NCBI RefSeq assembly: GCF_009193255.1
Contig: NZ_WACG01000001.1
Span: forward strand, 1,054,001-1,118,000
Length of the DNA stretch: 64,000 bases
Direction: 5' to 3'
Source: Arthrobacter koreensis
GTDB taxonomy: Bacteria; Actinomycetota; Actinomycetes; Actinomycetales; Micrococcaceae
Of this stretch, positions 1-64,000 are shown in pieces; position 1 is the first letter of the stretch, and each line of letters opens with the position of its first letter. The notes below the pieces were generated by a model. That model did not search any database. It had not been told where the DNA came from and saw only the letters and a list, made by a program, of their open reading frames with translations. The translations under genes and the position numbers were made by a program.

Positions 1-1317
1 CCGGCCGGCTGCGAACTGCTCGGCTTCGAAGGCGAAATCGCCCTGATCATCGGCAAGACCGCCCACCGCGTCTCCGTTGAAGACGCCTGGAGCTACGTCG
101 GCGGCGTCACCGCCAGCAACGACCTCGGCGTGTACGACCTCCGCTGGGCAGACAAGGGCTCCAACCTCCGTTCCAAGGGCGGCGACGGCTTCACCCCCGT
201 GGGCCCGGCCATCCTCGACGCCACCACGGTGGACCCCGCAGCCCTGCGGGTGCGCACCTGGGTCAACGGCAAACTCGCCCAGGATGACACCACCGAAGAC
301 CTGCTCTTCCCCTTCGCCCAGCTGGTCGCCGACCTCTCCCAGCTCCTCACCCTCGAACCCGGAGACATGATCCTCACCGGCACCCCGGCCGGCGCCTCCG
401 TGGCCGTCCCGGGCGACGTCGTCGAAATTGAAGTGGACTCCCCCTCCACAGGACAGACGACCGGCCGCCTGACCACCGCCGTCACCGAAGGCACGACGCC
501 GCTGGCTCCCTTCGGCGCGCAGCCCAAGATCGATGACAAACAGCGCGAAGAAGCCTGGGGCTCCGCCGAAAAGGCAGGGATCGCGGCAGCCGCGGAGGCA
601 ACGCGGGAAGAGGGAAAGATTCTCACCCCGGAACTGAAGGCCAAGCTTGAATCCGTGGCCACCGCCACGCTGAGCTCGCAGATGCGCGCCCGCGGCCTGA
701 ACAACGTCTCGATCGACGGCCTCACCGGCACCAAGACCGGCCGCAAGGTAGTGGGCACCGCCCGCACCCTGCGCTACGTCCCCAACCGCGAGGACCTCTT
801 CAAGACCCACGGCGGCGGCTACAACGCGCAGAAGCGCGCCATCGACTCCGTCCGCGAAGGCGAAGTCCTGGTCATGGAAGCCCGCGGCGAAAAGGGCACC
901 GGCACCCTGGGCGACATCCTCGCCCTGCGCGCCCTGCACAACGGCGCTGCAGCCATCATCACCGACGGCGGCGTCCGCGACTACTCCACCGTCGCCAGCT
1001 TCGACCTGCCCGTGTACTGCGCCAACCCGCACCCCGCGGTGCTCGGCCGCCGGCACATCCCCTGGGACACGGACATCACCATCGCCTGCGGCGGCTCCAC
1101 CGTCCAGCCCGGTGACATCATCGTGGCCGACGACGACGGCATCCTGGTCATCCCGCCGGCCATCGCCGAGGAACTGGTGGAAGCCTGCATTAAGCAGGAA
1201 CACCAGGAAGAGTTCATCGCCGAGATGGTCAAGGCCGGCCACGGCGTCGACGGCCTCTACCCGATGAACGCCGCGTGGAAGGAAAAGTACGAGGCCTGGG
1301 CGGCGGAACAGGCGTGA
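1..1317 (+). CDS. FAH-family hydrolase/decarboxylase fused to RraA-like aldolase (5' truncated by window)
   Basis: The frame is open from base 1, so the true start lies upstream. Residues 1 to about 170 of the visible part are a fumarylacetoacetate-hydrolase fold: the E-x-E metal motif (FEGEIALIIGK), a Lys-Gly-Asp segment and the MILTGTPAG signature. The C-terminal half is an RraA-like domain with the GGVRD motif that in 4-hydroxy-4-methyl-2-oxoglutarate/oxaloacetate aldolases holds the pyruvate enolate. In homoprotocatechuate breakdown an FAH-type HpaG isomerises and decarboxylates ring-cleavage products; the fused aldolase could split the last intermediate to pyruvate. That second role is inferred. 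Followed by hpaE and hpaD; its stop overlaps the next start (GTGA). Confidence 0.85.
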   Translation, partial: PAGCELLGFEGEIALIIGKTAHRVSVEDAWSYVGGVTASNDLGVYDLRWADKGSNLRSKGGDGFTPVGPAILDATTVDPAALRVRTWVNGKLAQDDTTEDLLFPFAQLVADLSQLLTLEPGDMILTGTPAGASVAVPGDVVEIEVDSPSTGQTTGRLTTAVTEGTTPLAPFGAQPKIDDKQREEAWGSAEKAGIAAAAEATREEGKILTPELKAKLESVATATLSSQMRARGLNNVSIDGLTGTKTGRKVVGTARTLRYVPNREDLFKTHGGGYNAQKRAIDSVREGEVLVMEARGEKGTGTLGDILALRALHNGAAAIITDGGVRDYSTVASFDLPVYCANPHPAVLGRRHIPWDTDITIACGGSTVQPGDIIVADDDGILVIPPAIAEELVEACIKQEHQEEFIAEMVKAGHGVDGLYPMNAAWKEKYEAWAAEQA

Positions 1318-1991
1318 GCACTCAGTCCAAAGACGGGACAGTCAGCAAGGCCGAACAGGCCTACCAGACCGTCCAGTCGAAGATCGCCTCCGGTGAATAC
1401 GGCCCCGGGTACCGCCTGGTGCTCGGCCGGATCGCCGCGGACCTGGGCTGCTCCGCGGTCCCGGTCCGGGAAGCGATCCGCCGGCTGGAGGCCGAAGGGC
1501 TGGTCCGGTTCGAGCGGAACGTCGGCGCCACGGTCACCGGCATCGATCCCACCGAGTATCTCTACACCATGCAGACCCTGAGCCTGGTGGAAGGGTACGC
1601 GACGGCGCTCTCCGCACCGCTCGTCACGGCGGAGGACCTGGCACAGGCCAAGGCCATCAACGCCGAGATGCGCGAGTGCCTGGAGCACTTCGACCCGGTC
1701 CGCTTCACCGCCCTGAACCGGGACTTCCACTCCGCTCTGTTCACCAACTGCCCTAATCCGCACATCCTGGACCTGGTCCACCGCGGCTGGAATCGGCTGG
1801 GCGCCCTGCGCTCCTCCACCTTCAGCTACGTTCCCGGCCGGGCCCAGGATTCGGTGGCCGAGCACGAGCGCCTGCTCGAACTGATCGAGGCAAAGGCCGA
1901 CGCCGGCACCATCGAGGCCGCGGCCCGCGCCCACCGGATCGCCACCCTCGAGGCCTACCTGAAGCACTCCCCCGCAAGCTCCACCCCATAA
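1314..1991 (+). CDS. GntR-family (FadR/FCD type) transcriptional regulator
   Basis: 225 residues from GTG at 1314, which overlaps the upstream stop as GTGA; an earlier in-frame ATG at 1275 would lie deep in the preceding gene. The N-terminal winged helix (about 15-75) contains YQTVQSKIASGEYGPG and the recognition stretch AVPVREAIRRLEAEGLV, typical of GntR proteins. The rest is an all-helical FCD-type effector domain with conserved Asp/His positions (NRDFHSAL, AEHERLLELI). It sits inside the homoprotocatechuate genes, so it is probably their repressor, responding to a pathway acid; the ligand cannot be read from sequence. Confidence 0.85.
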   Translation: MSTQSKDGTVSKAEQAYQTVQSKIASGEYGPGYRLVLGRIAADLGCSAVPVREAIRRLEAEGLVRFERNVGATVTGIDPTEYLYTMQTLSLVEGYATALSAPLVTAEDLAQAKAINAEMRECLEHFDPVRFTALNRDFHSALFTNCPNPHILDLVHRGWNRLGALRSSTFSYVPGRAQDSVAEHERLLELIEAKADAGTIEAAARAHRIATLEAYLKHSPASSTP

Positions 1992-2027
1992 CCCCAGACC
2001 AGACCCCCGCATCAAAGGAGACGCCCC

Positions 2028-3545
<1,518 letters not shown>

Positions 3546-3574
3546 ATCCCCCTGCTCTGTTCGAAGGAGAACCC

Positions 3575-4645
3575 ATGAACGCCAACCCCATTCCCAAGCC
3601 GTCCATCAACCCGCCGGACATCGTCCGCTGCGCCTACATGGAACTGGTGGTCACCGACCTGGCCAAGTCCCGCGAGTTCTACGTGGACGTCCTGGGCCTG
3701 CACGTGACCGAGGAAGATGAGAACGCCATCTACCTGCGCTCCCTCGAGGAGTTCATCCACCACAACCTGGTGCTGCGCAAGGGACCCGTCGCCGCCGTCG
3801 CGTCCTTCGCCTACCGCGTGCGCACCCCGGAAGACGTGGACATCGCCGAGGCGTACTACAAGGAAATGGGCTGCCGCACCGAGCGCCGGGCCAACGGCTT
3901 CACCAAGGGCGTGGGCGACTCCGTCCGCGTGGAGGACCCGCTGGGCTTCCCGTACGAGTTCTTCTACCACGTTGACCACGTGGAGCGCCTGACCCAGCGC
4001 TACGACCTCTACTCCGCCGGTGAGCTGGTGCGCCTGGACCACTTCAACCAGGTCACCCCCGATGTTCCCCGCGGCCGCACCTACCTGGAGAACCTGGGCT
4101 TCCGCGTCTCCGAGGACATCAAGGACTCCGAGGGCACCACCTACGCTGCCTGGCTGCACCGCAAGGACACCGTGCATGACACCGCCCTCACCGGCGGCGA
4201 CGGCCCCCGCATGCACCACGTTGCGTTCGCCACGCACGAGAAGCACAACATCATCCAGATCTGCGACAAGATGGGCGCCCTGCGCATCTCCGACCGGATC
4301 GAACGCGGCCCCGGACGCCACGGCGTCTCCAACGCGTTCTACCTCTACATCCTGGATCCGGACGACCACCGCATCGAGATCTACACGCAGGACTACTACA
4401 CCGGCGACCCGGACAACCCCACCATCACCTGGGACGTCCACGACAACCAGCGCCGCGACTGGTGGGGCAACCCCGTTGTTCCGTCCTGGTACACCGAGGC
4501 CTCGCTGGTCCTGGACCTGGACGGCAACCCGCAGGAAGTTGTTGCCCGCACCGACTCCTCCGAAATGGAAGTGACCATCGGCGCTGACGGCTTCTCCTAC
4601 ACCCGCGGCGACGAGACCGACTTCAAGGTCGGTTCGCAGCTCTAG
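3575..4645 (+). CDS. hpaD: 3,4-dihydroxyphenylacetate (homoprotocatechuate) 2,3-dioxygenase
   Basis: 356-residue two-domain vicinal-oxygen-chelate extradiol dioxygenase. The three metal ligands are present: His156 (RLDHFN), His215 (RMHHVAF) and Glu268 (HRIEIY), each shifted by one from the H155/H214/E267 set known in the Brevibacterium fuscum Fe enzyme and the Arthrobacter globiformis Mn enzyme MndD. Second-sphere His201, His249 and Tyr258 also match. It opens the ring of homoprotocatechuate next to the hydroxyl pair. Whether Fe or Mn is bound cannot be told. Last gene of the cluster; ATG preceded by GAAGGAGA and followed by a terminator. Confidence 0.93.
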   Translation: MNANPIPKPSINPPDIVRCAYMELVVTDLAKSREFYVDVLGLHVTEEDENAIYLRSLEEFIHHNLVLRKGPVAAVASFAYRVRTPEDVDIAEAYYKEMGCRTERRANGFTKGVGDSVRVEDPLGFPYEFFYHVDHVERLTQRYDLYSAGELVRLDHFNQVTPDVPRGRTYLENLGFRVSEDIKDSEGTTYAAWLHRKDTVHDTALTGGDGPRMHHVAFATHEKHNIIQICDKMGALRISDRIERGPGRHGVSNAFYLYILDPDDHRIEIYTQDYYTGDPDNPTITWDVHDNQRRDWWGNPVVPSWYTEASLVLDLDGNPQEVVARTDSSEMEVTIGADGFSYTRGDETDFKVGSQL

Positions 4646-4684
4646 TTCTCGGGCGTACCGGCTCCGGGAATCCGGGTACGACGG

Positions 4685-4722
4685 CGGGAGGGACAGCTTT
4701 GGCTGCCCCTCCCGTTTTCGTT
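4685..4722 (+). terminator. Rho-independent terminator after hpaD
   Basis: CGGGAGGG-A-CAGC, loop TTTG, GCTG-C-CCCTCCCG followed by TTTTCGTT. It closes the homoprotocatechuate operon 40 bp after the hpaD stop. Confidence 0.8.
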
Positions 4723-4793
4723 GGGCTGGGTTTGGGGGCGCCGGGCGCCCTGCCTGCCGGGGTTCCCACTCTCCGTTGCTGGTGTCTACCGCT

Positions 4794-5065
4794 GTGACCA
4801 CTCCCGGTAACAGACGTCACGTCGGGTGGGAAAGGCGGGCATGGCAGGGGATCCTCCACCCGATTTGCTCCGGCCTGTGACGTTTGCTCCGGGCTGTGGC
4901 TCCGATTTGGGACGTTGCTCCGGCTCGCGCCATTCGCTCCGGTTTGTGACATCTGCTCCGGTTTGCGGGCCGAATCCGTCCCAAAGCGGAGCGAATCCGC
5001 CCAACGCGTCGGCACGCCGGCACGGTTTCCCAGCCCTCGTTACTCCTGTCACCGGATGTGACCAC
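4794..5065. repeat. 272-bp element with 80-bp imperfect terminal inverted repeats
   Basis: The left arm (4794-4873, beginning GTGACCACTCCCGG) and the reverse complement of the right arm (4986-5065, beginning GTGGTCACATCCGG) align over their whole 80-base length with few gaps; about 20 of the first 28 positions agree. The arms enclose 112 bp that hold part of a 19-bp repeat array. No convincing gene is present in this 480-bp gap between hpaD and the convergent SDR gene. It looks like a small non-autonomous (MITE-like) or structured-RNA element; no flanking target duplication was recognised. Confidence 0.6.
4864..4970 (+). repeat. Degenerate 19-bp tandem repeats with core GCTCCGG
   Basis: The heptamer GCTCCGG (one copy GCTCCGA) starts at 4867, 4886, 4899, 4917, 4936 and 4955, giving spacings of 19, 13, 18, 19 and 19. 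Units read like TTTGCTCCGGCCTGTGACG. An inverted copy (GCGGAGCGAA) follows at 4986, inside the right arm of the surrounding element. Confidence 0.65.
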
Positions 5066-5126
5066 AGGAGGCCACACCCGTCACAGGGGATGGGAAGACG
5101 TACGCGCCACCGGCAAGAACAGCCCG

Positions 5127-5888
5127 CTAGAACTGGATCCCGCGGGACAGGCCGCCGTCCACCAGCACATTCGCACCGGTCATCCGCGAAGCCCGCGGAC
5201 TGGACACGAAGACGACGACGTCGGCCACCTCCTGCGGCGTGCCCATCCGGCCGGTGGGGTTCAGGGCGAGTGACTCGGTGAACATCTCCGGAGAGCCGGA
5301 CTCGATGCCCTGCCAGACGCCGCCGTCGAAATAGGTGTTGCCGGGTGAGACGGTGTTGGCGCGGATCCCCGCATCGGCTAGCTGGAAGGCCAGCCCGGCC
5401 ATGTACGCGATCAGCGCGGACTTCACCGTGCCGTACGGGCCGGAGGCGAAGTCCACCTCCCGGCCGGAGACGCTGGAGATTGCCACCAGCGGGGGCGAGT
5501 CGCTGCGGCGCACCTGCGGGATCGCGGCCTGCATCAGCCGGACGGTTCCCATCAGGTCAATCCGCAGGCTAGCTTCCCAGTTTTCAGCAGTGTCCGGAAT
5601 GGCCAGCGCGCTGACGTTGCTCACCACGGCGTCCAGTCCACCGAAGCGGCCAGCGACGCTGTCCACCCAGGCGGCCACGCCGTCGCCGTCGCCCATGTCC
5701 AGGACGGCACCCTCCACCTTCACCCCGCTGTCAGCAAGGGCTGCCTCGGTTTCCGCGATCTCCGCGGCATCCCGCGCGCAGAACGCAACGTTCGCTCCCT
5801 CCGACGCGAAGGCCTCCACGATCGCCCGCCCGATTCCGCGGGTTCCGCCGGTGACCAGTGCCGTTTTGCCGCGCAACTGCAGGTCCAT
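5127..5888 (-). CDS. SDR-family NAD(P)-dependent oxidoreductase
   Basis: 253 residues from ATG at 5888; the frame stays open upstream but overlaps the amidase gene, so a longer protein is unlikely. Rossmann glycine motif TGGTRGIG at residues 13-20, catalytic Ser139, Tyr152 and Lys156 (YGTVK) with the usual 13-residue Ser-Tyr spacing. The usual NNAG element is replaced by NVSA at 91-94, which is unusual but tolerated in some members. C-terminal GANVLVDGG is typical. Substrate unknown. It lies 8 bp downstream of the acetamidase/formamidase gene, so the two are probably cotranscribed. Confidence 0.85.
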   Translation of the reverse strand: MDLQLRGKTALVTGGTRGIGRAIVEAFASEGANVAFCARDAAEIAETEAALADSGVKVEGAVLDMGDGDGVAAWVDSVAGRFGGLDAVVSNVSALAIPDTAENWEASLRIDLMGTVRLMQAAIPQVRRSDSPPLVAISSVSGREVDFASGPYGTVKSALIAYMAGLAFQLADAGIRANTVSPGNTYFDGGVWQGIESGSPEMFTESLALNPTGRMGTPQEVADVVVFVSSPRASRMTGANVLVDGGLSRGIQF

Positions 5889-5896
5889 GAGTGCTC

Positions 5897-6904
5897 CTAG
5901 TCTGAGAGAAGGTCTGCGCTGCGCCGGCGCAGGTCGGCATGCAGGCCGCCGTAGGCGTCGGCCTTGGGGAAAAGCGATTTCCGTGCCTTGACCACCACTG
6001 AATAATTGGCGTCCACGGCGTTGGCGATCGGTGCCTGGGCCGTCTGGGTGAGCAGCTGGTAGGCATCCATCTGGTGCAGGCCGAAGAGCTCCCCGAACCA
6101 GCGCACCATCTCCACCTGCCCGATCCGCCAGGAATCCTCCATCGGCCGGGAGGATCCCACGGCCATCCACTCGCCGTCGGTCTCCAGCCGTGGCCAGGCG
6201 GGGGCGCCGCCCTTGATCAGCTCCACCAGGATGGTGGAGTGCATGGCACCTTCGACGGCGGTGCCGCAGGCCTCGCCTTCGCCCTGGCGGTAGTGGCCGT
6301 CGCCAATGGAGAACAGCGCGCCCGGCTGGTTCACACCGAGGTACACGGTGGTGCCGGCTTTGACCTCCGGCGCGTCCATGTTGCCGCCGAAACGCTCGGG
6401 CACCAGCGAGGAACGGACCTCGCCGCCGGGCGGGGCCACACCCACGGTGCCGAGCATCGGTTCCAGCGGCAGCGCGACCTCGAAGTCCCCGAACCGGGCC
6501 TGGAATCCGACCGTGGAGCGGGCGGAGTCCACGTGGTAAATCCAGGTGGTGTCCGGCAGCGGGTCCTGCAGGAACGCGGTGCGGTCGGTGCTGGTGAGCC
6601 CGCCGAAGAACGGAATGGTGGCGGACGCGCCGTAGCTGCGCGCCGGCGTCAGGTCCACGATGTGCAGGGCGAGGGTGTCCCCGGGCTCGGCGCCCTCCAC
6701 AAAGAACGGACCGGTCTGCGGGTTCACGAAGTTCAGGTTGACCTTCTCGCTGGACAGGTCCTCCACAGAGGTCAGGGCATTGTTGAACGCGTCCTCGGAC
6801 CAGAGTTTCAGGGCGGTGCCCGGCTTGATCAGCATAACCGGCTCGGCGCCGCCGAAGGTGTAAACCAGCTGGTCCGGGCGGGGGCGATACTCGATGATCT
6901 CCAT
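5897..6904 (-). CDS. Acetamidase/formamidase family protein
   Basis: 335 residues, the usual size of the FmdA/AmdA family. Recognisable family blocks are NPQTGPFFVEGAEPGDTLAL, a central Gly/Pro-rich GTVGVAPPGG segment, and GDGHYRQGEGEACGTAVE near residue 210, which carries conserved acidic and His positions of the metal-dependent amide hydrolase core. It would release ammonia from short aliphatic amides in the cytoplasm. Placed before the SDR gene in the same direction. Substrate range is unknown. Confidence 0.85.
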   Translation of the reverse strand: MEIIEYRPRPDQLVYTFGGAEPVMLIKPGTALKLWSEDAFNNALTSVEDLSSEKVNLNFVNPQTGPFFVEGAEPGDTLALHIVDLTPARSYGASATIPFFGGLTSTDRTAFLQDPLPDTTWIYHVDSARSTVGFQARFGDFEVALPLEPMLGTVGVAPPGGEVRSSLVPERFGGNMDAPEVKAGTTVYLGVNQPGALFSIGDGHYRQGEGEACGTAVEGAMHSTILVELIKGGAPAWPRLETDGEWMAVGSSRPMEDSWRIGQVEMVRWFGELFGLHQMDAYQLLTQTAQAPIANAVDANYSVVVKARKSLFPKADAYGGLHADLRRRSADLLSD

Positions 6905-6987
6905 GCGCCGGGAGCCTAGCCGAGGTTTCGGGTTCTGGAAATAGCGGACACCCGCCCCTCGGCAGCACGCGGTCCTACGCTGGAAGG

Positions 6988-7632
6988 ATGGACCCCGTGC
7001 TGCTGGACTTCCCCTTCACCGGCCGCTGGACCGTGCAGAACAGCCCGGCCAACCGGGTGCCAAGCCACGGAATCCGCTTGTTCGGCACCGCCTACGCCAT
7101 CGACTTCGTGGCGGTTGACGCGCACGGCCGCTCCGCGCCGCCGTCGTTCCGGGCAGTGTTCGGCACCGAGGCGCCGGAGAATTTCGCCGGCTTCGGCGTA
7201 CCGGTGCTGGCGCCCGCCGCCGGGACGGTCACGGCAGTGCACGACGGCGAACCGGACCACGAGGCGCGGCGCTCACCGTTCGCGCTGGCCGGGTACGCCC
7301 TCACCCAGCGCGAACGGGTCCGGCGGGGAGCGGCCGGGATCGCCGGCAACCACGTCGTCCTGGCAACCGGGTCCGGAGAGGACCGGGCCTACATCCTGCT
7401 GGCCCATCTGCGCCGCGGGTCCACCGCCGTCGCCGTGGGGGACACCGTCCGCCCGGGCACGTTTGTGGGCGAATGCGGCAATTCGGGCAACAGCACGGAA
7501 CCGCATGTGCACCTCCAGGCGTGCGACTCGATGGACTGGGAGCGTGCCCGGGGCTTGCCCCTGGCGTTCCGGCATCCGCAGACGGGTATGCCCTGGCTGC
7601 CGCGCAATCGGGACATTCTCGAAGCCGGCTAA
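6988..7632 (+). CDS. M23-family (LytM-like) metallopeptidase-fold protein without signal peptide
   Basis: 214 residues. The beta-sheet core of M23 peptidases is visible: GVPVLAPAAGTVTAV (residues 70-84), His140 in ILLAHL, and the HxH motif EPHVHLQ at His173/His175. An upstream His27...Asp39 pair could complete the zinc site. No signal peptide or membrane segment is seen, so if secreted it does not use a standard Sec signal; it could instead act in the cytoplasm or be an inactive relative. Divergent from the amidase gene. Confidence 0.75.
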   Translation: MDPVLLDFPFTGRWTVQNSPANRVPSHGIRLFGTAYAIDFVAVDAHGRSAPPSFRAVFGTEAPENFAGFGVPVLAPAAGTVTAVHDGEPDHEARRSPFALAGYALTQRERVRRGAAGIAGNHVVLATGSGEDRAYILLAHLRRGSTAVAVGDTVRPGTFVGECGNSGNSTEPHVHLQACDSMDWERARGLPLAFRHPQTGMPWLPRNRDILEAG

Positions 7633-7708
7633 GCAGGGATGGCCGCTCCGGCCAGCCCAGCGACGTAGGCTCATCTGGTAAGCAGGCTTGGCAGCGTGAG
7701 GAGCAGCA

Positions 7709-8704
7709 GTGACTTTGGTGGACAACGCCGTGTATGTGGACGGCAAACGCCTGCACAGCCCGGAAACCCTCGAGGAGACCTTTGATCTCACCCGGGAGAC
7801 GGGCGGCATGGCCTGGATTGGGCTCTACCGCCCGGATGACATTGAGCTGCCGGCCGTCGCCGAGGAATTCGGGCTGAACCTGCTGATCGTGGAGGACGCC
7901 CTCGCCGGGCACCAGCGCTCCAAGCTGGAGCAGTACGGGGACCAGCTTTTTGTGGTGCTGCGCCCCGCCCGCTACCTTGACGACGTCGAACGCGTTGAAA
8001 TCGGCGAGCTGCACCTGTTTGTGGGACCCAACTTCGTGGTGACCGTCCGGCACGCCGAGTCCCCGGACCTGGCGCGGGTGCGGACCCGGATGGAGCGCGA
8101 GCACGATCTGCTGTCCCTGGGCCCCCAGGCGGTGCTGTACGCCATCCTGGACCAGGTGGTGGATGAATACGCGCCGGTGTCCGCCGGACTCGAAAACGAC
8201 ATCGATGAGATCGAAGACCAGCTCTTCGGCGGGGACGGCGAAGTCTCACGGCGCATCTACGAGCTCTCACGCGAGGTCATCGGCTGCCAGCGCGCCATCA
8301 GCCCGTTGGAAACCGTGGTCGGCGAGCTGCAGCGCAATCCGGAGAAGTATGACGTGCCGCCCGAACTCAAGGACCGGCTCGGCGATGTGCTGGACCACGT
8401 GCTGCGGCTGATCGACCGGTTTACCGCCTACCGCTCCCTGCTGGACAACGCCCTGTCCCTCAGCTCCACCCTGGCCTCGAACCGGCTGGCGGAGACGTCC
8501 ATCGCCCAAAACGAGCAGACCAAGAAGATCTCCGCGTGGGCCGCAATCCTGTTCGCTCCCACCCTGGTGGGCACCGTGTACGGTATGAATTTCAAGAACA
8601 TGCCGGAGCTCGACTGGCCGCTGGGCTATCCGACGGCCCTGGCGCTGATGGTGGTGCTGGGCATCCTGCTTTATGCAGCGTTCAAACGGAACAACTGGCT
8701 GTAG
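7709..8704 (+). CDS. corA: CorA-family magnesium/cobalt transporter
   Basis: 331 residues from GTG at 7709, with GAGGAG just upstream. Long acidic cytoplasmic N-terminal domain, then two C-terminal membrane helices around the signature GMN at 292-294, and a basic tail (FKRNNWL). These are defining features of the pentameric CorA channel for divalent cations. A near match to the TAAG-N4-CTTA motif described elsewhere in this window lies at 7679-7690, with CTTG in place of CTTA. A lipoprotein gene follows after 11 bp. Confidence 0.93.
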   Translation: MTLVDNAVYVDGKRLHSPETLEETFDLTRETGGMAWIGLYRPDDIELPAVAEEFGLNLLIVEDALAGHQRSKLEQYGDQLFVVLRPARYLDDVERVEIGELHLFVGPNFVVTVRHAESPDLARVRTRMEREHDLLSLGPQAVLYAILDQVVDEYAPVSAGLENDIDEIEDQLFGGDGEVSRRIYELSREVIGCQRAISPLETVVGELQRNPEKYDVPPELKDRLGDVLDHVLRLIDRFTAYRSLLDNALSLSSTLASNRLAETSIAQNEQTKKISAWAAILFAPTLVGTVYGMNFKNMPELDWPLGYPTALALMVVLGILLYAAFKRNNWL

Positions 8705-8715
8705 GAGGCCCCTCA

Positions 8716-9147
8716 ATGCGCACCCGGTTTACGCTCCTGGCCCTGGCCCTGCTGCTCGGTGTATCCGCCTGCGGGGCTGACCCCGGCACGGCCGGCACCT
8801 CGCCGGACGATTCGGGGGCCGCCGGGGACGCGCCGTCGTCCTCCGCCTCCTCAAATACTGATCCTTCCGCGCCCGAGGGGGTCTGGGGCAACCCGGAGAA
8901 CATGCGTGAGCCTTCCCTGGAGCTTCACGAGGACGGACGCCTGACCGGCACCGACGGATGCAACCGGCTGATGGGCCGCTGGGTTTTGGAGGACGGGACT
9001 GTCCGTTTCCAGGAGGTGGCCATGACCATGATGGCCTGCCCCGACGTGGACCAGTGGCTGGCTTCGGCGGCCAGTGCGGTCCTGGCCGAGGACACGCTGC
9101 TGGTGTACGACGGCGCCGGCAACCAGATCGGCTCCCTCACCCGGTAG
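8716..9147 (+). CDS. META-domain lipoprotein
   Basis: 143 residues from ATG at 8716 (GTAGGAGGC upstream); earlier in-frame starts fall inside corA. A lipoprotein signal ends at VSAC, Cys19. After a Ser/Asp-rich linker (about 25-55) comes a META/HslJ-like domain with SLELHEDGRLTGTDGCNRLMG and MTMMACPD, the characteristic Gly-Cys-Asn and Cys-Pro elements. The family is membrane-anchored and linked to envelope stress; exact function is unknown. Eleven bases after corA, so probably cotranscribed. Confidence 0.85.
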   Translation: MRTRFTLLALALLLGVSACGADPGTAGTSPDDSGAAGDAPSSSASSNTDPSAPEGVWGNPENMREPSLELHEDGRLTGTDGCNRLMGRWVLEDGTVRFQEVAMTMMACPDVDQWLASAASAVLAEDTLLVYDGAGNQIGSLTR

Positions 9148-9160
9148 CGTCCCCCCGCAT

Positions 9161-9216
9161 CGAAATGACAGAAACTGCCCGTATCAGTCCTGATACGGGC
9201 AGTTTCTGTTATCTCG
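9161..9216. repeat. 56-bp palindromic element, copy 1 (also a terminator)
   Basis: An 18-bp perfect stem starting CAGAAACTGCCCG with a 4-base loop, flanked by CGAAATG and TTATCTCG. It lies between convergent genes and would terminate transcription from both sides. Two further 56-bp relatives occur at 31054 and 35773, with the same CGARA ends and CAG-NN-CTG centre. Confidence 0.8.
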
Positions 9217-9237
9217 TTGTGGGGGGTCGAGAAAGGC

Positions 9238-10584
9238 TTACTTGGACTGCGGAGCGCGGTGCGAATCCTCGATGCCCAGGTCTGCACCCTTGGTCTCCTT
9301 GACCATGGTCACGGCACCGAAGGAGATGACGCAGAGAACCATGATGTAGATGCCGATCGAGCCGGACCAGCCGGTCTCATCCAGCAGGAGCTGGGCGATC
9401 ATCGGAGCGAAGGCTCCGCCCAGGATGGCGCCGATCGCGTAGCCGATGGAAACGCCGGAGTAGCGGATGCTGGCGGGGAACATCTCGGCGTACAGCGCAG
9501 ACTGCGGGCCGTAGGACAGGCCCAGGCCGATGGTCAGCACGAAGATGGACAGACCGAACAGGAACACGTTTGCGGTGTCGATCAGCAGGAACATCGGGAT
9601 GGCCCAGAGGAACACCCAGGCGTAGCCGATCTGGAAGGTGCGCACGCGGCCGATCTTGTCCGACAGGATGCCGCCGTACATGGTGAAGATGAGCCAGCCG
9701 AAGGAGCCAACCGTGGTGGCCAGCAGCACCGACGGACGCTCCATACCCAGCGCCTTGCCGGCGTAGGAGGCGAAGAACGCAATGACCAGGTAACCGGCGG
9801 CGTTGTTGGCGATGAAGATCAGCGCGGCAAGGATGACCTCGCGGGAGTTGTACTTGAAGAGCTTGCCGAGCGGCGCGGAGGAGTCCTTCTTGCGCTCCTG
9901 CATTTCCTTGAAGACCGGGCTTTCGTCCACCGAGCGGCGGATGAAGTATCCCACGAAGATCAGGACCACCGAGAGCAGGAACGGAACACGCCAGCCCCAC
10001 TCAAGGAAAGCCTCTTCGCTCATCGAGCTGGTCAGGAGGAACATGACGAACGTTGCCAGGATCATGCCGATCGGCACGCCGATCTGCGGGTAGGCACCGA
10101 AGAAGCCGCGCTTGTTGATGGGTGCATGCTCAACGGAGAGCAGCGCAGCGCCGCCCCATTCGCCGCCGGCGGAGAAGCCCTGCAGGATACGCAGGACCAG
10201 GAGCAGGATCGGAGCAGCAACGCCGATCTGCGCGTAGGTCGGCAGCACGCCGATCAGCGCCGTGGCGGCACCCATCATGATCAGGGTGAAGACCAGCATC
10301 TTCTTACGTCCCAGCTTGTCGCCCAGGTGGCCGGCGACAATGGCGCCCAGCGGACGGAAGAGGAAGCTGATGCCGATGGTGGCCCAGGAGACGACCTGCG
10401 CCAGTGGGGTGCCTTCGCCCAGCGGGGCGAAGTACAGGGACGCGAGCACCAAGCCTGCAGCCTGGGCGTAGATGAAGAAGTCGTACCACTCGATAGTGGT
10501 ACCAACCAGGGTGCCCGCAAGTACCTTGCGTTCCTCCCGGGTCATCCGCTGGGACGGCGCAGCAGACGCACTTGTTGTAGTCAT
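9238..10584 (-). CDS. MFS transporter, metabolite:H+ symporter (MHS) type
   Basis: 448 residues, twelve predicted membrane helices. MHS hallmarks: TTIEWYDFFIYA at the start of helix 1, GHLGDKLGRKK between helices 2 and 3, RILQGFSAGGEWGGA in helix 4. The subfamily carries organic acids and osmolytes with protons (KgtP, ShiA, ProP, PcaT). Substrate is not readable; two IclR-type operator-like sites 260 bp upstream would fit an aromatic or dicarboxylic acid. Its 3' end faces the META lipoprotein across the 56-bp palindrome. Confidence 0.88.
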   Translation of the reverse strand: MTTTSASAAPSQRMTREERKVLAGTLVGTTIEWYDFFIYAQAAGLVLASLYFAPLGEGTPLAQVVSWATIGISFLFRPLGAIVAGHLGDKLGRKKMLVFTLIMMGAATALIGVLPTYAQIGVAAPILLLVLRILQGFSAGGEWGGAALLSVEHAPINKRGFFGAYPQIGVPIGMILATFVMFLLTSSMSEEAFLEWGWRVPFLLSVVLIFVGYFIRRSVDESPVFKEMQERKKDSSAPLGKLFKYNSREVILAALIFIANNAAGYLVIAFFASYAGKALGMERPSVLLATTVGSFGWLIFTMYGGILSDKIGRVRTFQIGYAWVFLWAIPMFLLIDTANVFLFGLSIFVLTIGLGLSYGPQSALYAEMFPASIRYSGVSIGYAIGAILGGAFAPMIAQLLLDETGWSGSIGIYIMVLCVISFGAVTMVKETKGADLGIEDSHRAPQSK

Positions 10585-10842
10585 TGAAACTCCGTTATTT
10601 TTGACTGGGAAAAATTACTGAAAGAACGGTCGGTCACCTGTCGCCCCAAGATACCCTGATCTGTGACGGGCAACACACTATTTCGTGAATGTGACGCACA
10701 GCCCATGAGCCGGACGTCTGCCTCAGGCAGGCGCCCGGAAATCCAGCCCATTCAACGGACAGCCAGGCCCCGCCAAGAGTGCAGCGGAGCCCTGAATGGA
10801 TCTCACCCCTGCCGCCCTGCACCCTTCATTCGCATGACCAGA

Positions 10843-10877
10843 GTTCGATAATTGAACACTCGTTTCTGATAGCGAAC
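10843..10877. promoter_or_regulatory. Two IclR-type operator-like sites in a 359-bp divergent intergenic region
   Basis: GTTCGATAATTGAAC (10843-10857) and GTTTCTGATAGCGAAC (10862-10877) are adjacent imperfect palindromes about two helix turns apart. The first closely resembles the Pseudomonas PcaR site GTTCGATAATCGCAC as I recall it. They lie between the MHS transporter (minus) and the S10 peptidase (plus). The rest of 10585-10943 shows no gene. No IclR regulator is encoded in the window. Confidence 0.5.
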
Positions 10878-10943
10878 TAGTGGAACTATAGAGGACGTGT
10901 GATCCGAGACACAAGCCCCGATTTTGGCCGCTAGGCTGGACGA

Positions 10944-12479
10944 ATGCCTTCACAGTCCGCTGAGACCAGCCCCGCCCCCGACGCAGCCGCCGCATCCTCC
11001 TCCAACTCCGCCGGATCGCCGTCGGGCACCGGATCGTCGGGCACCGGCAGCTCAGCGGACGTGGCGGACGACCTGGTGCAGCGCAGCCACCGGTTGCCCT
11101 CCGGCCTGGAATACACCTCCACCACCGGCCGGGTGGTGTTCCGGCGGGAGGAAACGTCCGAGGGGAAGTCCGAAGGATTCAAACCGAAGGCTGAGATCTT
11201 CCTGACCGCCTACACGGCGGACGAGCAGGCGGCTGTTTCGCCGAACCCGCGCCCCGTGGTCTTCGCGTTCAACGGCGGGCCCGGCTCGTCCTCCGTCTGG
11301 CTGCACCTGGGCCTGCTGGGCCCGCGGCTTGTGGACTCCGGCGACGCGGGGAACCTCACCCCTCCCCCGTACGGCCTGGTAGACAACCCGCAGACGCTGC
11401 TGGAACACGCGGACCTGGTGATGATCGACCCCGTTAACACCGGCTTCTCCCGGGTAGTGGACGGCAATACCGCAGACGAGTTCCACGCGTTCGAACAGGA
11501 CCGGGACCTCGTAGCCGAAGTGATCCGGCTCTGGACCACCCGCAACAACCGCTGGCTGAGCCCCAAATACCTGGTGGGCGAGTCCTACGGGACCCTGCGG
11601 GCCGTCGCCGTTGCCGGGCGCCTCTTTGATGCGTACGGCATGTCCGTCAACGGGCTGGGCCTGATTTCCACCGTCCTGAACATGTCCACACTGATGTTCG
11701 CCCCGGGCGTGGACACGCCCTACGCCCTGCACCTGCCCACCTACGCGGCAATCGCGCACTTCCACGGGCGGCATCCGGGCCGCGACCTCGCGGAGGTGGT
11801 CCGCGACGCCGAGGAGTACGCAGCGCGGTACTACGGCTATGCACTGAGCCAGGGTTCACGGCTCAGCGCCGAGGAGTACGACGCCGCAATCCGGCGCCTG
11901 GCTGAACTCACCACCCTGGACCCCGGGTTCATCCGCCGCACCAACCTGCGCTGGGACTATTCCCAGTTCTCCGCCGAACTGCTGCGTGACCGCGAACTGT
12001 CGGTGGGCCGGATCGACGGGCGCTTCACTGCCCCTGCCGAAGACCCGCAGGCCTCCGTCAACTGGGACGATCCCAGCCTCGCCGCCATCAACGGCCCGTA
12101 CGCCGCGGCGATCAACCACTACATCCGCGCTGAGCTCGGCTACGAGAATGACCTGCCCTACGAAGTCCTGACCGGCCGGGTGCAGCCGTGGAGCTACCGG
12201 GAGTTCGAGGGCGTACCGATTGATGTCACCAAGACCCTTGAACGGCTGATGGCGCACAACCCCAGCCTGCGGGTGCATGTGGACTACGGCTATTACGACG
12301 GCGCCACGCCCCACTTTGCGGCGGAGTACGTCTGGGCGCACATGCGCCTGACGGAGGAGGCACGTGCGCGGTTCACGCACCACTACTACGAAGCCGGGCA
12401 CATGATGTACCTGCAGCCGGAGGCACGGCTGGCTGAGCTCGCCGCGCTGGCGGAGTTCGTGGCACCGGCCGCCGGCTAA
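10944..12479 (+). CDS. Peptidase S10 (serine carboxypeptidase-like) family protein
   Basis: 511 residues. FNGGPGSSSVWLH (109-121) supplies the oxyanion region and VGESYGTLRA the nucleophile Ser214; Asp452 (YYDGATP) and His486 (YEAGHMMYL) fit the rest of the triad. The N-terminal 40 residues are Ser/Gly/Ala-rich with no clear signal peptide, so a cytoplasmic location is likely despite the usually secreted eukaryotic family. It probably removes C-terminal residues from peptides; substrate unknown. Its stop overlaps the convergent YdeI-like gene by 4 bp. Confidence 0.88.
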   Translation: MPSQSAETSPAPDAAAASSSNSAGSPSGTGSSGTGSSADVADDLVQRSHRLPSGLEYTSTTGRVVFRREETSEGKSEGFKPKAEIFLTAYTADEQAAVSPNPRPVVFAFNGGPGSSSVWLHLGLLGPRLVDSGDAGNLTPPPYGLVDNPQTLLEHADLVMIDPVNTGFSRVVDGNTADEFHAFEQDRDLVAEVIRLWTTRNNRWLSPKYLVGESYGTLRAVAVAGRLFDAYGMSVNGLGLISTVLNMSTLMFAPGVDTPYALHLPTYAAIAHFHGRHPGRDLAEVVRDAEEYAARYYGYALSQGSRLSAEEYDAAIRRLAELTTLDPGFIRRTNLRWDYSQFSAELLRDRELSVGRIDGRFTAPAEDPQASVNWDDPSLAAINGPYAAAINHYIRAELGYENDLPYEVLTGRVQPWSYREFEGVPIDVTKTLERLMAHNPSLRVHVDYGYYDGATPHFAAEYVWAHMRLTEEARARFTHHYYEAGHMMYLQPEARLAELAALAEFVAPAAG

Positions 12480-13060
12480 CCGGCTGCGTAGGCTCCGCCG
12501 GCCAGCCGGTCCACCTGCCGCGCGATCCGGGCTGCCCGCACGGCCTCATTCGGTGCGGTGACCACCTGGTGGAGGATGGGATACCGGGCTGAGCGGCCCA
12601 GTTCGGCGAAGGCGCCCGCCGCGTCCGGGGCGGCCGCCAGCGCAGCTGCGAGGTCTGCGGGAACCTCGAGCGCAGCAGGCCCGCCGTAGGCCCGGTCCCA
12701 CCGCCCGTCCGCCTTGGCCCGGTCGATCTCCGCCTGCCCGCGTCCGCGCATACGGCCCGCCCCGACCAGTCCGGCAACCAGGTCCACGTTCCGCTTCGAC
12801 CACAGGGACCGTGCCCGCCGCGGCGTGAAGTGCTGCCGGTAGGTCGCCTGGTCCACACTGTTCCGCCGGCCGTCGATCCAGCCGCTGCACAGCGCCTCCT
12901 CCAGCGCCTCGGCGTAGGTCAGGGAAGTGGGGACCAGGGTGCCCTTCTTCGCGAGGACCAGCCAGACGCCGTCGCTCGTTGCGTCGTTCTCCGCGAGCCA
13001 CGCGCGCCAGGCAGCGGCGTCCGCCACCACCAGCTGGGGCGGAACTGCTCGTTCAGTCAT
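12476..13060 (-). CDS. YdeI/OmpD-associated family protein
   Basis: 194 residues from ATG at 13060. The N-terminal region AAWRAWLAENDATSDGVWLVLAKKG and ALCSGWIDGRRNSVDQATYRQHFTPRRARSLWSKRN are typical of the YdeI family (DUF1801-like core followed by a helical C-terminal segment). The biochemical function is unresolved; relatives have been called bacteriocin-protection proteins. A long in-frame extension to 13711 runs antisense through the DHFR-like gene and is rejected. Confidence 0.82.
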   Translation of the reverse strand: MTERAVPPQLVVADAAAWRAWLAENDATSDGVWLVLAKKGTLVPTSLTYAEALEEALCSGWIDGRRNSVDQATYRQHFTPRRARSLWSKRNVDLVAGLVGAGRMRGRGQAEIDRAKADGRWDRAYGGPAALEVPADLAAALAAAPDAAGAFAELGRSARYPILHQVVTAPNEAVRAARIARQVDRLAGGAYAAG

Positions 13061-13222
13061 CGGTTCAGGACCTCCATCTCGGGCGCCGTTCTTCGAGTAT
13101 TCCGCACATTGAGGACAGCTTCTGTCCGCTGGAGAAGCAGGCTCCCCTTGCGGCACTTTCGGCTGGCTGGGTAGCTTCGCCTGCAGGACGCGGGCTCCGG
13201 CCCGCACCACCGGAAGGATGCC

Positions 13223-13786
13223 ATGGGTAAGGTCGCGTGGGGGTTCACCAGTTCGATCGACGGGTTCATTGCCGGTCCCGGCCATGACATGGGGTGGTTC
13301 GAAACGCTGGAGCCCCTGCCGCCGGGCCTCACCGAGCGCATGGCCGGGGCTGTGGGGGTGATCATCTCGGGTCGTCGCGGCTATGACGCGGCAAAGGCCC
13401 AGCAGGGCGAGCGGGACCAAGCCACGGCTGAGGCCTACGGCGGCGCCTGGTCCGGCACCGAGTTCATCCTGACCCACCGTCCGGAGGAGCTGGCCGGGGA
13501 TCCTGCCGTGACCGCATTGAACTGCGGTGTGGTGGAGGCCGTCCGCCGGGCGCAGGAGATCGCCGGAGAGAAGGACGTGCAGATCATCAGCGCGGACATT
13601 GCGCGGCAGGCGCTGGAACACGGCCTCATTGATGAACTGCAGGTGTTCGTGGCTCCGGTGCTGCTCGGCGACGGGATCCGCATTTTCGACGTCCCCGGCG
13701 GCAGCCGCCATGACTGGGAGCTGACCGGCATCATTTCGGGTGCCGAGCGCAGTTTCGGCCGGACCTACCGTCCGAGACGCTCCTGA
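13223..13786 (+). CDS. Dihydrofolate reductase-family (RibD C-terminal) protein
   Basis: 187 residues. Begins VAWGFTSSIDGFIAGPGHDMGWF, the standard start of the YwjB/YyaP group of RibD-C-domain proteins; VIISGRRGYD and ELQVFVAPVLLGDGIRIFD are the NADPH-binding and core strands. Probably an NADPH-dependent reductase of unknown substrate rather than true DHFR. Convergent with the DUF456 gene, 2 bp apart. Confidence 0.85.
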   Translation: MGKVAWGFTSSIDGFIAGPGHDMGWFETLEPLPPGLTERMAGAVGVIISGRRGYDAAKAQQGERDQATAEAYGGAWSGTEFILTHRPEELAGDPAVTALNCGVVEAVRRAQEIAGEKDVQIISADIARQALEHGLIDELQVFVAPVLLGDGIRIFDVPGGSRHDWELTGIISGAERSFGRTYRPRRS

Positions 13787-13788
13787 CC

Positions 13789-14289
13789 CTACCGGGTGGC
13801 GAAGTGGATCCAGACGCCGATAATCCAGGCGGTTCCTGCCGCCAGCGCCAATCCGAGTTCCACCAGCAGGCCCAGGCCGGTGGCCTTCAGTGCCGCCCAG
13901 GATGACGACGCCGCTGCAGGCAGGCTGCGCTGGCGGGCGAACTCACTGAGCAGCAGGCCGCCGGCAAAACCAACGATCAGCCCTACCACCGGAATGAAGA
14001 ACATCCCGGCGATGCCCGCAGCGAGGCCGATCAGGACGGACCGGTTGGGGATTTGCCGCTGCTTGAGTTTCCGGCCGGTCAGGACCCAGCTGGCGGAGAG
14101 GCCCGTCAGCGCGAACAGGGCTCCAAAAGCGAAGGACCACCAGCCGGCGCCGCTGCTCACTCCGATGGCCCAGCCCAGGAAGGACAGCAGGATCAGGATG
14201 CTGCCCGGAAGGACCGGCACCACAATGCCGGCCACACCCACGGCGATAAGCAGGCCGGCAACGACGGTGATGATCAGGTCCGTATCCAT
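13789..14289 (-). CDS. DUF456-domain membrane protein
   Basis: 166 residues with about five hydrophobic segments. The opening TVVAGLLIAVGVAGIVVPVLPGSILIL and the later GMFFIPVVGLIVGFAGGLLLSEF, a glycine-zipper-like repeat, are the DUF456 signature. Integral membrane protein of unknown function. The divergent neighbour at 14418 is also a membrane protein, and the two share a 128-bp upstream region containing the TAAG-N4-CTTA site. Confidence 0.85.
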   Translation of the reverse strand: MDTDLIITVVAGLLIAVGVAGIVVPVLPGSILILLSFLGWAIGVSSGAGWWSFAFGALFALTGLSASWVLTGRKLKQRQIPNRSVLIGLAAGIAGMFFIPVVGLIVGFAGGLLLSEFARQRSLPAAASSSWAALKATGLGLLVELGLALAAGTAWIIGVWIHFATR

Positions 14290-14355
14290 GCAGCCAAGTC
14301 TTCCACGCCGCAGGGCGGGCGCGGGACCGCCAAAATCCGCGCCCCGGCGCTACAG

Positions 14356-14367
14356 TAAGGTTACTTA
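14356..14367 (+). promoter_or_regulatory. TAAG-N4-CTTA inverted repeat, site 1
   Basis: TAAGGTTACTTA in context CTACAG-TAAG, 51 bp before ATG 14418. It is one of four exact matches in the window, all upstream of stress-type genes. Confidence 0.55.
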
Positions 14368-14417
14368 TGAAGTCATCACCTTCAGTCCGGCACCCCCCAC
14401 GGGAACAGGAGCAGCAG

Positions 14418-15440
14418 ATGAGCACCGAACCAGGCAGCACCGCAGCAGGCGAACCCCGACGCCGGCAGGCAGAGGATGTGCCTGTCCGCGAGAACGCGGA
14501 CGCCGCAGCGCAGGCAAACCCCGTCCGGCAGGAGCCGGATGTCACCCGGCGGCTGGAAACCCCGCCGCAGGATGGAGCGTCCCGCCGCACCGATTCGGCG
14601 ATGCCCGCCGAGTCCACCGGGCACGCAGAACCGGCAGCACATGCAGGCAGCCGGCACACGGCCGGCTCCCGGACCAATGACACGGAAGTCCTCAACACCA
14701 GCGTCACCGGGACAAGGGACCCGAACGACGCCGCCTACCGGAGTGAGGATGCCGGCGCTGGAACCACGCGCCGCGCCGCGCACCGGGACCGCGAAGACAC
14801 CGCCGCCCCCGCAGCAGTCCCCGCCGGACACCAGGATTCCGTCCGGACCGCCGAGGAACCCGTGATGCCGAACCGGGAAGCACTCCTGGCCGCCGAACGA
14901 GAGCGTTTCGGCGGCATCAAATTCGGCGCGGCATTCTTCGGCTGGCTGACCGCCACCGGCATGGTCGTCCTGCTCTCCGCCCTGGCCGCCGCTATCGGAG
15001 CCGCCGTCGGTGTCTCCACGGACACGGACCTGGGCGCGGCCCTGGACCAGGCGGCAGCGAATCAGTCCACCGGGCTGATCGGAGCCATCATTACCCTGGC
15101 CGTGCTGCTGCTCGCCTACTACGCCGGCGGTTACGTGGCCGGCCGGATGGCCCGGTTCAACGGAGCCAAGCAGGGTGTGGCCGTCTGGCTGTGGGCCCTG
15201 GTGGCGGCCGCCGTCGTTATTGTCCTTGGACTGATCTTCAACGATGACATCCGCAGCCTCACCCAGCTCAACTCGGTGGCTCCGCTGCCGCAGGACCTGG
15301 GCGATGTCAGCGCCGGCTCCTGGCTGGCCCTGCTCGCCACCGTGGTGGTCAGCCTGGTTGGCGCCGTCCTCGGCGGACTGGCCGGCATGCGCTTCCACCG
15401 CCGGGTGGACCGCGCCAGGCTCACTCCGGTTCCGGCCTAG
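14418..15440 (+). CDS. Membrane protein with long disordered N-terminal tail
   Basis: 340 residues from ATG at 14418, chosen because AGGAGCAGCAG precedes it; an ATG at 14367 lacks a ribosome site and overlaps a regulatory motif. Residues 1-150 are rich in Glu, Arg, Ala and Pro and look disordered. Residues 160-330 hold four membrane helices with Gly/Ala-rich faces (ALAAAIGAAVGV, LLLAYYAGGYVAGRMARF, VVSLVGAVLGGLAGMRFH), resembling the YrzE/TIGR04086 type of small membrane proteins. I do not recognise a function. The promoter motif suggests stress control. A strong terminator follows. Confidence 0.75.
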   Translation: MSTEPGSTAAGEPRRRQAEDVPVRENADAAAQANPVRQEPDVTRRLETPPQDGASRRTDSAMPAESTGHAEPAAHAGSRHTAGSRTNDTEVLNTSVTGTRDPNDAAYRSEDAGAGTTRRAAHRDREDTAAPAAVPAGHQDSVRTAEEPVMPNREALLAAERERFGGIKFGAAFFGWLTATGMVVLLSALAAAIGAAVGVSTDTDLGAALDQAAANQSTGLIGAIITLAVLLLAYYAGGYVAGRMARFNGAKQGVAVWLWALVAAAVVIVLGLIFNDDIRSLTQLNSVAPLPQDLGDVSAGSWLALLATVVVSLVGAVLGGLAGMRFHRRVDRARLTPVPA

Positions 15441-15449
15441 GTCCCGGAA

Positions 15450-15497
15450 CACAAAAACGCCGGCCCTGCGCAACGTGCGCGGGGCCGGCGTTTTGTG
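15450..15497. terminator. Bidirectional terminator
   Basis: CACAAAAACGCCGGCCC pairs with GGGGCCGGCGTTTTGTG around a GC-rich loop; T-runs on both sides. Placed between convergent genes. Confidence 0.85.
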
Positions 15498-15506
15498 CCC
15501 TGGAGC

Positions 15507-16415
15507 TTAGGGGGAAGGCATTCCGCCGTTGACGTTGAGCGTCTCGCCCACCACGTAGCTCGATTCCGGTGACGCCAGGAAGACGTACGCCGGCGCGAGC
15601 TCCGTGGGCTGGCCGGCGCGGCCGAGCGGAGTGTCCTTGCCGAACTCCGGCAGGGCATCCTTGGGCTGGCCGTCGGACACCTGCAGCGGAGTCCAGAACG
15701 GACCCGGAGCCACCGCGTTCACCCGGATGCCCTTGGGTGCCAGCTGCTGGCCCAGCCCCTTCGTGAAGTTGTTGATCGCCGCCTTGGTGCTGGCGTAGTC
15801 CAGCAGGTGCGGAGAGGGGCTGTAGGCCTGGATGGAGGTGGAGTTGATGATGCTCGATCCGGCCGGGAGGTGCGGCAGGGCCGCCTTGGTCACCCGGAAG
15901 AAGGAGTAGATGTTGGTCTTGAAGGTGTCATCGAGCTGTTCGTCGCTGAGGTCTTCAAGGTTTTCGACGGCCACCTGCTTGCCTGCGTTGTTCACCAGGA
16001 TGTCCAGGCCGCCGAGGCCCTTCACGGCATCCTCGACCACCTGGGTGCAGTACCCGGCATCGCGGAGGTCACCGGGGAGCGCGACGGCGGTTCGGCCGGC
16101 GTCCTTGATGAGCTGGATGACTTTGGCGGCGTCTTCCTCTTCCTCCGGCAGGTAGGAGAGCGCGACGTCGGCGCCTTCGCGGGCGAAAGCGATGGCCACG
16201 GCCGCGCCGATTCCGGAGTCCGCGCCGGTAATCAGTGCCTTGCGGCCTTCCAGCCGTCCGGTTCCGCGGTAGGAGTCCTCGCCGCGGTCCGTCTTGGGCT
16301 CGAGGTCCGCATCAAGGCCGGGTTCCGGCTGGTCCTGCTTGGGTGGACTGACGGAGGGATACCGGTTGACCGGATCTTGGAATGTGTACTGGTCCGAAGT
16401 GTTTTCGTTGGCCAT
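15507..16415 (-). CDS. General-stress type SDR oxidoreductase
   Basis: 302 residues from ATG at 16415 (MANENTS); a longer form from 16442 is possible but has no better ribosome site. A 50-residue hydrophilic N-terminal extension (YPSVSPPKQDQPEPG) precedes TGADSGIG (63-70), NNAG (142-145) and the Ser194-Tyr207-Lys211 triad. The extension and GxxSGIG core match the YhdF/YghA group of stress-inducible SDRs found in sporulating and Gram-positive bacteria. Substrate unknown. A TAAG-N4-CTTA site lies 65 bp upstream. Confidence 0.88.
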   Translation of the reverse strand: MANENTSDQYTFQDPVNRYPSVSPPKQDQPEPGLDADLEPKTDRGEDSYRGTGRLEGRKALITGADSGIGAAVAIAFAREGADVALSYLPEEEEDAAKVIQLIKDAGRTAVALPGDLRDAGYCTQVVEDAVKGLGGLDILVNNAGKQVAVENLEDLSDEQLDDTFKTNIYSFFRVTKAALPHLPAGSSIINSTSIQAYSPSPHLLDYASTKAAINNFTKGLGQQLAPKGIRVNAVAPGPFWTPLQVSDGQPKDALPEFGKDTPLGRAGQPTELAPAYVFLASPESSYVVGETLNVNGGMPSP

Positions 16416-16479
16416 TGAGTTTCCCCACTTCCCATTCTTCATGGATATGGAGCCGCAACTGGCGGCCGCCTACATTAGG

Positions 16480-16491
16480 TAAGCATGCTTA
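16480..16491 (-). promoter_or_regulatory. TAAG-N4-CTTA inverted repeat, site 2
   Basis: TAAGCATGCTTA, a perfect 12-bp palindrome, 65 bp upstream of the stress SDR start. Its left flank (TTAGG) gives it a passing resemblance to a DtxR/IdeR half-site, but the spacing is wrong for that box. Confidence 0.55.
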
Positions 16492-16565
16492 GCATCCTAT
16501 TGCGGTGCGGCACCGGCGGGCAAACCCGGGCCGATGGCCGGGCCGGAAATCTGGTGGGGAAGGGC

Positions 16566-16664
16566 CTAGAAGAAGAGGCCGAGGAAGCCGACGCTGATGC
16601 TGCCAACCAGGCCGATAATCAGGAGCCAGACAATGGGCGTGCGGAACTTGTTCATGTGTCGCAT
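16566..16664 (-). CDS. 32-residue single-helix membrane protein
   Basis: Starts MRHMNKFRTP and continues with one hydrophobic helix (IVWLLIIGLVGSISV) ending GFLGLFF. ATG at 16664, with a second possible start at 16655. It begins 12 bp after the stop of the Bcr-type pump on the same strand with GGGGACC ahead of it, so it may be cotranslated with the pump. Positive N-terminus and single helix suggest a small membrane partner; no function is known to me. Confidence 0.6.
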   Translation of the reverse strand: MRHMNKFRTPIVWLLIIGLVGSISVGFLGLFF

Positions 16665-16676
16665 GGTCCCCACAGT

Positions 16677-17879
16677 CTACGCGGGATGCCGCTGGCGGGT
16701 GAGGAACAGGGCGGTGGCCGCCAGCAGGGCCGAGGACGTCATCACCAGGGCCAGCGGAAGGGCGGTGAATTCTCCGCCCAGTCCGGTCAGCGGGGAGACG
16801 ATTGCACCCATCAGGAACTGCGCCCCGCCGAGCACTGCGCTGCCGCTTCCGGTGGCTCCTTCCGCCTGGGCCAGGGCCAGCGCCGTCGTATTCCCCATGA
16901 TGAATCCAAGGGAGGAAACCATGCAGAACAGCGGCACTGCGAGCAGCAGCGGCGGAACAGCCGCGACCACCAGAACCAGCAGGACGACGGCGAACCCCAG
17001 CAGTACGCTCACGGCCCGCAGGACGGTGCGGCGCGGCGGAACGCTTCGGCTCAGCCGGGCGGCAATGAACCCGGAGGCAACCATCCCCGCGGCGTTGAGG
17101 CCGAACATCAGCCCGTAGGTCTCCGGCCCCAGGCCCATGATGCTCTGGTAGACGAACGGGGAGGCCGAGATGTAGCTCATCAGCACCCCGAAGGAACTTG
17201 CGAAGAGCAGCACGTAGCCCAGGAACCGCCAGCGGCGCAGCACCACGCCCAGCCCGGCGAAGGGCGGGCCGCTGGAGCGGCGCTCGGCAGGCAGGGATTC
17301 ACGGACCGCGGCCGCTGCGCAGATGAACATCAGCGCCGCAATGCCGGCCAGCGTCCAGAGCACGCCGCGCCAGTCCCAAAGCCCGGCCAGGACCCCGCCG
17401 ATGACGGGCGCCACCACCGGAGCGACACCGCCGATGGTCATGAGCAGGCTGAAGGTCCGCGCCGCGGCGGGGCCGGAAGAGAGATCGGCAGCCACGGCGC
17501 GGGCAATCACCGGCCCGGATGCCGCACACAGGCCCTGCACGAAGCGCGCGGCAATCAGGACCCCCAGATTCGGCGCAGTGGCACAGGCAATGGACGCAAG
17601 AACGAAGGCCCCGGTTCCGATAAGCAGCGGGCGGGTGCGGCTGTATTTGTCAGACAGCGGCCCGAAGCCCAGCTGCCCGGCCGCCATGCCGAGGAAAAAC
17701 GCAGTGAGGGTCAACTGGACCCCCGACGCCGAAGCGTCGAGGTCCGCGGCGATGCCCGGGAAGGAGGGCAGATACAGGTCCGTGGTGAATGGCCCGGTAG
17801 CCGCCAGGAACGCGAGCACCAGCAGCAGGCCCGCTCCCAGCGGGGCTGCCGCACGGGGCTGGGACTCGTTGGCTGGCAC
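16677..17879 (-). CDS. Bcr/CflA-type multidrug efflux MFS transporter
   Basis: 400 residues if started at GTG 17879. Twelve membrane helices; the helix-1 motif FLAATGPFTTDLYLPSFPGIA and QLGFGPLSDKYSRTRPLLIG are hallmarks of the Bcr/CflA drug:H+ antiporter group. The GTG start lies six bases after a TACTAT -10-like box (17886-17891 on the minus strand), consistent with a leaderless transcript; a longer frame to 17999 would overlap the divergent usp start. Substrates unknown. Confidence 0.85.
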   Translation of the reverse strand: MPANESQPRAAAPLGAGLLLVLAFLAATGPFTTDLYLPSFPGIAADLDASASGVQLTLTAFFLGMAAGQLGFGPLSDKYSRTRPLLIGTGAFVLASIACATAPNLGVLIAARFVQGLCAASGPVIARAVAADLSSGPAAARTFSLLMTIGGVAPVVAPVIGGVLAGLWDWRGVLWTLAGIAALMFICAAAAVRESLPAERRSSGPPFAGLGVVLRRWRFLGYVLLFASSFGVLMSYISASPFVYQSIMGLGPETYGLMFGLNAAGMVASGFIAARLSRSVPPRRTVLRAVSVLLGFAVVLLVLVVAAVPPLLLAVPLFCMVSSLGFIMGNTTALALAQAEGATGSGSAVLGGAQFLMGAIVSPLTGLGGEFTALPLALVMTSSALLAATALFLTRQRHPA

Positions 17880-17979
17880 CTGCTGATAGTACGAACAATC
17901 CCCGCCTCTGGAGAAAACGGCAGCCGGGCCGCAGACTTTTTGCAGGAAGCATTCGCAGCGGACAGACAGGACCAGGGCC

Positions 17980-18420
17980 ATGGCACAGGACACCCGCAAG
18001 CGAATCGTCGTCGGCGTCGACGGTTCGGAACTCTCCCTCGTGGCACTGCGAACCGCGCGGCGGCTGGCTGACCTGCTGGAGTGCCGAATCGAGGCCGTGA
18101 CGGTCTGGTCCTACCCGGTGGCGCTGGCCGTGCCTATTGCTTCCGCCGAGTGGTCCCCCCGGGTGGAGGCCCAGAGCGCACTGGAAGAAACCCTCCAGGC
18201 CGCCTTTGGCCAGGACGTTCCGGAGGGGCTGAAGAAGCTGGTCGTGTCCGGCCAGCCGGTGCAGGTGCTGGTGGAGGCCAGCAAGGGCGCGGAAATGCTG
18301 GTGGTCGGCAGCCGGGGCAGGGGCGGCTTTGCGGGACTGCTGCTTGGGTCAGTCAGTTCCGCTGCGGCAGCCCATGCCCACTGCCCCGTGCTGATCGTGC
18401 ATCCGCCGGAAGCGGACTAG
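17980..18420 (+). CDS. Universal stress protein (UspA family)
   Basis: 146 residues, one Usp domain. Begins RIVVGVDGSELSLVALRTA and has the ATP-binding motif GSRGRGGFAGLLLGSVS (G-2x-G-9x-G-S) near residue 110, so it is of the nucleotide-binding type. C-terminal HCPVLIVHP is typical. Cytoplasmic stress protein. Divergent from the Bcr-type pump. Confidence 0.92.
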   Translation: MAQDTRKRIVVGVDGSELSLVALRTARRLADLLECRIEAVTVWSYPVALAVPIASAEWSPRVEAQSALEETLQAAFGQDVPEGLKKLVVSGQPVQVLVEASKGAEMLVVGSRGRGGFAGLLLGSVSSAAAAHAHCPVLIVHPPEAD

Positions 18421-18430
18421 GAGTTCTCCG

Positions 18431-20131
18431 CTAGCGGCGGGGCGAGCAGGCGTCCTGCTCCGCCCGTTCGGTCTGGAGTTCCACGCTGCCGGCACCCTTG
18501 GAGACGGCGGCAGTTTCAGCGGGCGCATCGTCGAGCGCAGTGCCGGACGCGGCAAGTGCGGACTCCGGCGCGGCGGAAGGCGCAGCATCGCCGTCGGACG
18601 CCGCATCCTGGTCCGCCGCCACCCGGCGCAGCATAAAGAGGGCGCCCACCGCGGCGGCCACCATCAGCGCAATGCCGATCAGCGACGTCGCCACCACACC
18701 CGAGTCGAAGGCGGCCTGGGCGGAGGCCAGCAGGTCCGCGGACTGCGGGCCGGGCAGCGCCTTGGCTGCTTCAACCGCTCCGCCGAGGGTTTCCGAAGCC
18801 GCGGACGCCGCCGCAGGATCCATGCCGTCCGGGAGCACGATTCCGTTGCGGTAGCCGGCGGTCAGGATGCTGCCTAGCACAGCGGTGCCGAGGACGGCAC
18901 CCACTTCATAGGCGGTTTCGGAGATGGCCGACGCCGCACCGGCCTTAGCCGGCGGGACACTGCCGAGGATCAGGTCATTGGAGATGGTCTCCGCAGAACC
19001 GACGCCGATGCCCAGGATCATGAAGGCGATCACCAGTCCCAGCGGGCTCTCGTCATGGCCGGTCATCAGCACCACGGTGTAGCCAATGGCACTGAAGGTC
19101 AGGCCGGCGGCGACGGCATAAGCCGGACGCACGCGGCGCACCACGCGGACGACGGCGAGGCCGGCCACCACGGTGAGCATCAGGCCCGGGAGCATCATCA
19201 GTCCGGCTTCGCGGGGCGTCTGCCCCAGGACCAGCTGCAGGTGCTGGGAAAGGAAGAGGATGAAGCCCACCTGAGCGAAGACGCTCAGCAGGTTGGCGGA
19301 GATGGAACCGGTGAACACCGGATTCCGGAACAGGCGCACATCCAGCATGGGTTCGGAACGGCTGAGCTGGCGGCGCACGAAGGCAACGCCGAAGAGCAGG
19401 CCGGCGGCCATCGGAACCAGGGCGTAGGCGTCGAGGCCGTGCGTGGAGATGGACTTGATGCCGTAGACCAGCGGGAACATGGTGGCCATGACCAGCAGGA
19501 TGCTGACCGGATCCACCTTGCCCGGCTTGGGGTCACGGGATTCGGGCAGCAGCTTGGGCCCGAACACCAGCAGCGGGATCAGCACCGGAACGGCGAGGAG
19601 GAAGACCGAGCCCCACCAGAAGTGTTCCAGCAGGGTGCCGCCCACAATCGGGCCCAGTGCGGCACCGCCGGAGAATCCGGCCGCCCACACGGCGATCGCG
19701 ATCCGGCGCTGGCCGGGCACCACGAACATGTTGCGGATGATGGACAGTGTGGCCGGCATCAGCATGGCACCGAAGAAGCCGAGCAGGGCGCGGGCACCGA
19801 TCAGCGCTCCGGCAGACGGAGCGAAGGCCGCCGCGACGGAGACCAGGCCAAAACCGGCCGTACCGATCATGAGCAGTTTCCGCCTGCCGAACCTGTCCCC
19901 GAGGCTGCCCATCGGGACCAGCAGGCCGGCCAGGATCAGCGCGTAGATGTCGATGATCCAGAGCAGTTCCGTTCCGGTCGGCGCCAGGGCACGGGACAGG
20001 GACGGGACGGCAAAGCTGAGCACGGTGTTGTCTACCGCAACCAGCAGGACGGCGAGCATCAGCACCGCCAGTCCCAGCCATTCACGCTTTCCGGCCCGCT
20101 GAAGCACGGGCCGTTCCTGTACCGCAGGCAC
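18431..20131 (-). CDS. DHA2 (14-helix, EmrB/QacA type) MFS drug exporter
   Basis: 566 residues from GTG at 20131, preceded by AAGGAGGAATT; the open frame to 20284 runs through the operator and is rejected. DHA2 marks: helix-1 VAVDNTVLSFAVPSLSRAL, WIIDIYALILAGLLVPMGSLGDRFGRRK, and GFFGAMLMPATLSIIRNMF. The last 70 residues are an acidic Ala/Ser-rich tail. Divergent from a TetR gene with a palindromic operator between them: the standard arrangement for an inducible exporter. Confidence 0.9.
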   Translation of the reverse strand: MPAVQERPVLQRAGKREWLGLAVLMLAVLLVAVDNTVLSFAVPSLSRALAPTGTELLWIIDIYALILAGLLVPMGSLGDRFGRRKLLMIGTAGFGLVSVAAAFAPSAGALIGARALLGFFGAMLMPATLSIIRNMFVVPGQRRIAIAVWAAGFSGGAALGPIVGGTLLEHFWWGSVFLLAVPVLIPLLVFGPKLLPESRDPKPGKVDPVSILLVMATMFPLVYGIKSISTHGLDAYALVPMAAGLLFGVAFVRRQLSRSEPMLDVRLFRNPVFTGSISANLLSVFAQVGFILFLSQHLQLVLGQTPREAGLMMLPGLMLTVVAGLAVVRVVRRVRPAYAVAAGLTFSAIGYTVVLMTGHDESPLGLVIAFMILGIGVGSAETISNDLILGSVPPAKAGAASAISETAYEVGAVLGTAVLGSILTAGYRNGIVLPDGMDPAAASAASETLGGAVEAAKALPGPQSADLLASAQAAFDSGVVATSLIGIALMVAAAVGALFMLRRVAADQDAASDGDAAPSAAPESALAASGTALDDAPAETAAVSKGAGSVELQTERAEQDACSPRR

Positions 20132-20222
20132 AATTCCTCCTTGGACCTGGCAGGGCTCCGCCTGCCGAAAATGATGGGTTAAAAAGACATGCCAGCAACC
20201 AGCGGGGTCTACCCGTACGTTA

Positions 20223-20244
20223 CTGTACCGTCTAGACTGTACAG
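20223..20244. promoter_or_regulatory. TetR-type operator between exporter and tetR
   Basis: CTGTAC-N10-GTACAG with a second palindrome GTCTAGAC at the same centre (20230-20237); 20 of 22 positions are symmetric. It sits 25 bp upstream of the tetR start and 92 bp from the exporter start. Confidence 0.75.
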
Positions 20245-20268
20245 CACGGAATGGGCTAGCGTAAAGCC

Positions 20269-20835
20269 ATGCCTGAACAGACACCCGCCCGGGAACGCGT
20301 CCTCTCCGCCTACGAGGATCTGCTGATCAATGAGGGACCCCGCGGGGCAACGCTCGACGCCGTGACCGCACTTGCCGGCGTCTCCAAGGGCGGACTGCTG
20401 TACCACTTCAAGAACAAGGAGGCCCTGGCCACCGGGATCCTTGACCGCCTGCGGGTCCTTGCCGCTGCGGACCTGGAGCGCATGCGCACCGACGCCGAGG
20501 GTCCGGCACGCTTCCTGGTCCGCACCTCCGTCTACGTGGACAGCGGCCTGGACCGCGCGCTGATCGCCGCGGTACGCCTGGCGCAGGCCAACGACGCCGC
20601 CGCCTCCGAGCTGCTCCAGCGGATCCACCGCGACTGGTTCAACCTGATTCTCGACGAAGTGGGAGACCAGGCCATTGCCCGCGCCATCATGCTGCTGGGC
20701 GACGGACTGTATTACAACGAGGGCCTGCCCGGCGGCTGGCCCCAGGGTGAGGACTCCCCCACCTCCGGTTCAGTGGAGGAGCTGCTGGAGGTTGTGGACC
20801 TGCTCAAATCCCAGGCCGCAGCCAAGCACGCCTAA
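20269..20835 (+). CDS. TetR/AcrR-family transcriptional regulator
   Basis: 188 residues. N-terminal helix-turn-helix with ATLDAVTALAGVSKGGLLYHFKNKEALATGIL, the canonical TetR DNA-binding helices; the C-terminal half is a TetR_C_6-like ligand domain. Divergent from the DHA2 exporter, with a near-perfect palindrome between, so it is probably the exporter's substrate-relieved repressor and autoregulated. Confidence 0.92.
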   Translation: MPEQTPARERVLSAYEDLLINEGPRGATLDAVTALAGVSKGGLLYHFKNKEALATGILDRLRVLAAADLERMRTDAEGPARFLVRTSVYVDSGLDRALIAAVRLAQANDAAASELLQRIHRDWFNLILDEVGDQAIARAIMLLGDGLYYNEGLPGGWPQGEDSPTSGSVEELLEVVDLLKSQAAAKHA

Positions 20836-20884
20836 GCGGTACCTTCGACAGCCCGCCGCGTCCACGCGGCCCGGATGTGTCCTG

Positions 20885-20901
20885 TGGCACAGTATGTGCC
20901 A
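20885..20901. promoter_or_regulatory. Inverted repeat overlapping the rraA start codon
   Basis: TGGCAC-AGTAT-GTGCCA; the last base is the A of the ATG. CAGTAT could be the -10 box of a leaderless transcript, in which case a bound protein would block both promoter and start. Confidence 0.4.
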
Positions 20902-21368
20902 TGGAAAAGAGCACAGCAGACCTCTACGACGAACACGGCGAAGCCCTGGCTTCGGTCTCCCTCCAGTTCCAGGACCTCGGCGGCTCCACCCGCTTCACCG
21001 GCCCGGTGCGCACCATCCGCTGCCATGAGGACAACGGTCTGGTGAAGTCCACCCTGAACTCACCGGGCAACGGCGCGGTACTGGTGGTGGACGGCGGGGG
21101 TTCGCTGAACACCGCCCTGATGGGGGACATGATCGCCGAGGCAGCGGTCCACAACGGGTGGGCCGGCGTCGTCATCCACGGCCCGATCCGTGACCGGGCC
21201 GCCGTCGCCAAGCTGCCGCTGGGCGTGAAGGCCCTCGGTTCCAACCCGCGCAAGAGCGCCAAGGCTTCCGTGGGCGAGGTGGACGTTCCGGTGGAGTTCG
21301 GCGGAGTCACCTTCCGGCCCGGCGCGGCGCTCTACGCGGACGAAGACGGCATCCTGGTGGAGCGGTAA
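20901..21368 (+). CDS. rraA: RraA-family protein (HMG/oxaloacetate aldolase-like)
   Basis: 155 residues from ATG 20901. Contains LVVDGGGSLNTALMGDMIAE and HGPIRDRAAVAKLPLGVKAL, the G-x20-RD arrangement that in this fold binds substrate. Named RraA after the E. coli RNase E inhibitor, but actinobacterial homologues are more often 4-hydroxy-4-methyl-2-oxoglutarate aldolases or oxaloacetate decarboxylases; sequence alone does not decide. The start appears leaderless. Confidence 0.85.
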   Translation: MEKSTADLYDEHGEALASVSLQFQDLGGSTRFTGPVRTIRCHEDNGLVKSTLNSPGNGAVLVVDGGGSLNTALMGDMIAEAAVHNGWAGVVIHGPIRDRAAVAKLPLGVKALGSNPRKSAKASVGEVDVPVEFGGVTFRPGAALYADEDGILVER

Positions 21369-21495
21369 GCACTGGAAGTGGCGCAGGTGCCGCTGTTCCG
21401 CTCTGCACTTAAGTTCAGCGGACTACGGCGAAGACTCCGCGCACGCCCTGACCGGAAGGTGTGCGGGAGCGGCCCGTTCTCGGAACGCCCCGAAA

Positions 21496-22341
21496 CTAGG
21501 CGTTCCAGAGACCGTAGGAGTCCGCCAGGGAAGAGATCTTCTGGGCCCGGGCCAGGCGCGGCAGGTAGGAGCCGTCGCCCACCACTGCACCGGCGGCGTG
21601 TGCCTCGAGCAGTTCGTGGGCCCAGACAATTTCGGATTCGCTCGGCGAGAGGCCCTTGTTGATCGTGTCCGCAGCCTCGGGCATCAGGCAGAGCTTGCCG
21701 GTCATGCCCATTGATGCGGTCACCTTGCACGCATCCAGCAGCTTCTCGCCCAGCGTGCCCGGAGTCGGGCCGTCGATCGGGCCGGGAAGCTGGCCCACGC
21801 GGGAGGCCACCACCAGCTTGGAGCGGGCGTACGCCAGGGCCATCGGGTCATCGGACGCGCCGGTGTCGCGGCGGAAGTCGCCGACGCCGAATGCCAGGCG
21901 GAAGGTGCCCGGAGCACTGGCGATCGCCGTCGCGTTTTCGATGCCGAGCGCGGACTCGACCAGCGCCAGCACCGGGGTGCCGGCCTGCAGCCGCATGGCG
22001 GTGTGCGTGACCTGCTCCGGCTCTTCGGTCATGGCCAGCATGACGCCGCGCAGGCCGGGCGCCTTTGACAGGGCAGCCAGGTCATCGGCCCAGTAATCTG
22101 TTTCGATGCCGTTGACGCGCACCCAGGCAGTCATCCCGGTGGAGAGGGCCTCCACCACGCGCTCACGTGCCTCGGCCTTGCCTTCGGCGGGAACTGCGTC
22201 CTCCATGTCGAATACGACAGAGTCCGCTTCCGATGCCAGCGCGGGAGCAAAATGTGCTTCGTCCGCGGCAGAAGCCAGCAGCCAGGAACGGGACAATTTC
22301 GCGGGCAGCGCCGCAGCGCGGCTGTTTCGGAAGGGAGCCAT
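21496..22341 (-). CDS. HpcH/HpaI aldolase or CitE-like CoA-ester lyase
   Basis: 281 residues, the length of CitE-like proteins. RSWLLASAADEAHFAPALASEADSVVFDMEDAVP is the first strand with the Mg-binding Glu/Asp region; VLALVESALGIENATAIA carries the conserved Glu, and RLAFGVGDFRRDTGA the Asp of the TIM barrel. Family members cleave or form C-C bonds of citramalyl-, malyl- or citryl-CoA. No citrate lyase partners are nearby, so it is probably a stand-alone acyl-CoA lyase. Convergent with rraA. Confidence 0.85.
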   Translation of the reverse strand: MAPFRNSRAAALPAKLSRSWLLASAADEAHFAPALASEADSVVFDMEDAVPAEGKAEARERVVEALSTGMTAWVRVNGIETDYWADDLAALSKAPGLRGVMLAMTEEPEQVTHTAMRLQAGTPVLALVESALGIENATAIASAPGTFRLAFGVGDFRRDTGASDDPMALAYARSKLVVASRVGQLPGPIDGPTPGTLGEKLLDACKVTASMGMTGKLCLMPEAADTINKGLSPSESEIVWAHELLEAHAAGAVVGDGSYLPRLARAQKISSLADSYGLWNA

Positions 22342-22548
22342 ACGGTCGAGCCTACTTTCCGGCCCGGCGATACCCCAATGCGGAACCCCCAGGTGTGATC
22401 ACCGTTACTCCCCCAATGCACCCGGGTTTGCTTTGCAGAATCCCGCGATGGTATTCCAGGCCGGCAATTTTTCCTCGGCACCCGCCTGATACGCAGCGCC
22501 GGCCGGGGACGGAAAACGCCCCGCCCGGAAATCTGGAAGACTTAAGCC

Positions 22549-22830
22549 ATGAGTGAGCAGAGCAGCGGGAAAAACACGCAGCCCGGCCGCAGCGGCTGGC
22601 TGACCGGAGGGCCGCTGCTGACGGTGCTCCTGTTCGCCGGGCCGCAGATTCCCGGGCTCCTGAGCCGACTGTTTTCCGGCGCCCCGGACGGGGTCTATTC
22701 ACTGGCCACCGTCTACGGAGGAGCCGCGCTCACTCTGGTTGGCGCGGGAGTGCTGGTGCACTTCCTCGGATCGCGGCGCTCGCCCGCTGCCGGACGGGCG
22801 CGCGAGGCTTCGGAGCCGGAACGGGATTAG
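22549..22830 (+). CDS. Small two-helix membrane protein
   Basis: 93 residues. Polar N-terminus, helix about 22-42 (LLTVLLFAGPQIPGLL), short loop, helix about 50-72 (VYGGAALTLVGAGVLVHFLG), charged tail. I do not recognise a family. The last base touches a palindrome thought to control the next gene, a tetR. Confidence 0.6.
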   Translation: MSEQSSGKNTQPGRSGWLTGGPLLTVLLFAGPQIPGLLSRLFSGAPDGVYSLATVYGGAALTLVGAGVLVHFLGSRRSPAAGRAREASEPERD

Positions 22831-22846
22831 TTGCACCCGGTGCAAC
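22830..22846. promoter_or_regulatory. Palindromic operator upstream of the second tetR
   Basis: GTTGCACC-C-GGTGCAAC, a perfect 17-bp palindrome overlapping a plausible -35 (TTGCAC) 18 bp from TAGTGT (22855-22860). Probably an autoregulatory site. Confidence 0.7.
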
Positions 22847-22866
22847 GATGCACTTAGTGTAGGAGT

Positions 22867-23511
22867 GTGCTTCCTGCCAGTACCTCTCCCGACCGCCGGT
22901 CTGCCCTCAAGAGCAAGCACCGCCAGGCGATAGTCAACGCCTGCGCTGACCTGCTCTCCGAGCGCCGCGGCACCGATTTTTCCGTGGATGAACTCGCACA
23001 GCGGGCAGACGTCTCCCGCCGCACCGTCTTCAACCACTTCGCCTCCCTGGACGACGTCGTTACCGAGGTGGGCACCGGCGTCGTCGCATCCTCCCTCATG
23101 CTGCCGGAAGGCACGGCACCGGCCGGGCACTCTCCCCTGGATGACCTGGTGGACCTGGTCAGTTCGCCCAGGTTCATCGAGGCGGTTTCCTACCTCACCG
23201 AGGTCCTGGGCCGGGCAGACACCCGGTCTTCGCCGCAGCAGGCCATCATGGCCTTCCGCTCCGTGACCCTCGCCGGAGACCAGGTGATCTCCGCCCTCAC
23301 CTCCCGCCACCCGGAATCCGATCCGGAAGACATCCAGCTTCTGGTGGGCACCTTCGCCGGCGGAATAAGCGTGCTCTATGAACGCTGGAGCTCGCTGACC
23401 GGCGCCGTCAACACCCCTGATTCCCGCACCGCCTGGATCGAACTGCTCCAGCGGCTCACTGCTGCCCTTCGTACCGGAGTAGGCTCCGGCACTCCTCCGG
23501 GCAGCCCCTAA
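22867..23511 (+). CDS. TetR/AcrR-family regulator of the MMPL gene
   Basis: 214 residues from GTG at 22867. TetR helix-turn-helix visible at FSVDELAQRADVSRRTVFNHFASLDDVVTEV. The GTG lies six bases after a TAGTGT -10-like box, suggesting a leaderless mRNA, although AGGAG is also close. It is followed 76 bp later by an MMPL exporter, which it likely controls together with itself through the palindrome at 22830. Confidence 0.9.
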   Translation: MLPASTSPDRRSALKSKHRQAIVNACADLLSERRGTDFSVDELAQRADVSRRTVFNHFASLDDVVTEVGTGVVASSLMLPEGTAPAGHSPLDDLVDLVSSPRFIEAVSYLTEVLGRADTRSSPQQAIMAFRSVTLAGDQVISALTSRHPESDPEDIQLLVGTFAGGISVLYERWSSLTGAVNTPDSRTAWIELLQRLTAALRTGVGSGTPPGSP

Positions 23512-23587
23512 GTTTTCGCTCGCGGCGGTTCACCTCCGCCGCCCCCGTCCGCAGCAAAACCCAAGTTTTTCGATAAGGACCTTCCAA

Positions 23588-26086
23588 ATGGCTGAATTCC
23601 TCTACCGCCTGGGGCGGGGCGCCGCACGGCGTGCCCGCACCGTGCTGGGAGTGTGGATCGCCGTGCTGGCAATCGCCGGCATAGCGTTCGCACTCTTCGG
23701 CGGCACCCTCTCCACCGCCATCTCCATCCCGGGCACACCCACCACCCAGGTGACAGACCGCCTCCAGCAGGAACTGCCGGAAGCCTCCGGCGGAACCGGC
23801 TCCGTGGTCTTCCAGACCGAGGACGGCTCGCCCTTCACCCAGGAGCAGAAGGACGCCATCGCTGCGCTGGCGGCCGATGCCTCCGAGGTCGACGGCGTCG
23901 AAAACGCCGTGGACCCCTTCGCCACCGAAGCCCAGCGGGACGCTCAGCGCACCCAGCTGGAGGAAGGCCAGGCACAGCTCGACGCCGGCCGCGCCCAGCT
24001 GGAGGCGGCACGCGCCGAACTCGACGCCGGCCAGCAGCAGCTCGACGCCGCCCGTGCACAGGCGGAAGCAGCCGGCGCACTCGAAACGGCCCAGCCGCAG
24101 CTGGACGCTCAGCAGGCCCAGATTGATGCCGGCCGGGCCGAACTCGAGGCGCAGGCCGCCGCCGCGGAAGAGCAGGCTCCGCAGCTGGAACAGGGAGCCG
24201 CCCTGCTCAACATGGCCCAGAACATCCGCATGGTTTCCGAGGACGGCAGCGCCGCAATTGTGACGGTGGTCTTCGAGGACACCCAGATGGAGGTCACCCA
24301 GGAAACGAAGGATGCCCTCGTGGCGGTCTTCGACGACGCACCGGTTGAGGGCGTCACCGCCGACTTCTCCACGGACATCGCCCAGGGCATCCCAACCATC
24401 TTCGGCATCGGCGAGGTCATCGGCCTGGTTGTCGCGGCCGTTGTGCTGGTGGTCATGCTCGGCACGCTGGTCGGTGCGGGACTGCCGCTGATCACCGCCC
24501 TGATCGGCGTCGGAATCGGCGCCCTGGGCGCCCTGGCGTTCTCCGGCGTTGTGGAAATGGTCTCCGTGACTCCGGTGCTGGGCCTGATGCTCGGCCTGGC
24601 CGTCGGCATCGACTACGCGCTGTTCATTGTGAACCGGCACCGCCGCCAACTGAAGGCGGGCTATGACCTGGAGGAGTCGATCGGCCTGGCCAACGGCACC
24701 TCGGGCAACGCCGTCGTCTTCGCCGGCTCGACCGTGCTGATTGCCCTGCTGGCCCTGAACATCACCGGCATTCCATTCCTTGGCCTCATGGGCACCGTGG
24801 GTGCTGCGTGCATCGCGATTGCCGTGATGATCGCTGTGACGCTCACCCCGGCACTGCTGAAGCTGACCGGCATGCGCATCCTCAGCAAAAAGGAACGCGC
24901 CGCCGTGTCCCACGCCGAGGAAGCAGCCTCTCCCACGGCCGTACCCGGTTCGGCGAAGCCAATGTCCACGGTGAGCGCCGTGCTCACGGCACTGGTTTCG
25001 ATTGCCGCCCTGCTGGTGATCGCCATTCCCGCCCTGGATCTGCGCACCGGGCTTCCGGACGGGTCCTCCGAGGCGCATGACTCCACGCAGTACCGGGCCT
25101 ACTCCACGCTGTCGGAGAAGTTCGGCGAGGGCCAGAACGGCACCCTGCTGGTGGTGGCCGAGCTGGACTCCGAGCCGACCGACGCCGAGGCAACCGCTGT
25201 CCAGGCGGAGATCGCCGGGATCCTCTTCGAACAGGACGGCGTTTCCGCCGTCGCGCCGATCGGTTCCTCGGAAGACGGCAGCACGATCGCCTTCCAGGTG
25301 GTTCCCGAAGAAGGTCCCACGAGTGAGTCCACCGAGAACCTGGTGCACACCCTGCGGGACATGTCCCCGCTGAACGGCGAGTACGAGATTGGCGTGGCCG
25401 GAACCGCTTCGGGCAACATCGACATTTCAGACAAACTCTCCGACGCCCTGCCGATCTACCTTGGCGTAGTCGTGGGCCTGTCACTGCTGATCCTGATCCT
25501 GGTGTTCCGGTCCATCTACGTTCCGGTCATTGCCACGCTGGGCTTCGTGCTTTCCTACTTCGGCGCCCTGGGCGGCGTCGTGGCGATCTACCAGTGGGGC
25601 TGGCTCTCCGGGGTCTTCAACGTGGAGACACCGGGCCCGATCCTGAACTTCCTGCCAACCATCCTGGTGGGCATCCTGTTCGGCCTGGCCATGGACTACA
25701 TGCTGTTCATCGGCTCCGGCATGCGGGAGGCCTACGCCCACGGTGCGCCCTCCCGGGTTGCCGTGGTGCAGGGTGTCCGCGCCGGACGCGCGGTGGTGAC
25801 CGCTGCGGCGATCATCATGGTCTCCGTGTTCGGCGGCTTCGTCTTCTCCCACAGCGCCATGATCCGTCCAATCGGGTTCGCGCTGGCATTCGGTGTACTG
25901 CTGGACGCCTTCGTGGTCCGCATGCTGCTGATCCCGGCGCTGATGCACCTGGCCGGGGACAAGGCCTGGTGGCTGCCGAAGTGGCTGGACAAGATCCTGC
26001 CGGACGTCGACGTCGAGGGCTCCTCTCTGGAGCGCCGCCACCCGCACGTTGACCACCACGAACCGGAACCGGCCAGCCGCAGCTAG
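23588..26086 (+). CDS. MMPL/RND-family transporter with periplasmic coiled-coil insertion
   Basis: 832 residues. Two six-helix halves: helix 1 at 18-40, a large exported loop, then the core helices; conserved MMPL segments are GLAVGIDYALFIVNRHR in the first half and GLAMDYMLFIGSGMREAY in the second, both with the Asp-Tyr pair that carries protons. Residues about 115-205 insert a repetitive Gln/Leu/Asp/Ala heptad coiled coil (AQLDAGRAQLEAARAEL) like that of YhgE/Pip proteins, making it longer than usual. Probably exports a lipid or hydrophobic compound. Follows its presumed TetR repressor. Confidence 0.9.
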   Translation: MAEFLYRLGRGAARRARTVLGVWIAVLAIAGIAFALFGGTLSTAISIPGTPTTQVTDRLQQELPEASGGTGSVVFQTEDGSPFTQEQKDAIAALAADASEVDGVENAVDPFATEAQRDAQRTQLEEGQAQLDAGRAQLEAARAELDAGQQQLDAARAQAEAAGALETAQPQLDAQQAQIDAGRAELEAQAAAAEEQAPQLEQGAALLNMAQNIRMVSEDGSAAIVTVVFEDTQMEVTQETKDALVAVFDDAPVEGVTADFSTDIAQGIPTIFGIGEVIGLVVAAVVLVVMLGTLVGAGLPLITALIGVGIGALGALAFSGVVEMVSVTPVLGLMLGLAVGIDYALFIVNRHRRQLKAGYDLEESIGLANGTSGNAVVFAGSTVLIALLALNITGIPFLGLMGTVGAACIAIAVMIAVTLTPALLKLTGMRILSKKERAAVSHAEEAASPTAVPGSAKPMSTVSAVLTALVSIAALLVIAIPALDLRTGLPDGSSEAHDSTQYRAYSTLSEKFGEGQNGTLLVVAELDSEPTDAEATAVQAEIAGILFEQDGVSAVAPIGSSEDGSTIAFQVVPEEGPTSESTENLVHTLRDMSPLNGEYEIGVAGTASGNIDISDKLSDALPIYLGVVVGLSLLILILVFRSIYVPVIATLGFVLSYFGALGGVVAIYQWGWLSGVFNVETPGPILNFLPTILVGILFGLAMDYMLFIGSGMREAYAHGAPSRVAVVQGVRAGRAVVTAAAIIMVSVFGGFVFSHSAMIRPIGFALAFGVLLDAFVVRMLLIPALMHLAGDKAWWLPKWLDKILPDVDVEGSSLERRHPHVDHHEPEPASRS

Positions 26087-26110
26087 CGGCGTCCCGGCCC
26101 GGATTTTCGA

Positions 26111-26149
26111 AACAGCAGCTGCCCCTTTCGGGGCGGCTGCTGTTTTTTG
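26111..26149 (+). terminator. Rho-independent terminator after the MMPL gene
   Basis: AACAGCAGCTGCCCC-TTTC-GGGGCGGCTGCTG then TTTTTTG. Confidence 0.9.
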
Positions 26150-26186
26150 TGGCCTCCGTCATCATCGCGGGTAGCGTGTAAATTTC

Positions 26187-26232
26187 TGGACGCCGTCCAA
26201 AAGATGGCATATAACTGTCTGGACGAAGTCCA
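26187..26232 (+). promoter_or_regulatory. Two tandem TGGACG-NN-GTCCA type operators
   Basis: TGGACGCCGTCCA (26187-26199) and TGGACGAAGTCCA (26220-26232) have starts 33 bp apart, close to three helix turns, both preceded by TC. They lie 120-170 bp before the collagen-like lipoprotein start, within an AT-richer stretch (TAAATTT, CATATAAC, TTTATCTATTTAC) that may be its promoter. No regulator gene is adjacent. Confidence 0.65.
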
Positions 26233-26354
26233 TAATTGGTCTTTATCTATTTACTGCTGTTTACGGCATGCGGGACCCGCTGGGGGAGGACCGCACCTGG
26301 CAGGTTCAGCCCTTCTCCCCCGCCCTGTCCCGAAAGACGACCCAGGAGATCCCC

Positions 26355-27701
26355 GTGAACCGCCCCGTCCCCCGGCTTATGCCGGCACTTGCCGCAGCCG
26401 CCGCTGCCGTCCTGGCACTCTCCGCCTGCACCCCCGCTTCTTCGGCTGCGGCCTCCTATCACGCTTGCCTCGACGACACCTCGCTGCAATTCACGAGCAT
26501 TGCCACATCACCCGGGGAGCTCGATTGCGGCCAGGGCAGTATCCCGGTGTCCTGGTTGGCTGCCGGAGCTGACGGGGAGGTCCCCAGCGTGGCGGTGTCG
26601 GCGTCGCCCGCGGCGTCAGCGTCAGCTTCAGCGTCAGCCGATGCCAAGGGAGACAAGGGCGAACCGGGCACCGACGGCAAGCCTGGAGAATCCGGGCCGG
26701 CCGGTGTTCCGGGGCAGGCGGGACCGGCGGGACCGGCGGGCGCTTACGGCAAGACCGGGGCGGCTGGCCAGGCGGGACCGGCCGGGGCGGCGGGAGCGGA
26801 CGGTGCCGCCGGATCTGACGGATCTGACGGAGCGGACGGTGCCGCCGGATCTGACGGAGCCGACGGTGCCGACGGTGCCACCGGGCCCGCCGGCGAACCG
26901 GGCCCAGCCGGTCCCACTGGACCCGCCGGCCTTCCCGGCCGGGATGGGAACAGCATCCACAACGGATCCGGGGCTCCCTCAAATAACGTGGGTGTGGACG
27001 GCGACTTCTACCTCGACACCGCAACCTTCGCCATCTACGGCCCCAAGACGGCGGGAACATGGCCGGGTGGGTCTCAAAGCCTGATTGGCCCGCAGGGACC
27101 CATGGGCCCTCAAGGCGTGCAAGGCCTTCAAGGTGATCAGGGTGACCCGGGCCCAGCGGGAACCACCGGTGCTGCGGGACCAGAAGGTCAGGTTGGCCCG
27201 GCCGGGCCACAGGGACCTGCAGGGCCCCAGGGGCCGGCAGGGCCCCAGGGGCCGGCAGGGCCCGCCGGACCGCAGGGCGATAAGGGCGACACCGGCGATA
27301 CCGGGCCCACCGGTCCGGCCGGACCGGCCGGGGCAGGGACGGTCTTCGTCAGCTTCCTGCCCGGCACCATAGATCCCACAGCTCTCACTAACGGTGCGGC
27401 TTACTTCCCGATCTCCGGCTCGGTGGCTCCCTCCAGCTCCCGAGAGGCTAACGAAATCCGAATGCCGCGCGCGGGGACCATCACCGAAATGAGAGTCGAG
27501 ATGACGGAACGGAGCAGCCTCATCGACGTGTACCTCGTCCGTGACGGCCTGTTCCAACCCCTCATGTCCTGCACGACTACCTCCCAATGCGGACGCACTG
27601 GATCGCTGTCCGTGCAGCAGAACCAGAAGCTCGTCCTGTGGGTTTACGGCTTGGGCCCCGCTCCCATTGAGAACCTGCGCGTCTCACTGGTCTTCGAGTA
27701 G
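26355..27701 (+). CDS. Collagen-like (Gly-X-Y) surface lipoprotein
   Basis: 448 residues from GTG at 26355 (CAGGAG six bases upstream). Lipoprotein signal ending LSAC, Cys25; residues 26-98 are a small domain with two Cys (38, 58) and a Ser/Ala stalk. Collagen block 1 is residues 99-200, 34 unbroken Gly-X-Y triplets; 201-244 is an interruption with [19 protein letters not shown], a spacer also seen in other bacterial and phage collagens; block 2 is 245-325, 27 triplets. Residues 326-448 form a beta-rich C-terminal domain with Cys406 and Cys412, probably for trimerisation. Predicted cell-surface rod anchored at Cys25. Triplets favour GPA, GPQ, GAD; no hydroxylase is expected. Confidence 0.88.
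27222..27257 (+). repeat. Exact 18-bp tandem duplication inside collagen block 2
   Basis: GGGCCCCAGGGGCCGGCA occurs at 27222-27239 and again at 27240-27257, encoding repeated G-P-Q-G-P-A. Such repeats let triplet number change by slippage. Confidence 0.8.
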
Positions 27702-27713
27702 GGCAACCGGCTC

Positions 27714-29102
27714 CTAGATGGCCTTGCCCGGGTTGAGGATGCCAAGCGGATCCAGCGCGGCGCGGATGGTGTGCATGACTTCCAGCGAGACGTTCCCGAG
27801 CTCCTCCTGGAGCCAGTCCCGTTTCAGCAGGCCAATGCCGTGTTCTCCGGTGAGCGTGCCGCCCAGGGACTTGGCCAGGTGGAACATCTCCCCCAGCGCC
27901 ACCTTGGGCGGCCCCTCCGTCACGGACTCCTCCGGGTCCATCACGATCATCGGGTGCAGGTTGCCGTCGGAGGCATGGGCGATGGTGAAGATGCGCACGC
28001 CGGTGCGTTCGGCGATCGCCTCCAGCCCGGAGACGACGTCGGCCAGTTTCCCGCGCGGCACCCCGATGTCCCCAATCGAAACCCGACCGAGCTTTTCGAG
28101 TGAGGGGATAGCTTCCCGGCGGGCGGTCACCAGCGCGGCCGCCTGCTCGTCGTCGACCGCCCGTTCACAGATCCCGAACGGTGAGACGGCGTCCATCACC
28201 ACGTCCTGCTCCAGGAAGGCGCCGTGTCCGTCCGTTTGAACCAGCAGGAAGGACGCACCGCGGGAGCGGTAGTCCGTGCCCAGTGCAGCGTCCACTGCTT
28301 CGAGGGTCTGCCCGTCCATCAGCTCCATCATGGACGGCTGGATGCGCGCCGCAACAACCGCCGACGCCGCCCGGGCCGCCTGTTCAACGCTCGGGAAGAA
28401 GGCCGCAACCGTGGCGGTCTGCACGGGCAGCGGACGCAGCCGCAGGGTTGCTTCGACGACGATTCCCAGGGTCCCTTCCGACCCGATCATCAGGGCGTTC
28501 AGGTCATAGCCGCTCACGCCCTTGATGGTCTCCCGGCCGGTGCGCAGTTCCCTCCCGTCCGCAAGGATAACGCGCAGCGCCAGCACGGCTTCGCGCGTGA
28601 CGCCGTATTTGGCGCAGCGCATCCCGCCGGCGTTCGTGGCGATGTTCCCGCCGATGGAGCAGATGGCGGTGCTGGCCGGGTCAGGGGCGTAGAACAGCCC
28701 GTACTCAGCGGCGGCAGCGTTCAGCTCAGCATTCAGCACCCCGGGCTGCACGACGGCGAGCTGTTCCTCCGGATCGATCCGCAGGATCGAGTCCATGCCG
28801 GACACATCCAGCACGATTTCGCCCTGCCGGGAAGACGAGGCGCCTGCCAGCCCTGTTCCGGCCCCGCGGGGAACCACCGGGATCCGGTGCGCGCTGGCCC
28901 GGCGCAGGACTTCGGCTACTTCCCCGGCGTCCTGGGCGAAGACCACTCCGTCCGGGATGCTCTCAGCCACGAAGCCGGATCGGTCCGTGCTGGCCGCCAG
29001 CCGGTCCCCTTGGTCAACGGAAAACCTGGCTGCCGCGCCCAGCACGGCGGCCGCCCCATCCGCGACAGGAATGCCGGGAGCGTTCATGGACTTCGTACTC
29101 AC
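27714..29102 (-). CDS. FAD-binding oxidoreductase, GlcD/D-lactate dehydrogenase type
   Basis: 462 residues from GTG at 29102 (AAGGAGAAC upstream), preferred over ATG 29123, which overlaps the ribosome site. FAD_binding_4 domain with VVPRGAGTGLAGASS and CSIGGNIATNAGGMRCAKYG, then an FAD-oxidase C domain with AHASDGNLHP and GTLTGEHGIGLLKRDWL. These define the GlcD/Dld subgroup that oxidises D-lactate or glycolate, feeding the membrane quinone pool. It lies 22 bp after the lactate permease, favouring lactate or glycolate. Confidence 0.9.
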   Translation of the reverse strand: MSTKSMNAPGIPVADGAAAVLGAAARFSVDQGDRLAASTDRSGFVAESIPDGVVFAQDAGEVAEVLRRASAHRIPVVPRGAGTGLAGASSSRQGEIVLDVSGMDSILRIDPEEQLAVVQPGVLNAELNAAAAEYGLFYAPDPASTAICSIGGNIATNAGGMRCAKYGVTREAVLALRVILADGRELRTGRETIKGVSGYDLNALMIGSEGTLGIVVEATLRLRPLPVQTATVAAFFPSVEQAARAASAVVAARIQPSMMELMDGQTLEAVDAALGTDYRSRGASFLLVQTDGHGAFLEQDVVMDAVSPFGICERAVDDEQAAALVTARREAIPSLEKLGRVSIGDIGVPRGKLADVVSGLEAIAERTGVRIFTIAHASDGNLHPMIVMDPEESVTEGPPKVALGEMFHLAKSLGGTLTGEHGIGLLKRDWLQEELGNVSLEVMHTIRAALDPLGILNPGKAI

Positions 29103-29124
29103 ACGTTCTCCTTGACTTGCCAAC

Positions 29125-30939
29125 CTACGGGACCATCCAGCCGAGCACCGGCGTGGACTGCAACCAGATCAGCAGGGTCATCCCGACCAGCAGGCCCAGG
29201 GACCAGCCGATCAGCTTGCGCAGCAGCGTGCCCTCCACCCCGTTGAGGCCCACGGCCGCAGCGGCAATGGCCAGGTTCTGCAGCGACAGCATCTTGCCCA
29301 GCACCCCCGCGGAGGAGTTCGCCGCCGCCATCAGGGTGGGCGACAGGCCGGTCTCCTCGGCGGCGGCAACCTGCAGCTGCCCGAACAGGGAGTTCGACGA
29401 CGTGTCCGACCCGGTCAGCGCCACGCCGATCCAGCCCAGCAGCGGAGACAGAAGTGCGAAGAAGCCGCCGGCGGAGGCGAGCGCGACACCGAGGGTGGTG
29501 GTCTGTCCGGACAGGTTCATCACGAAGGACAGCGCGAGCACCGAACAGACTGTGACGATCGTCCAGCGCAGGGTCTTCAGGGTCTCGCCGTAGATCCGGA
29601 TTCCCTTCGCGGGTGCAATCCGGTAGAGAACCATGGTCAGGATCCCGGAGATCAGCAGCAGCGTTCCGGTGGCCTTCAGGTGGTCGAAGCGCAGGTTCTG
29701 CGCCCCCACCGGATCTCCGGAAGAATTCACCACGTCCAGGCCCGGCCAATGGAAGGTAACACCGCCCACCTGGGTCAGCCATGCCTTGATGGCGGGGATC
29801 TGCGCGAGGGAGAAGACCACAATGATGATCAGGTACGGGGCCACGGAGAGCCAGACGCTGCGGGCCGGCGGCCGTGCGTTATCGCGTCCGCCTTCTCCTG
29901 CGGAGCCCTCGCTCCCGCCGCTGGCGGCAGACCGCCGCCCAGAGCCGCCGCTTCCGGAAGCCTGCGAGGTGCTGCCGTCTCCGCCTGTGCGGGTCAGCGT
30001 GTCGGTTCCTTCCTCAGCAGCGCCTTCGCCCGCACGTTCTCCGGCGGCGGCACCGCGCACCGCACCGGCGTCGTCGTCCATCGCTTCCCCGGACATGCCG
30101 ATCAGTTCCTTCGGCTGCCAGACCCGGAGCATTGCGAGCACCGCGATCACCGTGGCGACGGCCGCCACGACGTCGGTCAGTTCCACGACGAAGAAGTTGG
30201 AAGCCACAAACTGCGCCAGGCCGAAGACGATGCCGGCCACCAGGGCCACCGGCCACGTCTGCCGCACACCGCGCTTGCCATCCACCAGGAACACCAGGAT
30301 CAGCGGGACCACGAGGGCGATGAACGGCGTCTGCCGCCCGGTCATGGAGGAGAGCTCCTGCAGGGGAATGCCGGTGACGCCGTTCAGCGCGATGATGGGC
30401 GCGGCCATGGCACCGAATGCCACCGGCGCGGTGTTGGCCAGCAGCGCCACGATCGCCGACTTCAGCGGTTTCATGCCGGCGGCCATCAGCATCGCGGCGG
30501 CAATGGCTACCGGGGCGCCGAAACCAGCCAGCGATTCGAGCAGGGCACCGAAACAGAACGCGATCAGGATGGACAGGATCCGCAGGTCATCGGAGATGGA
30601 GCGGATGGTCCGTCCCAGTACGTCGAACCACGGGGTTGCCACCGTGAGGTTGTAGATCCATAGTGCGTTGATGAGGATCCACAGGATCGGGAAGATGGCG
30701 TAGAACGCACCCAGGGCGGTGGCAGAGAGGGTCTGATCCAGCGGCATGCCCCAGCCGAACAGCGCCAGCAGGATGGACAGGACCAGCGAGATGATGCCCG
30801 CCTGGTAGGCCTTGAGCCGGAAGACGCCGAGCATCACGAAGAGCAGGAGCAGCGGGAGCGCGGCGAGGATGGCGGAAAGCACCAGGGAATCGCCAATAGG
30901 ATCAAGGACCTGTTCGTACTGCGCTGCCGGAAAATGCAC
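29125..30939 (-). CDS. lctP: L-lactate permease (LctP family) with long cytoplasmic insertion
   Basis: 604 residues from GTG at 30939 (AAAGGGG upstream). About 12-14 membrane helices; SLAGFGAPVAIAAAMLMAAGM and TGSDTSSNSLFGQLQ are signature LctP segments. Residues about 281-360 are an acidic, then Ser/Gly/Arg-rich loop (GGSGRRSAASGGSEGSAGEG) not needed for transport, and longer than I expect for the family. Imports lactate/glycolate with protons for the oxidase encoded downstream. Confidence 0.92.
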   Translation of the reverse strand: MHFPAAQYEQVLDPIGDSLVLSAILAALPLLLLFVMLGVFRLKAYQAGIISLVLSILLALFGWGMPLDQTLSATALGAFYAIFPILWILINALWIYNLTVATPWFDVLGRTIRSISDDLRILSILIAFCFGALLESLAGFGAPVAIAAAMLMAAGMKPLKSAIVALLANTAPVAFGAMAAPIIALNGVTGIPLQELSSMTGRQTPFIALVVPLILVFLVDGKRGVRQTWPVALVAGIVFGLAQFVASNFFVVELTDVVAAVATVIAVLAMLRVWQPKELIGMSGEAMDDDAGAVRGAAAGERAGEGAAEEGTDTLTRTGGDGSTSQASGSGGSGRRSAASGGSEGSAGEGGRDNARPPARSVWLSVAPYLIIIVVFSLAQIPAIKAWLTQVGGVTFHWPGLDVVNSSGDPVGAQNLRFDHLKATGTLLLISGILTMVLYRIAPAKGIRIYGETLKTLRWTIVTVCSVLALSFVMNLSGQTTTLGVALASAGGFFALLSPLLGWIGVALTGSDTSSNSLFGQLQVAAAEETGLSPTLMAAANSSAGVLGKMLSLQNLAIAAAAVGLNGVEGTLLRKLIGWSLGLLVGMTLLIWLQSTPVLGWMVP

Positions 30940-31053
30940 AAAAACCCCTTTGTTTTTGCCGGGCCGGTTGGATCCGGTCCTGCCCGTAGACAAGTTGGGT
31001 AGACACTAGGCGCGCCGGTCCGGCCGGTCAACGCCCCTGCCTGCCCTTCTCAC

Positions 31054-31109
31054 CGAAATGGCAGAAAGTGCCCGTTACAGCGCTGAAACGGGCACTTTCT
31101 GCTATCTCG
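31054..31109. repeat. 56-bp palindromic element, copy 2
   Basis: GCAGAAAGTGCCCGTT pairs with AACGGGCACTTTCTGC around ACAGCGCTGA; flanked by CGAAATG and TATCTCG exactly as copy 1. Here it lies between divergent units (lctP and a broken SDR), so it is not simply a terminator. Confidence 0.8.
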
Positions 31110-31131
31110 ATGGATACGGCAGGATATGGTC

Positions 31132-31685
31132 ATGAGTTTCGAGGGCGTGCGGACAGCGGTCATTACCGGGTGGATGTGCTGTTCAACAATGCCGGCAGCT
31201 TCGGCCCGTCAGGTTCCGTGGACCAGATCAGCCTCGGCGACTGGAATGAAACCATCGCAGTGAACCTGACCGGCAGTATGCCCTGCGCTGCGGCGGCGGT
31301 CCGGCAAATGAAGGAACAGGACCCTCCCGGCGGCCGGATCATCAATAACGGCTCCCTCTCCGCCATCGCTCCCCGCCCGCTGGCCGCGGCCTACACCGCC
31401 ACCAAGCACGCCGTCACCGGGCTCACCAAGTCGATTGACCTGGACGGCCGCACCTGGGGAATCAGCTGCGCGCAGATCGACATCGGCAACGCTGCCACGG
31501 AGCTGCTGGACGGCATCACCGCCGGAGGCGCGCTGCAGCCGGACGGCACCCGCAAAGCAGAACCGACCTTCCCGGCGGAAGAAGCGGCCCGGATAGTCGT
31601 GTTCATGGCCGGCCTGCCGGCGTCGGCCAATCCGGGCTCCGTGGTGCTCACGGCAGCCGGCATGCCCTACCTCGGCCGCGGCTAG
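31132..31685 (+). pseudogene. SDR oxidoreductase with internal deletion of the cofactor-binding region
   Basis: ATG 31132 opens a normal SDR start (MSFEGVRTAVITG). Right after the ITG the reading frame changes, and sequence resumes in another frame with VDVLFNNAG and runs to 31685 through YTATKHAVTGLTKS (Tyr/Lys of the active site) to the C-terminus. The glycine-rich loop, strand 2 and helices up to NNAG, roughly 70 residues, are missing, with the junction near 31168-31172. The residual frame has no good start. It cannot bind NAD(P) normally. Confidence 0.75.
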
Positions 31686-32101
31686 GACCGGCTCTTCCGG
31701 GTTTCCTTCTCGTTGGCCTTCTGGATGGCCTCAACCAGCTCATCCTTGGTCATACGGGACCGGCCCGTAATCTCCAGCTTGGATGCGACGTCGTACAGAT
31801 GGTCCTTGGTGGCATTGGCATCCACTCCCCCGGCGGTCTTCGCGTTGGAGCGCCTGCCCTCTTCAGCCTTCTTGTCCGAGGGGCCCTTCGAGTCCTTGGG
31901 CTCCCAGTGGTCGCCGACCTTTTCGTAGGTGTGCTTCAGCGAGGCATACGCGGTCTGCGCGGCCCGCTGCTCGTTCCCGTACTCATCCATCGCGGAGTCG
32001 TAGGTCTTCGCGAACGTGTCCTGCGCCTTCTGGTCTGAACGTTCCAGGGTTGACGGCAGCTCGCTCTTTTTGGCCTTGCCGGCCTTGGTGGTCTTCGGCA
32101 T
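31682..32101 (-). CDS. chaB: ChaB-domain protein with Rho_N-like C-terminus
   Basis: 139 residues. Residues 10-70 are a ChaB domain (LPSTLERSDQKAQDTFAKTYDSAMDEY...QTAYASLKHTYEK). The C-terminal 40 residues (TKDHLYDVASKLEITGRSRMTKDELVEAIQKA) form a Rho-N/SAP-like helical nucleic-acid-binding motif, between them a Lys/Ser linker. Often general-stress controlled in actinobacteria; molecular role not established. Two bases after the preceding small gene, so one operon; overlaps the 3' end of the SDR pseudogene. Confidence 0.85.
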   Translation of the reverse strand: MPKTTKAGKAKKSELPSTLERSDQKAQDTFAKTYDSAMDEYGNEQRAAQTAYASLKHTYEKVGDHWEPKDSKGPSDKKAEEGRRSNAKTAGGVDANATKDHLYDVASKLEITGRSRMTKDELVEAIQKANEKETRKSRS

Positions 32102-32103
32102 TC

Positions 32104-32322
32104 TCAGTCGTCCCCCTCAGGCTGCAGTGTGGAAGCTTCGGTTCCTTGAGGCCCGCCGAGCACTTCCTGGACTTCAGCGCTGTCCGTGTCATCCGCCAGC
32201 GGTTCGGGCTGGCGCCATTCCTGGGCGTGGTCCGGAGCGGCGTTACGGGTGAGGTTCTGCGTTTCGTGCTTCATTTCCTCATCCATGCGGCGCCCATGGG
32301 TGCTGTTTCCGCGTTCGGCCAT
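32104..32322 (-). CDS. Small acidic hydrophilic protein upstream of chaB
   Basis: 72 residues, rich in Glu, Gln, Asp and Thr, no hydrophobic segment, likely disordered. ATG preceded by GGAAGGAAAG. First gene of the chaB operon, with a TAAG-N4-CTTA site only 29 bp upstream. No family recognised. Confidence 0.65.
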   Translation of the reverse strand: MAERGNSTHGRRMDEEMKHETQNLTRNAAPDHAQEWRQPEPLADDTDSAEVQEVLGGPQGTEASTLQPEGDD

Positions 32323-32350
32323 GGTGCTTTCCTTCCGGTCGGCAACTTAC

Positions 32351-32362
32351 TAAGCGTCCTTA
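32351..32362 (-). promoter_or_regulatory. TAAG-N4-CTTA inverted repeat, site 3
   Basis: Reads ACAG-TAAGGACGCTTA-GTAA on the minus strand, nearly the same flanks as site 1 (ACAG-TAAG). It sits 29 bp before the chaB operon start. Confidence 0.55.
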
Positions 32363-32402
32363 CTGTCTACCACCCGGGCAGGCCCGCCTCAACCCGCGGA
32401 GG

Positions 32403-33824
32403 TCAGCACTCCACCACGTTCACGGCCAGGCCGCCCATCGCCGTCTCCTTGTACTTCGAGCTCATGTCCCGTCCGGTTTCCCGCATGGTCACAATGACTT
32501 CGTCCAGGGAGACACGGTGCTCGCCGTCGCCCCAAAGGGCCATCTTCGCGGCGTTGACCGCCTTTCCGGCGCCGATCGCGTTCCGTTCGATGCAGGGCAC
32601 CTGGACCAGGCCGCCGATCGGATCGCAGGTCAGGCCGAGGTTGTGTTCCATGGCGATTTCCGCGGCGTTCTCAACCTGTTCGGGCGTTCCGCCCAGGATT
32701 TCGGCAAGGCCCGCGGCAGCCATGGACGACGCCGATCCCACCTCGCCCTGGCAACCCACCTCCGCGCCGGAAATCGAAGCCTGCTCCTTGTAGAGCACCC
32801 CGATCGCGCCGGCAGCGAGCAGGAAACGGACGACGGCGTCGTCCTTCTGTTCCTGCGTGGCCGTGTCCATGCCGGGGCCGTAGTGCGTGGCGTAGAAGAG
32901 CACAGCGGGGATGATGCCCGCGGCACCGTTGGTCGGCGCGGTAACAACGCGGCCGCCGGAGGCGTTTTCCTCGTTAACGGCCAGCGCCACCAGGTTGACC
33001 CATTCCTGCCAGAAACGCGGGTCCCGCGTGGGATCCTCCTCGCGCAGGCGGGTGTGCCACTGCGGCGCCCGGCGCCGGACCTTCAGGCCGCCGGGCAGCA
33101 GGCCGGTGCGGGAAATGGCTGAGTCCTTGCACTGGTCCATCACGTCGCGAATGTGCAGCAGTCCGGCCCGGATCTCCTCCTCGGAGCGGGACACCAGCTC
33201 GTTCGCCAGCATCACCTCGCTGATGGACAGCCCGTTGTCCGTACAGTGTTCCAGCAGTTGAACGGCGGTGCGGAAGGGATACGGAAGCGATTGTTTTGAG
33301 GCTTCAAGCTCGACGGCGGCCGTCTCCTCCTCGCCGTCGCGCACAATAAACCCGCCACCCACGCTGAAGAACGTCGCTTCGTGGAGGAGTTCACCGTCCG
33401 CGCCGGCAACCGCGAACCGGATGCCGTTGGTGTGCCGGGGCAGGACAGTAAGCGGGTGCAGCACCATGTCTGCAATCCCGTATTCGAGGACCACCGCGAC
33501 GCCGCCGGCCCGCTCAAGCCGGTTGGCCAGCGAGATCTTGCCGCTGGCTTCGATCTCGGCGAGCCGTTCCTCCATCTCATCAGGGAGGATCTCTTCCGGA
33601 GCGAAGCCTTCCAGGCCGAGCAGGACGGCGGGAAAAGTTCCGTGCCCGCGGCCGGTCGCCGCGAGGGACCCGTAAAGGTCCACGCGGAGACCGGCCACGG
33701 AACCAAGGACACCGGCGTCGGCAAGCTCCGCGGCGAAGGCCGCGCCCGCCCGCATCGGCCCCACGGTGTGGGAGCTCGAGGGGCCGATGCCTACGGTAAA
33801 GAGGTCGAATACGCCTACAGCCAT
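32403..33824 (-). CDS. sdaA: L-serine ammonia-lyase (L-serine dehydratase), iron-sulfur type
   Basis: 473 residues, single-chain alpha+beta fusion. N-terminal [23 protein letters not shown] is diagnostic; later [21 protein letters not shown] and [18 protein letters not shown] carry the Cys residues for the oxygen-sensitive 4Fe-4S cluster. Converts L-serine to pyruvate and ammonia. Last gene of the glycine operon (24 bp after glyA): glycine is turned into serine by GcvPTH plus GlyA, and SdaA drains it to pyruvate. Confidence 0.95.
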
Positions 33825-33848
33825 GCGGTGTCCTTTGGTTCGCGCCGG

Positions 33849-35150
33849 TTAGGCGCGGGCGGGTGCTCCGGACAGGTCGGCGACCTGCGGGTAGAGCGGG
33901 TGGGCCGCGGCCAGTGCGTGGACGCGGTCCTTGAGTGCACTGAGGTCCTCGCCGTCGCCGGCGATCAGGGCCAGCGCGATGATGTCTGCGACTTCACGGA
34001 ACGCTTCCTCCCCGAAACCGCGGGTGGCCAGCGCCGGGGTGCCGATCCGCAGACCCGAGGTGACCATCGGGGGCCGCGGGTCGAACGGCACGGCGTTGCG
34101 GTTGACCGTGATGTCGATCTGCGCGAGGCGGTCCTCGGCCTGCTGGCCGTCCAGCTCCGCGTTGCGCAGGTCAACCAGCACCAGGTGCACGTCGGTGCCC
34201 CCGGAGACCACCGAGATACCCTTGGCAGCGACGTCCCCGGACAGCAGCCGCTCGGCGAGGATCCTCGAACCGGCGAGAGTGCGTTCCTGGCGTTCGCGGA
34301 ACTCGGGCGTGCCGGCGATCTTCAGTGCGGTCGCCTTGCCGGCGATCACATGCTCCAGCGGGCCGCCCTGCTGGCCGGGGAACACCGCTGAGTTGATCTT
34401 CTTGGCGATGTCCGCGTCATTGGAGAGGATGATGCCGCCGCGCGGACCCGCCAGGGTCTTGTGCGTCGTCGAGGTCACCACATGGGCGTGCGGAACCGGG
34501 CTGGGGTGCAGTCCGGCCGCGACCAGTCCGGCGAAGTGCGCCATGTCCACCATGAGGTAGGCACCCACCTCGTCAGCGATGGCACGGAATGCCTCGAAGT
34601 CCAGCTGCCGCGCGTAGGCGGACCAGCCGGCAACAATGAGCTTCGGCTTGTGCTCACGGGCCAGGCGCGCGACGTCGTCCATGTCCACGGTGTGGGTGGT
34701 TTCGTCCACGCCGTAGGGAACGATGTTGTACAGCCGGCCGGAGAAGTTGATCTTCATGCCGTGAGTCAGGTGGCCGCCGTCGGCCAGGGAGAGCCCGAGC
34801 ACGGTGTCACCCGGGCGGATCAGCGCATGCATCACCGACGCGTTGGCCTGGGCACCGGAGTGCGGCTGCACGTTGGCAAAGCCGGCACCGAAGAGTTCCT
34901 TGGCGCGGTCGATGGCCAGCTGCTCAATGACGTCCACGTACTCGCAGCCGCCGTAGTAGCGGCGCCCCGGGTAGCCCTCGGCGTACTTGTTGGTCAGTAC
35001 CGAGCCCTGGGCCTCCATGATGGCCACCGCTGTGTGGTTCTCGGAGGCGATCATCTCCAGGCCGTCCTGCTGGCGGCGGCGCTCGTTATCGATCTGCTCA
35101 GCCACCTCGGGATCGATCTCCGCGAGGCGGGAGTTCAGGAAATCGGTCAC
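33849..35150 (-). CDS. glyA: Serine hydroxymethyltransferase
   Basis: 433 residues. PLP lysine Lys231 in [14 protein letters not shown]; substrate and folate residues in [13 protein letters not shown] and [12 protein letters not shown]. Interconverts glycine plus methylene-tetrahydrofolate and serine. Start ATG overlaps the gcvH stop as ATGA, showing tight translational coupling. In this operon it would run toward serine, using the methylene-THF made by the glycine cleavage system. Confidence 0.96.
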
Positions 35151-35524
35151 AGCTCGCCGCCGTTCTTCTCTGCGTACTCAGCAGCGCTCAGCAGCTCACC
35201 CTCCTCCGTGACCTCAACGGTGAACAGCCAGCCGGCACCGTAGGGGTCTTCGTTCAGGATGGCCGGGTTGTCCACGGCTTCCTGGTTGACCTCCACGATG
35301 GTGCCGGAAACCGGGGCGTACAGGTCCGAGACGGACTTGGTGGATTCAACCTCGCCGCAGGTCTCGCCCGCAGTGACGGTGTCGCCGACGGCGGGAAGGT
35401 CGACGTAGACAACGTCGCCCAGCGCGTCAGCGGCGACGGCGGAAATGCCGACCTTCACGGGGTTGGAAGAGTCCACCCACTCGTGCTCAGCGGAGTAACG
35501 GAGGCCTTCAACAACTTTGCTCAT
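35147..35524 (-). CDS. gcvH: Glycine cleavage system H protein
   Basis: 125 residues, full length. Lipoyl attachment at Lys63 in [17 protein letters not shown]. Shuttles the aminomethyl group among P, T and L proteins. Starts ATG 35524 with a good ribosome site; overlaps glyA. It is separated from gcvT by 318 bp holding a 56-bp palindrome. No L-protein gene is in the window. Confidence 0.95.
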
Positions 35525-35842
35525 GGGGTGTGCCTTTCAAGTGGTGTGAACAACTGGTTCAAAGTCTACGGATATGGATGCTGCGTGCCTGGGGCAGACG
35601 GTACGGCATTCTGCCGCCCCTTAGCGTTTCCAGATCCCGCCCGCCTCCTCGCAAGCTCGGAGAGGGACCCTGGATCTTTCACTGCCTCGCTCGTTCCTCG
35701 CTCGGCGATGCGGGCTACACGAAACGCTCCGCCACCACCGAGTCCGTCCGGCTGAGGTGCCAGTTCCCCCATCGAGAGGCCAGTTACGGCTGGTTTCAGG
35801 GCTGAAAAGAGCCGTAACTGGCCTCTCGGCGGGAGGGATGAC
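35525..35842. other. 318-bp spacer between gcvT and gcvH
   Basis: No gene is supported. It holds the third 56-bp palindrome near the gcvT end, then a stretch rich in CTCGCTCG-type repeats (about 35688-35705), and gcvH leader sequence. An internal promoter for gcvH-glyA-sdaA may lie here. Confidence 0.5.
35773..35828. repeat. 56-bp palindromic element, copy 3
   Basis: CGAGAGGCCAGTTACGGC pairs with GCCGTAACTGGCCTCTCG; the 20-base loop folds again through TTTCAG-GG-CTGAAA. Stem sequence differs from copies 1 and 2, but total length, CGARA end and CAG-NN-CTG centre coincide base for base. Inside the gcv operon it could attenuate transcription into gcvH. Confidence 0.75.
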
Positions 35843-36964
35843 TTACTTGCTGCGCTTGTAGAACGGGAGAGAGACGACTTCGAAGGATTCGGGCTTGCCC
35901 CGGAGGTCGACGTCGAGGAGGGTGCCGGGCTCGGAGACGGCGGCATCGACGTAGGCCAGGGCGATCGGGTAGCCGAGGGTGGGGCTGGGAGCGCCGGAGG
36001 TGACTTCGCCGACGGGGTTGCCGTCCTGAAGGACCGGGTAGTGCGAACGGGCCGACCGGCGGCCGGAACCCTTCAGCCCAACCAGCCTGCGTGCCGGAGC
36101 CTGTTCCTTCTTGGCCGCGAGGGCATCGCGGCCCACGAAACCGCCGTCCTTGGACAGGGCGACGACGCCGCCGAGGCCGGCCGCATACGGATCCACGCCG
36201 AGCGAGAGCTCGTTGCCGTAGAGCGGCATACCGGCCTCCAGGCGGAGCGAGTCGCGGCAGGCGAGGCCGGCCGGAACAAGTCCACGGCCCTCACCGGCGG
36301 CGAGCAGTGCCTGCCAGAGGGCAGCGGCGTCGTCATTCGGTACATAGATCTCGAAGCCGTCCTCACCGGTGTAACCGGTGCGTGCCACCAGAAGCGAATG
36401 CGAGCTGCCCCCCACGGCCAGCTCAACCTGCGCCGCGGCGTAGTACTTCATTCCGGTGACCAGTTCCTGCTGCGCCGCGGGCACGAGGTCCAGGAGGATG
36501 GCCTCCGCTACGGGACCCTGGATGGCCACGAGTGACGTCTCGGCCGTCTTGTCCTGCACCGCGACGTCGAATCCTTCGGCACGCGCAGCCAGCTCAGCCG
36601 CCACGGTGGCTGCGTTTCCTGCGTTCGGAACCACCAGGTAGGACTCGTCGCCCAGCCGGTAGCTAATCAGGTCATCGATGATCCCGCCGTCGGCGTTCGT
36701 GATCAGCGAGTACTTGGCGCGGCCCACGGCCACTGCAGAAAGCTTGCCGGTCAACGCGTAGTCCAGGAACGCGGCGGCCTGCGGGCCGGTGACCTCGACT
36801 TCGCCCATGTGGGACAGGTCGAACAGGCCGGCGGCCTTCCGGACGGCGTGGTGTTCGGCCAGCTCGGAGCTGTACTTCAGCGGCATCTGCCAGCCGCCGA
36901 AGTCGGTGAAGGAAGCGCCCAGGCGTTTGTGTTCTTCGTAGAGCGCGGTGTACTGCTCAGTCAT
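35843..36964 (-). CDS. gcvT: Glycine cleavage system T protein (aminomethyltransferase)
   Basis: 373 residues from ATG 36964 (AAGGGGATCG upstream). FGGWQMPLKYSSELAEHHAVRKAAGLFDLSHMGE is the classic GcvT opening; ARTGYTGEDGFEIY and CRDSLRLEAGMPLYGNEL carry folate-binding residues. Releases ammonia and passes the one-carbon unit to tetrahydrofolate. 13 bp after gcvP. Confidence 0.96.
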   Translation of the reverse strand: MTEQYTALYEEHKRLGASFTDFGGWQMPLKYSSELAEHHAVRKAAGLFDLSHMGEVEVTGPQAAAFLDYALTGKLSAVAVGRAKYSLITNADGGIIDDLISYRLGDESYLVVPNAGNAATVAAELAARAEGFDVAVQDKTAETSLVAIQGPVAEAILLDLVPAAQQELVTGMKYYAAAQVELAVGGSSHSLLVARTGYTGEDGFEIYVPNDDAAALWQALLAAGEGRGLVPAGLACRDSLRLEAGMPLYGNELSLGVDPYAAGLGGVVALSKDGGFVGRDALAAKKEQAPARRLVGLKGSGRRSARSHYPVLQDGNPVGEVTSGAPSPTLGYPIALAYVDAAVSEPGTLLDVDLRGKPESFEVVSLPFYKRSK

Positions 36965-36977
36965 AGCGGCGATCCCC

Positions 36978-39827
<2,850 letters not shown>

Positions 39828-39876
39828 GGGAGGCTCCAAGAGGCTGGCGAGGGTACGCCGAGACGACGGTTGGCTC

Positions 39877-40068
39877 CTCCCCGCTCTGTATTGGACCTGA
39901 GAGATTCCGCGGGTGTTATCCGCTTGCACCGTCGGTGAGGATCCGGCATGGCCGGTCCTGCTTTCCAGAGTTGCCTCGCCATGGCGGTACAGGGGCCTGA
40001 GAGATTCCCGGGGAGGGTTTGCTCCTACGGCGCCCGCGTCTGCATGTCACGCGCGGGACTCTCCCGCC
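39877..40068 (-). promoter_or_regulatory. Tandem glycine riboswitch
   Basis: Two aptamers on the minus strand. Aptamer 1 (about 40068-39979): GCGGGAGAGTCCCGC, GCGCCGTAGGAGCAA, GGGAATCTCTCAGGCCCC. Aptamer 2 (about 39978-39877): ACTCTGGAAAGCAG, CACCGACGGTGCAAGC, GGAATCTCTCAGGTCC. The repeated GGAATCTCTCAGG end and the GCCGNAGGNGCAA-like core are characteristic. Glycine binding should turn on gcvP-gcvT-gcvH-glyA-sdaA. The expression platform between aptamer 2 and the gcvP start was not resolved. Confidence 0.93.
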
Positions 40069-40351
40069 ACGGCTGGTAAAGGCATATTCAATTGTGGCTG
40101 CACCCTGACTTTAGCCCGCCCTGCGGCCCCCTTCAAGGCATGACCTGGGCCGCATTTGCTGTCCCGGCATCTGGTATACGCGCACGGCCGCGCCCGGGTC
40201 CCAAATTGACAGCGCCCCGGTGACTGCCGAAACTAAAACGATCGGCGGTATCGCCGCATCTCATGAGGCGTCATTGGATATCTGAGCATATTGGTGGCAG
40301 CAGCGTGTCTTGCCGGCGGCATGCCACACGGCGCCATGAGAAAGAACCCCC

Positions 40352-41839
40352 ATGCCAGGTAGCTCCACCCCCGCTTCAACCACGGACCATTCAGCTGCGG
40401 TAACAAGTTCAAAGGACCCGGGCCTCGCGCGTTCGATGTCCAGCCGCCACATCCAGCTCCTCGCCATTGGCGGAGCCATCGGAACCGGGCTTTTCATGGG
40501 CTCGGGCAAAACGATCTCAGTGGCCGGACCCTCCGTCATCTTCGTGTACATGATCATCGGCTTCATGCTGTACTTCGTGATGCGGGCGATGGGCGAACTG
40601 CTGCTCTCCAACCTGCAGTACAAATCCTTCAGTGACTTTGCTGCGGACCTGCTCGGCCCCTGGGCCGGGTTCTTCACCGGCTGGACCTATTGGTTCTGCT
40701 GGGTGGTCACCGGAATCGCGGACGTGGTGGCGATTGCCCACTATGTCACGTTTTGGTGGGCGGAGATTCCGCTCTGGATTCCGGCCCTGGCCTGCATTGT
40801 GCTGCTGGTGGCCCTGAACCTGCCCTCCGTGAAGGCCTTCGGTGAAACCGAGTTCTGGTTCGCCCTGATCAAGATCATTGCCATCCTGACACTGATCGTG
40901 GTGGGACTGGTCCTGATCCTTACCCGCTTCGATTCCGGCGGCGGCGCCACGGCAGGGTTTGAGAACCTCTGGGAGAACGGCGGGTTCTTCCCCACCGGCC
41001 CCATGGGCTTCGTGGCCGGTTTCCAGATTGCCGTCTTCGCGTTCGTCGGCATCGAACTGGTGGGCACCGCCGCGGCGGAGACGAAGGATCCGGAGAAGAA
41101 CCTCCCGAAGGCGATCAACTCCATCCCGCTGCGCATCATGCTCTTCTACGTAGGCGCCCTGGTGGTGCTGATGGCCGTGATTCCGTGGACGCGGTTCAAC
41201 GCGGACGAAAGCCCATTCGTGGGCATGTTCGCCCTGGCCGGCCTGGGCATAGCCGCCGCCGTCGTTAACTTCGTGGTGCTGACCTCCGCCGCCTCCTCGG
41301 CGAATTCAGGCATTTACTCCACCTCGCGGATGGTCTTTGGCCTGGCGCACGACGGCGATGCCCCCAAGGCGTTTGGCCGCCTGTCCAGCCGGAAAGTTCC
41401 GCGCAACGCCCTGTTCTTCTCCTGCACGTTCCTGCTGGCCGGGGTGGTGCTGCTCTACGCCGGGGATTCGGTGAGCGAGGCATTCACGCTGGTGACCACC
41501 ATTTCCGCCCTGTGCTTCATGTTCGTGTGGACCATCATCCTGCTGAGCTACCTGGCCTACCGGCGCCGCCGTCCGCAGCTGCACCGGGACTCGGCGTTCA
41601 AGCTTCCGGGCGGCCGGGTGATGGTCTACGTGGTGCTGGCGTTCTTCGTGTTCATTGTCTGGGCGCTGACTACCCAGCCGGATACGCTGACGGCACTGCT
41701 CGTCACGCCCATCTGGTTTGCCCTCCTGGCCGGCGCCTACGCCCTGCTGCGCCGCACTCCGCTGCACCAGGCGCGGGTGGCGGAGTTCAAGGCCATGGCG
41801 GAGGCAGAACGGGAAGCCGCGGCGCCTAGCCGCGCGTGA
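40352..41839 (+). CDS. Amino acid permease, CycA-like (D-Ala/D-Ser/glycine)
   Basis: 495 residues, twelve membrane helices, APC superfamily. RHIQLLAIGGAIGTGLFMGSGKTISVAGPS is the helix-1 signature of the amino acid transporter subgroup; LIKIIAILTLI, FAFVGIELVGTAAAETKDPEKNLPKAINS and SAASSANSGIYSTSRM match CycA. It is divergent from the riboswitch-controlled glycine operon, supporting glycine, D-alanine or D-serine as substrate. In 40069-40351 I see the gcv promoter area and no gene. Its 3' end overlaps the convergent hydrolase gene by 14 bp. Confidence 0.88.
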   Translation: MPGSSTPASTTDHSAAVTSSKDPGLARSMSSRHIQLLAIGGAIGTGLFMGSGKTISVAGPSVIFVYMIIGFMLYFVMRAMGELLLSNLQYKSFSDFAADLLGPWAGFFTGWTYWFCWVVTGIADVVAIAHYVTFWWAEIPLWIPALACIVLLVALNLPSVKAFGETEFWFALIKIIAILTLIVVGLVLILTRFDSGGGATAGFENLWENGGFFPTGPMGFVAGFQIAVFAFVGIELVGTAAAETKDPEKNLPKAINSIPLRIMLFYVGALVVLMAVIPWTRFNADESPFVGMFALAGLGIAAAVVNFVVLTSAASSANSGIYSTSRMVFGLAHDGDAPKAFGRLSSRKVPRNALFFSCTFLLAGVVLLYAGDSVSEAFTLVTTISALCFMFVWTIILLSYLAYRRRRPQLHRDSAFKLPGGRVMVYVVLAFFVFIVWALTTQPDTLTALLVTPIWFALLAGAYALLRRTPLHQARVAEFKAMAEAEREAAAPSRA

Positions 41840-42665
41840 ACTTGAGGTAGCGGCGGGCCGAATCCTGCACTATCCGGTCCGCTCCGCGGTGCAGGATGTA
41901 GTCCCACCAGGCCCCGTACAACCGCTCGTAGGACAAGGGCGCCAGAAGTTCGGCACCGGCTTCCACCACGTCCGGGCGCTCCGGGATCAGGTTGGGATAG
42001 CTGTACATAAAGGCAACGTGGCTGAAGTCCGGGATGACCTGGATGATGTCGCCGCTGAACAGCGCCCCGACTCCGTCCGGGTCGTCATCCCAGTGCATGA
42101 CCGTGCCGCCGGGGAAATGGATGCCGGGCCGGTACAGGACAAGGCCTTCGGCCAGGTCCATCCTGTTCCCGTCCCAGAGCTGCAGGGCGGGGTCGCTGCG
42201 TCCCACCCATTCCCGGTCTGCGCTGTGGAGATAGACGGGGACACCGAATTCCCGGGCCCAGTCCACCATGGTGGCGTAGTAATGCGGGTGGCTGATGGCA
42301 ATGGCGGTCAGGCCGCCTTCGGCGTTGATGAGGTCGATCAGCTCTTCGTCCAGGTACGGTACGCAGTCCCAGAGAACGTTGCCCCCGGCAGCCTTCACCA
42401 GTAGGGCACGCTGGCCGATGGCGAACTTGGGTTCACTGCCGATTCCCAGCACGCCCGGTCCCTGCGGATGCACGCTGGCACGCCGGGCACCGGAACGAAG
42501 GCGGGTGAGCGTGGTCCACGCCTGGCCGGAGAGCGGAACGTACTGCCGCTCATCCAGGCACACCGGGCAGTCAGCGCGGAGTTCGCCGTACTGGGTCCCG
42601 CAGGTGACACAGATGGGATAGTCGTTTGGAGGCAGCGCCTCCCGGTAATGCTGCGCCATGGTCAT
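41826..42665 (-). CDS. Metallo-beta-lactamase-fold hydrolase with N-terminal zinc ribbon
   Basis: 279 residues; ATG 42665 or 42659. Cys19/Cys22 and Cys33/Cys36 form a rubredoxin-like knuckle. The MBL core is visible (KAAGGNVLWDCVPYLDEELIDLI, AISHPHYYATMVDWA, HFPGGTVMHWDD, GALFSGDIIQV), but the usual HxHxDH is SHPHYY, lacking the Asp-His, so metal content or activity may be altered. Function unknown. Confidence 0.75.
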   Translation of the reverse strand: MTMAQHYREALPPNDYPICVTCGTQYGELRADCPVCLDERQYVPLSGQAWTTLTRLRSGARRASVHPQGPGVLGIGSEPKFAIGQRALLVKAAGGNVLWDCVPYLDEELIDLINAEGGLTAIAISHPHYYATMVDWAREFGVPVYLHSADREWVGRSDPALQLWDGNRMDLAEGLVLYRPGIHFPGGTVMHWDDDPDGVGALFSGDIIQVIPDFSHVAFMYSYPNLIPERPDVVEAGAELLAPLSYERLYGAWWDYILHRGADRIVQDSARRYLKFTRG

Positions 42666-42779
42666 ACACCCGTCCGTCGCCGGCTAAGGCCGAAGTGCCG
42701 TTCAGGCTACCGTGCGGCGCCGCGGCGGAACACCGTTGCGGCAAAGATCACCGGGTGTGCCGAGTAACGATTCGGCAAC

Positions 42780-43376
42780 TCAGTAGACAACCGTGCCGGT
42801 GGACTCAACCGTGTTTCCCAACTGCGCCGGCCGCCCGCTGACCTCGAGGGCAATCCCAGCGGTATGCAGCGGCACTTCCAGGGCACGGCTCAGGTTCGCC
42901 AGTACGTCACTGCGGATGCGGCGCAGCGCCTCCTGCACATCCGCCCGCTCGTTCAGGGTCAGCCGCATGGCGAGGTCCGGTGACTCGGCAGTTCCGCGCA
43001 GCAGCGCAGAGCTGCTGACCACGCCCGGGACGGATGCGGCGTCGTCCTCTACCGCAGCAGCCAGCACCGCCGTGTCGCACCGGGTGATGCCGCGGGCAGG
43101 GTCCTCATGGAGGCGGTAGCTGGAAACCGCACGCCGCCGCGGCACTTCGGCCAGCATCCACCACAGCCCCAGCAACCCCAGGATGATGCCGCCGATCAGC
43201 ACGGCCGCAGCGGGGAGGGTCTCCAGCACACCGGGACCGTCGGACAGCACCGGCTCGTCCTGGCCGGCAAGGCTGCCGCCGGAGAACTGATCCATGAGTC
43301 CCGAGGAAAAGAGGATCGAGGCTGTCCCCGCAGCAAGCAGGATGAGGCCAATGATGATCAGCCACGTCCGGTTCAT
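42780..43376 (-). CDS. amaP: AmaP-like alkaline-shock membrane anchor protein
   Basis: 198 residues from ATG 43376 (CAGGAGCC upstream). Two membrane helices (about 4-26 and 55-78) separated by a short outer loop, then a cytoplasmic Asp23-like alpha/beta domain with LTLNERADVQEALRRIRSDVLANLSRAL. This is the AmaP layout: a membrane anchor that recruits Asp23/Gls24. Last gene of the five-gene envelope-stress operon. Confidence 0.82.
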   Translation of the reverse strand: MNRTWLIIIGLILLAAGTASILFSSGLMDQFSGGSLAGQDEPVLSDGPGVLETLPAAAVLIGGIILGLLGLWWMLAEVPRRRAVSSYRLHEDPARGITRCDTAVLAAAVEDDAASVPGVVSSSALLRGTAESPDLAMRLTLNERADVQEALRRIRSDVLANLSRALEVPLHTAGIALEVSGRPAQLGNTVESTGTVVY

Positions 43377-43421
43377 GGCTCCTGCATGGTGTCGCATGCT
43401 GCATCCTTCCCCTGCGCCGGG

Positions 43422-44009
43422 TCAGTCCCGTGAGCGGATAGTGACCCGGACCCGGGGAACGGGATCCAGGCCTGAGGCTTCCAGCCGTGAATGCACCCCG
43501 TCAGCAACCCAGCGCTGCAGGTCCCGGGTGTCATGCAGGGCAGTGGTGACCGAAACCCGGACGTCACGGTCCGTGGCAGTGGCCGAAGCTGAGGAGACGC
43601 CGTCGATGTGTTCGCAGGTAGCCGCTGCCAGCTGGGCCACGGCACGGCGGGACATCACCGCCGAGGGCTCGCCCACCGTTGCCTTCCTGGCCTCCGGATC
43701 CCCGGAGGCGGGAAGCCGGACCGGCAGGTCATGGAAGCGGCCGGGAATGATGCCGGCGAGCAGCAGCACCAGGCCGGCGACGGCGAGCGCGATGCCCAGC
43801 GCCCAGACTCCGGTGCTGTTCCACGCCGAGTCGGACAGCCACTGCACGGGAGCGGTGAGCGCCTCGGGCCAGGTTCCCGAGGTGAGCCGGAGCAGTGCCG
43901 CCACGACGGCGGCAACGCCAAGCACCAGCAGCACGACGGCGCAGATGGTGGCGGGAACGGAGCGGCTGGGCCGCGGGCGCAGGGCCACCGGCGGCGACTC
44001 GGCGCTCAC
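43422..44009 (-). CDS. DUF6286-type membrane protein of the Asp23 operon
   Basis: 195 residues from GTG 44009, which overlaps the upstream stop (GTGA). Two membrane helices (VPATICAVVLLVLGVAAVVAAL and WALGIALAVAGLVLLLAGI), then a cytoplasmic domain with SRRAVAQLAAATCEHIDGVSSA, an Asp23-like fragment. Same architecture as AmaP, so it may be a paralogous anchor. Confidence 0.75.
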   Translation of the reverse strand: MSAESPPVALRPRPSRSVPATICAVVLLVLGVAAVVAALLRLTSGTWPEALTAPVQWLSDSAWNSTGVWALGIALAVAGLVLLLAGIIPGRFHDLPVRLPASGDPEARKATVGEPSAVMSRRAVAQLAAATCEHIDGVSSASATATDRDVRVSVTTALHDTRDLQRWVADGVHSRLEASGLDPVPRVRVTIRSRD

Positions 44010-44410
44010 AGCAGCCTCCTCCGCCCGGACGACGCAGGCCTGGGACTGAGCCATGCCACCGTGACGTCCACCTGCCGCACCTGTACCCCGGTCAGGTCGG
44101 TGACCCGCCCGGCGATCCGTTCGCGGAGTTCCTGTGTTGCCGTACGCAGCGGAACCGGATAGGGAAGCCCCACCTTGACCCAGAGGCTGGCGATGTTACC
44201 GGCCAGCTCCACCGAGGCCTCGGGCCGCGCGGTGAAATCCGCCTTCGACCCGATTCCCAGGAATCCTCCGGAGGTTCCGCCGGCTGCTGTTTCGTCGCGT
44301 GCCACCTGGCTGGCGATCTTCTCCAGGACCCTGCGGGACATTGAGGTGCTGCCGCGGTCTTCAATCGCCCGCCGGGGGCGGCGCTCAGTGTCCGCCTGCG
44401 TCATGGTCAT
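44006..44410 (-). CDS. Asp23/Gls24-family envelope stress protein (second copy)
   Basis: 134 residues; ATG 44410 overlaps the preceding stop as ATGA. Asp23 fold visible: ISMSRRVLEKIASQVARDE-like start, ASVELAGNIASLWVKVGLPYPVPL and LTGVQVRQVDVTVAWL. In Firmicutes such proteins form an abundant layer under the membrane. Here it is coupled to small membrane partners on both sides. Confidence 0.85.
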   Translation of the reverse strand: MTMTQADTERRPRRAIEDRGSTSMSRRVLEKIASQVARDETAAGGTSGGFLGIGSKADFTARPEASVELAGNIASLWVKVGLPYPVPLRTATQELRERIAGRVTDLTGVQVRQVDVTVAWLSPRPASSGRRRLL

Positions 44411-44586
44411 CGGCTTGCGGCACGGCCAAACAGCCCGGCCATGTCCAGTTTGCCGTCAGCCACCAGGCCCACCAGCAACCCGATCAGGCCAAAGAGGACG
44501 GTGACCAGGAAGGCGAACCACCCCCCGAACGCCAGCACTATTCCCAAAACCAGACCAACTACCAGGCACCATCTTGTTGCATTCAT
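44407..44586 (-). CDS. 59-residue membrane protein (DUF2273-like) in the Asp23 operon
   Basis: Starts MNATRWCLVVGLVLGIVLAF with TTAGGAGAGC upstream; two hydrophobic helices (6-27 and 28-45) around a Gly-Gly-Trp turn, then a short cytoplasmic tail ending MAGLFGRAASR. Size, two glycine-rich helices and position before an Asp23 gene fit the small membrane partner (DUF2273) of Asp23/Gls24 operons. Its stop overlaps the next start. Confidence 0.75.
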   Translation of the reverse strand: MNATRWCLVVGLVLGIVLAFGGWFAFLVTVLFGLIGLLVGLVADGKLDMAGLFGRAASR

Positions 44587-44648
44587 CGGTGCTCTCCTTA
44601 GGACGTATCAATACGTTTGGGTGCAGCCCGGGCAAAGCCGGGCGCTTT

Positions 44649-45167
44649 CTACTCCAGGCGTCCCGACGGCTTCTTCTGCGACTGGCCGTCGTCGTCGTTG
44701 TCGTCATCCGGGAGGTGGACGTCCGTAACATTGACGTTGACCTCAAGGACTTCCAGCCCGGTGGCGTTTTCGACGGAGCGGATGACGTTGGTGCGGATCG
44801 CCTGGCTGACCTCGACGATCGAGAAGCCGTATTCCACGATCACGCTCACATCCACCGCAGCCTGGCGCTCACCTTTCTCCACGCTCACGCCGTTCCCGTA
44901 GTTCGTCTGGGAGCCCGGGATCCGCTCGGTGACGGCGCTGAACGCGCGCCGAGCGGCATTTCCCATTGCATGGACGCCCGGAACTTCACGGGTGGCAATG
45001 CCTGCTAGTTTCTGCACCACGTTCTCTTCGATGGTGGTGTCTCCGCGTGGTGTGTGCAGCGGCCCTGAGGGCCGGTGCTGGGCGAGGTCACTGTCCCGCT
45101 GCGTATCGTCTCCGCTGGCCGTCGGCGAGGCGGTGGACTGTCCAGGATTCCTGGCGGATTCTGCCAT
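44649..45167 (-). CDS. Asp23/Gls24-family envelope stress protein (first copy)
   Basis: 172 residues from ATG 45167, placed nine bases after AGGAG; the ATG at 45176 abuts that site. N-terminal 45 residues are disordered (Ser/Thr/Gln). Core TTIEENVVQKLAGIATREVPGVHAMG, VDVSVIVEYGFSIVEVSQAIRTNVIRSVENATGLEVLEVNVNVTDVHLP is a textbook Asp23 domain. Acidic C-terminal tail (DDDNDDDGQ). First gene of the operon 45167-42780. Confidence 0.9.
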   Translation of the reverse strand: MAESARNPGQSTASPTASGDDTQRDSDLAQHRPSGPLHTPRGDTTIEENVVQKLAGIATREVPGVHAMGNAARRAFSAVTERIPGSQTNYGNGVSVEKGERQAAVDVSVIVEYGFSIVEVSQAIRTNVIRSVENATGLEVLEVNVNVTDVHLPDDDNDDDGQSQKKPSGRLE

Positions 45168-45365
45168 GGCACTCATCTCCTGAAGAAGGGGATCCCGGAG
45201 GGGGATCGCCGTCTCTCCATTAAGGGCGCATTGACCGGGGATCGTCACTCCCCTTGGAACTTTTCTCCGGCTCGAACACGAAATCCGTCCGCTGCCCCTC
45301 GGCCTTTCCCGGCACACCAGCCCCTGACCTTGCCCTCATTCCCACCGGACCATAATGTTCACGAT

Positions 45366-45383
45366 ACGGAAATAAGTTTTCGT
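45366..45383 (+). promoter_or_regulatory. Possible operator upstream of malate synthase
   Basis: ACGGAAA-TAAG-TTTTCGT, an imperfect palindrome in an AT-richer patch about 160 bp before aceB. Its shape recalls IclR/AllR-type sites that control glyoxylate genes. The rest of 45168-45541 holds the divergent asp23 promoter area and a 150-base aceB leader with no gene. Confidence 0.35.
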
Positions 45384-45541
45384 TTAGGATGAGAGTTCGT
45401 TCACGACGTGAGCGGACAGAGAGCTGGATTAGCGGGAAGGAGCGGGTTTACACCCCTCGGTTCGCCCCGTACGTTCAGGGCACGCTGCATTTCGACGACG
45501 CCGTCCGGCCCCGACCAAGCCGGTGCGCGAGAGGAGAACCC

Positions 45542-47140
45542 ATGGCTATCGAAGTAACCGATCCAAACCCGGCCGAGGGCGCCGGGACCATCCTGACACC
45601 GGAGGCACTGGCGTTCATCGAAGAACTTCACCACCGCTTCGCCCCCACCCGGAATGACCTGCTGGCCGCCCGCACGAAGCGCCGTGAGGCAATCGCAGCC
45701 GGTGAAACCCTGGACTTCCTGCCCCAGACCGCCGAAATCCGCGAAGGAGACTGGCGGGTGGCCCCGGCCCCCGCCGCCCTCCAGGACCGCCGCGTTGAAA
45801 TGACCGGCCCCGCGTCCCCGGCCAAGATGGCGATCAACGCCCTTAACTCCGGCGCCAAGGTGTGGCTGGCGGACCTTGAGGACGCAGCGACGCCTACCTG
45901 GCACAACGTGGTGGATGCCGAATACAACCTGTACCTGGCCGCCCGCGGAGACCTGTCCTTCACCTCCCCGGACGGCAAGGACTACGCGCTGCGCACCGAC
46001 GTGCCCCTCGCCGTCATAGTCATGCGCCCGCGCGGCTGGCACCTGCCGGAGAAACACGTACTGATCGACGGCGAACCGGCGGTGGGAGCGCTGGTCGACT
46101 TTGGCCTGCACTTCTTCCACAACGCGAAGAAGCTCCTGGAAAACGGCCAGGGCCCCTACTACTACCTGCCCAAGATGGAGAGCCACCTGGAGGCCCGCCT
46201 CTGGAACGACGTCTTCGTCTTTGCCCAGGACTTCGTGGGCGTTCCGCAAGGCTCGGTCCGCGCCACCGTACTGATCGAAACCATTCCCGCCGCGTTCGAG
46301 ATGGAGGAAATCCTCTACGAACTGCGAGACCACGCCGCCGGACTCAACGCCGGGCGCTGGGACTACCTCTTCAGCATGATCAAGGTGTTCCGCGACTCCG
46401 GCAAGGATTTCCTGCTTCCGGACCGCGCCGACGTCGCCATGACCGCACCCTTCATGCGCGCCTACACGGAGCTGCTGGTCAAGACCTGCCACCGCCGCGG
46501 GGCCTTCGCAATGGGCGGGATGGCAGCCTTCATCCCCAACCGGCGCGAACCCGAAATCACCGCGAAGGCATTCGAAAAGGTCACGGCGGACAAGTCCCGT
46601 GAGGCCAATGACGGCTTCGACGGCTCCTGGGTAGCCCACCCGGACATGGTAGACACCTGCCGCGAGGTCTTCGACTCAGTCCTCGGCGACAAGCCCAACC
46701 AGGTGGACAAGCTCCGCGAAGACGTCAGCGTTACTGCCCGGGACCTGCTGGACGTCACCACTGCCGAGGGATCGATCACCGAGGCCGGGCTGCGCTCCAA
46801 CCTCTACGTCGCCGTCGCGTACACCGCCGTTTGGCTTTCGGGCAACGGAGCGGTGGCAATCCACAACCTGATGGAGGACGCCGCCACTGCCGAGATCAGC
46901 CGCTCCCAGGTCTGGCAGCAGGTCCGCAACGGCGTCACCCTTGAGGACACCGGGGAGACTGTCACCGAGGACCTGGTCAAGCGCCTGCTGGCGGAGGAAA
47001 CCGAACGGCTGCGCGGCGAAGTGGATGAAGAGAAGTTCAACCGCTACTACGCCCCGGCCAGCGAACTGATCGGCCGGATCAGCCTGGCTGAGGACTACGT
47101 GGACTTCCTGACCCTGCCGGCGTACGGGCTGGTGGACTAG
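45542..47140 (+). CDS. aceB: Malate synthase A
   Basis: 532 residues from ATG 45542 (GAGAGGAGAACCC upstream); the longer frame from 45389 has no ribosome site. TIM-barrel malate synthase of A type: [50 protein letters not shown] (metal Glu), [29 protein letters not shown] and the C-terminal catalytic Asp in [17 protein letters not shown]. Condenses glyoxylate with acetyl-CoA. Isocitrate lyase is not in the window. Confidence 0.96.
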
Positions 47141-47149
47141 GTTTCGACC

Positions 47150-47275
47150 GGCGTGGCGCCGGGTCAGCCGGGCTGGCGACACGCCGGGCGGCCACGCGCC
47201 GGGCTGGCTGCGCACCGGGTTGGCCACGCGCCGGGCGGACCGGGCGCCGGGCTGGCCACGCGCCGGGCGGACCGG
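47150..47275 (+). repeat. GC-rich tandem repeats of about 16 bp
   Basis: GCCACGCGCC starts at 47191, 47223 and 47255, exactly 32 bp apart, with diverged half-units between (GGCGACACGCCGGGC, GGCTGCGCACCGGGT). A longer unit around it is exact at 47221-47243 and 47253-47275. Lies between convergent aceB and the alcohol dehydrogenase gene. Confidence 0.7.
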
Positions 47276-47331
47276 AACGGCGGCAACGAAACTCCTTCGC
47301 TCGCAGGGCTCGCTTCGGAGTATTAAAGCCG

Positions 47332-47442
47332 CCTAACCCGGTCCGTCCGACGCTCCAATGTTCCGGCACCGCAGCCTAACCCGGACCGTCCGGCGCCCAG
47401 ATGTTCCGGCACCGCCTAACCCGGCCCGTCCGGCGCTATCAG
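47332..47442 (+). repeat. Three tandem 40-43 bp repeats
   Basis: Units beginning CCTAACCCGG at 47332, 47375 and 47415 continue with CCGTCCG and ATGTTCCGGCACCG; the third is partial. Between this and the preceding array lies a short TTCGCTCG-rich stretch. No gene in 47141-47466. Confidence 0.7.
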
Positions 47443-47466
47443 GTTTCGGTCAAGCGCGGGTTCGGG

Positions 47467-48582
47467 TCAGTCGAAGTGGATAACTTGGCGGATGGCCTGG
47501 CCGTCCGCAAGGGTGTCCATGGCCTCGTTGATGTCTTCGAGGGCAACCTCGGCCGAGACCAGTTCTTCAACCGGCAGCTTCCCCTGGCGCCAGAGATCCG
47601 CATAGACCGGAATGTCCCGGGACGGCACGGCCGAGCCGAGGTAGCTGCCAATGATGGTCCGGGCTTCCGCCGTCAGGGTCAGCGGAGCGATCTGCGCCTG
47701 CTGGTCCGGGGCCGGGAGCCCGACGGTCACCGTGGTGCCGCCGGGAGCGGTGAGCTGCACGGCAGTCTCGAAGGCGCGCGGGTGCCCTGCAGCCTCCACG
47801 GCCAGCGCGGCCTGGATCCCGGCGTCGGCCGCCTGCGCCGGGGTGTAGACGGTGTCAGCGCCGAGTTCCAGGGCGCGCTTCAGCTTTTCCGGCAGCGCGT
47901 CAATGCCGATGACGCTGTTCACCCCGGCCGCGCGGGCTGCCAGCAGCGCTGCCATGCCAACACCGCCCAGCCCAACCACGGCGACGTCGTCATCCGGGCC
48001 TGGGGGCGCCGCGTTCAGTACCGCCCCGGCACCGGTCAATACTGCACAACCCAGCAGGGCGGCGACGGCAGGCGGAACATCATCATCCACCGCCACGACG
48101 GACCGGTAATTGACGACGGCGTGGGTGGCGAAAGCGGAGACCCCCAGGTGGTGGAGCACGGGTTCACCGTTCCGGCGAAGGCGGATGCCGCCGCCCAGAA
48201 GGGTGCCTGCGTTGTTGGCCGCGCTGCCGGGGGTGCAGGGCATCTTGCCGTTGGTCCGGCAGGCGGCGCATTCCCCGCAGCGCGGCAGGAACGCCATCAC
48301 CACGCGCTGGCCGCGGTGCAGGTCCGGAACGTCCGGTCCCAGCTCCTCGATCCGCCCGGCGGCCTCGTGGCCCAGCAGCATGGGCAGCGGACGGACGCGG
48401 CTGCCATTCACAACGGAAAGGTCCGAGTGGCACACCCCCGCGGCCTCGATACGGACCAGAACCTCTCCGGGGCCGGGCGGGTCCAGCTCGAGATCGGCCA
48501 GGTGCAGCGGGCGGCTGGAGGCGTAGGGACGCTCCGCTCCAGTACGTTCCAGGACGGCTCCCCGTATGGTGCGGCTGCTCAT
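47467..48582 (-). CDS. Zinc-dependent alcohol dehydrogenase (class III-like MDR)
   Basis: 371 residues from ATG 48582 (AAAGGGGAATC upstream). Catalytic zinc: GVCHSDL and GHEAAGRIEELG; structural zinc lobe with four Cys in CGECAACRTNGKMPC; NAD-binding VAVVGLGGVGMAALLAA. C-terminal half matches the large group of glutathione- or mycothiol-independent primary alcohol dehydrogenases. Substrate unknown. Confidence 0.9.
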   Translation of the reverse strand: MSSRTIRGAVLERTGAERPYASSRPLHLADLELDPPGPGEVLVRIEAAGVCHSDLSVVNGSRVRPLPMLLGHEAAGRIEELGPDVPDLHRGQRVVMAFLPRCGECAACRTNGKMPCTPGSAANNAGTLLGGGIRLRRNGEPVLHHLGVSAFATHAVVNYRSVVAVDDDVPPAVAALLGCAVLTGAGAVLNAAPPGPDDDVAVVGLGGVGMAALLAARAAGVNSVIGIDALPEKLKRALELGADTVYTPAQAADAGIQAALAVEAAGHPRAFETAVQLTAPGGTTVTVGLPAPDQQAQIAPLTLTAEARTIIGSYLGSAVPSRDIPVYADLWRQGKLPVEELVSAEVALEDINEAMDTLADGQAIRQVIHFD

Positions 48583-48743
48583 GATTCCCCTTTGAATCGG
48601 CGTTCTGCGCCGCTGCGGGCGCGGTTGGCTCCCATTCCAGCACGGCGCATCCCGGACGCCAAAGAGGCACCCGGCGGCGCGGCGCGCAGTTCTGTGACGC
48701 CAGATCATGTTTCCGGCCGGTTTCATTTGGCAAGATGTGATCC

Positions 48744-49205
48744 ATGAGCCAACAGAGCAGGACCTTCCCCGCGCTGACCGGCAAGGATGCCTCCGCGCTG
48801 ACCCGGGCACTTTCGTCCGGCGACGTCACGGTCTTCGTTGACGGCACGGCGCTGCGGCTTCCTGCCGCAGCGCGGGACGCAGTACTGGAACTGCTCGGCC
48901 GGCTTGCCGGGGGCTCTGCCGTGACCGTCGCCTCCGCTTCTTCGGACGATACGAAGGAGCCCGGCGAATCCCCGGCGCACAATCCGCTGCTCACCACTTC
49001 CCAGGCCGCCGCTGCGGCCGGGATTTCCCATACGTACCTGCGCAACCTGACCGACGCCGGGGTCATCCCCGTTGAATACCGGGGTACGCACCGCCGGATC
49101 AGGATGTCCGACGTCGAGGCCTGGCTGAAGTCCCAGCGCGAACAGCGCGCGGCGAAGGCGGCCGCTCAGGGCGGGGACGGCACTTCAGGGGGGACTGATA
49201 CCTAG
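48744..49205 (+). CDS. Excisionase-type HTH protein, antitoxin-like
   Basis: 153 residues. N-terminal 60 residues form a small alpha/beta part (VTVFVDGTALRLPAAARDAVLELL). Then a MerR/excisionase winged helix, LLTTSQAAAAAGISHTYLRNLTDAGVIPVEYRGTHRRIRMSDVEAWL. In actinobacteria this layout commonly precedes a PIN-domain toxin; here alanine dehydrogenase follows instead, so it is either an orphan antitoxin or a plain regulator, perhaps of ald 88 bp downstream. Confidence 0.7.
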   Translation: MSQQSRTFPALTGKDASALTRALSSGDVTVFVDGTALRLPAAARDAVLELLGRLAGGSAVTVASASSDDTKEPGESPAHNPLLTTSQAAAAAGISHTYLRNLTDAGVIPVEYRGTHRRIRMSDVEAWLKSQREQRAAKAAAQGGDGTSGGTDT

Positions 49206-49293
49206 GAGCACCGCCGCCGTGCGGCTCCGCACACCTGCTCGCCAGCGCAGCTGGTTCCACTCGTACTTTCAATTCTGTTGACCGGAGCAAAAC

Positions 49294-50412
49294 GTGATTA
49301 TCGGTATCCCCAAAGAAATCAAGAACAACGAGTACCGCGTGGCCATTACGGCCTCCGGAGTCCATGAGCTGACCACCCGGGGACACACCGTCCTGGTGGA
49401 GGCAGCCGCCGGAGCCGGTTCGAATATTACCGACGAGGAATATGCGACAGCCGGCGCCGAACTGGTGCCGGCGGCGTCGGATGTCTGGAAGCGCGCAGAC
49501 ATGATCCTGAAGGTCAAGGAGCCCATCGCCTCGGAGTACCAGTACTTCCGGCCCGGGCTTGTCCTCTTCACCTACCTGCACCTGGCAGCTACCGAGGAGT
49601 TGACCCGCGCCCTGCTCGAATCCGGCGTTACCGCTATCGCCTATGAAACCGTCCAGGAAGGCCGGGCACTGCCGCTGCTGGCCCCCATGTCCGAGGTTGC
49701 CGGCCGTCTCGCCGTCCAGGTTGGCGCGCAGTGCATGATGGCCCCCGCCGGCGGGCCCGGGCTGCTGCTGGGAGGCGTTCCCGGGGTGCGGCCGGCCAAG
49801 GTGGTGGTGCTCGGGGCCGGAGTAGCCGGGACTAACGCCGTCGCTGTTGCCGTGGGCGCCCACGCGGACGTAACGGTCCTGGACATCAACATCAACCGGC
49901 TGCGCGAACTTGATGCGCTCTATGCCGGCCGCATCAAGACCGTGGCATCCAACGCCTTCGAGATTGAGCGGGCCCTGCTGGACGCAGATCTGGTAATCGG
50001 CTCCGTCCTGGTGCCCGGCGCCCGCGCCCCCAAGCTCGTCACCAATGGCATGGTGGCCCGCATGAAACCCGGCTCCGTCCTGGTGGACATCGCCGTGGAC
50101 CAGGGAGGCTGCTTCGAGGACAGCCGTCCCACCACGCATGAAGACCCCACCTTCCGCGTGCACGGGTCCCTGTTCTACTGCGTGGCGAACATGCCGGGCG
50201 CCGTGCCCAACACCTCCACCTATGCGCTCACCAACGTCACCCTTCCCTACGCCGTGGCGCTGGCGGACAAGGGCGTGCGTCACGCGTTCGAGGATTCTCC
50301 GGCACTGGCCAGGGGGCTGAACATCGCCGGCGGCGCGGTGACCCACCACTCGGTGTCCGACGCACACGGACTGTCCCTGACCGAGGGCTGGAAGGAACTG
50401 GTTGCTCCGTAG
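49294..50412 (+). CDS. ald: Alanine dehydrogenase
   Basis: 372 residues from GTG 49294. MIIGIPKEIKNNEYRVAITASGVHELT is the family start; the NAD loop is VVVLGAGVAGTNAVAVAVG; substrate residues in KVKEPIASEYQYF and the active His/Asp in AVDQGGCFEDSRPTTHEDPTF. Interconverts L-alanine and pyruvate plus ammonia with NAD. Followed by a strong terminator. Confidence 0.96.
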   Translation: MIIGIPKEIKNNEYRVAITASGVHELTTRGHTVLVEAAAGAGSNITDEEYATAGAELVPAASDVWKRADMILKVKEPIASEYQYFRPGLVLFTYLHLAATEELTRALLESGVTAIAYETVQEGRALPLLAPMSEVAGRLAVQVGAQCMMAPAGGPGLLLGGVPGVRPAKVVVLGAGVAGTNAVAVAVGAHADVTVLDININRLRELDALYAGRIKTVASNAFEIERALLDADLVIGSVLVPGARAPKLVTNGMVARMKPGSVLVDIAVDQGGCFEDSRPTTHEDPTFRVHGSLFYCVANMPGAVPNTSTYALTNVTLPYAVALADKGVRHAFEDSPALARGLNIAGGAVTHHSVSDAHGLSLTEGWKELVAP

Positions 50413-50430
50413 TCCTCCGCACGGAACAGT

Positions 50431-50467
50431 AAAGGCCGGCATCCCCCGTGGGGGCTGCCGGCCCTTT
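50431..50467. terminator. Terminator between ald and the AAHS transporter
   Basis: AAAGGCCGGCA pairs with TGCCGGCCCTTT, with an inner CCCCC/GGGGG stem. Works in both directions between convergent genes. Confidence 0.85.
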
Positions 50468-50483
50468 GCTGTTCCGGAAGGGC

Positions 50484-51815
50484 TTAGTGCGGCGCCGGAA
50501 CCTTGGCTGCAGCGCCGCGGAGCACCGGAGCGCCCAGCATCGAAATGACGACGGCGCCCAGGGCCATGGGGATGACGAACAGGAAGTACAGGTCCCCCGG
50601 GGTCCAGCCGCCGTCGATCAGTCCGCCGGCCAGGATCGGCGAAACGATTGCGCCGACACGGCCCATGCCGATCACCAGGCCCAGGGCGGTGCCGCGGACC
50701 TCGGAGTCGTAGTAGGTGGGGCTGATGGCCAGCATGCCGGCAATCGGGGCGTTGGAGCCGAAGCCCACGAGGGCCGCGGCGAACAGTGCCAGCGGCAGCG
50801 AGCCTTGGGTGGAGTTGGCGAACACCACGAATGTGGCTGCGCCAATGACGAAGAAGACGGCCAGGACCCGCCGCATGTCGTAGCGGGCGCCGAAGACTCC
50901 GAGCACCACTGCGCCGGTGATCGCGCCGACGCTGAAGAGCACTCCGGCGTTGATGCCGTCCTGGGCGCTGAAGCCGCTGGCAGTGATCAGCTTGGGGGTC
51001 CAGGAGTTCGCGAAGTAGAAGCTGGCCATGAGGATGAAGTACGCCAGCGAGAGCAGGATGGTACGCCGGGCGTTGGCGCCGGTGAGGACATCTGCGAAGC
51101 GGGATTTCTTTTCCCCGCGCGGTGCCGGTTCGGGCAGTTCCGCCACCGGTTCCTGGCCAATGCTGCGCAGGGTCTTGTTGATGCGTTCCAGGGCGTTGGC
51201 CGGGCGGCGCACCGAGAGGTAGTCAATGGACTCCGGCAGCACCTTGAGTACCAGCGGAATCATGATCAGCGTGGCAATGCTGCCGAAGAGGAAGGCTGAG
51301 CGCCAGCCGAAGGAAGAGATCAGCACACCGGTCACCAGGCCGCCCAGCACGCCGCCCACCGGCTGGCCGATGCTGACGATGGCCAGGGCGGTTGAGCGCC
51401 GCTTGGCGTTGGAGAACTCGGAGGCAAAGACGTTGATGGTCGCCTGCAGGGTGCCGATCGCGACGCCGGTGATCAGGCGCAGGACCAGCAGGACCTCGTA
51501 GGACGGAGCGAAGACGGAGGCGAACATGCCTGCCGCGACGACGCAGACGCCGATCAGCAGGGTCTTCTGCCGGCCAATGATGTCCGCGATGGTGGAAACG
51601 AAAATGGAGCCAACAGCCATACCGACCAGTGCTGCGCTGAGCAGGAAACCGAGCTGGGCTCCGTTGAGGTCCCACTCTGCTGAGACGGCGGAGGCGCTGA
51701 AGGCCATGACCAGGACGTCGAAACCGTCGATCATGTAGAGGGCTGTACAAATTGCAATGATTCCGACTTGCCGCCGGCTCAGGGTGGAATCTTCGATCCG
51801 GTCTTTGAGGTGCAT
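50484..51815 (-). CDS. MFS transporter, aromatic acid:H+ symporter (AAHS) type
   Basis: 443 residues, twelve helices. ALYMIDGFDVLVMAFSASAV contains the D-G-x-D motif of helix 1 essential in PcaK/BenK; helix 2-3 loop SIFVSTIADIIGRQKTLL; helix 4 RLITGVAIGTLQATINVFASEF. Imports aromatic acids such as 4-hydroxybenzoate, protocatechuate or phenylacetates. It could feed the homoprotocatechuate cluster at the window start, although far from it. Confidence 0.88.
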   Translation of the reverse strand: MHLKDRIEDSTLSRRQVGIIAICTALYMIDGFDVLVMAFSASAVSAEWDLNGAQLGFLLSAALVGMAVGSIFVSTIADIIGRQKTLLIGVCVVAAGMFASVFAPSYEVLLVLRLITGVAIGTLQATINVFASEFSNAKRRSTALAIVSIGQPVGGVLGGLVTGVLISSFGWRSAFLFGSIATLIMIPLVLKVLPESIDYLSVRRPANALERINKTLRSIGQEPVAELPEPAPRGEKKSRFADVLTGANARRTILLSLAYFILMASFYFANSWTPKLITASGFSAQDGINAGVLFSVGAITGAVVLGVFGARYDMRRVLAVFFVIGAATFVVFANSTQGSLPLALFAAALVGFGSNAPIAGMLAISPTYYDSEVRGTALGLVIGMGRVGAIVSPILAGGLIDGGWTPGDLYFLFVIPMALGAVVISMLGAPVLRGAAAKVPAPH

Positions 51816-51899
51816 TCCTCAAATGCTAAAGGAGATGAGGACCACAACGTGATTTCGGTCGCGTTGGTGCAGAGTGGTTACGCGGCGGCCTTCGGCGAA

Positions 51900-52946
51900 T
51901 CAGATTCCGGCGTGGATCTGCCGTATAATTTCCAGCCCCCGCAGCGAGTCGGCAGGGTCCACCGGCAAGGATCCGCCCTCCAGGACAGCCGCCGCGAAGC
52001 CGGCATAGAACTCCTGGTAGCGGCCGGCTTCCGTGGGCACGGCGACGGCGGACGCAGCCGTCCCCAGCACCCCCCACTCGGCCGGCTCCTCTTCGCCGTA
52101 CCCCGGATCTCCGGGGAGCATCCCTGCGTCCAGCTGGGCTTCCTGCGGATCGACTCCGCGCTTGGTCCAGGCCGCTGTGGACCCGGTGACCCGGAACCTC
52201 TCCCCCGGCTGTGGGGCCAGGGAGTTCATCGACAGGTGGGACTGGACGCCCGAGGCGTGCTGCAGGACCACGAACACGTCGTCGTCCGGGCCGCCGCCCT
52301 CCCGCCGGGCGTGGACTTCCGCGTAGGCGGGTTCGGCAGGGCCGAAGAGCTGCAGTGCCTGGTCGATCAGGTGGGGGCCCAGGTCGAAAAGGATCCCGCC
52401 GCCGTCGTCCGTCCCGGCTTCCCGCTTCCAGGCCTTGGTGACGGACGGCTTGAAGGATTCCATGCGGGATTCGAACCGGCTAACCGTTCCGAGGTCGCCG
52501 CGTTCGATCAGGCCCTTGAGCGTGAGGAAGTCCCCGTCCCAGCGCCTGTTCTGGAAAACCGAGAGCGCCTTGCCGGCGGCGGCCGCCGTTTCCAGAAGGT
52601 CCCGTGCGGCCTGCGGAGAATGCGCGAAGGGTTTGTCAGCCACTACATGCAGTCCTGCGCGCAGCGCAGCAAGCCCCAGGGGCGCATGGGTTGCCGGGGG
52701 CGTGCTGATAACGGCGAGGTCCAGCTCTCCGGCCAGGGCCAGGGCGGCCTCCGCCGAGGGAACGACGGCGGCGCGCGGGTAAGCCAGCGAAGCGGCTCGG
52801 GCGCGTTCCGGGTCAGAGGTGACAATAACGTCCAGGGAGTACCGCGGATCGGCTTCGAGCAGCGGAGCGTGGAAGACCCTCCCGCCCAGACCGTAGCCAA
52901 GAAGGAGCGTGCGCAGCGGGCCATCCGCCGGTGCGGAGCCGGTCAC
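51900..52946 (-). CDS. Gfo/Idh/MocA-family oxidoreductase
   Basis: 348 residues. Rossmann start RTLLLGYGLGGRVFHAPLLEADPRY, EKP-like motif replaced by DKPFAHSP (VVADKPFAHSPQAAR), then GFO_IDH_MocA_C with FDLGPHLIDQALQLFG. Closest in style to YdgJ/IolW-like dehydrogenases. NAD(P)-dependent sugar or polyol oxidoreductase; substrate unknown. Start overlaps the preceding ANTAR gene as ATGA. 51816-51899 shows no gene. Confidence 0.9.
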   Translation of the reverse strand: MTGSAPADGPLRTLLLGYGLGGRVFHAPLLEADPRYSLDVIVTSDPERARAASLAYPRAAVVPSAEAALALAGELDLAVISTPPATHAPLGLAALRAGLHVVADKPFAHSPQAARDLLETAAAAGKALSVFQNRRWDGDFLTLKGLIERGDLGTVSRFESRMESFKPSVTKAWKREAGTDDGGGILFDLGPHLIDQALQLFGPAEPAYAEVHARREGGGPDDDVFVVLQHASGVQSHLSMNSLAPQPGERFRVTGSTAAWTKRGVDPQEAQLDAGMLPGDPGYGEEEPAEWGVLGTAASAVAVPTEAGRYQEFYAGFAAAVLEGGSLPVDPADSLRGLEIIRQIHAGI

Positions 52947-53680
52947 GGGGTCTGGAAGTGCGTCTCGGAGGGGGCGCCGTTAAGCTTCGCGACGATCTCC
53001 CCTGCCAGCACCTTGAGTTTGAGGTTCCTGCTGTTGGAGGCCCGCTTCAGTGTGTCGAATGCCTCGCTTTGGGAACAGCGGTTCTGGCCCATGATGATGC
53101 CGATTGCCAGGTCGATGTCCGTTCGCGACTGCAGCACGGACTGCAGGTCTTCAACGGTGGCTGCGCGCTGGGACATCCGCACTGCCAGGCGGAGTGCCAT
53201 TGAGGCTTCCTCCGCGTACGTGCGTGCCACCCGCTTGAAATCTTCATCGAAGGTCATGGCGGAGCGCGAGTAGAGATTCAGGGCTGCCCGGGCATGCCCC
53301 TCCAGCCTCAGCGGAACCGCGTAAATGGACCGCACACCCTGCGCGACGACGTGGCGCATGTATTCGGGCCAGCGCTGATCGGCCGAGGTATCGGCAACGT
53401 CGACGGCCTCATGGACCCGAAGGGCATGCAGGCACGGGCCATCATCAAAGGCGTACTGCATCTCATCCATTTCCAGCGCGGCGCTCTCGCTGCTGGCAAC
53501 GGTGTAGTTATGTCCGCGGGACCGCTGCAGGGTGATGCCGCAGTACACCGTGCCCATGGAGGAGAGCGATGACGCGCTGAGCCGGGCCAGCTGCTGGAGG
53601 AATTCAAGTACATCCTCGTGGTGTATCAGCAGGTCCTGCAGCTGCGCTGCGGTGGCGGTCGCAGACCTCAGGTCATCCAT
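52943..53680 (-). CDS. GAF-ANTAR RNA-binding antitermination regulator
   Basis: 245 residues. GAF sensor domain about 30-165 (MGTVYCGITLQRSRGHNYTVASSES, FDDGPCLHALRVHEAVDV), then an ANTAR domain about 170-230: VEDLQSVLQSRTDIDLAIGIIMGQNRCSQSEAFDTLKRAS with the Ala/Gly pattern and conserved aromatic-poor helix turns. ANTAR proteins bind dual hairpins in mRNA to stop termination. Target unknown. Translationally coupled to the Gfo/Idh gene. Confidence 0.9.
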   Translation of the reverse strand: MDDLRSATATAAQLQDLLIHHEDVLEFLQQLARLSASSLSSMGTVYCGITLQRSRGHNYTVASSESAALEMDEMQYAFDDGPCLHALRVHEAVDVADTSADQRWPEYMRHVVAQGVRSIYAVPLRLEGHARAALNLYSRSAMTFDEDFKRVARTYAEEASMALRLAVRMSQRAATVEDLQSVLQSRTDIDLAIGIIMGQNRCSQSEAFDTLKRASNSRNLKLKVLAGEIVAKLNGAPSETHFQTP

Positions 53681-53816
53681 AGTGCCTTGTTTCCTTTTTC
53701 CAGCCCCGGTGTCCGCTCTAAGCGCCCACGATTGTCGTGGTTGAGGTTAGATACTACGATATCCGGATACGGTCAAGACGCGGCCACGGCTTCTGCATAC
53801 CTTTACGGAGTTATCG

Positions 53817-54008
53817 ATGGGCCTGCCGGCGCACTTGCCGATCTGCCACCATTGCGGCGTTGACGATTACCTGATTTACGAGTTCTACACGGCACCTGCC
53901 GGAAACGATCCCGGCGTCGTGAGCTACACCTGCTCCGCGTGCGAGAGTTTCGCCGGCCATGAAGTGCCTGCGGGATGGTCCCCGCCGGGGTGGCGCGTTG
54001 GAAACTAA
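53817..54008 (+). CDS. Small zinc-ribbon protein
   Basis: 63 residues; ACGGAG precedes ATG 53817. Cys10/Cys13 and Cys39/Cys42 form two CxxC knuckles (PICHHCG, YTCSACESFAGHE). No other domain. Possibly cotranscribed with the overlapping MarR-like gene. Function unknown. Confidence 0.65.
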   Translation: MGLPAHLPICHHCGVDDYLIYEFYTAPAGNDPGVVSYTCSACESFAGHEVPAGWSPPGWRVGN

Positions 54009-54417
54009 TCCGCAGTCCCCGCTTCCCGGTGGACTTACGCTGCTTTTGGGTGCCGCAGCACACCTCTCGGCCGAAGCCAGCAGGCTCTTCCTTGCCGAAC
54101 TGTCCTTGACCGAAAAATCGGTCCGCGTCCTCAAAGCCCTCACCGCACCGGGCATGCCCGCCGCACGGGTGGCCCAGCTAACGCACCTCAGCCAGGACGA
54201 GGCGTCCTTCAGTCTCGCGTCGCTGCACCAGGCCGGATACGCCCGGCCCCGCCGGCCGGGCCGGTGGACGCGTACGGCCGCAGGTACCGCCATGGTGGAG
54301 GAACTGGCCGCGGTCAGGAAAAACTGTGATTCGCGGGCCGGCGAAGCTGAGCTTCGGCAGGCGCTTTACACACTTATTCGGTCCCTCGAAGCCAAGGACG
54401 CACCCGACCCGGCGTAA
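53998..54417 (+). CDS. MarR-like winged-helix protein
   Basis: 139 residues from TTG 53998 (GGGGTGG upstream), overlapping the previous stop; ATG 53959 is an alternative with no ribosome site. LTEKSVRVLKALTAPGMPAARVAQLTHLSQDEASFSLASLHQAGYARP is a MarR-type winged helix; the flanking helices could dimerise. Target unknown; distinct from the MarR norm by lacking a recognisable wing RxDxR. Confidence 0.6.
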   Translation: METNPQSPLPGGLTLLLGAAAHLSAEASRLFLAELSLTEKSVRVLKALTAPGMPAARVAQLTHLSQDEASFSLASLHQAGYARPRRPGRWTRTAAGTAMVEELAAVRKNCDSRAGEAELRQALYTLIRSLEAKDAPDPA

Positions 54418-54439
54418 CGGCCCGCCTATCCAACAACAG

Positions 54440-54478
54440 CGGCGGGTCCCCGGCAGCAGTGCTGCCGGGGACCCGCCG
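54440..54478. terminator. Strong hairpin between convergent genes
   Basis: CGGCGGGTCCCCGGCAGCA pairs with TGCTGCCGGGGACCCGCCG around a single base; no T-run, so termination may rely on the stem alone. Confidence 0.7.
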
Positions 54479-54499
54479 TCGCTTACGTGGCGCCCGCCG

Positions 54500-56722
<2,223 letters not shown>

Positions 56723-56793
56723 GTGGCCTCCATCTAGTGGAACTTATTGCCGCGCCTGGAGCGCGGCTCCAGAAACAGCCTATCGAAAAATAG

Positions 56794-56805
56794 TAAGGCT
56801 GCTTA
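56794..56805 (-). promoter_or_regulatory. TAAG-N4-CTTA inverted repeat, site 4
   Basis: On the plus strand ATAG-TAAGGCTGCTTA-ACAA, 72 bp before the katE start. Flanks (AG before, AA after) match sites 1 and 3. Confidence 0.55.
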
Positions 56806-56841
56806 ACAAGTACTCGCGGCGACGTCGTAAAACACAAAGAA

Positions 56842-56876
56842 ACGGACCTGCCGGTGGGGGGTACCGGCAGGTCCGT
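56842..56876 (-). terminator. Terminator of the RiPP-like operon
   Basis: ACGGACCTGCCGGT/ACCGGCAGGTCCGT, 14-bp stem, 7-base loop. On the minus strand it is followed by TTTCTTTGTGTTTT, so it ends the operon 58340-56993 before the katE promoter. Confidence 0.8.
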
Positions 56877-56992
56877 CTCCGTGGGGAAGCTTCCCCTACC
56901 GCTCCGAAACCCCGGCCCCGCAGCGGGCCGGCGTGCCGGAACGGACTTCTCTGTGCCCGGCAGGCGCGGGCTGTGATGATGCTGCGGCGGCG

Positions 56993-57184
56993 CTACTCCC
57001 AGAGACAGTCCGCCCAGGCGGCGTCCCTCAGGTAGTCCCGTGCCGGACCCACATTGAAGAGCTCACCGCGGGACTCCACGTATCCCATGCCGCGCATGTC
57101 AACCACTGTTTCCTCGTCGCAGCCCAGGACCGTCCCCAGGTCCTTGTCGTCAGCAGCCAGAACTACTTCATTCCGTTGCGACAT
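56993..57184 (-). CDS. 63-residue protein of the RiPP-like locus
   Basis: Starts MSQRNEVVLAADDKDLG with GAGAAGGAGG eight bases upstream; a longer in-frame start at 57226 lacks a ribosome site. Acidic, one Cys near the middle (VLGCDEE) and one near the C-terminus (WADCLWE). No leader/core boundary, no known family. Last gene of the operon, 51 bp after the lantibiotic-dehydratase-like gene. Could be a second peptide substrate, a partner or an immunity protein; sequence does not say. Confidence 0.65.
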   Translation of the reverse strand: MSQRNEVVLAADDKDLGTVLGCDEETVVDMRGMGYVESRGELFNVGPARDYLRDAAWADCLWE

Positions 57185-57235
57185 ATTGACCGCCTCCTTC
57201 TCCTCGACGCCCTCTCCCCGGTCCATCCGGGAGAA

Positions 57236-58195
57236 CTAGTGCTTGTCCAGGAGCATGGCTTCGCGCTCTGTGCTCCAGGTTCGGGCGTACAGTCCCATGG
57301 CGGCTTCTTCCCGCAGGGACAGACCCAGGCGGTTAAGGAGCATGTGGGCCTGGTAAACCGTCAAATGCTGTGCACTGCGGCTCACGCGGGCCTTGTCCGC
57401 CCGGTACAGATAGGTGTCCATAGTCCGGAACCACCGGCGTCTCCAGTTTTCGACGGCGGATTCGGCTGCCGTAGCGGCCATCAGCCGGTGGGTCGGCATG
57501 ACCTTCGCACCCACCTGGACCGTCATGGCCTGCCGGACGCTGGCCGCACGCGGGCCGAACCCGGCGGTGCAGCTGCGCAGGTGGCTGTCCCAGTAATAGT
57601 CCCAGGAGAGCCGGCGCCGGTCCGGCCAGCTGGATGCCCGCGGACCCTTCATCATGCTGCGTGCCGAATCGAAGAGCAGCAGCGAGCCAAGTGCCCACCG
57701 GTTCTGCACCTTCGGAAAACGGGCCGTTGCCCAGGTGCCAAGGTCCGAGGACAGCTCGAAGACTTCCTCGGCGAGTGCCAGGCCTTCCACTCCGCCGTAC
57801 TTGGCCAGATCGGCTTCGATCCGCGGGTCCTGCTGCTCGGCGCCGCCGGGGCTCAGCCTGTCGCAGGCCGGATCACCGAAGGCGTGGGTCACGGTCAGGT
57901 GGCCGATGACACCGCTTGCCTGCTCCTGGAGTGCTCCGAGGAGGGACTTCAGCCGGTCCAGGGTTTCCTGGGGCGCCAGGACCTTCATGCGTACGTGGGC
58001 GTTCGCGGGTTCGGAGCAGCGGGTGTAGAACCACCGCTGCGCCCCCCACAGCTGGGCTTGCGCCGCCAGCGGGGTAACCAGTTCTCCAATGATGCCGTCC
58101 GCTACATCGAAGCCGCCGGTATAGATGGATAGTGTCCACCAGTGAGTGCTTGCATTAGTTCGCGAGGCGTTTCGAACTGCTGTTAGCTGGCTCAT
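57236..58195 (-). CDS. Stand-alone thiopeptide-type / lantibiotic dehydratase C-terminal domain protein
   Basis: 319 residues, GGAGGAAGAACGCC before ATG 58195. Family landmarks in order: WWTLSIYTGGFDVADGIIGEL (30s), WFYTRCSEPANAHVRMKV (near 65), ADLAKYGGVEGLALAEEVFELSSD (near 140-165), and C-terminal HMLLNRLGLSLREEAAMGLY. These are the hallmark blocks of TIGR03891/Lant_dehydr_C. Relatives eliminate glutamate from glutamylated Ser/Thr (LanB C-domain, TbtC) or catalyse pyridine formation (TbtD). No N-terminal LanB glutamylation partner is encoded nearby, so its chemistry is uncertain. It follows the 16-residue peptide gene. Confidence 0.85.
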   Translation of the reverse strand: MSQLTAVRNASRTNASTHWWTLSIYTGGFDVADGIIGELVTPLAAQAQLWGAQRWFYTRCSEPANAHVRMKVLAPQETLDRLKSLLGALQEQASGVIGHLTVTHAFGDPACDRLSPGGAEQQDPRIEADLAKYGGVEGLALAEEVFELSSDLGTWATARFPKVQNRWALGSLLLFDSARSMMKGPRASSWPDRRRLSWDYYWDSHLRSCTAGFGPRAASVRQAMTVQVGAKVMPTHRLMAATAAESAVENWRRRWFRTMDTYLYRADKARVSRSAQHLTVYQAHMLLNRLGLSLREEAAMGLYARTWSTEREAMLLDKH

Positions 58196-58289
58196 GGCGT
58201 TCTTCCTCCGGGTTCAAGTCTGGTTACCGCCGCTGGGGCGGGTCTAGATGTATTGCTGGTTGGTTCATCCCCCAATAGAGGGGCCTAGA

Positions 58290-58340
58290 TTAGAACCATT
58301 CCCAGCTCTTGATGGAAACCGGTGCAGTTGCCTTCTTCAT
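58290..58340 (-). CDS. 16-residue peptide, candidate RiPP precursor or signal peptide
   Basis: Encodes MKKATAPVSIKSWEWF then TAA, with AGAGGGG eight bases before ATG 58340. It is 94 bp upstream of the thiopeptide-type enzyme gene on the same strand. Features: basic start, three hydroxy residues (Thr5, Ser9, Ser12) that such enzymes could modify, and an aromatic C-terminus Trp-Glu-Trp-Phe. A very small gene, so chance is possible; position, start site and composition argue for it. Alternatives are an attenuation leader peptide or no gene at all. Confidence 0.5.
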   Translation of the reverse strand: MKKATAPVSIKSWEWF

Positions 58341-58710
58341 GGTCGTATCCCCTCTTTTGGTTCGGCTGGTTGCACAGCCGGTCGTGTTTGACTCCGAAAG
58401 CTTCCCCCGGGCCGGAAGGGTGTGTCCACCGTTACCAATTTCAGCTTCCTGTCATGTCCGGTTGGTGCCCCGGGGGTCGTTTTCGGCCTGGGCGCACTGC
58501 CTTCAAAAGCCCGCAGACAAGCGGAAATCGGCATTTTGGGTACCGAACTACCGGTCTAAGGTGGAGAATGGCATTAAGCTGTCATGTCACTCTCTTCGGG
58601 TTCCAATTTTGGGGCGCAGCGCGTTCCCCGAAGGCCGGCAGTTCTTGGGGGCATCAGGTGCACGCCGGATCCATGCCGGCCGTCCCAGCACCGCGGTTGT
58701 AGGAGGAGAT
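58341..58710. promoter_or_regulatory. 370-bp divergent control region with a 10-bp direct repeat
   Basis: Lies between the short peptide (minus) and the regulator (plus). CTGTCATGTC occurs exactly at 58449-58458 and 58579-58588, 130 bp apart, candidate sites for the adjacent regulator. AT-richer patches (ACCAATTTCAG, GGCATTTTGGG, GGCATTAAGC) could hold promoters. No convincing gene; open frames through here are short and lack ribosome sites. Confidence 0.45.
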
Positions 58711-59679
58711 TTGCTGGATCAGGTATCGGTTGAGGTGTACCGCTATGCGGTCTCCCATCCGGGTTGGACCCCTGCTGAAGCGTCCGATGCACTGGGCTAT
58801 ACAACGCGTGCCATAGACCGGGCCGTGGAAGAGCTCCGGTCCCGCTGCCTGCTCTTCTCCGAGGGCCCCGACAACCTTGTCTACACCGCCGTTTCCCCCG
58901 ACGTTGCCCTGGCCGAGCTGGTGGATCCGGATGAACGCGAAATGCTGGAACTGCGGGCGCGCATTGGCGCCAAACGGCGCGAACTGGCAAGCCTCGTGCC
59001 CACCTTCGCCGAAGCACGCCGCCAGGTAGCCGCAGACGCCTCCGTTGAAGTACTCGAGGACCCGGAGCAGGTGCAGCGGGTGCTCATCGAATACGGCCGC
59101 TCGGCGTCGGAAAGCGTGCTGATCGCGAGGCCGGGCCACGGCTCCAACGCGGACTTCCAGGAGGAAAGCGTGCAGAAGGACCTGGACCTGCTGCGCGCCG
59201 GTGTGAAGAGGCAGACCCTCTACCACTCCAGCACCCGGGACCACGTGCCAACCTGCAAGGCGGTCGAGCGGATCAGCGAGGCCGGTGGGGAGTTCCGCAC
59301 ACTGCCCTACGTGCCCATGCGCACGCTCATTTTCGATGACAAGGTGGCGGTCGTGGCCCGCCAGCTGCACACGTATGACAGGGCCGGCCTGGTAATCCGC
59401 GACGCAAACCTCATTGGCCTTTTCAGCAAGCTCTTCGAGTTCGCGTGGAGCCTCGCCGAGCCCTTCCTCGCGGACGACCCGGGCAAGTCCGGCCTGACCA
59501 GCACCCAGCGCTCCGTGCTGGCCGGGCTGGCGGCGGGGCACTCGGATGAGGTGATCGCGCGCCGGGTGGGCATTAGTGTGCGAACCTGCCGGCGGCACAT
59601 CGCCTGGATGCTGGAGGAACTGAAGGCGGAGAGCCGTTTCCAGGCTGGAATCAAGGCACACAAGGCAGGCTGGATCTAG
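58711..59679 (+). CDS. TrmB/LuxR-type transcriptional regulator of the RiPP-like locus
   Basis: 322 residues from TTG 58711, chosen because AGGAGGAG precedes it and upstream sequence is non-conserved in style. N-terminal TrmB-like winged helix (VEVYRYAVSHPGWTPAEASDALGYTTRAIDRAVEELRSRCLLF), central domain with a phospholipase-D-like fold pattern (ESVLIARPGHG, PYVPMRTLIFDDKVAVVARQ), C-terminal LuxR HTH about 262-322 (LTSTQRSVLAGLAAGHSDEVIARRVGISVRTCRRHIAWMLEEL). Such regulators often sit by actinobacterial peptide-natural-product genes. No receiver domain, so it probably senses a small molecule or peptide. Confidence 0.85.
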   Translation: MLDQVSVEVYRYAVSHPGWTPAEASDALGYTTRAIDRAVEELRSRCLLFSEGPDNLVYTAVSPDVALAELVDPDEREMLELRARIGAKRRELASLVPTFAEARRQVAADASVEVLEDPEQVQRVLIEYGRSASESVLIARPGHGSNADFQEESVQKDLDLLRAGVKRQTLYHSSTRDHVPTCKAVERISEAGGEFRTLPYVPMRTLIFDDKVAVVARQLHTYDRAGLVIRDANLIGLFSKLFEFAWSLAEPFLADDPGKSGLTSTQRSVLAGLAAGHSDEVIARRVGISVRTCRRHIAWMLEELKAESRFQAGIKAHKAGWI

Positions 59680-59710
59680 AAAACTTGTGTTGCTTACCGG
59701 TCAACCCGAG

Positions 59711-59725
59711 TGCCATGATGTGGCA
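59711..59725. promoter_or_regulatory. Inverted repeat overlapping the aminotransferase start
   Basis: TGCCA-TGATG-TGGCA, whose last base is the A of ATG 59725. CATGAT (59714-59719) would be the -10 box of a leaderless mRNA. Same arrangement as the repeat at the rraA start (20885). Confidence 0.4.
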
Positions 59726-61020
59726 TGACGTTTGAGGAAACCACGGGGTCGGTGCTGACCCCGGAAGCACAGGTGGCCCTTGACCGGGCTACGGGTTCAG
59801 CCCACCGACACCACGATCTGCTGTCGAGCCGGGCCTTCCACATCAAGCAGTCGGCCGTCCGGGATGTCTTCGACATCTCGATCCAGCCGGGCCTGGTCTC
59901 GCTGGCAGGGGGCAGCCCGTACCTGCAGGAACTGCCGCTGGACGAACTGGCCGATGCCACGGCGTCCATCATCCGCAGCCAGGGATTGGCAGCCCTTCAG
60001 TACGGCCCTGGCCAGGGCCTCGCCGAACTCCGTGAACTGGCGTGCGACGTAATGGCCGCCGAGGGAATCCTGGATGCGGACCCCGCGGACATCGTTATCA
60101 CCACAGGCTCTCAGTCCGGCCAGGACGTCGCCGCCAAGGTCTTCTGCAACCCGGGCGACGTGGTGCTCTGCGAAGACCCCACCTACGTGGGCGCGCTGAA
60201 CACGTTCGAGTCATACGAAGTGGACATCCAGCCGGTCAGCATGGACTCCGAGGGATTGATTCCCGAGGCGCTGCGGGAACGGATCAGCGCGCTGCGCGCA
60301 GCCGGCAAGACCATCAAGATGCTCTACACGATTCCCAGCTTCAACAATCCCAGCGGCATCACGCTCTCCTCTGCCCGCCGGGACGAAATAGTGCAGATCT
60401 GCCGCGAAAACAACATTTTGATCCTCGAGGACAATCCCTACGGGCTTCTCCGGTTCGACGGCGAGCCGCTGGCCCCGCTGCGGGCATCACACCCGGAGGA
60501 CGTCCTCTACCTGGGCTCATTCTCCAAAATTTTCGCCCCCGGCATGCGGCTGGGCTGGGCGCTGGTCCCGCGGCACCTGTTCCGCCGCTTCTACCTCGCC
60601 TGCGAGGCCGTGGTGCTCTGCCCCTCGCCGCTGACCCAGATGATCACCGCGGCCTACCTTCGGGATTTCGACTGGATGAGCCGCATCCGGGATTCGCGCC
60701 GGCTGTACGCCGGCCGCTGCGCAGCGATGCTGGCGGCACTGCAGGATGAGATGCCCGACGGCGTGAGCTGGACGGTGCCGGACGGCGGCTTCTTCGTCTG
60801 GGTCACCCTGCCCGAGGGAATCGACACCTATCCCCTGCTGGCAGAGGCCATTGAGGCAGGAACGGTGTTCATTCCGGGTACGGCCTTCACCCCGGGCGAC
60901 GAGCCCAGCTCCAGGCTGCGGCTGGCGTTCAGCGCCGTCTCCGAAGAGGACATCGCCGAAGGCGTGCGCCGGCTGGCCCCCGTGATCCGGCGGGCGCTGG
61001 CGGCGGCCGGAGCCTCCTAG
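59725..61020 (+). CDS. PLP-dependent aminotransferase (class I/II, LysN/2-aminoadipate type)
   Basis: 431 residues. ISLAGGSP-like start (GLVSLAGGSPYLQELPLDEL), TTGSQSGQDVAAKVFCNPGDVVLCEDPTY, NPS motif (PSFNNPSGITL), Asp236 region ILILEDNPYGLLRF, PLP Lys268 in YLGSFSKIFAPGMRLGW, C-terminal RLRLAFSAVSEEDI. Best match in style to MocR-like stand-alone aminotransferases such as 2-aminoadipate aminotransferase. Near the branched-chain 2-oxo acid dehydrogenase, but direction is opposite. Confidence 0.88.
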   Translation: MTFEETTGSVLTPEAQVALDRATGSAHRHHDLLSSRAFHIKQSAVRDVFDISIQPGLVSLAGGSPYLQELPLDELADATASIIRSQGLAALQYGPGQGLAELRELACDVMAAEGILDADPADIVITTGSQSGQDVAAKVFCNPGDVVLCEDPTYVGALNTFESYEVDIQPVSMDSEGLIPEALRERISALRAAGKTIKMLYTIPSFNNPSGITLSSARRDEIVQICRENNILILEDNPYGLLRFDGEPLAPLRASHPEDVLYLGSFSKIFAPGMRLGWALVPRHLFRRFYLACEAVVLCPSPLTQMITAAYLRDFDWMSRIRDSRRLYAGRCAAMLAALQDEMPDGVSWTVPDGGFFVWVTLPEGIDTYPLLAEAIEAGTVFIPGTAFTPGDEPSSRLRLAFSAVSEEDIAEGVRRLAPVIRRALAAAGAS

Positions 61021-61049
61021 TCCGGATGCCGCCGTGGGCGCCGCTGCAG

Positions 61050-61256
61050 CTACCTGCGGCGCCTGCGGTCGAAGAAGGGCACCACTATCACGAACAGAAG
61101 TGCCATGATCGCCAGCCGCCAGAGCATGCCAAGGTTGGGGAACAGGATGATCAGCAGGCTGGACACGATGAAGGCGCCCACCAGGATCCAGGCCGTCCGC
61201 TTCCAGTCGATCTGGGGTCCGCCGCCGCGGTTTCCGGGTCCGGGATTCATTGCCAT
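61050..61256 (-). CDS. Small two-helix membrane protein
   Basis: 68 residues from ATG 61256 (CGGAGCAGC upstream). Gly/Pro-rich start, helices WILVGAFIVSSLLIILF and LWRLAIMALLFVIVVPFF, five terminal Arg residues. Downstream of the E2 gene by 31 bp, so probably the last gene of that operon. Function unknown. Confidence 0.65.
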   Translation of the reverse strand: MAMNPGPGNRGGGPQIDWKRTAWILVGAFIVSSLLIILFPNLGMLWRLAIMALLFVIVVPFFDRRRRR

Positions 61257-61287
61257 GCTGCTCCGATCGTTGGTTCCCTCTTCGAGC

Positions 61288-62748
61288 CTAGTCCAGAAGC
61301 AGTGCCGGCTCCTCCAGGATGGCCGCCACATCGGCCATGAACCGCGCTGAAAGGTCGCCGTCCACCACGCGGTGGTCGAAGGACCCGCCCAGGGTGGTGA
61401 TCCAGCGCGGGATGACTTCGCCGTCGAGCACCCACGGCTTCTGCTTGATGGTGCCGAAAGCGACGATTGCCACCTCGCCCGGATTGATGATCGGGGTGCC
61501 CGTGTCGATGCCGAGGGCACCGATGTTGGTGATGGTGAGAGTGCCGCCGCGCATGTCCGCCGGTGGCGTCTTGCCGGCGCGGGCCGTGGTGGCCAGCTCA
61601 TTCAGGGCTACGGCAAGTTCCTTCAGCGAGAGGTCCTGGGCATCCTTGATATTGGGCACCATCAGGCCGCGCGGTGTGGCGGCTGCGATACCGAGGTTCA
61701 TGAAGTGCTTGACGTGAATCTCGTCGCCGGCCCAGGTGGCGTTCACGGAGGGATTCCGTGCGGCCGCCCAGATAACCGCCTTGGCCAGGATCAGCAGGGG
61801 CGAGACCTTGATGCCTTCGAAGTCCCGGGAGGCCTTCAGCCGCTTGACGAATTCCATGGTGCGCGAGGCATCAACGTCCACGAAGATGCTCACGTGCGGT
61901 GCGCTGAAGGCGCTGTCCACCATGGCCTTCGCGGTGGCCTTGCGGACTCCCTTGACCGGGACACGCTCTATGCGGCTGTCCTGCGGCTTGCTGGAGGAGG
62001 ACCAGAAGGTGTCCGCCGAGTCGACTTCCGACTCGCGCTGGGCCTGGTAGCTGATCAGGTCCTGCTTGGTGACCTCGCCGCCGGCGCCGGTGGCAGGGAC
62101 GTCGGCAAGGTTGATGCCGAGGTCCTTGGCCGCCTTACGGACCGGGGGTTTGGCCAGCACGCGCTGGATGAGCTGGTTGAAGCGGTCCTGTACCGCGGCA
62201 CCGGCCGCGCCTGCAGCCGCTACGGCAGCTCCGCGGGGATCCGGCCGGCTGGCAGCGGCACGGGGCGCGTCGGCCGGCCGGGGGGCCTCAGCCGGCGCGT
62301 CGGCCGGCCGGGGGGCCTCAGCCGGCGCTTCGGGGGCCGCCGGTACGGCCGTGGCCCGGCTGCGCCGCGGACGGCGGCGGACGGCGTCGGCCTTGGGTCC
62401 GGTTCCGGTGAGCGACGACGACGGCGGGCCGTCGGCGACTGCCGGTTCGGTGTCGGCGGCTTCCTTCACCTTGCCGGATGCCTTGGCCGGGGTCTTCCCG
62501 CCCGCCCCGGCTGGTGAGACCTGGAAGATGGGCGTGCCAACCTCCACCGTGGCGCCTTCTTCGACGAGGATCCCGCTGACCGTCCCGGCGAACGGCGAGG
62601 GCAGTTCCACCAGTGACTTGGCGGTCTCGATCTCCACGATCACGTCATTGACGGCAACCGTGTCACCTTCCTTGACCCGCCACTGGACGATCTCTGCCTC
62701 GGTGAGGCCTTCCCCGACGTCGGGCAGTTTGAATGTTTTTTCAGTCAT
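61288..62748 (-). CDS. bkdC: Branched-chain 2-oxo acid dehydrogenase E2 (dihydrolipoamide acyltransferase)
   Basis: 486 residues from ATG 62748. Lipoyl domain 1-80 with Lys44 in [17 protein letters not shown]; Ala/Pro-rich linker with a perfect 30-bp tandem duplication (62264-62323) encoding repeated Ala-Pro-Arg-Pro-Ala-Asp; peripheral-subunit-binding domain about 200-240 ([24 protein letters not shown]); catalytic domain ending [17 protein letters not shown] with the active His-Asp. Transfers acyl groups from E1 to CoA, supplying branched fatty-acid primers. Follows E1 beta. Confidence 0.93.
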
Positions 62749-62809
62749 GGCATCTCGATCTGGCGTTGGCCGGCGGACCGGCGGCGGAAGGCGTAGGGCA
62801 GGTGCTCTG

Positions 62810-63784
62810 TCAGTAGGAGAAGACGGTGTCCAGGGCATCCATGAGCCGGTCAATGTCCGGCAGGTAGTGCTCCTCTACGGCGGCAACGGGATAGGGCATG
62901 TGGAATCCGCCCACCCGCAGGACAGGCGCTTCCAGGTGCAGGAAGGCACGCTCGGCCACCCGCGACGCGATTTCTCCGCCGATCCCGCCGAAGGTGGGCG
63001 CTTCGTGCGTGACGATCAGGCGGCCGGTGCGCTGCACCGACTCAGTGACCGTGTCGAAGTCGATCGGGGAGATGGAGCGCAGGTCGATAACCTCGATGCT
63101 GCGCCCGTCCTCCGCTGCGGCCTCGGCCGCCGCCAGCGCCACCGGAACCAGAGGGCCGTAGGCGACGATCGTGGCGTCGGTTCCGGCGCGCAGGATCTGC
63201 GCCTTGTAGGGATCTCCGGACGGCGCAGTGGTGTCCACTTCGCCCTTCAGCCAGTAGCGGCGCTTGGGCTCGAACACGATCACCGGGTCCTTGCCCTGCA
63301 TGGCCTGCTGGATCATCCAGTAGCCGTCCTGCGGGTTGGACGGTGCCAGGATGCGCAGGCCCGCGGTGTGGGCGAACAGCGCTTCCGGAGACTCCGAGTG
63401 GTGCTCGATCGAACCGATGCCGCCGCCGTACGGGATCCGGATGACAACCGGCGCGCTGAGCGCGCCTTCGCTGCGGGAGTGCATCTTGGCAAGCTGCGTG
63501 GTGATCTGGTTGAACCCCGGGAAGACAAAACCGTCGAACTGGATCTCGCAGACCGGCCGGTAGCCGCGCAGTGCCAGGCCGATCGCGGTGCCGATGATGC
63601 CGGACTCGGCCAACGGCGTGTCCATGACACGGTCGGTTCCGAATTCGGCCTGCAGGCCTTCAGTGATGCGGTAGACGCCGCCAAGCGCCCCAATGTCCTC
63701 GCCCATCAGCAGGGTCTTGGGATTGGCGGCCAGGCCGGCGCGGAGCCCGGCATTGATGGCCTTCGCCATGGTCATGGTGCTCAT
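62810..63784 (-). CDS. bkdB: 2-oxo acid dehydrogenase E1 beta subunit
   Basis: 324 residues. [44 protein letters not shown] is the standard E1-beta start with the TPP-contacting Glu; [29 protein letters not shown] and [16 protein letters not shown] follow. ATG overlaps the E1 alpha stop (ATGA). With E1 alpha it decarboxylates branched 2-oxo acids onto the E2 lipoyl arm. Confidence 0.94.
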
Positions 63785-64000
63785 GCGCCGACCTCTTCCT
63801 CGGTGTCGTTGCCGGACCCTGCGTCGGCGAATCCGTCCTCGTACGCCTTGTGGAACGCCAGTTCCTCGGCAATCAGGGGGTGCGGTTCGGCGTACACGTC
63901 CGTGAACGAGTCAGCGAACGACGGCGGTTCCATGGCCTGCACGTCCGAGCGCAGTTGGGCTGCCATGTCGTCCGCCTCTGCCGCAAGGGCTGCGAAGAAG
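63781..64000 (-). CDS. bkdA: 2-oxo acid dehydrogenase E1 alpha subunit, C-terminal end (start outside window)
   Basis: The last 72 residues are visible; the frame is open to the window edge (FFAALAAEADDMAAQLRSDVQAM...). The typical C-terminal segment FADSFTDVYAEPHPLIAEELAFHKAYEDGF ends a few residues before an acidic tail. Overlaps the E1 beta start, giving the operon bkdA-bkdB-bkdC-small membrane protein. An ATG inside the frame at 63966 is not the start. Confidence 0.88.
   Translation of the reverse strand, partial: FFAALAAEADDMAAQLRSDVQAMEPPSFADSFTDVYAEPHPLIAEELAFHKAYEDGFADAGSGNDTEEEVGA

Follow-up and report, generated by a model that had tools for sequence, protein, structure and literature searches.

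A conserved W-x-W peptide cassette with a stand-alone lanthipeptide elimination-domain protein in Arthrobacter and relatives, probably a modified-peptide or peptide-signal system

A 64,000-nucleotide stretch of Arthrobacter koreensis DNA (hereafter the window) encodes a stand-alone protein of the Lant_dehydr_C type next to a gene of 16 codons, which raises the question of what such an enzyme does beside so small a peptide. The first-pass annotation had described the 16-codon gene, the lone Lant_dehydr_C protein, a 63-residue protein, a terminator and a divergent regulator, with katE and an aminotransferase gene as flanks. Every element of this layout was confirmed, with a catalase matched on one side of the cassette and an aminotransferase (by Pfam) on the other. 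The features were as follows.

58290 to 58340, minus strand: micropeptide gene, 16 codons plus stop, product MKKATAPVSIKSWEWF (translation and W-x-W conservation)
57236 to 58195, minus strand: stand-alone Lant_dehydr_C protein with the LanB elimination-domain fold, 319 aa (PF14028, Foldseek, relatives)
56993 to 57184, minus strand: 63-aa conserved protein with a predicted small winged-helix-like fold (alignment, AlphaFold2)
58711 to 59679, plus strand: divergent TrmB-like/LuxR-type regulator, 322 aa, TTG start (PF00196, LuxR-family structures, weak TrmBL2 match, alignment)
58569 to 58588, minus strand: operator-like box 1, GNCATGNCNNNTTAATGNCA (intergenic alignment and genome search)
58435 to 58459, minus strand: operator-like box 2, with GNCATGNC in common with box 1 (intergenic alignment)
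58390 to 58409, minus strand: element CGGGGGAAGCTTTCGGAGTC, conserved in the clade of short peptide forms (sequence comparison)
56838 to 56880, minus strand: intrinsic terminator closing the peptide-enzyme-63-aa unit (18-pair stem and T-rich tail)

Three terminator-like sites were counted in the region (against 1.7 in shuffled sequences), and the stem of the one at 56880 to 56838 far exceeds the other two in length. A search for sigma-70-like promoters in the same region gave none, and the element CGGGGGAAGCTTTCGGAGTC is possibly part of the peptide promoter. The regulator start was placed by alignment at the TTG at 58711 and not at 58309, the first position of the open frame. Genes of amino-acid and 2-oxoacid metabolism surround the locus.

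A total of 71 distinct enzyme genes were compared. The 63-aa protein was found beside 47 of them, and all 47 have, just upstream, an ORF whose product bears W-x-W close to its C-terminus and which stops 76 to 148 nt before the enzyme. For the remaining 24 enzyme genes, no W-x-W ORF with a start codon was found within 260 nt, and in a random control such an ORF was seen in 705 of 40,000 windows of 260 nt from the same loci, some of which overlapped cassettes. The peptide ORF at 58340 to 58290 is taken as real because of this conservation. Conservation of the peptide and gene order in relatives, which the first-pass annotation had proposed to check, was likewise observed throughout these cassettes.

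The cassette was found in 36 genomes across five genus-level groups, and a sixth group has a Y-D-W variant. Of the 197 family genomes, 180 were listed, and no listed member of the five groups was without the cassette; this is more in keeping with a physiological function than with a dispensable antibiotic. The divergent regulator was present in 43 of the 47 cassette loci; in one of the four exceptions (L012, genome G451) it lies about 10 kb off, with box 1 still at the cassette. Besides the enzyme, regulator and aminotransferase, no gene family of at least 90 aa was common to more than 16 of 23 loci compared (L023 and L130 being from the same genome), except for an opposite-strand family in 21, which we regard as shadow frames of the genes for the aminotransferase or regulator. 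No gene for immunity, transport or proteolysis was recognised as common to these loci. The aminotransferase occurred in 22 of them and was absent only from L104, a thiopeptide-like locus. It was read as background synteny and rejected as a cassette member because it is present in 160 of the 197 family genomes.

Long precursors of 44 to 93 aa, with one to six cores each, were found in 27 of the 47 cassettes, and their hydrophobic, signal-like N-termini (judged by eye) make them look secreted. Thirteen of these bear repeated cores, and core number varies among relatives, for example four in L014 and six in L042. The other 20 precursors are short (7 to 17 aa), all belong to the window's genus, and end in K-[SV]-W-[DE]-W-[FIL] with no visible export route; the residue between both Trp was Asp or Glu in all 19 aligned short rows. 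A tree placed the short forms nested among the long ones, and most simply they would have arisen by one loss of the signal-like part. Across the 47 precursors (the L011 row being supplied from separate sequence sets), Cys occurred only in L066 and L068, within the signal-like segment, and no conserved Ser or Thr was found beside W-x-W. Lanthionine or pyridine chemistry is therefore unlikely.

These precursors also bear on whether the short ORF might instead be a tryptophan-sensing leader peptide, that is, an attenuator of the enzyme operon. Such a role would suit a very small ORF that has two Trp codons and, between it and the enzyme start, GC-rich stretches that look hairpin-like by eye, in the midst of genes for amino-acid and 2-oxoacid metabolism. 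It is nevertheless very improbable, given the long, signal-like and partly multi-core precursors, the nesting of short forms among them and the acidic residue between the Trp residues of all aligned short rows; moreover, no terminator-like site was found between peptide and enzyme on the window's operon strand, and there was no Rfam match.

The enzyme (58195 to 57236) matched PF14028 at 68.7 bits (cut-off 24.4) and TIGR03891 at 42.0 bits, under the cut-off of 48.45, and the earlier Lant_dehydr_C assignment stands on the former. Its predicted structure (pLDDT 74.5) had a Foldseek match to MibB (E 2.3e-7) and also matched MadB, a [4+2] aza-cyclase, TbtD/PbtD and NisB. Pfam and Foldseek both place it with the LanB elimination domain, and the predicted fold is that of peptide-modifying enzymes. 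Of the 47 cassette enzymes, 42 were matched in one piece, at 47 to 100% identity to the window's enzyme, while the gene lies in two frames at three distinct cassette loci (L017, L018 and L021). There were 28 invariant positions across the 42 cassette enzymes and 21 solo copies. Distant matches in the phylum and order were weak, and one set sits in open frames of more than 600 aa.

At the equivalent of the catalytic H961 of NisB, His was found in 40 of the 42 cassette enzymes, and all 42 have N and R directly after this position. The R786 equivalent was Arg in 25, and the R826 equivalent was Arg in 13 and Lys in 27, Lys being also present in both split-LanB controls; the R784 and R786 equivalents were both Arg in seven. 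Among copies without the peptide, the His961 equivalent was kept in five of 22, L071 counted among them. Loss of R784 says little about catalysis because a NisB R784A mutant still dehydrates seven residues (PMC4341554). A firm loss of eliminase catalysis, suspected from R784/R786, was withdrawn after the 42-enzyme counts and these NisB data. The protein might still be non-catalytic, a peptide-binding chaperone or co-sensor presenting the unmodified peptide. The variation at R784/R786, the glutamylation partner not found in the genome and the His mostly lost from peptide-less copies would agree with this, but the near-constant His and the invariant N and R of the cassette enzymes, together with the activity of NisB R784A, make it unlikely.

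The LanB N-domain (PF04738) was not found in the window's genome, where all controls were silent; the same search detected it in two of 39 genomes (G400 and, under the cut-off, G416), neither with a W-x-W cassette. A search of 20 genomes, among them the window's, gave LanC (PF05147) in none, with the control giving a signal in one of 14. YcaO (PF02624) was not found in the window's genome and was present in three of the 20 tested (G400, G416 and G424). These searches bear out the statements of the first-pass annotation that no glutamylation partner and no cyclase accompany the enzyme. Of the hallmarks of class I lanthipeptides (LanB N-domain, LanC, core Ser/Thr and Cys), none was seen for the cassette, nor was the YcaO azoline synthesis of thiopeptides and pyritides seen in the window's genome.

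A complete lanthipeptide cluster elsewhere in the genome, raised earlier as a possible source of the enzyme as a remnant, does not explain it, since the LanB N-domain, LanC and YcaO were not found, and this origin was rejected. Decay of a lanthipeptide or thiopeptide cluster in general would be in keeping with the YcaO and split-LanB clusters of the nearest equipped relatives and with the three two-frame enzyme genes. Against it stand the one-piece enzymes, their invariant positions and the constant company of the peptide and the 63-aa gene, so that a decayed remnant is highly improbable.

The closest equipped relatives are the YcaO and split-LanB, thiopeptide-like clusters of G400 and G416, in the same bacterial family. 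The G416 cluster has a homologous TrmB/LuxR-type regulator too (268 bits). Unlike the cassette, both clusters carry YcaO and a LanB N-domain, and that of G416 has a Ser/Thr/Cys-rich candidate precursor; neither showed a relative of the 63-aa protein, and no ORF with W-x-W turned up in the 260 nt next to the enzyme. These thiopeptide-like relatives, the W-x-W motif and the precursors with repeats and a secreted look lay beyond the view of the first-pass annotation.

Class I lanthipeptide clusters contain split LanB or extra elimination-domain proteins (PF14028/TIGR03891), which share the fold and Pfam family of the cassette enzyme, but here the genome yielded no LanB N-domain or LanC, and the enzyme is accompanied by a W-x-W peptide without conserved Ser/Thr/Cys, a dedicated regulator and the 63-aa protein. 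Extra elimination-domain copies may act otherwise than by elimination, according to PMC7268733. The [4+2] aza-cyclases of thiopeptides and pyritides (TbtD, PbtD, TclM) are also stand-alone, and TbtD and PbtD share the fold, but here no YcaO or dehydratase N-domain was found and the peptide has no conserved Ser pair. In the Gram-positive pheromones ComX and streptococcal XIP/SHP, a short peptide lies beside the regulator, with Trp in ComX and XIP; the cassette is alike in this arrangement but differs in enzyme and regulator families. Microcin C derives from the seven-residue MccA and uses an adenylating enzyme. Biarylitides are reported to have a five-residue precursor encoded by an 18-bp gene (PMC13417212). 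These precursor genes are likewise extremely short, but biarylitides use a P450 and microcin C its adenylating enzyme, whereas the cassette has Lant_dehydr_C. A literature search, with most subscription journals and bioRxiv outside its range, gave no description of the cassette among the matches listed.

The 63-aa protein (57184 to 56993) had no Pfam or NCBIfam match; a further Pfam search gave weak matches alone (including HTH_17, E 0.21), and PHROGs gave two weak unnamed families. Its AlphaFold2 model (pLDDT 78) had the predicted order strand-helix-helix-strand-strand-helix, with no Foldseek match at E 0.001 or better. The order resembles that of a MerR/excisionase-type winged helix rather than that of a PqqD-type RRE, and an RRE was set aside.

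The regulator matched the LuxR HTH PF00196 at 34.5 bits (cut-off 23.5) as well as LuxR-family structures. A TrmB-like middle followed by a C-terminal LuxR HTH was found, the TrmB part being a weak match of residues 39 to 250 to TrmBL2 (E 0.005). A defence role was rejected as well, since nothing beyond weak HTH matches came up for the regulator. Five distant regulator relatives in other families had no Lant_dehydr_C neighbour recognised by eye. At one mismatch or fewer, box 1 had 21 matches in the 20 genomes searched, which come from two genus groups and are part of the 36 cassette genomes; 20 of these matches were at the cassette, so that every one of the 20 genomes has the box there, a presence that is by construction because box 1 was derived from the same promoters. 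The reversed box 1 gave 18 matches in the same genomes. In the 20 genomes, box 1 lies almost only at the cassette, and aligned promoter regions of two other genus groups (e.g., L044 and L052) fit it poorly.

Two accounts of the peptide's function have to be weighed. The Lant_dehydr_C-fold enzyme may turn the W-x-W core into a RiPP effector of a novel type, such as an antimicrobial, a metallophore or a cofactor-like product, with the regulator controlling synthesis only and sensing no peptide. The RiPP enzymes that share its fold and equip its nearest relatives, the repeated cores typical of multi-core RiPPs and the retained His961 equivalent argue for this account. It is weakened by the lack of a recognised common immunity, transporter or protease gene, the occurrence without patchiness in the genus groups among the genomes listed, the variable R786 equivalent and the core without conserved Ser/Thr/Cys, and we regard it as possible but somewhat doubtful.

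We tentatively favour, at a little less than an even chance, a peptide-signal or RiPP cassette that is self-contained and regulates itself through a pheromone-type autoinduction loop. The operon would yield the W-x-W precursor, and the Lant_dehydr_C-fold protein would bind it and probably modify or process it around the two Trp without tRNA-Glu chemistry, with the 63-aa winged-helix-like protein as an accessory. The divergent regulator would act on the common promoter region through both boxes and probably read the finished peptide, giving the loop. Ancestrally, the peptide apparently came as a precursor that was secreted and contained between one and six cores; in the window's genus this precursor would have shrunk to little more than the core. 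The autoregulated reading is favoured because peptide, enzyme and 63-aa protein co-occur strictly, nearly all cassettes have the divergent regulator, none of the listed genomes of the five groups is without the cassette, secreted-looking precursors bear repeated cores of varying number, box 1 matches concentrate at the cassette, and the enzyme fold is a peptide-modifying one with its His961 equivalent largely kept. It is weakened by the failure to identify an exporter, protease, receptor or regulon, by the short forms without a visible export route and by the limits of box 1 (its derivation, its reversed control and its poor fit in two genus groups), and the regulator could sense something other than the peptide.

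A possible but less assured reading is that of a new class of bacterial peptide signal, a W-[DE]-W peptide matured by a LanB-lyase-fold enzyme through new Trp chemistry, with the TrmB/LuxR protein as a receptor controlling only its own cassette. On this reading the peptide would formerly have been released from a secreted precursor carrying as many as six repeats, its gene is now down to as few as seven codons in one genus, and the enzyme would have parted from its tRNA-dependent partner.

The cassette probably represents a modified-peptide or peptide-signal system that has not been described before, and the hedged earlier claim of a RiPP-like minimal set outside the known classes is supported, while modification of the peptide and its role are what we infer. 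Stand-alone extra LanB elimination domains are known and unexplained, and PMC7268733 raises non-elimination activity as a possibility. As a minimal natural set, in which a single enzyme goes with a single tiny, defined candidate substrate and a single regulator, the cassette makes the role of lone elimination domains directly testable. In its relatives one can also trace how a multi-core precursor that looks secreted apparently shrank to a gene of seven codons, and genes of such shortness are easily overlooked by ordinary annotation. For Arthrobacter and its relatives, it represents a candidate peptide-communication system.

The cassette in the window is ordered on the minus strand as peptide, enzyme, 63-residue gene and terminator, and its neighbors are a catalase gene and a class I/II aminotransferase gene.

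58340..58290, minus strand: peptide gene of 16 codons, MKKATAPVSIKSWEWF (translation)
58195..57236, minus strand: Lant_dehydr_C protein, 319 amino acids (Pfam, 68.7 bits; cut-off 24.4)
57184..56993, minus strand: 63-amino-acid protein without a Pfam or NCBIfam family
56880..56838, minus strand: terminator with an 18-pair stem
58711..59679, plus strand: divergent regulator, 322 amino acids, LuxR-type HTH

Translation and Pfam searches bore out the parts named in the first-pass annotation, but alignment placed the regulator start at the TTG at 58711, not at 58309. TIGR03891 scored 42.0 bits on the 319-residue protein, under its cut-off of 48.45, and the regulator weakly matched the TrmB-like protein TrmBL2 (E 0.005). 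A palindrome adjoining the terminator (GGGGAAGCTTCCCC, 56883-56896) resembles an element upstream of the peptide (GGGGGAAGCTTTCGGAGTC). The stretch from peptide stop to enzyme start (58195-58290, minus strand) is conserved, GC-rich and, by eye, hairpin-like, and it may govern the ratio of peptide to enzyme.

Used as a query against reference genomes, the enzyme returned 23 loci, one from an uncultured Micrococcaceae and the other 22 named Arthrobacter, with 52 to 99% identity to the window enzyme over the best segment. By profile search, the enzyme was present in 39 of 197 family genomes, in 8 of 248 genomes of an order sample (three from the same family and five weak matches), and in 4 of 396 genomes of a phylum sample (the window's own and three weak matches). 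Peptide, enzyme and 63-residue gene occurred together in 36 of the 39 enzyme-bearing genomes, spanning five genus-level groups, and the regulator lay inside the fetched locus in 34 of these 36, the exceptions being G451 and G522. Two of the remaining genomes, G400 and G416, carry a split-LanB cluster; the third, G403, combines enzyme and regulator with a candidate peptide that contains Y-D-W (MEATFSQILRSGGIYDWPTVA), and a relative of the 63-residue protein was not found there. Of the 197 family genomes 180 were listed, and no cassette-less genome of the five groups was found among these; this presence throughout the groups, among the listed genomes, speaks for a physiological role. The locus was near the aminotransferase in 22 of 23 loci compared and near 2-oxoacid dehydrogenase genes in 16; the aminotransferase occurs in 160 of the 197 family genomes.

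After removal of duplicates, 71 distinct enzyme genes were left. An in-frame W-x-W with a start codon was found upstream of all 47 that have a 63-residue partner, and no W-x-W reading frame was found within 260 nt of the 24 that lack one. These 47 cassettes are non-independent, as they come from five genus groups with the window's genus over-represented. Peptide, enzyme and 63-residue gene go together in all 47; the regulator is also present in 43, and the other four had none inside the fetched locus. Among loci without the 63-residue gene, L078 has the W-x-W DNA pattern within 260 nt without a start codon, and chance W-x-W frames lie farther upstream in some (e.g., 418 nt in L082). As background, such a frame was found in 705 of 40000 random 260-nt windows of these loci, some of which overlap cassettes.

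W-[DE]-W was present in 46 of the 47 precursors, and W-G-W in L023. Long precursors (27/47; 44-93 amino acids) open with positive charge, followed by a hydrophobic stretch that ends in small residues; judged by eye, these segments are candidate Sec-type signal peptides. Examples are MKKIIGAAAGLLVAAAALAPATPAVGAASWDWPKTISASWDWPK (L043) and MFKKIAGITAGLLLAVGAVSAATPAVAVDQGQQSNAIVTAAWDW (L052). They carry one core (n=14), two (n=8), three (n=3), four (L014) or six (L042). The precursors of L070 and L072 have three NWEWPK units each. Short precursors (20/47; 7-17 amino acids, no hydrophobic stretch) belong to the window's genus, end in K-[SV]-W-[DE]-W-[FIL], and include MKSWDWF, MTKVWDWI, MASKVWDWI (or MKMASKVWDWI), MNRIRISVAGSKSWEWF and MKKATAPVSIKSWEWF.

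No Ser, Thr or Cys is conserved at the core, and Cys occurs in only two of the 47 precursors, within the signal-like part. A LanB N-domain was not found in 37 of the 39 enzyme-bearing genomes by a profile search that is imperfect, as the G416 N-domain reached only E 1.2e-4, below the cut-off, although the whole G416 protein passes; the window's genome is among the 37. LanC was not found in any of 20 genomes tested, and YcaO was present in three of them (G400, G416 and G424, in the last far from the cassette). The residue pattern and the missing partners form the main argument by which the known chemistry appears disfavored.

G416 (L104) groups a LanB N-domain protein with Lant_dehydr_C and MFS proteins, a candidate precursor rich in Ser, Thr and Cys (...SCPSSVSTLGTVGCAG) and a homologue of the window's regulator (268 bits); its YcaO gene lies about 7.6 kb upstream of the one for the Lant_dehydr_C protein. 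G400 (L083) has the N-domain and Lant_dehydr_C protein with YcaO about 7.8 kb upstream, and no regulator match was found in its stretch. Both clusters appear thiopeptide-like from their gene content, and their enzymes are the outgroup of the enzyme tree; hence the cassette may derive from a thiopeptide-like system that was pared down and put to a new use, a direction of change that we infer.

In the enzyme tree (66 rows, five dropped; a quick method, with some long branches), the 18 short-form rows fell on one side of a single branch (support 88). Long and short precursor states needed one change, so the short forms would most simply reflect a single loss of the signal-like segment. The 21 solo enzyme copies also needed one change, but that branch was poorly supported (22); the branch that unites them with the short-form enzymes had a support of 99. 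The solo paralogues (L019, L020, L051, L059-L065, L073-L078, L080-L082) lack peptide, 63-residue gene and regulator in the fetched stretch, and most have lost the His961 equivalent; the 22 'solo' rows of the residue count include L071. G549 has five, of which three lie in a stretch of 10 kb (L077). In L020, the solo enzyme is followed by a reading frame similar to the window's 52943-53680 (minus strand), which by its look we take to be a GAF-ANTAR regulator.

An AlphaFold2 model of the enzyme (13 sequences, pLDDT 74.5, pTM 0.71) matched MibB, MadB, a [4+2] aza-cyclase, TbtD, PbtD, TsrL and NisB; between them, these account for every one of the 19 chains that reached E 0.001. NisB residue equivalents, presumed from alignment and flanking motifs, were counted in 42 cassette enzymes, excluding five two-piece ones: position 784 is Arg in 21 and Lys in 19; 786 is Arg in 25; 826 is Arg in 13 and Lys in 27 (Lys also in both split-LanB controls); and 961 is His in 40. 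Arg at both 784 and 786 was found in seven. NisB R786A, R826A and H961A glutamylate without elimination (PMC4979651), and H961A abolishes dehydration while seven dehydrations remain in R784A (PMC4341554). The active site thus appears partly kept, and loss of catalysis is therefore not claimed. Enzyme genes of L017, L018/L079 and L021 match in two frames, which may be real decay or assembly error, and insertions near profile position 92 were seen in L070 (about 39 residues) and L072 (about 27).

The regulator-peptide intergenic region has two boxes (58569..58588 and 58435..58459, minus strand, in the window), both of which contain GNCATGNC. Of the 36 cassette genomes, 20 belonging to two genus groups were scanned for the box 1 pattern (GNCATGNCNNNTTAATGNCA, at most one mismatch), which gave 21 hits, one at the cassette of each genome and one extra in G522; the reversed control gave 18. 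Because the pattern was derived from these same regions, and those of L044 and L052 from other groups fit it poorly, the informative points are the near absence of strong sites away from the cassette in the 20 genomes and the boxes that remain by the cassettes of G451 and G522, which have no regulator inside the fetched locus (in G451 it is about 10 kb off, beside the aminotransferase). For strong sites in the two groups, this fits a regulator that serves the cassette alone.

We interpret the cassette as a self-contained peptide-signal system, for which the parts, co-occurrence, motif, repeats, boxes and a likely descent are established. The precursor would be made from the cassette, the Lant_dehydr_C-fold protein would bind it and probably alter it before its release, and the TrmB/LuxR regulator would read the released peptide, presumably binding at the candidate boxes. 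The 63-residue protein, for which a structure search gave no confident fold match, has a winged-helix-like model (pLDDT 78), and its job in this scheme is likewise conjectural. Neither the Lant_dehydr_C fold nor the notion of stray elimination domains is new (PMC7268733), and no description of the W-x-W cassette was found among the literature matches listed. If new chemistry or signalling were proven, the cassette would become a new class.
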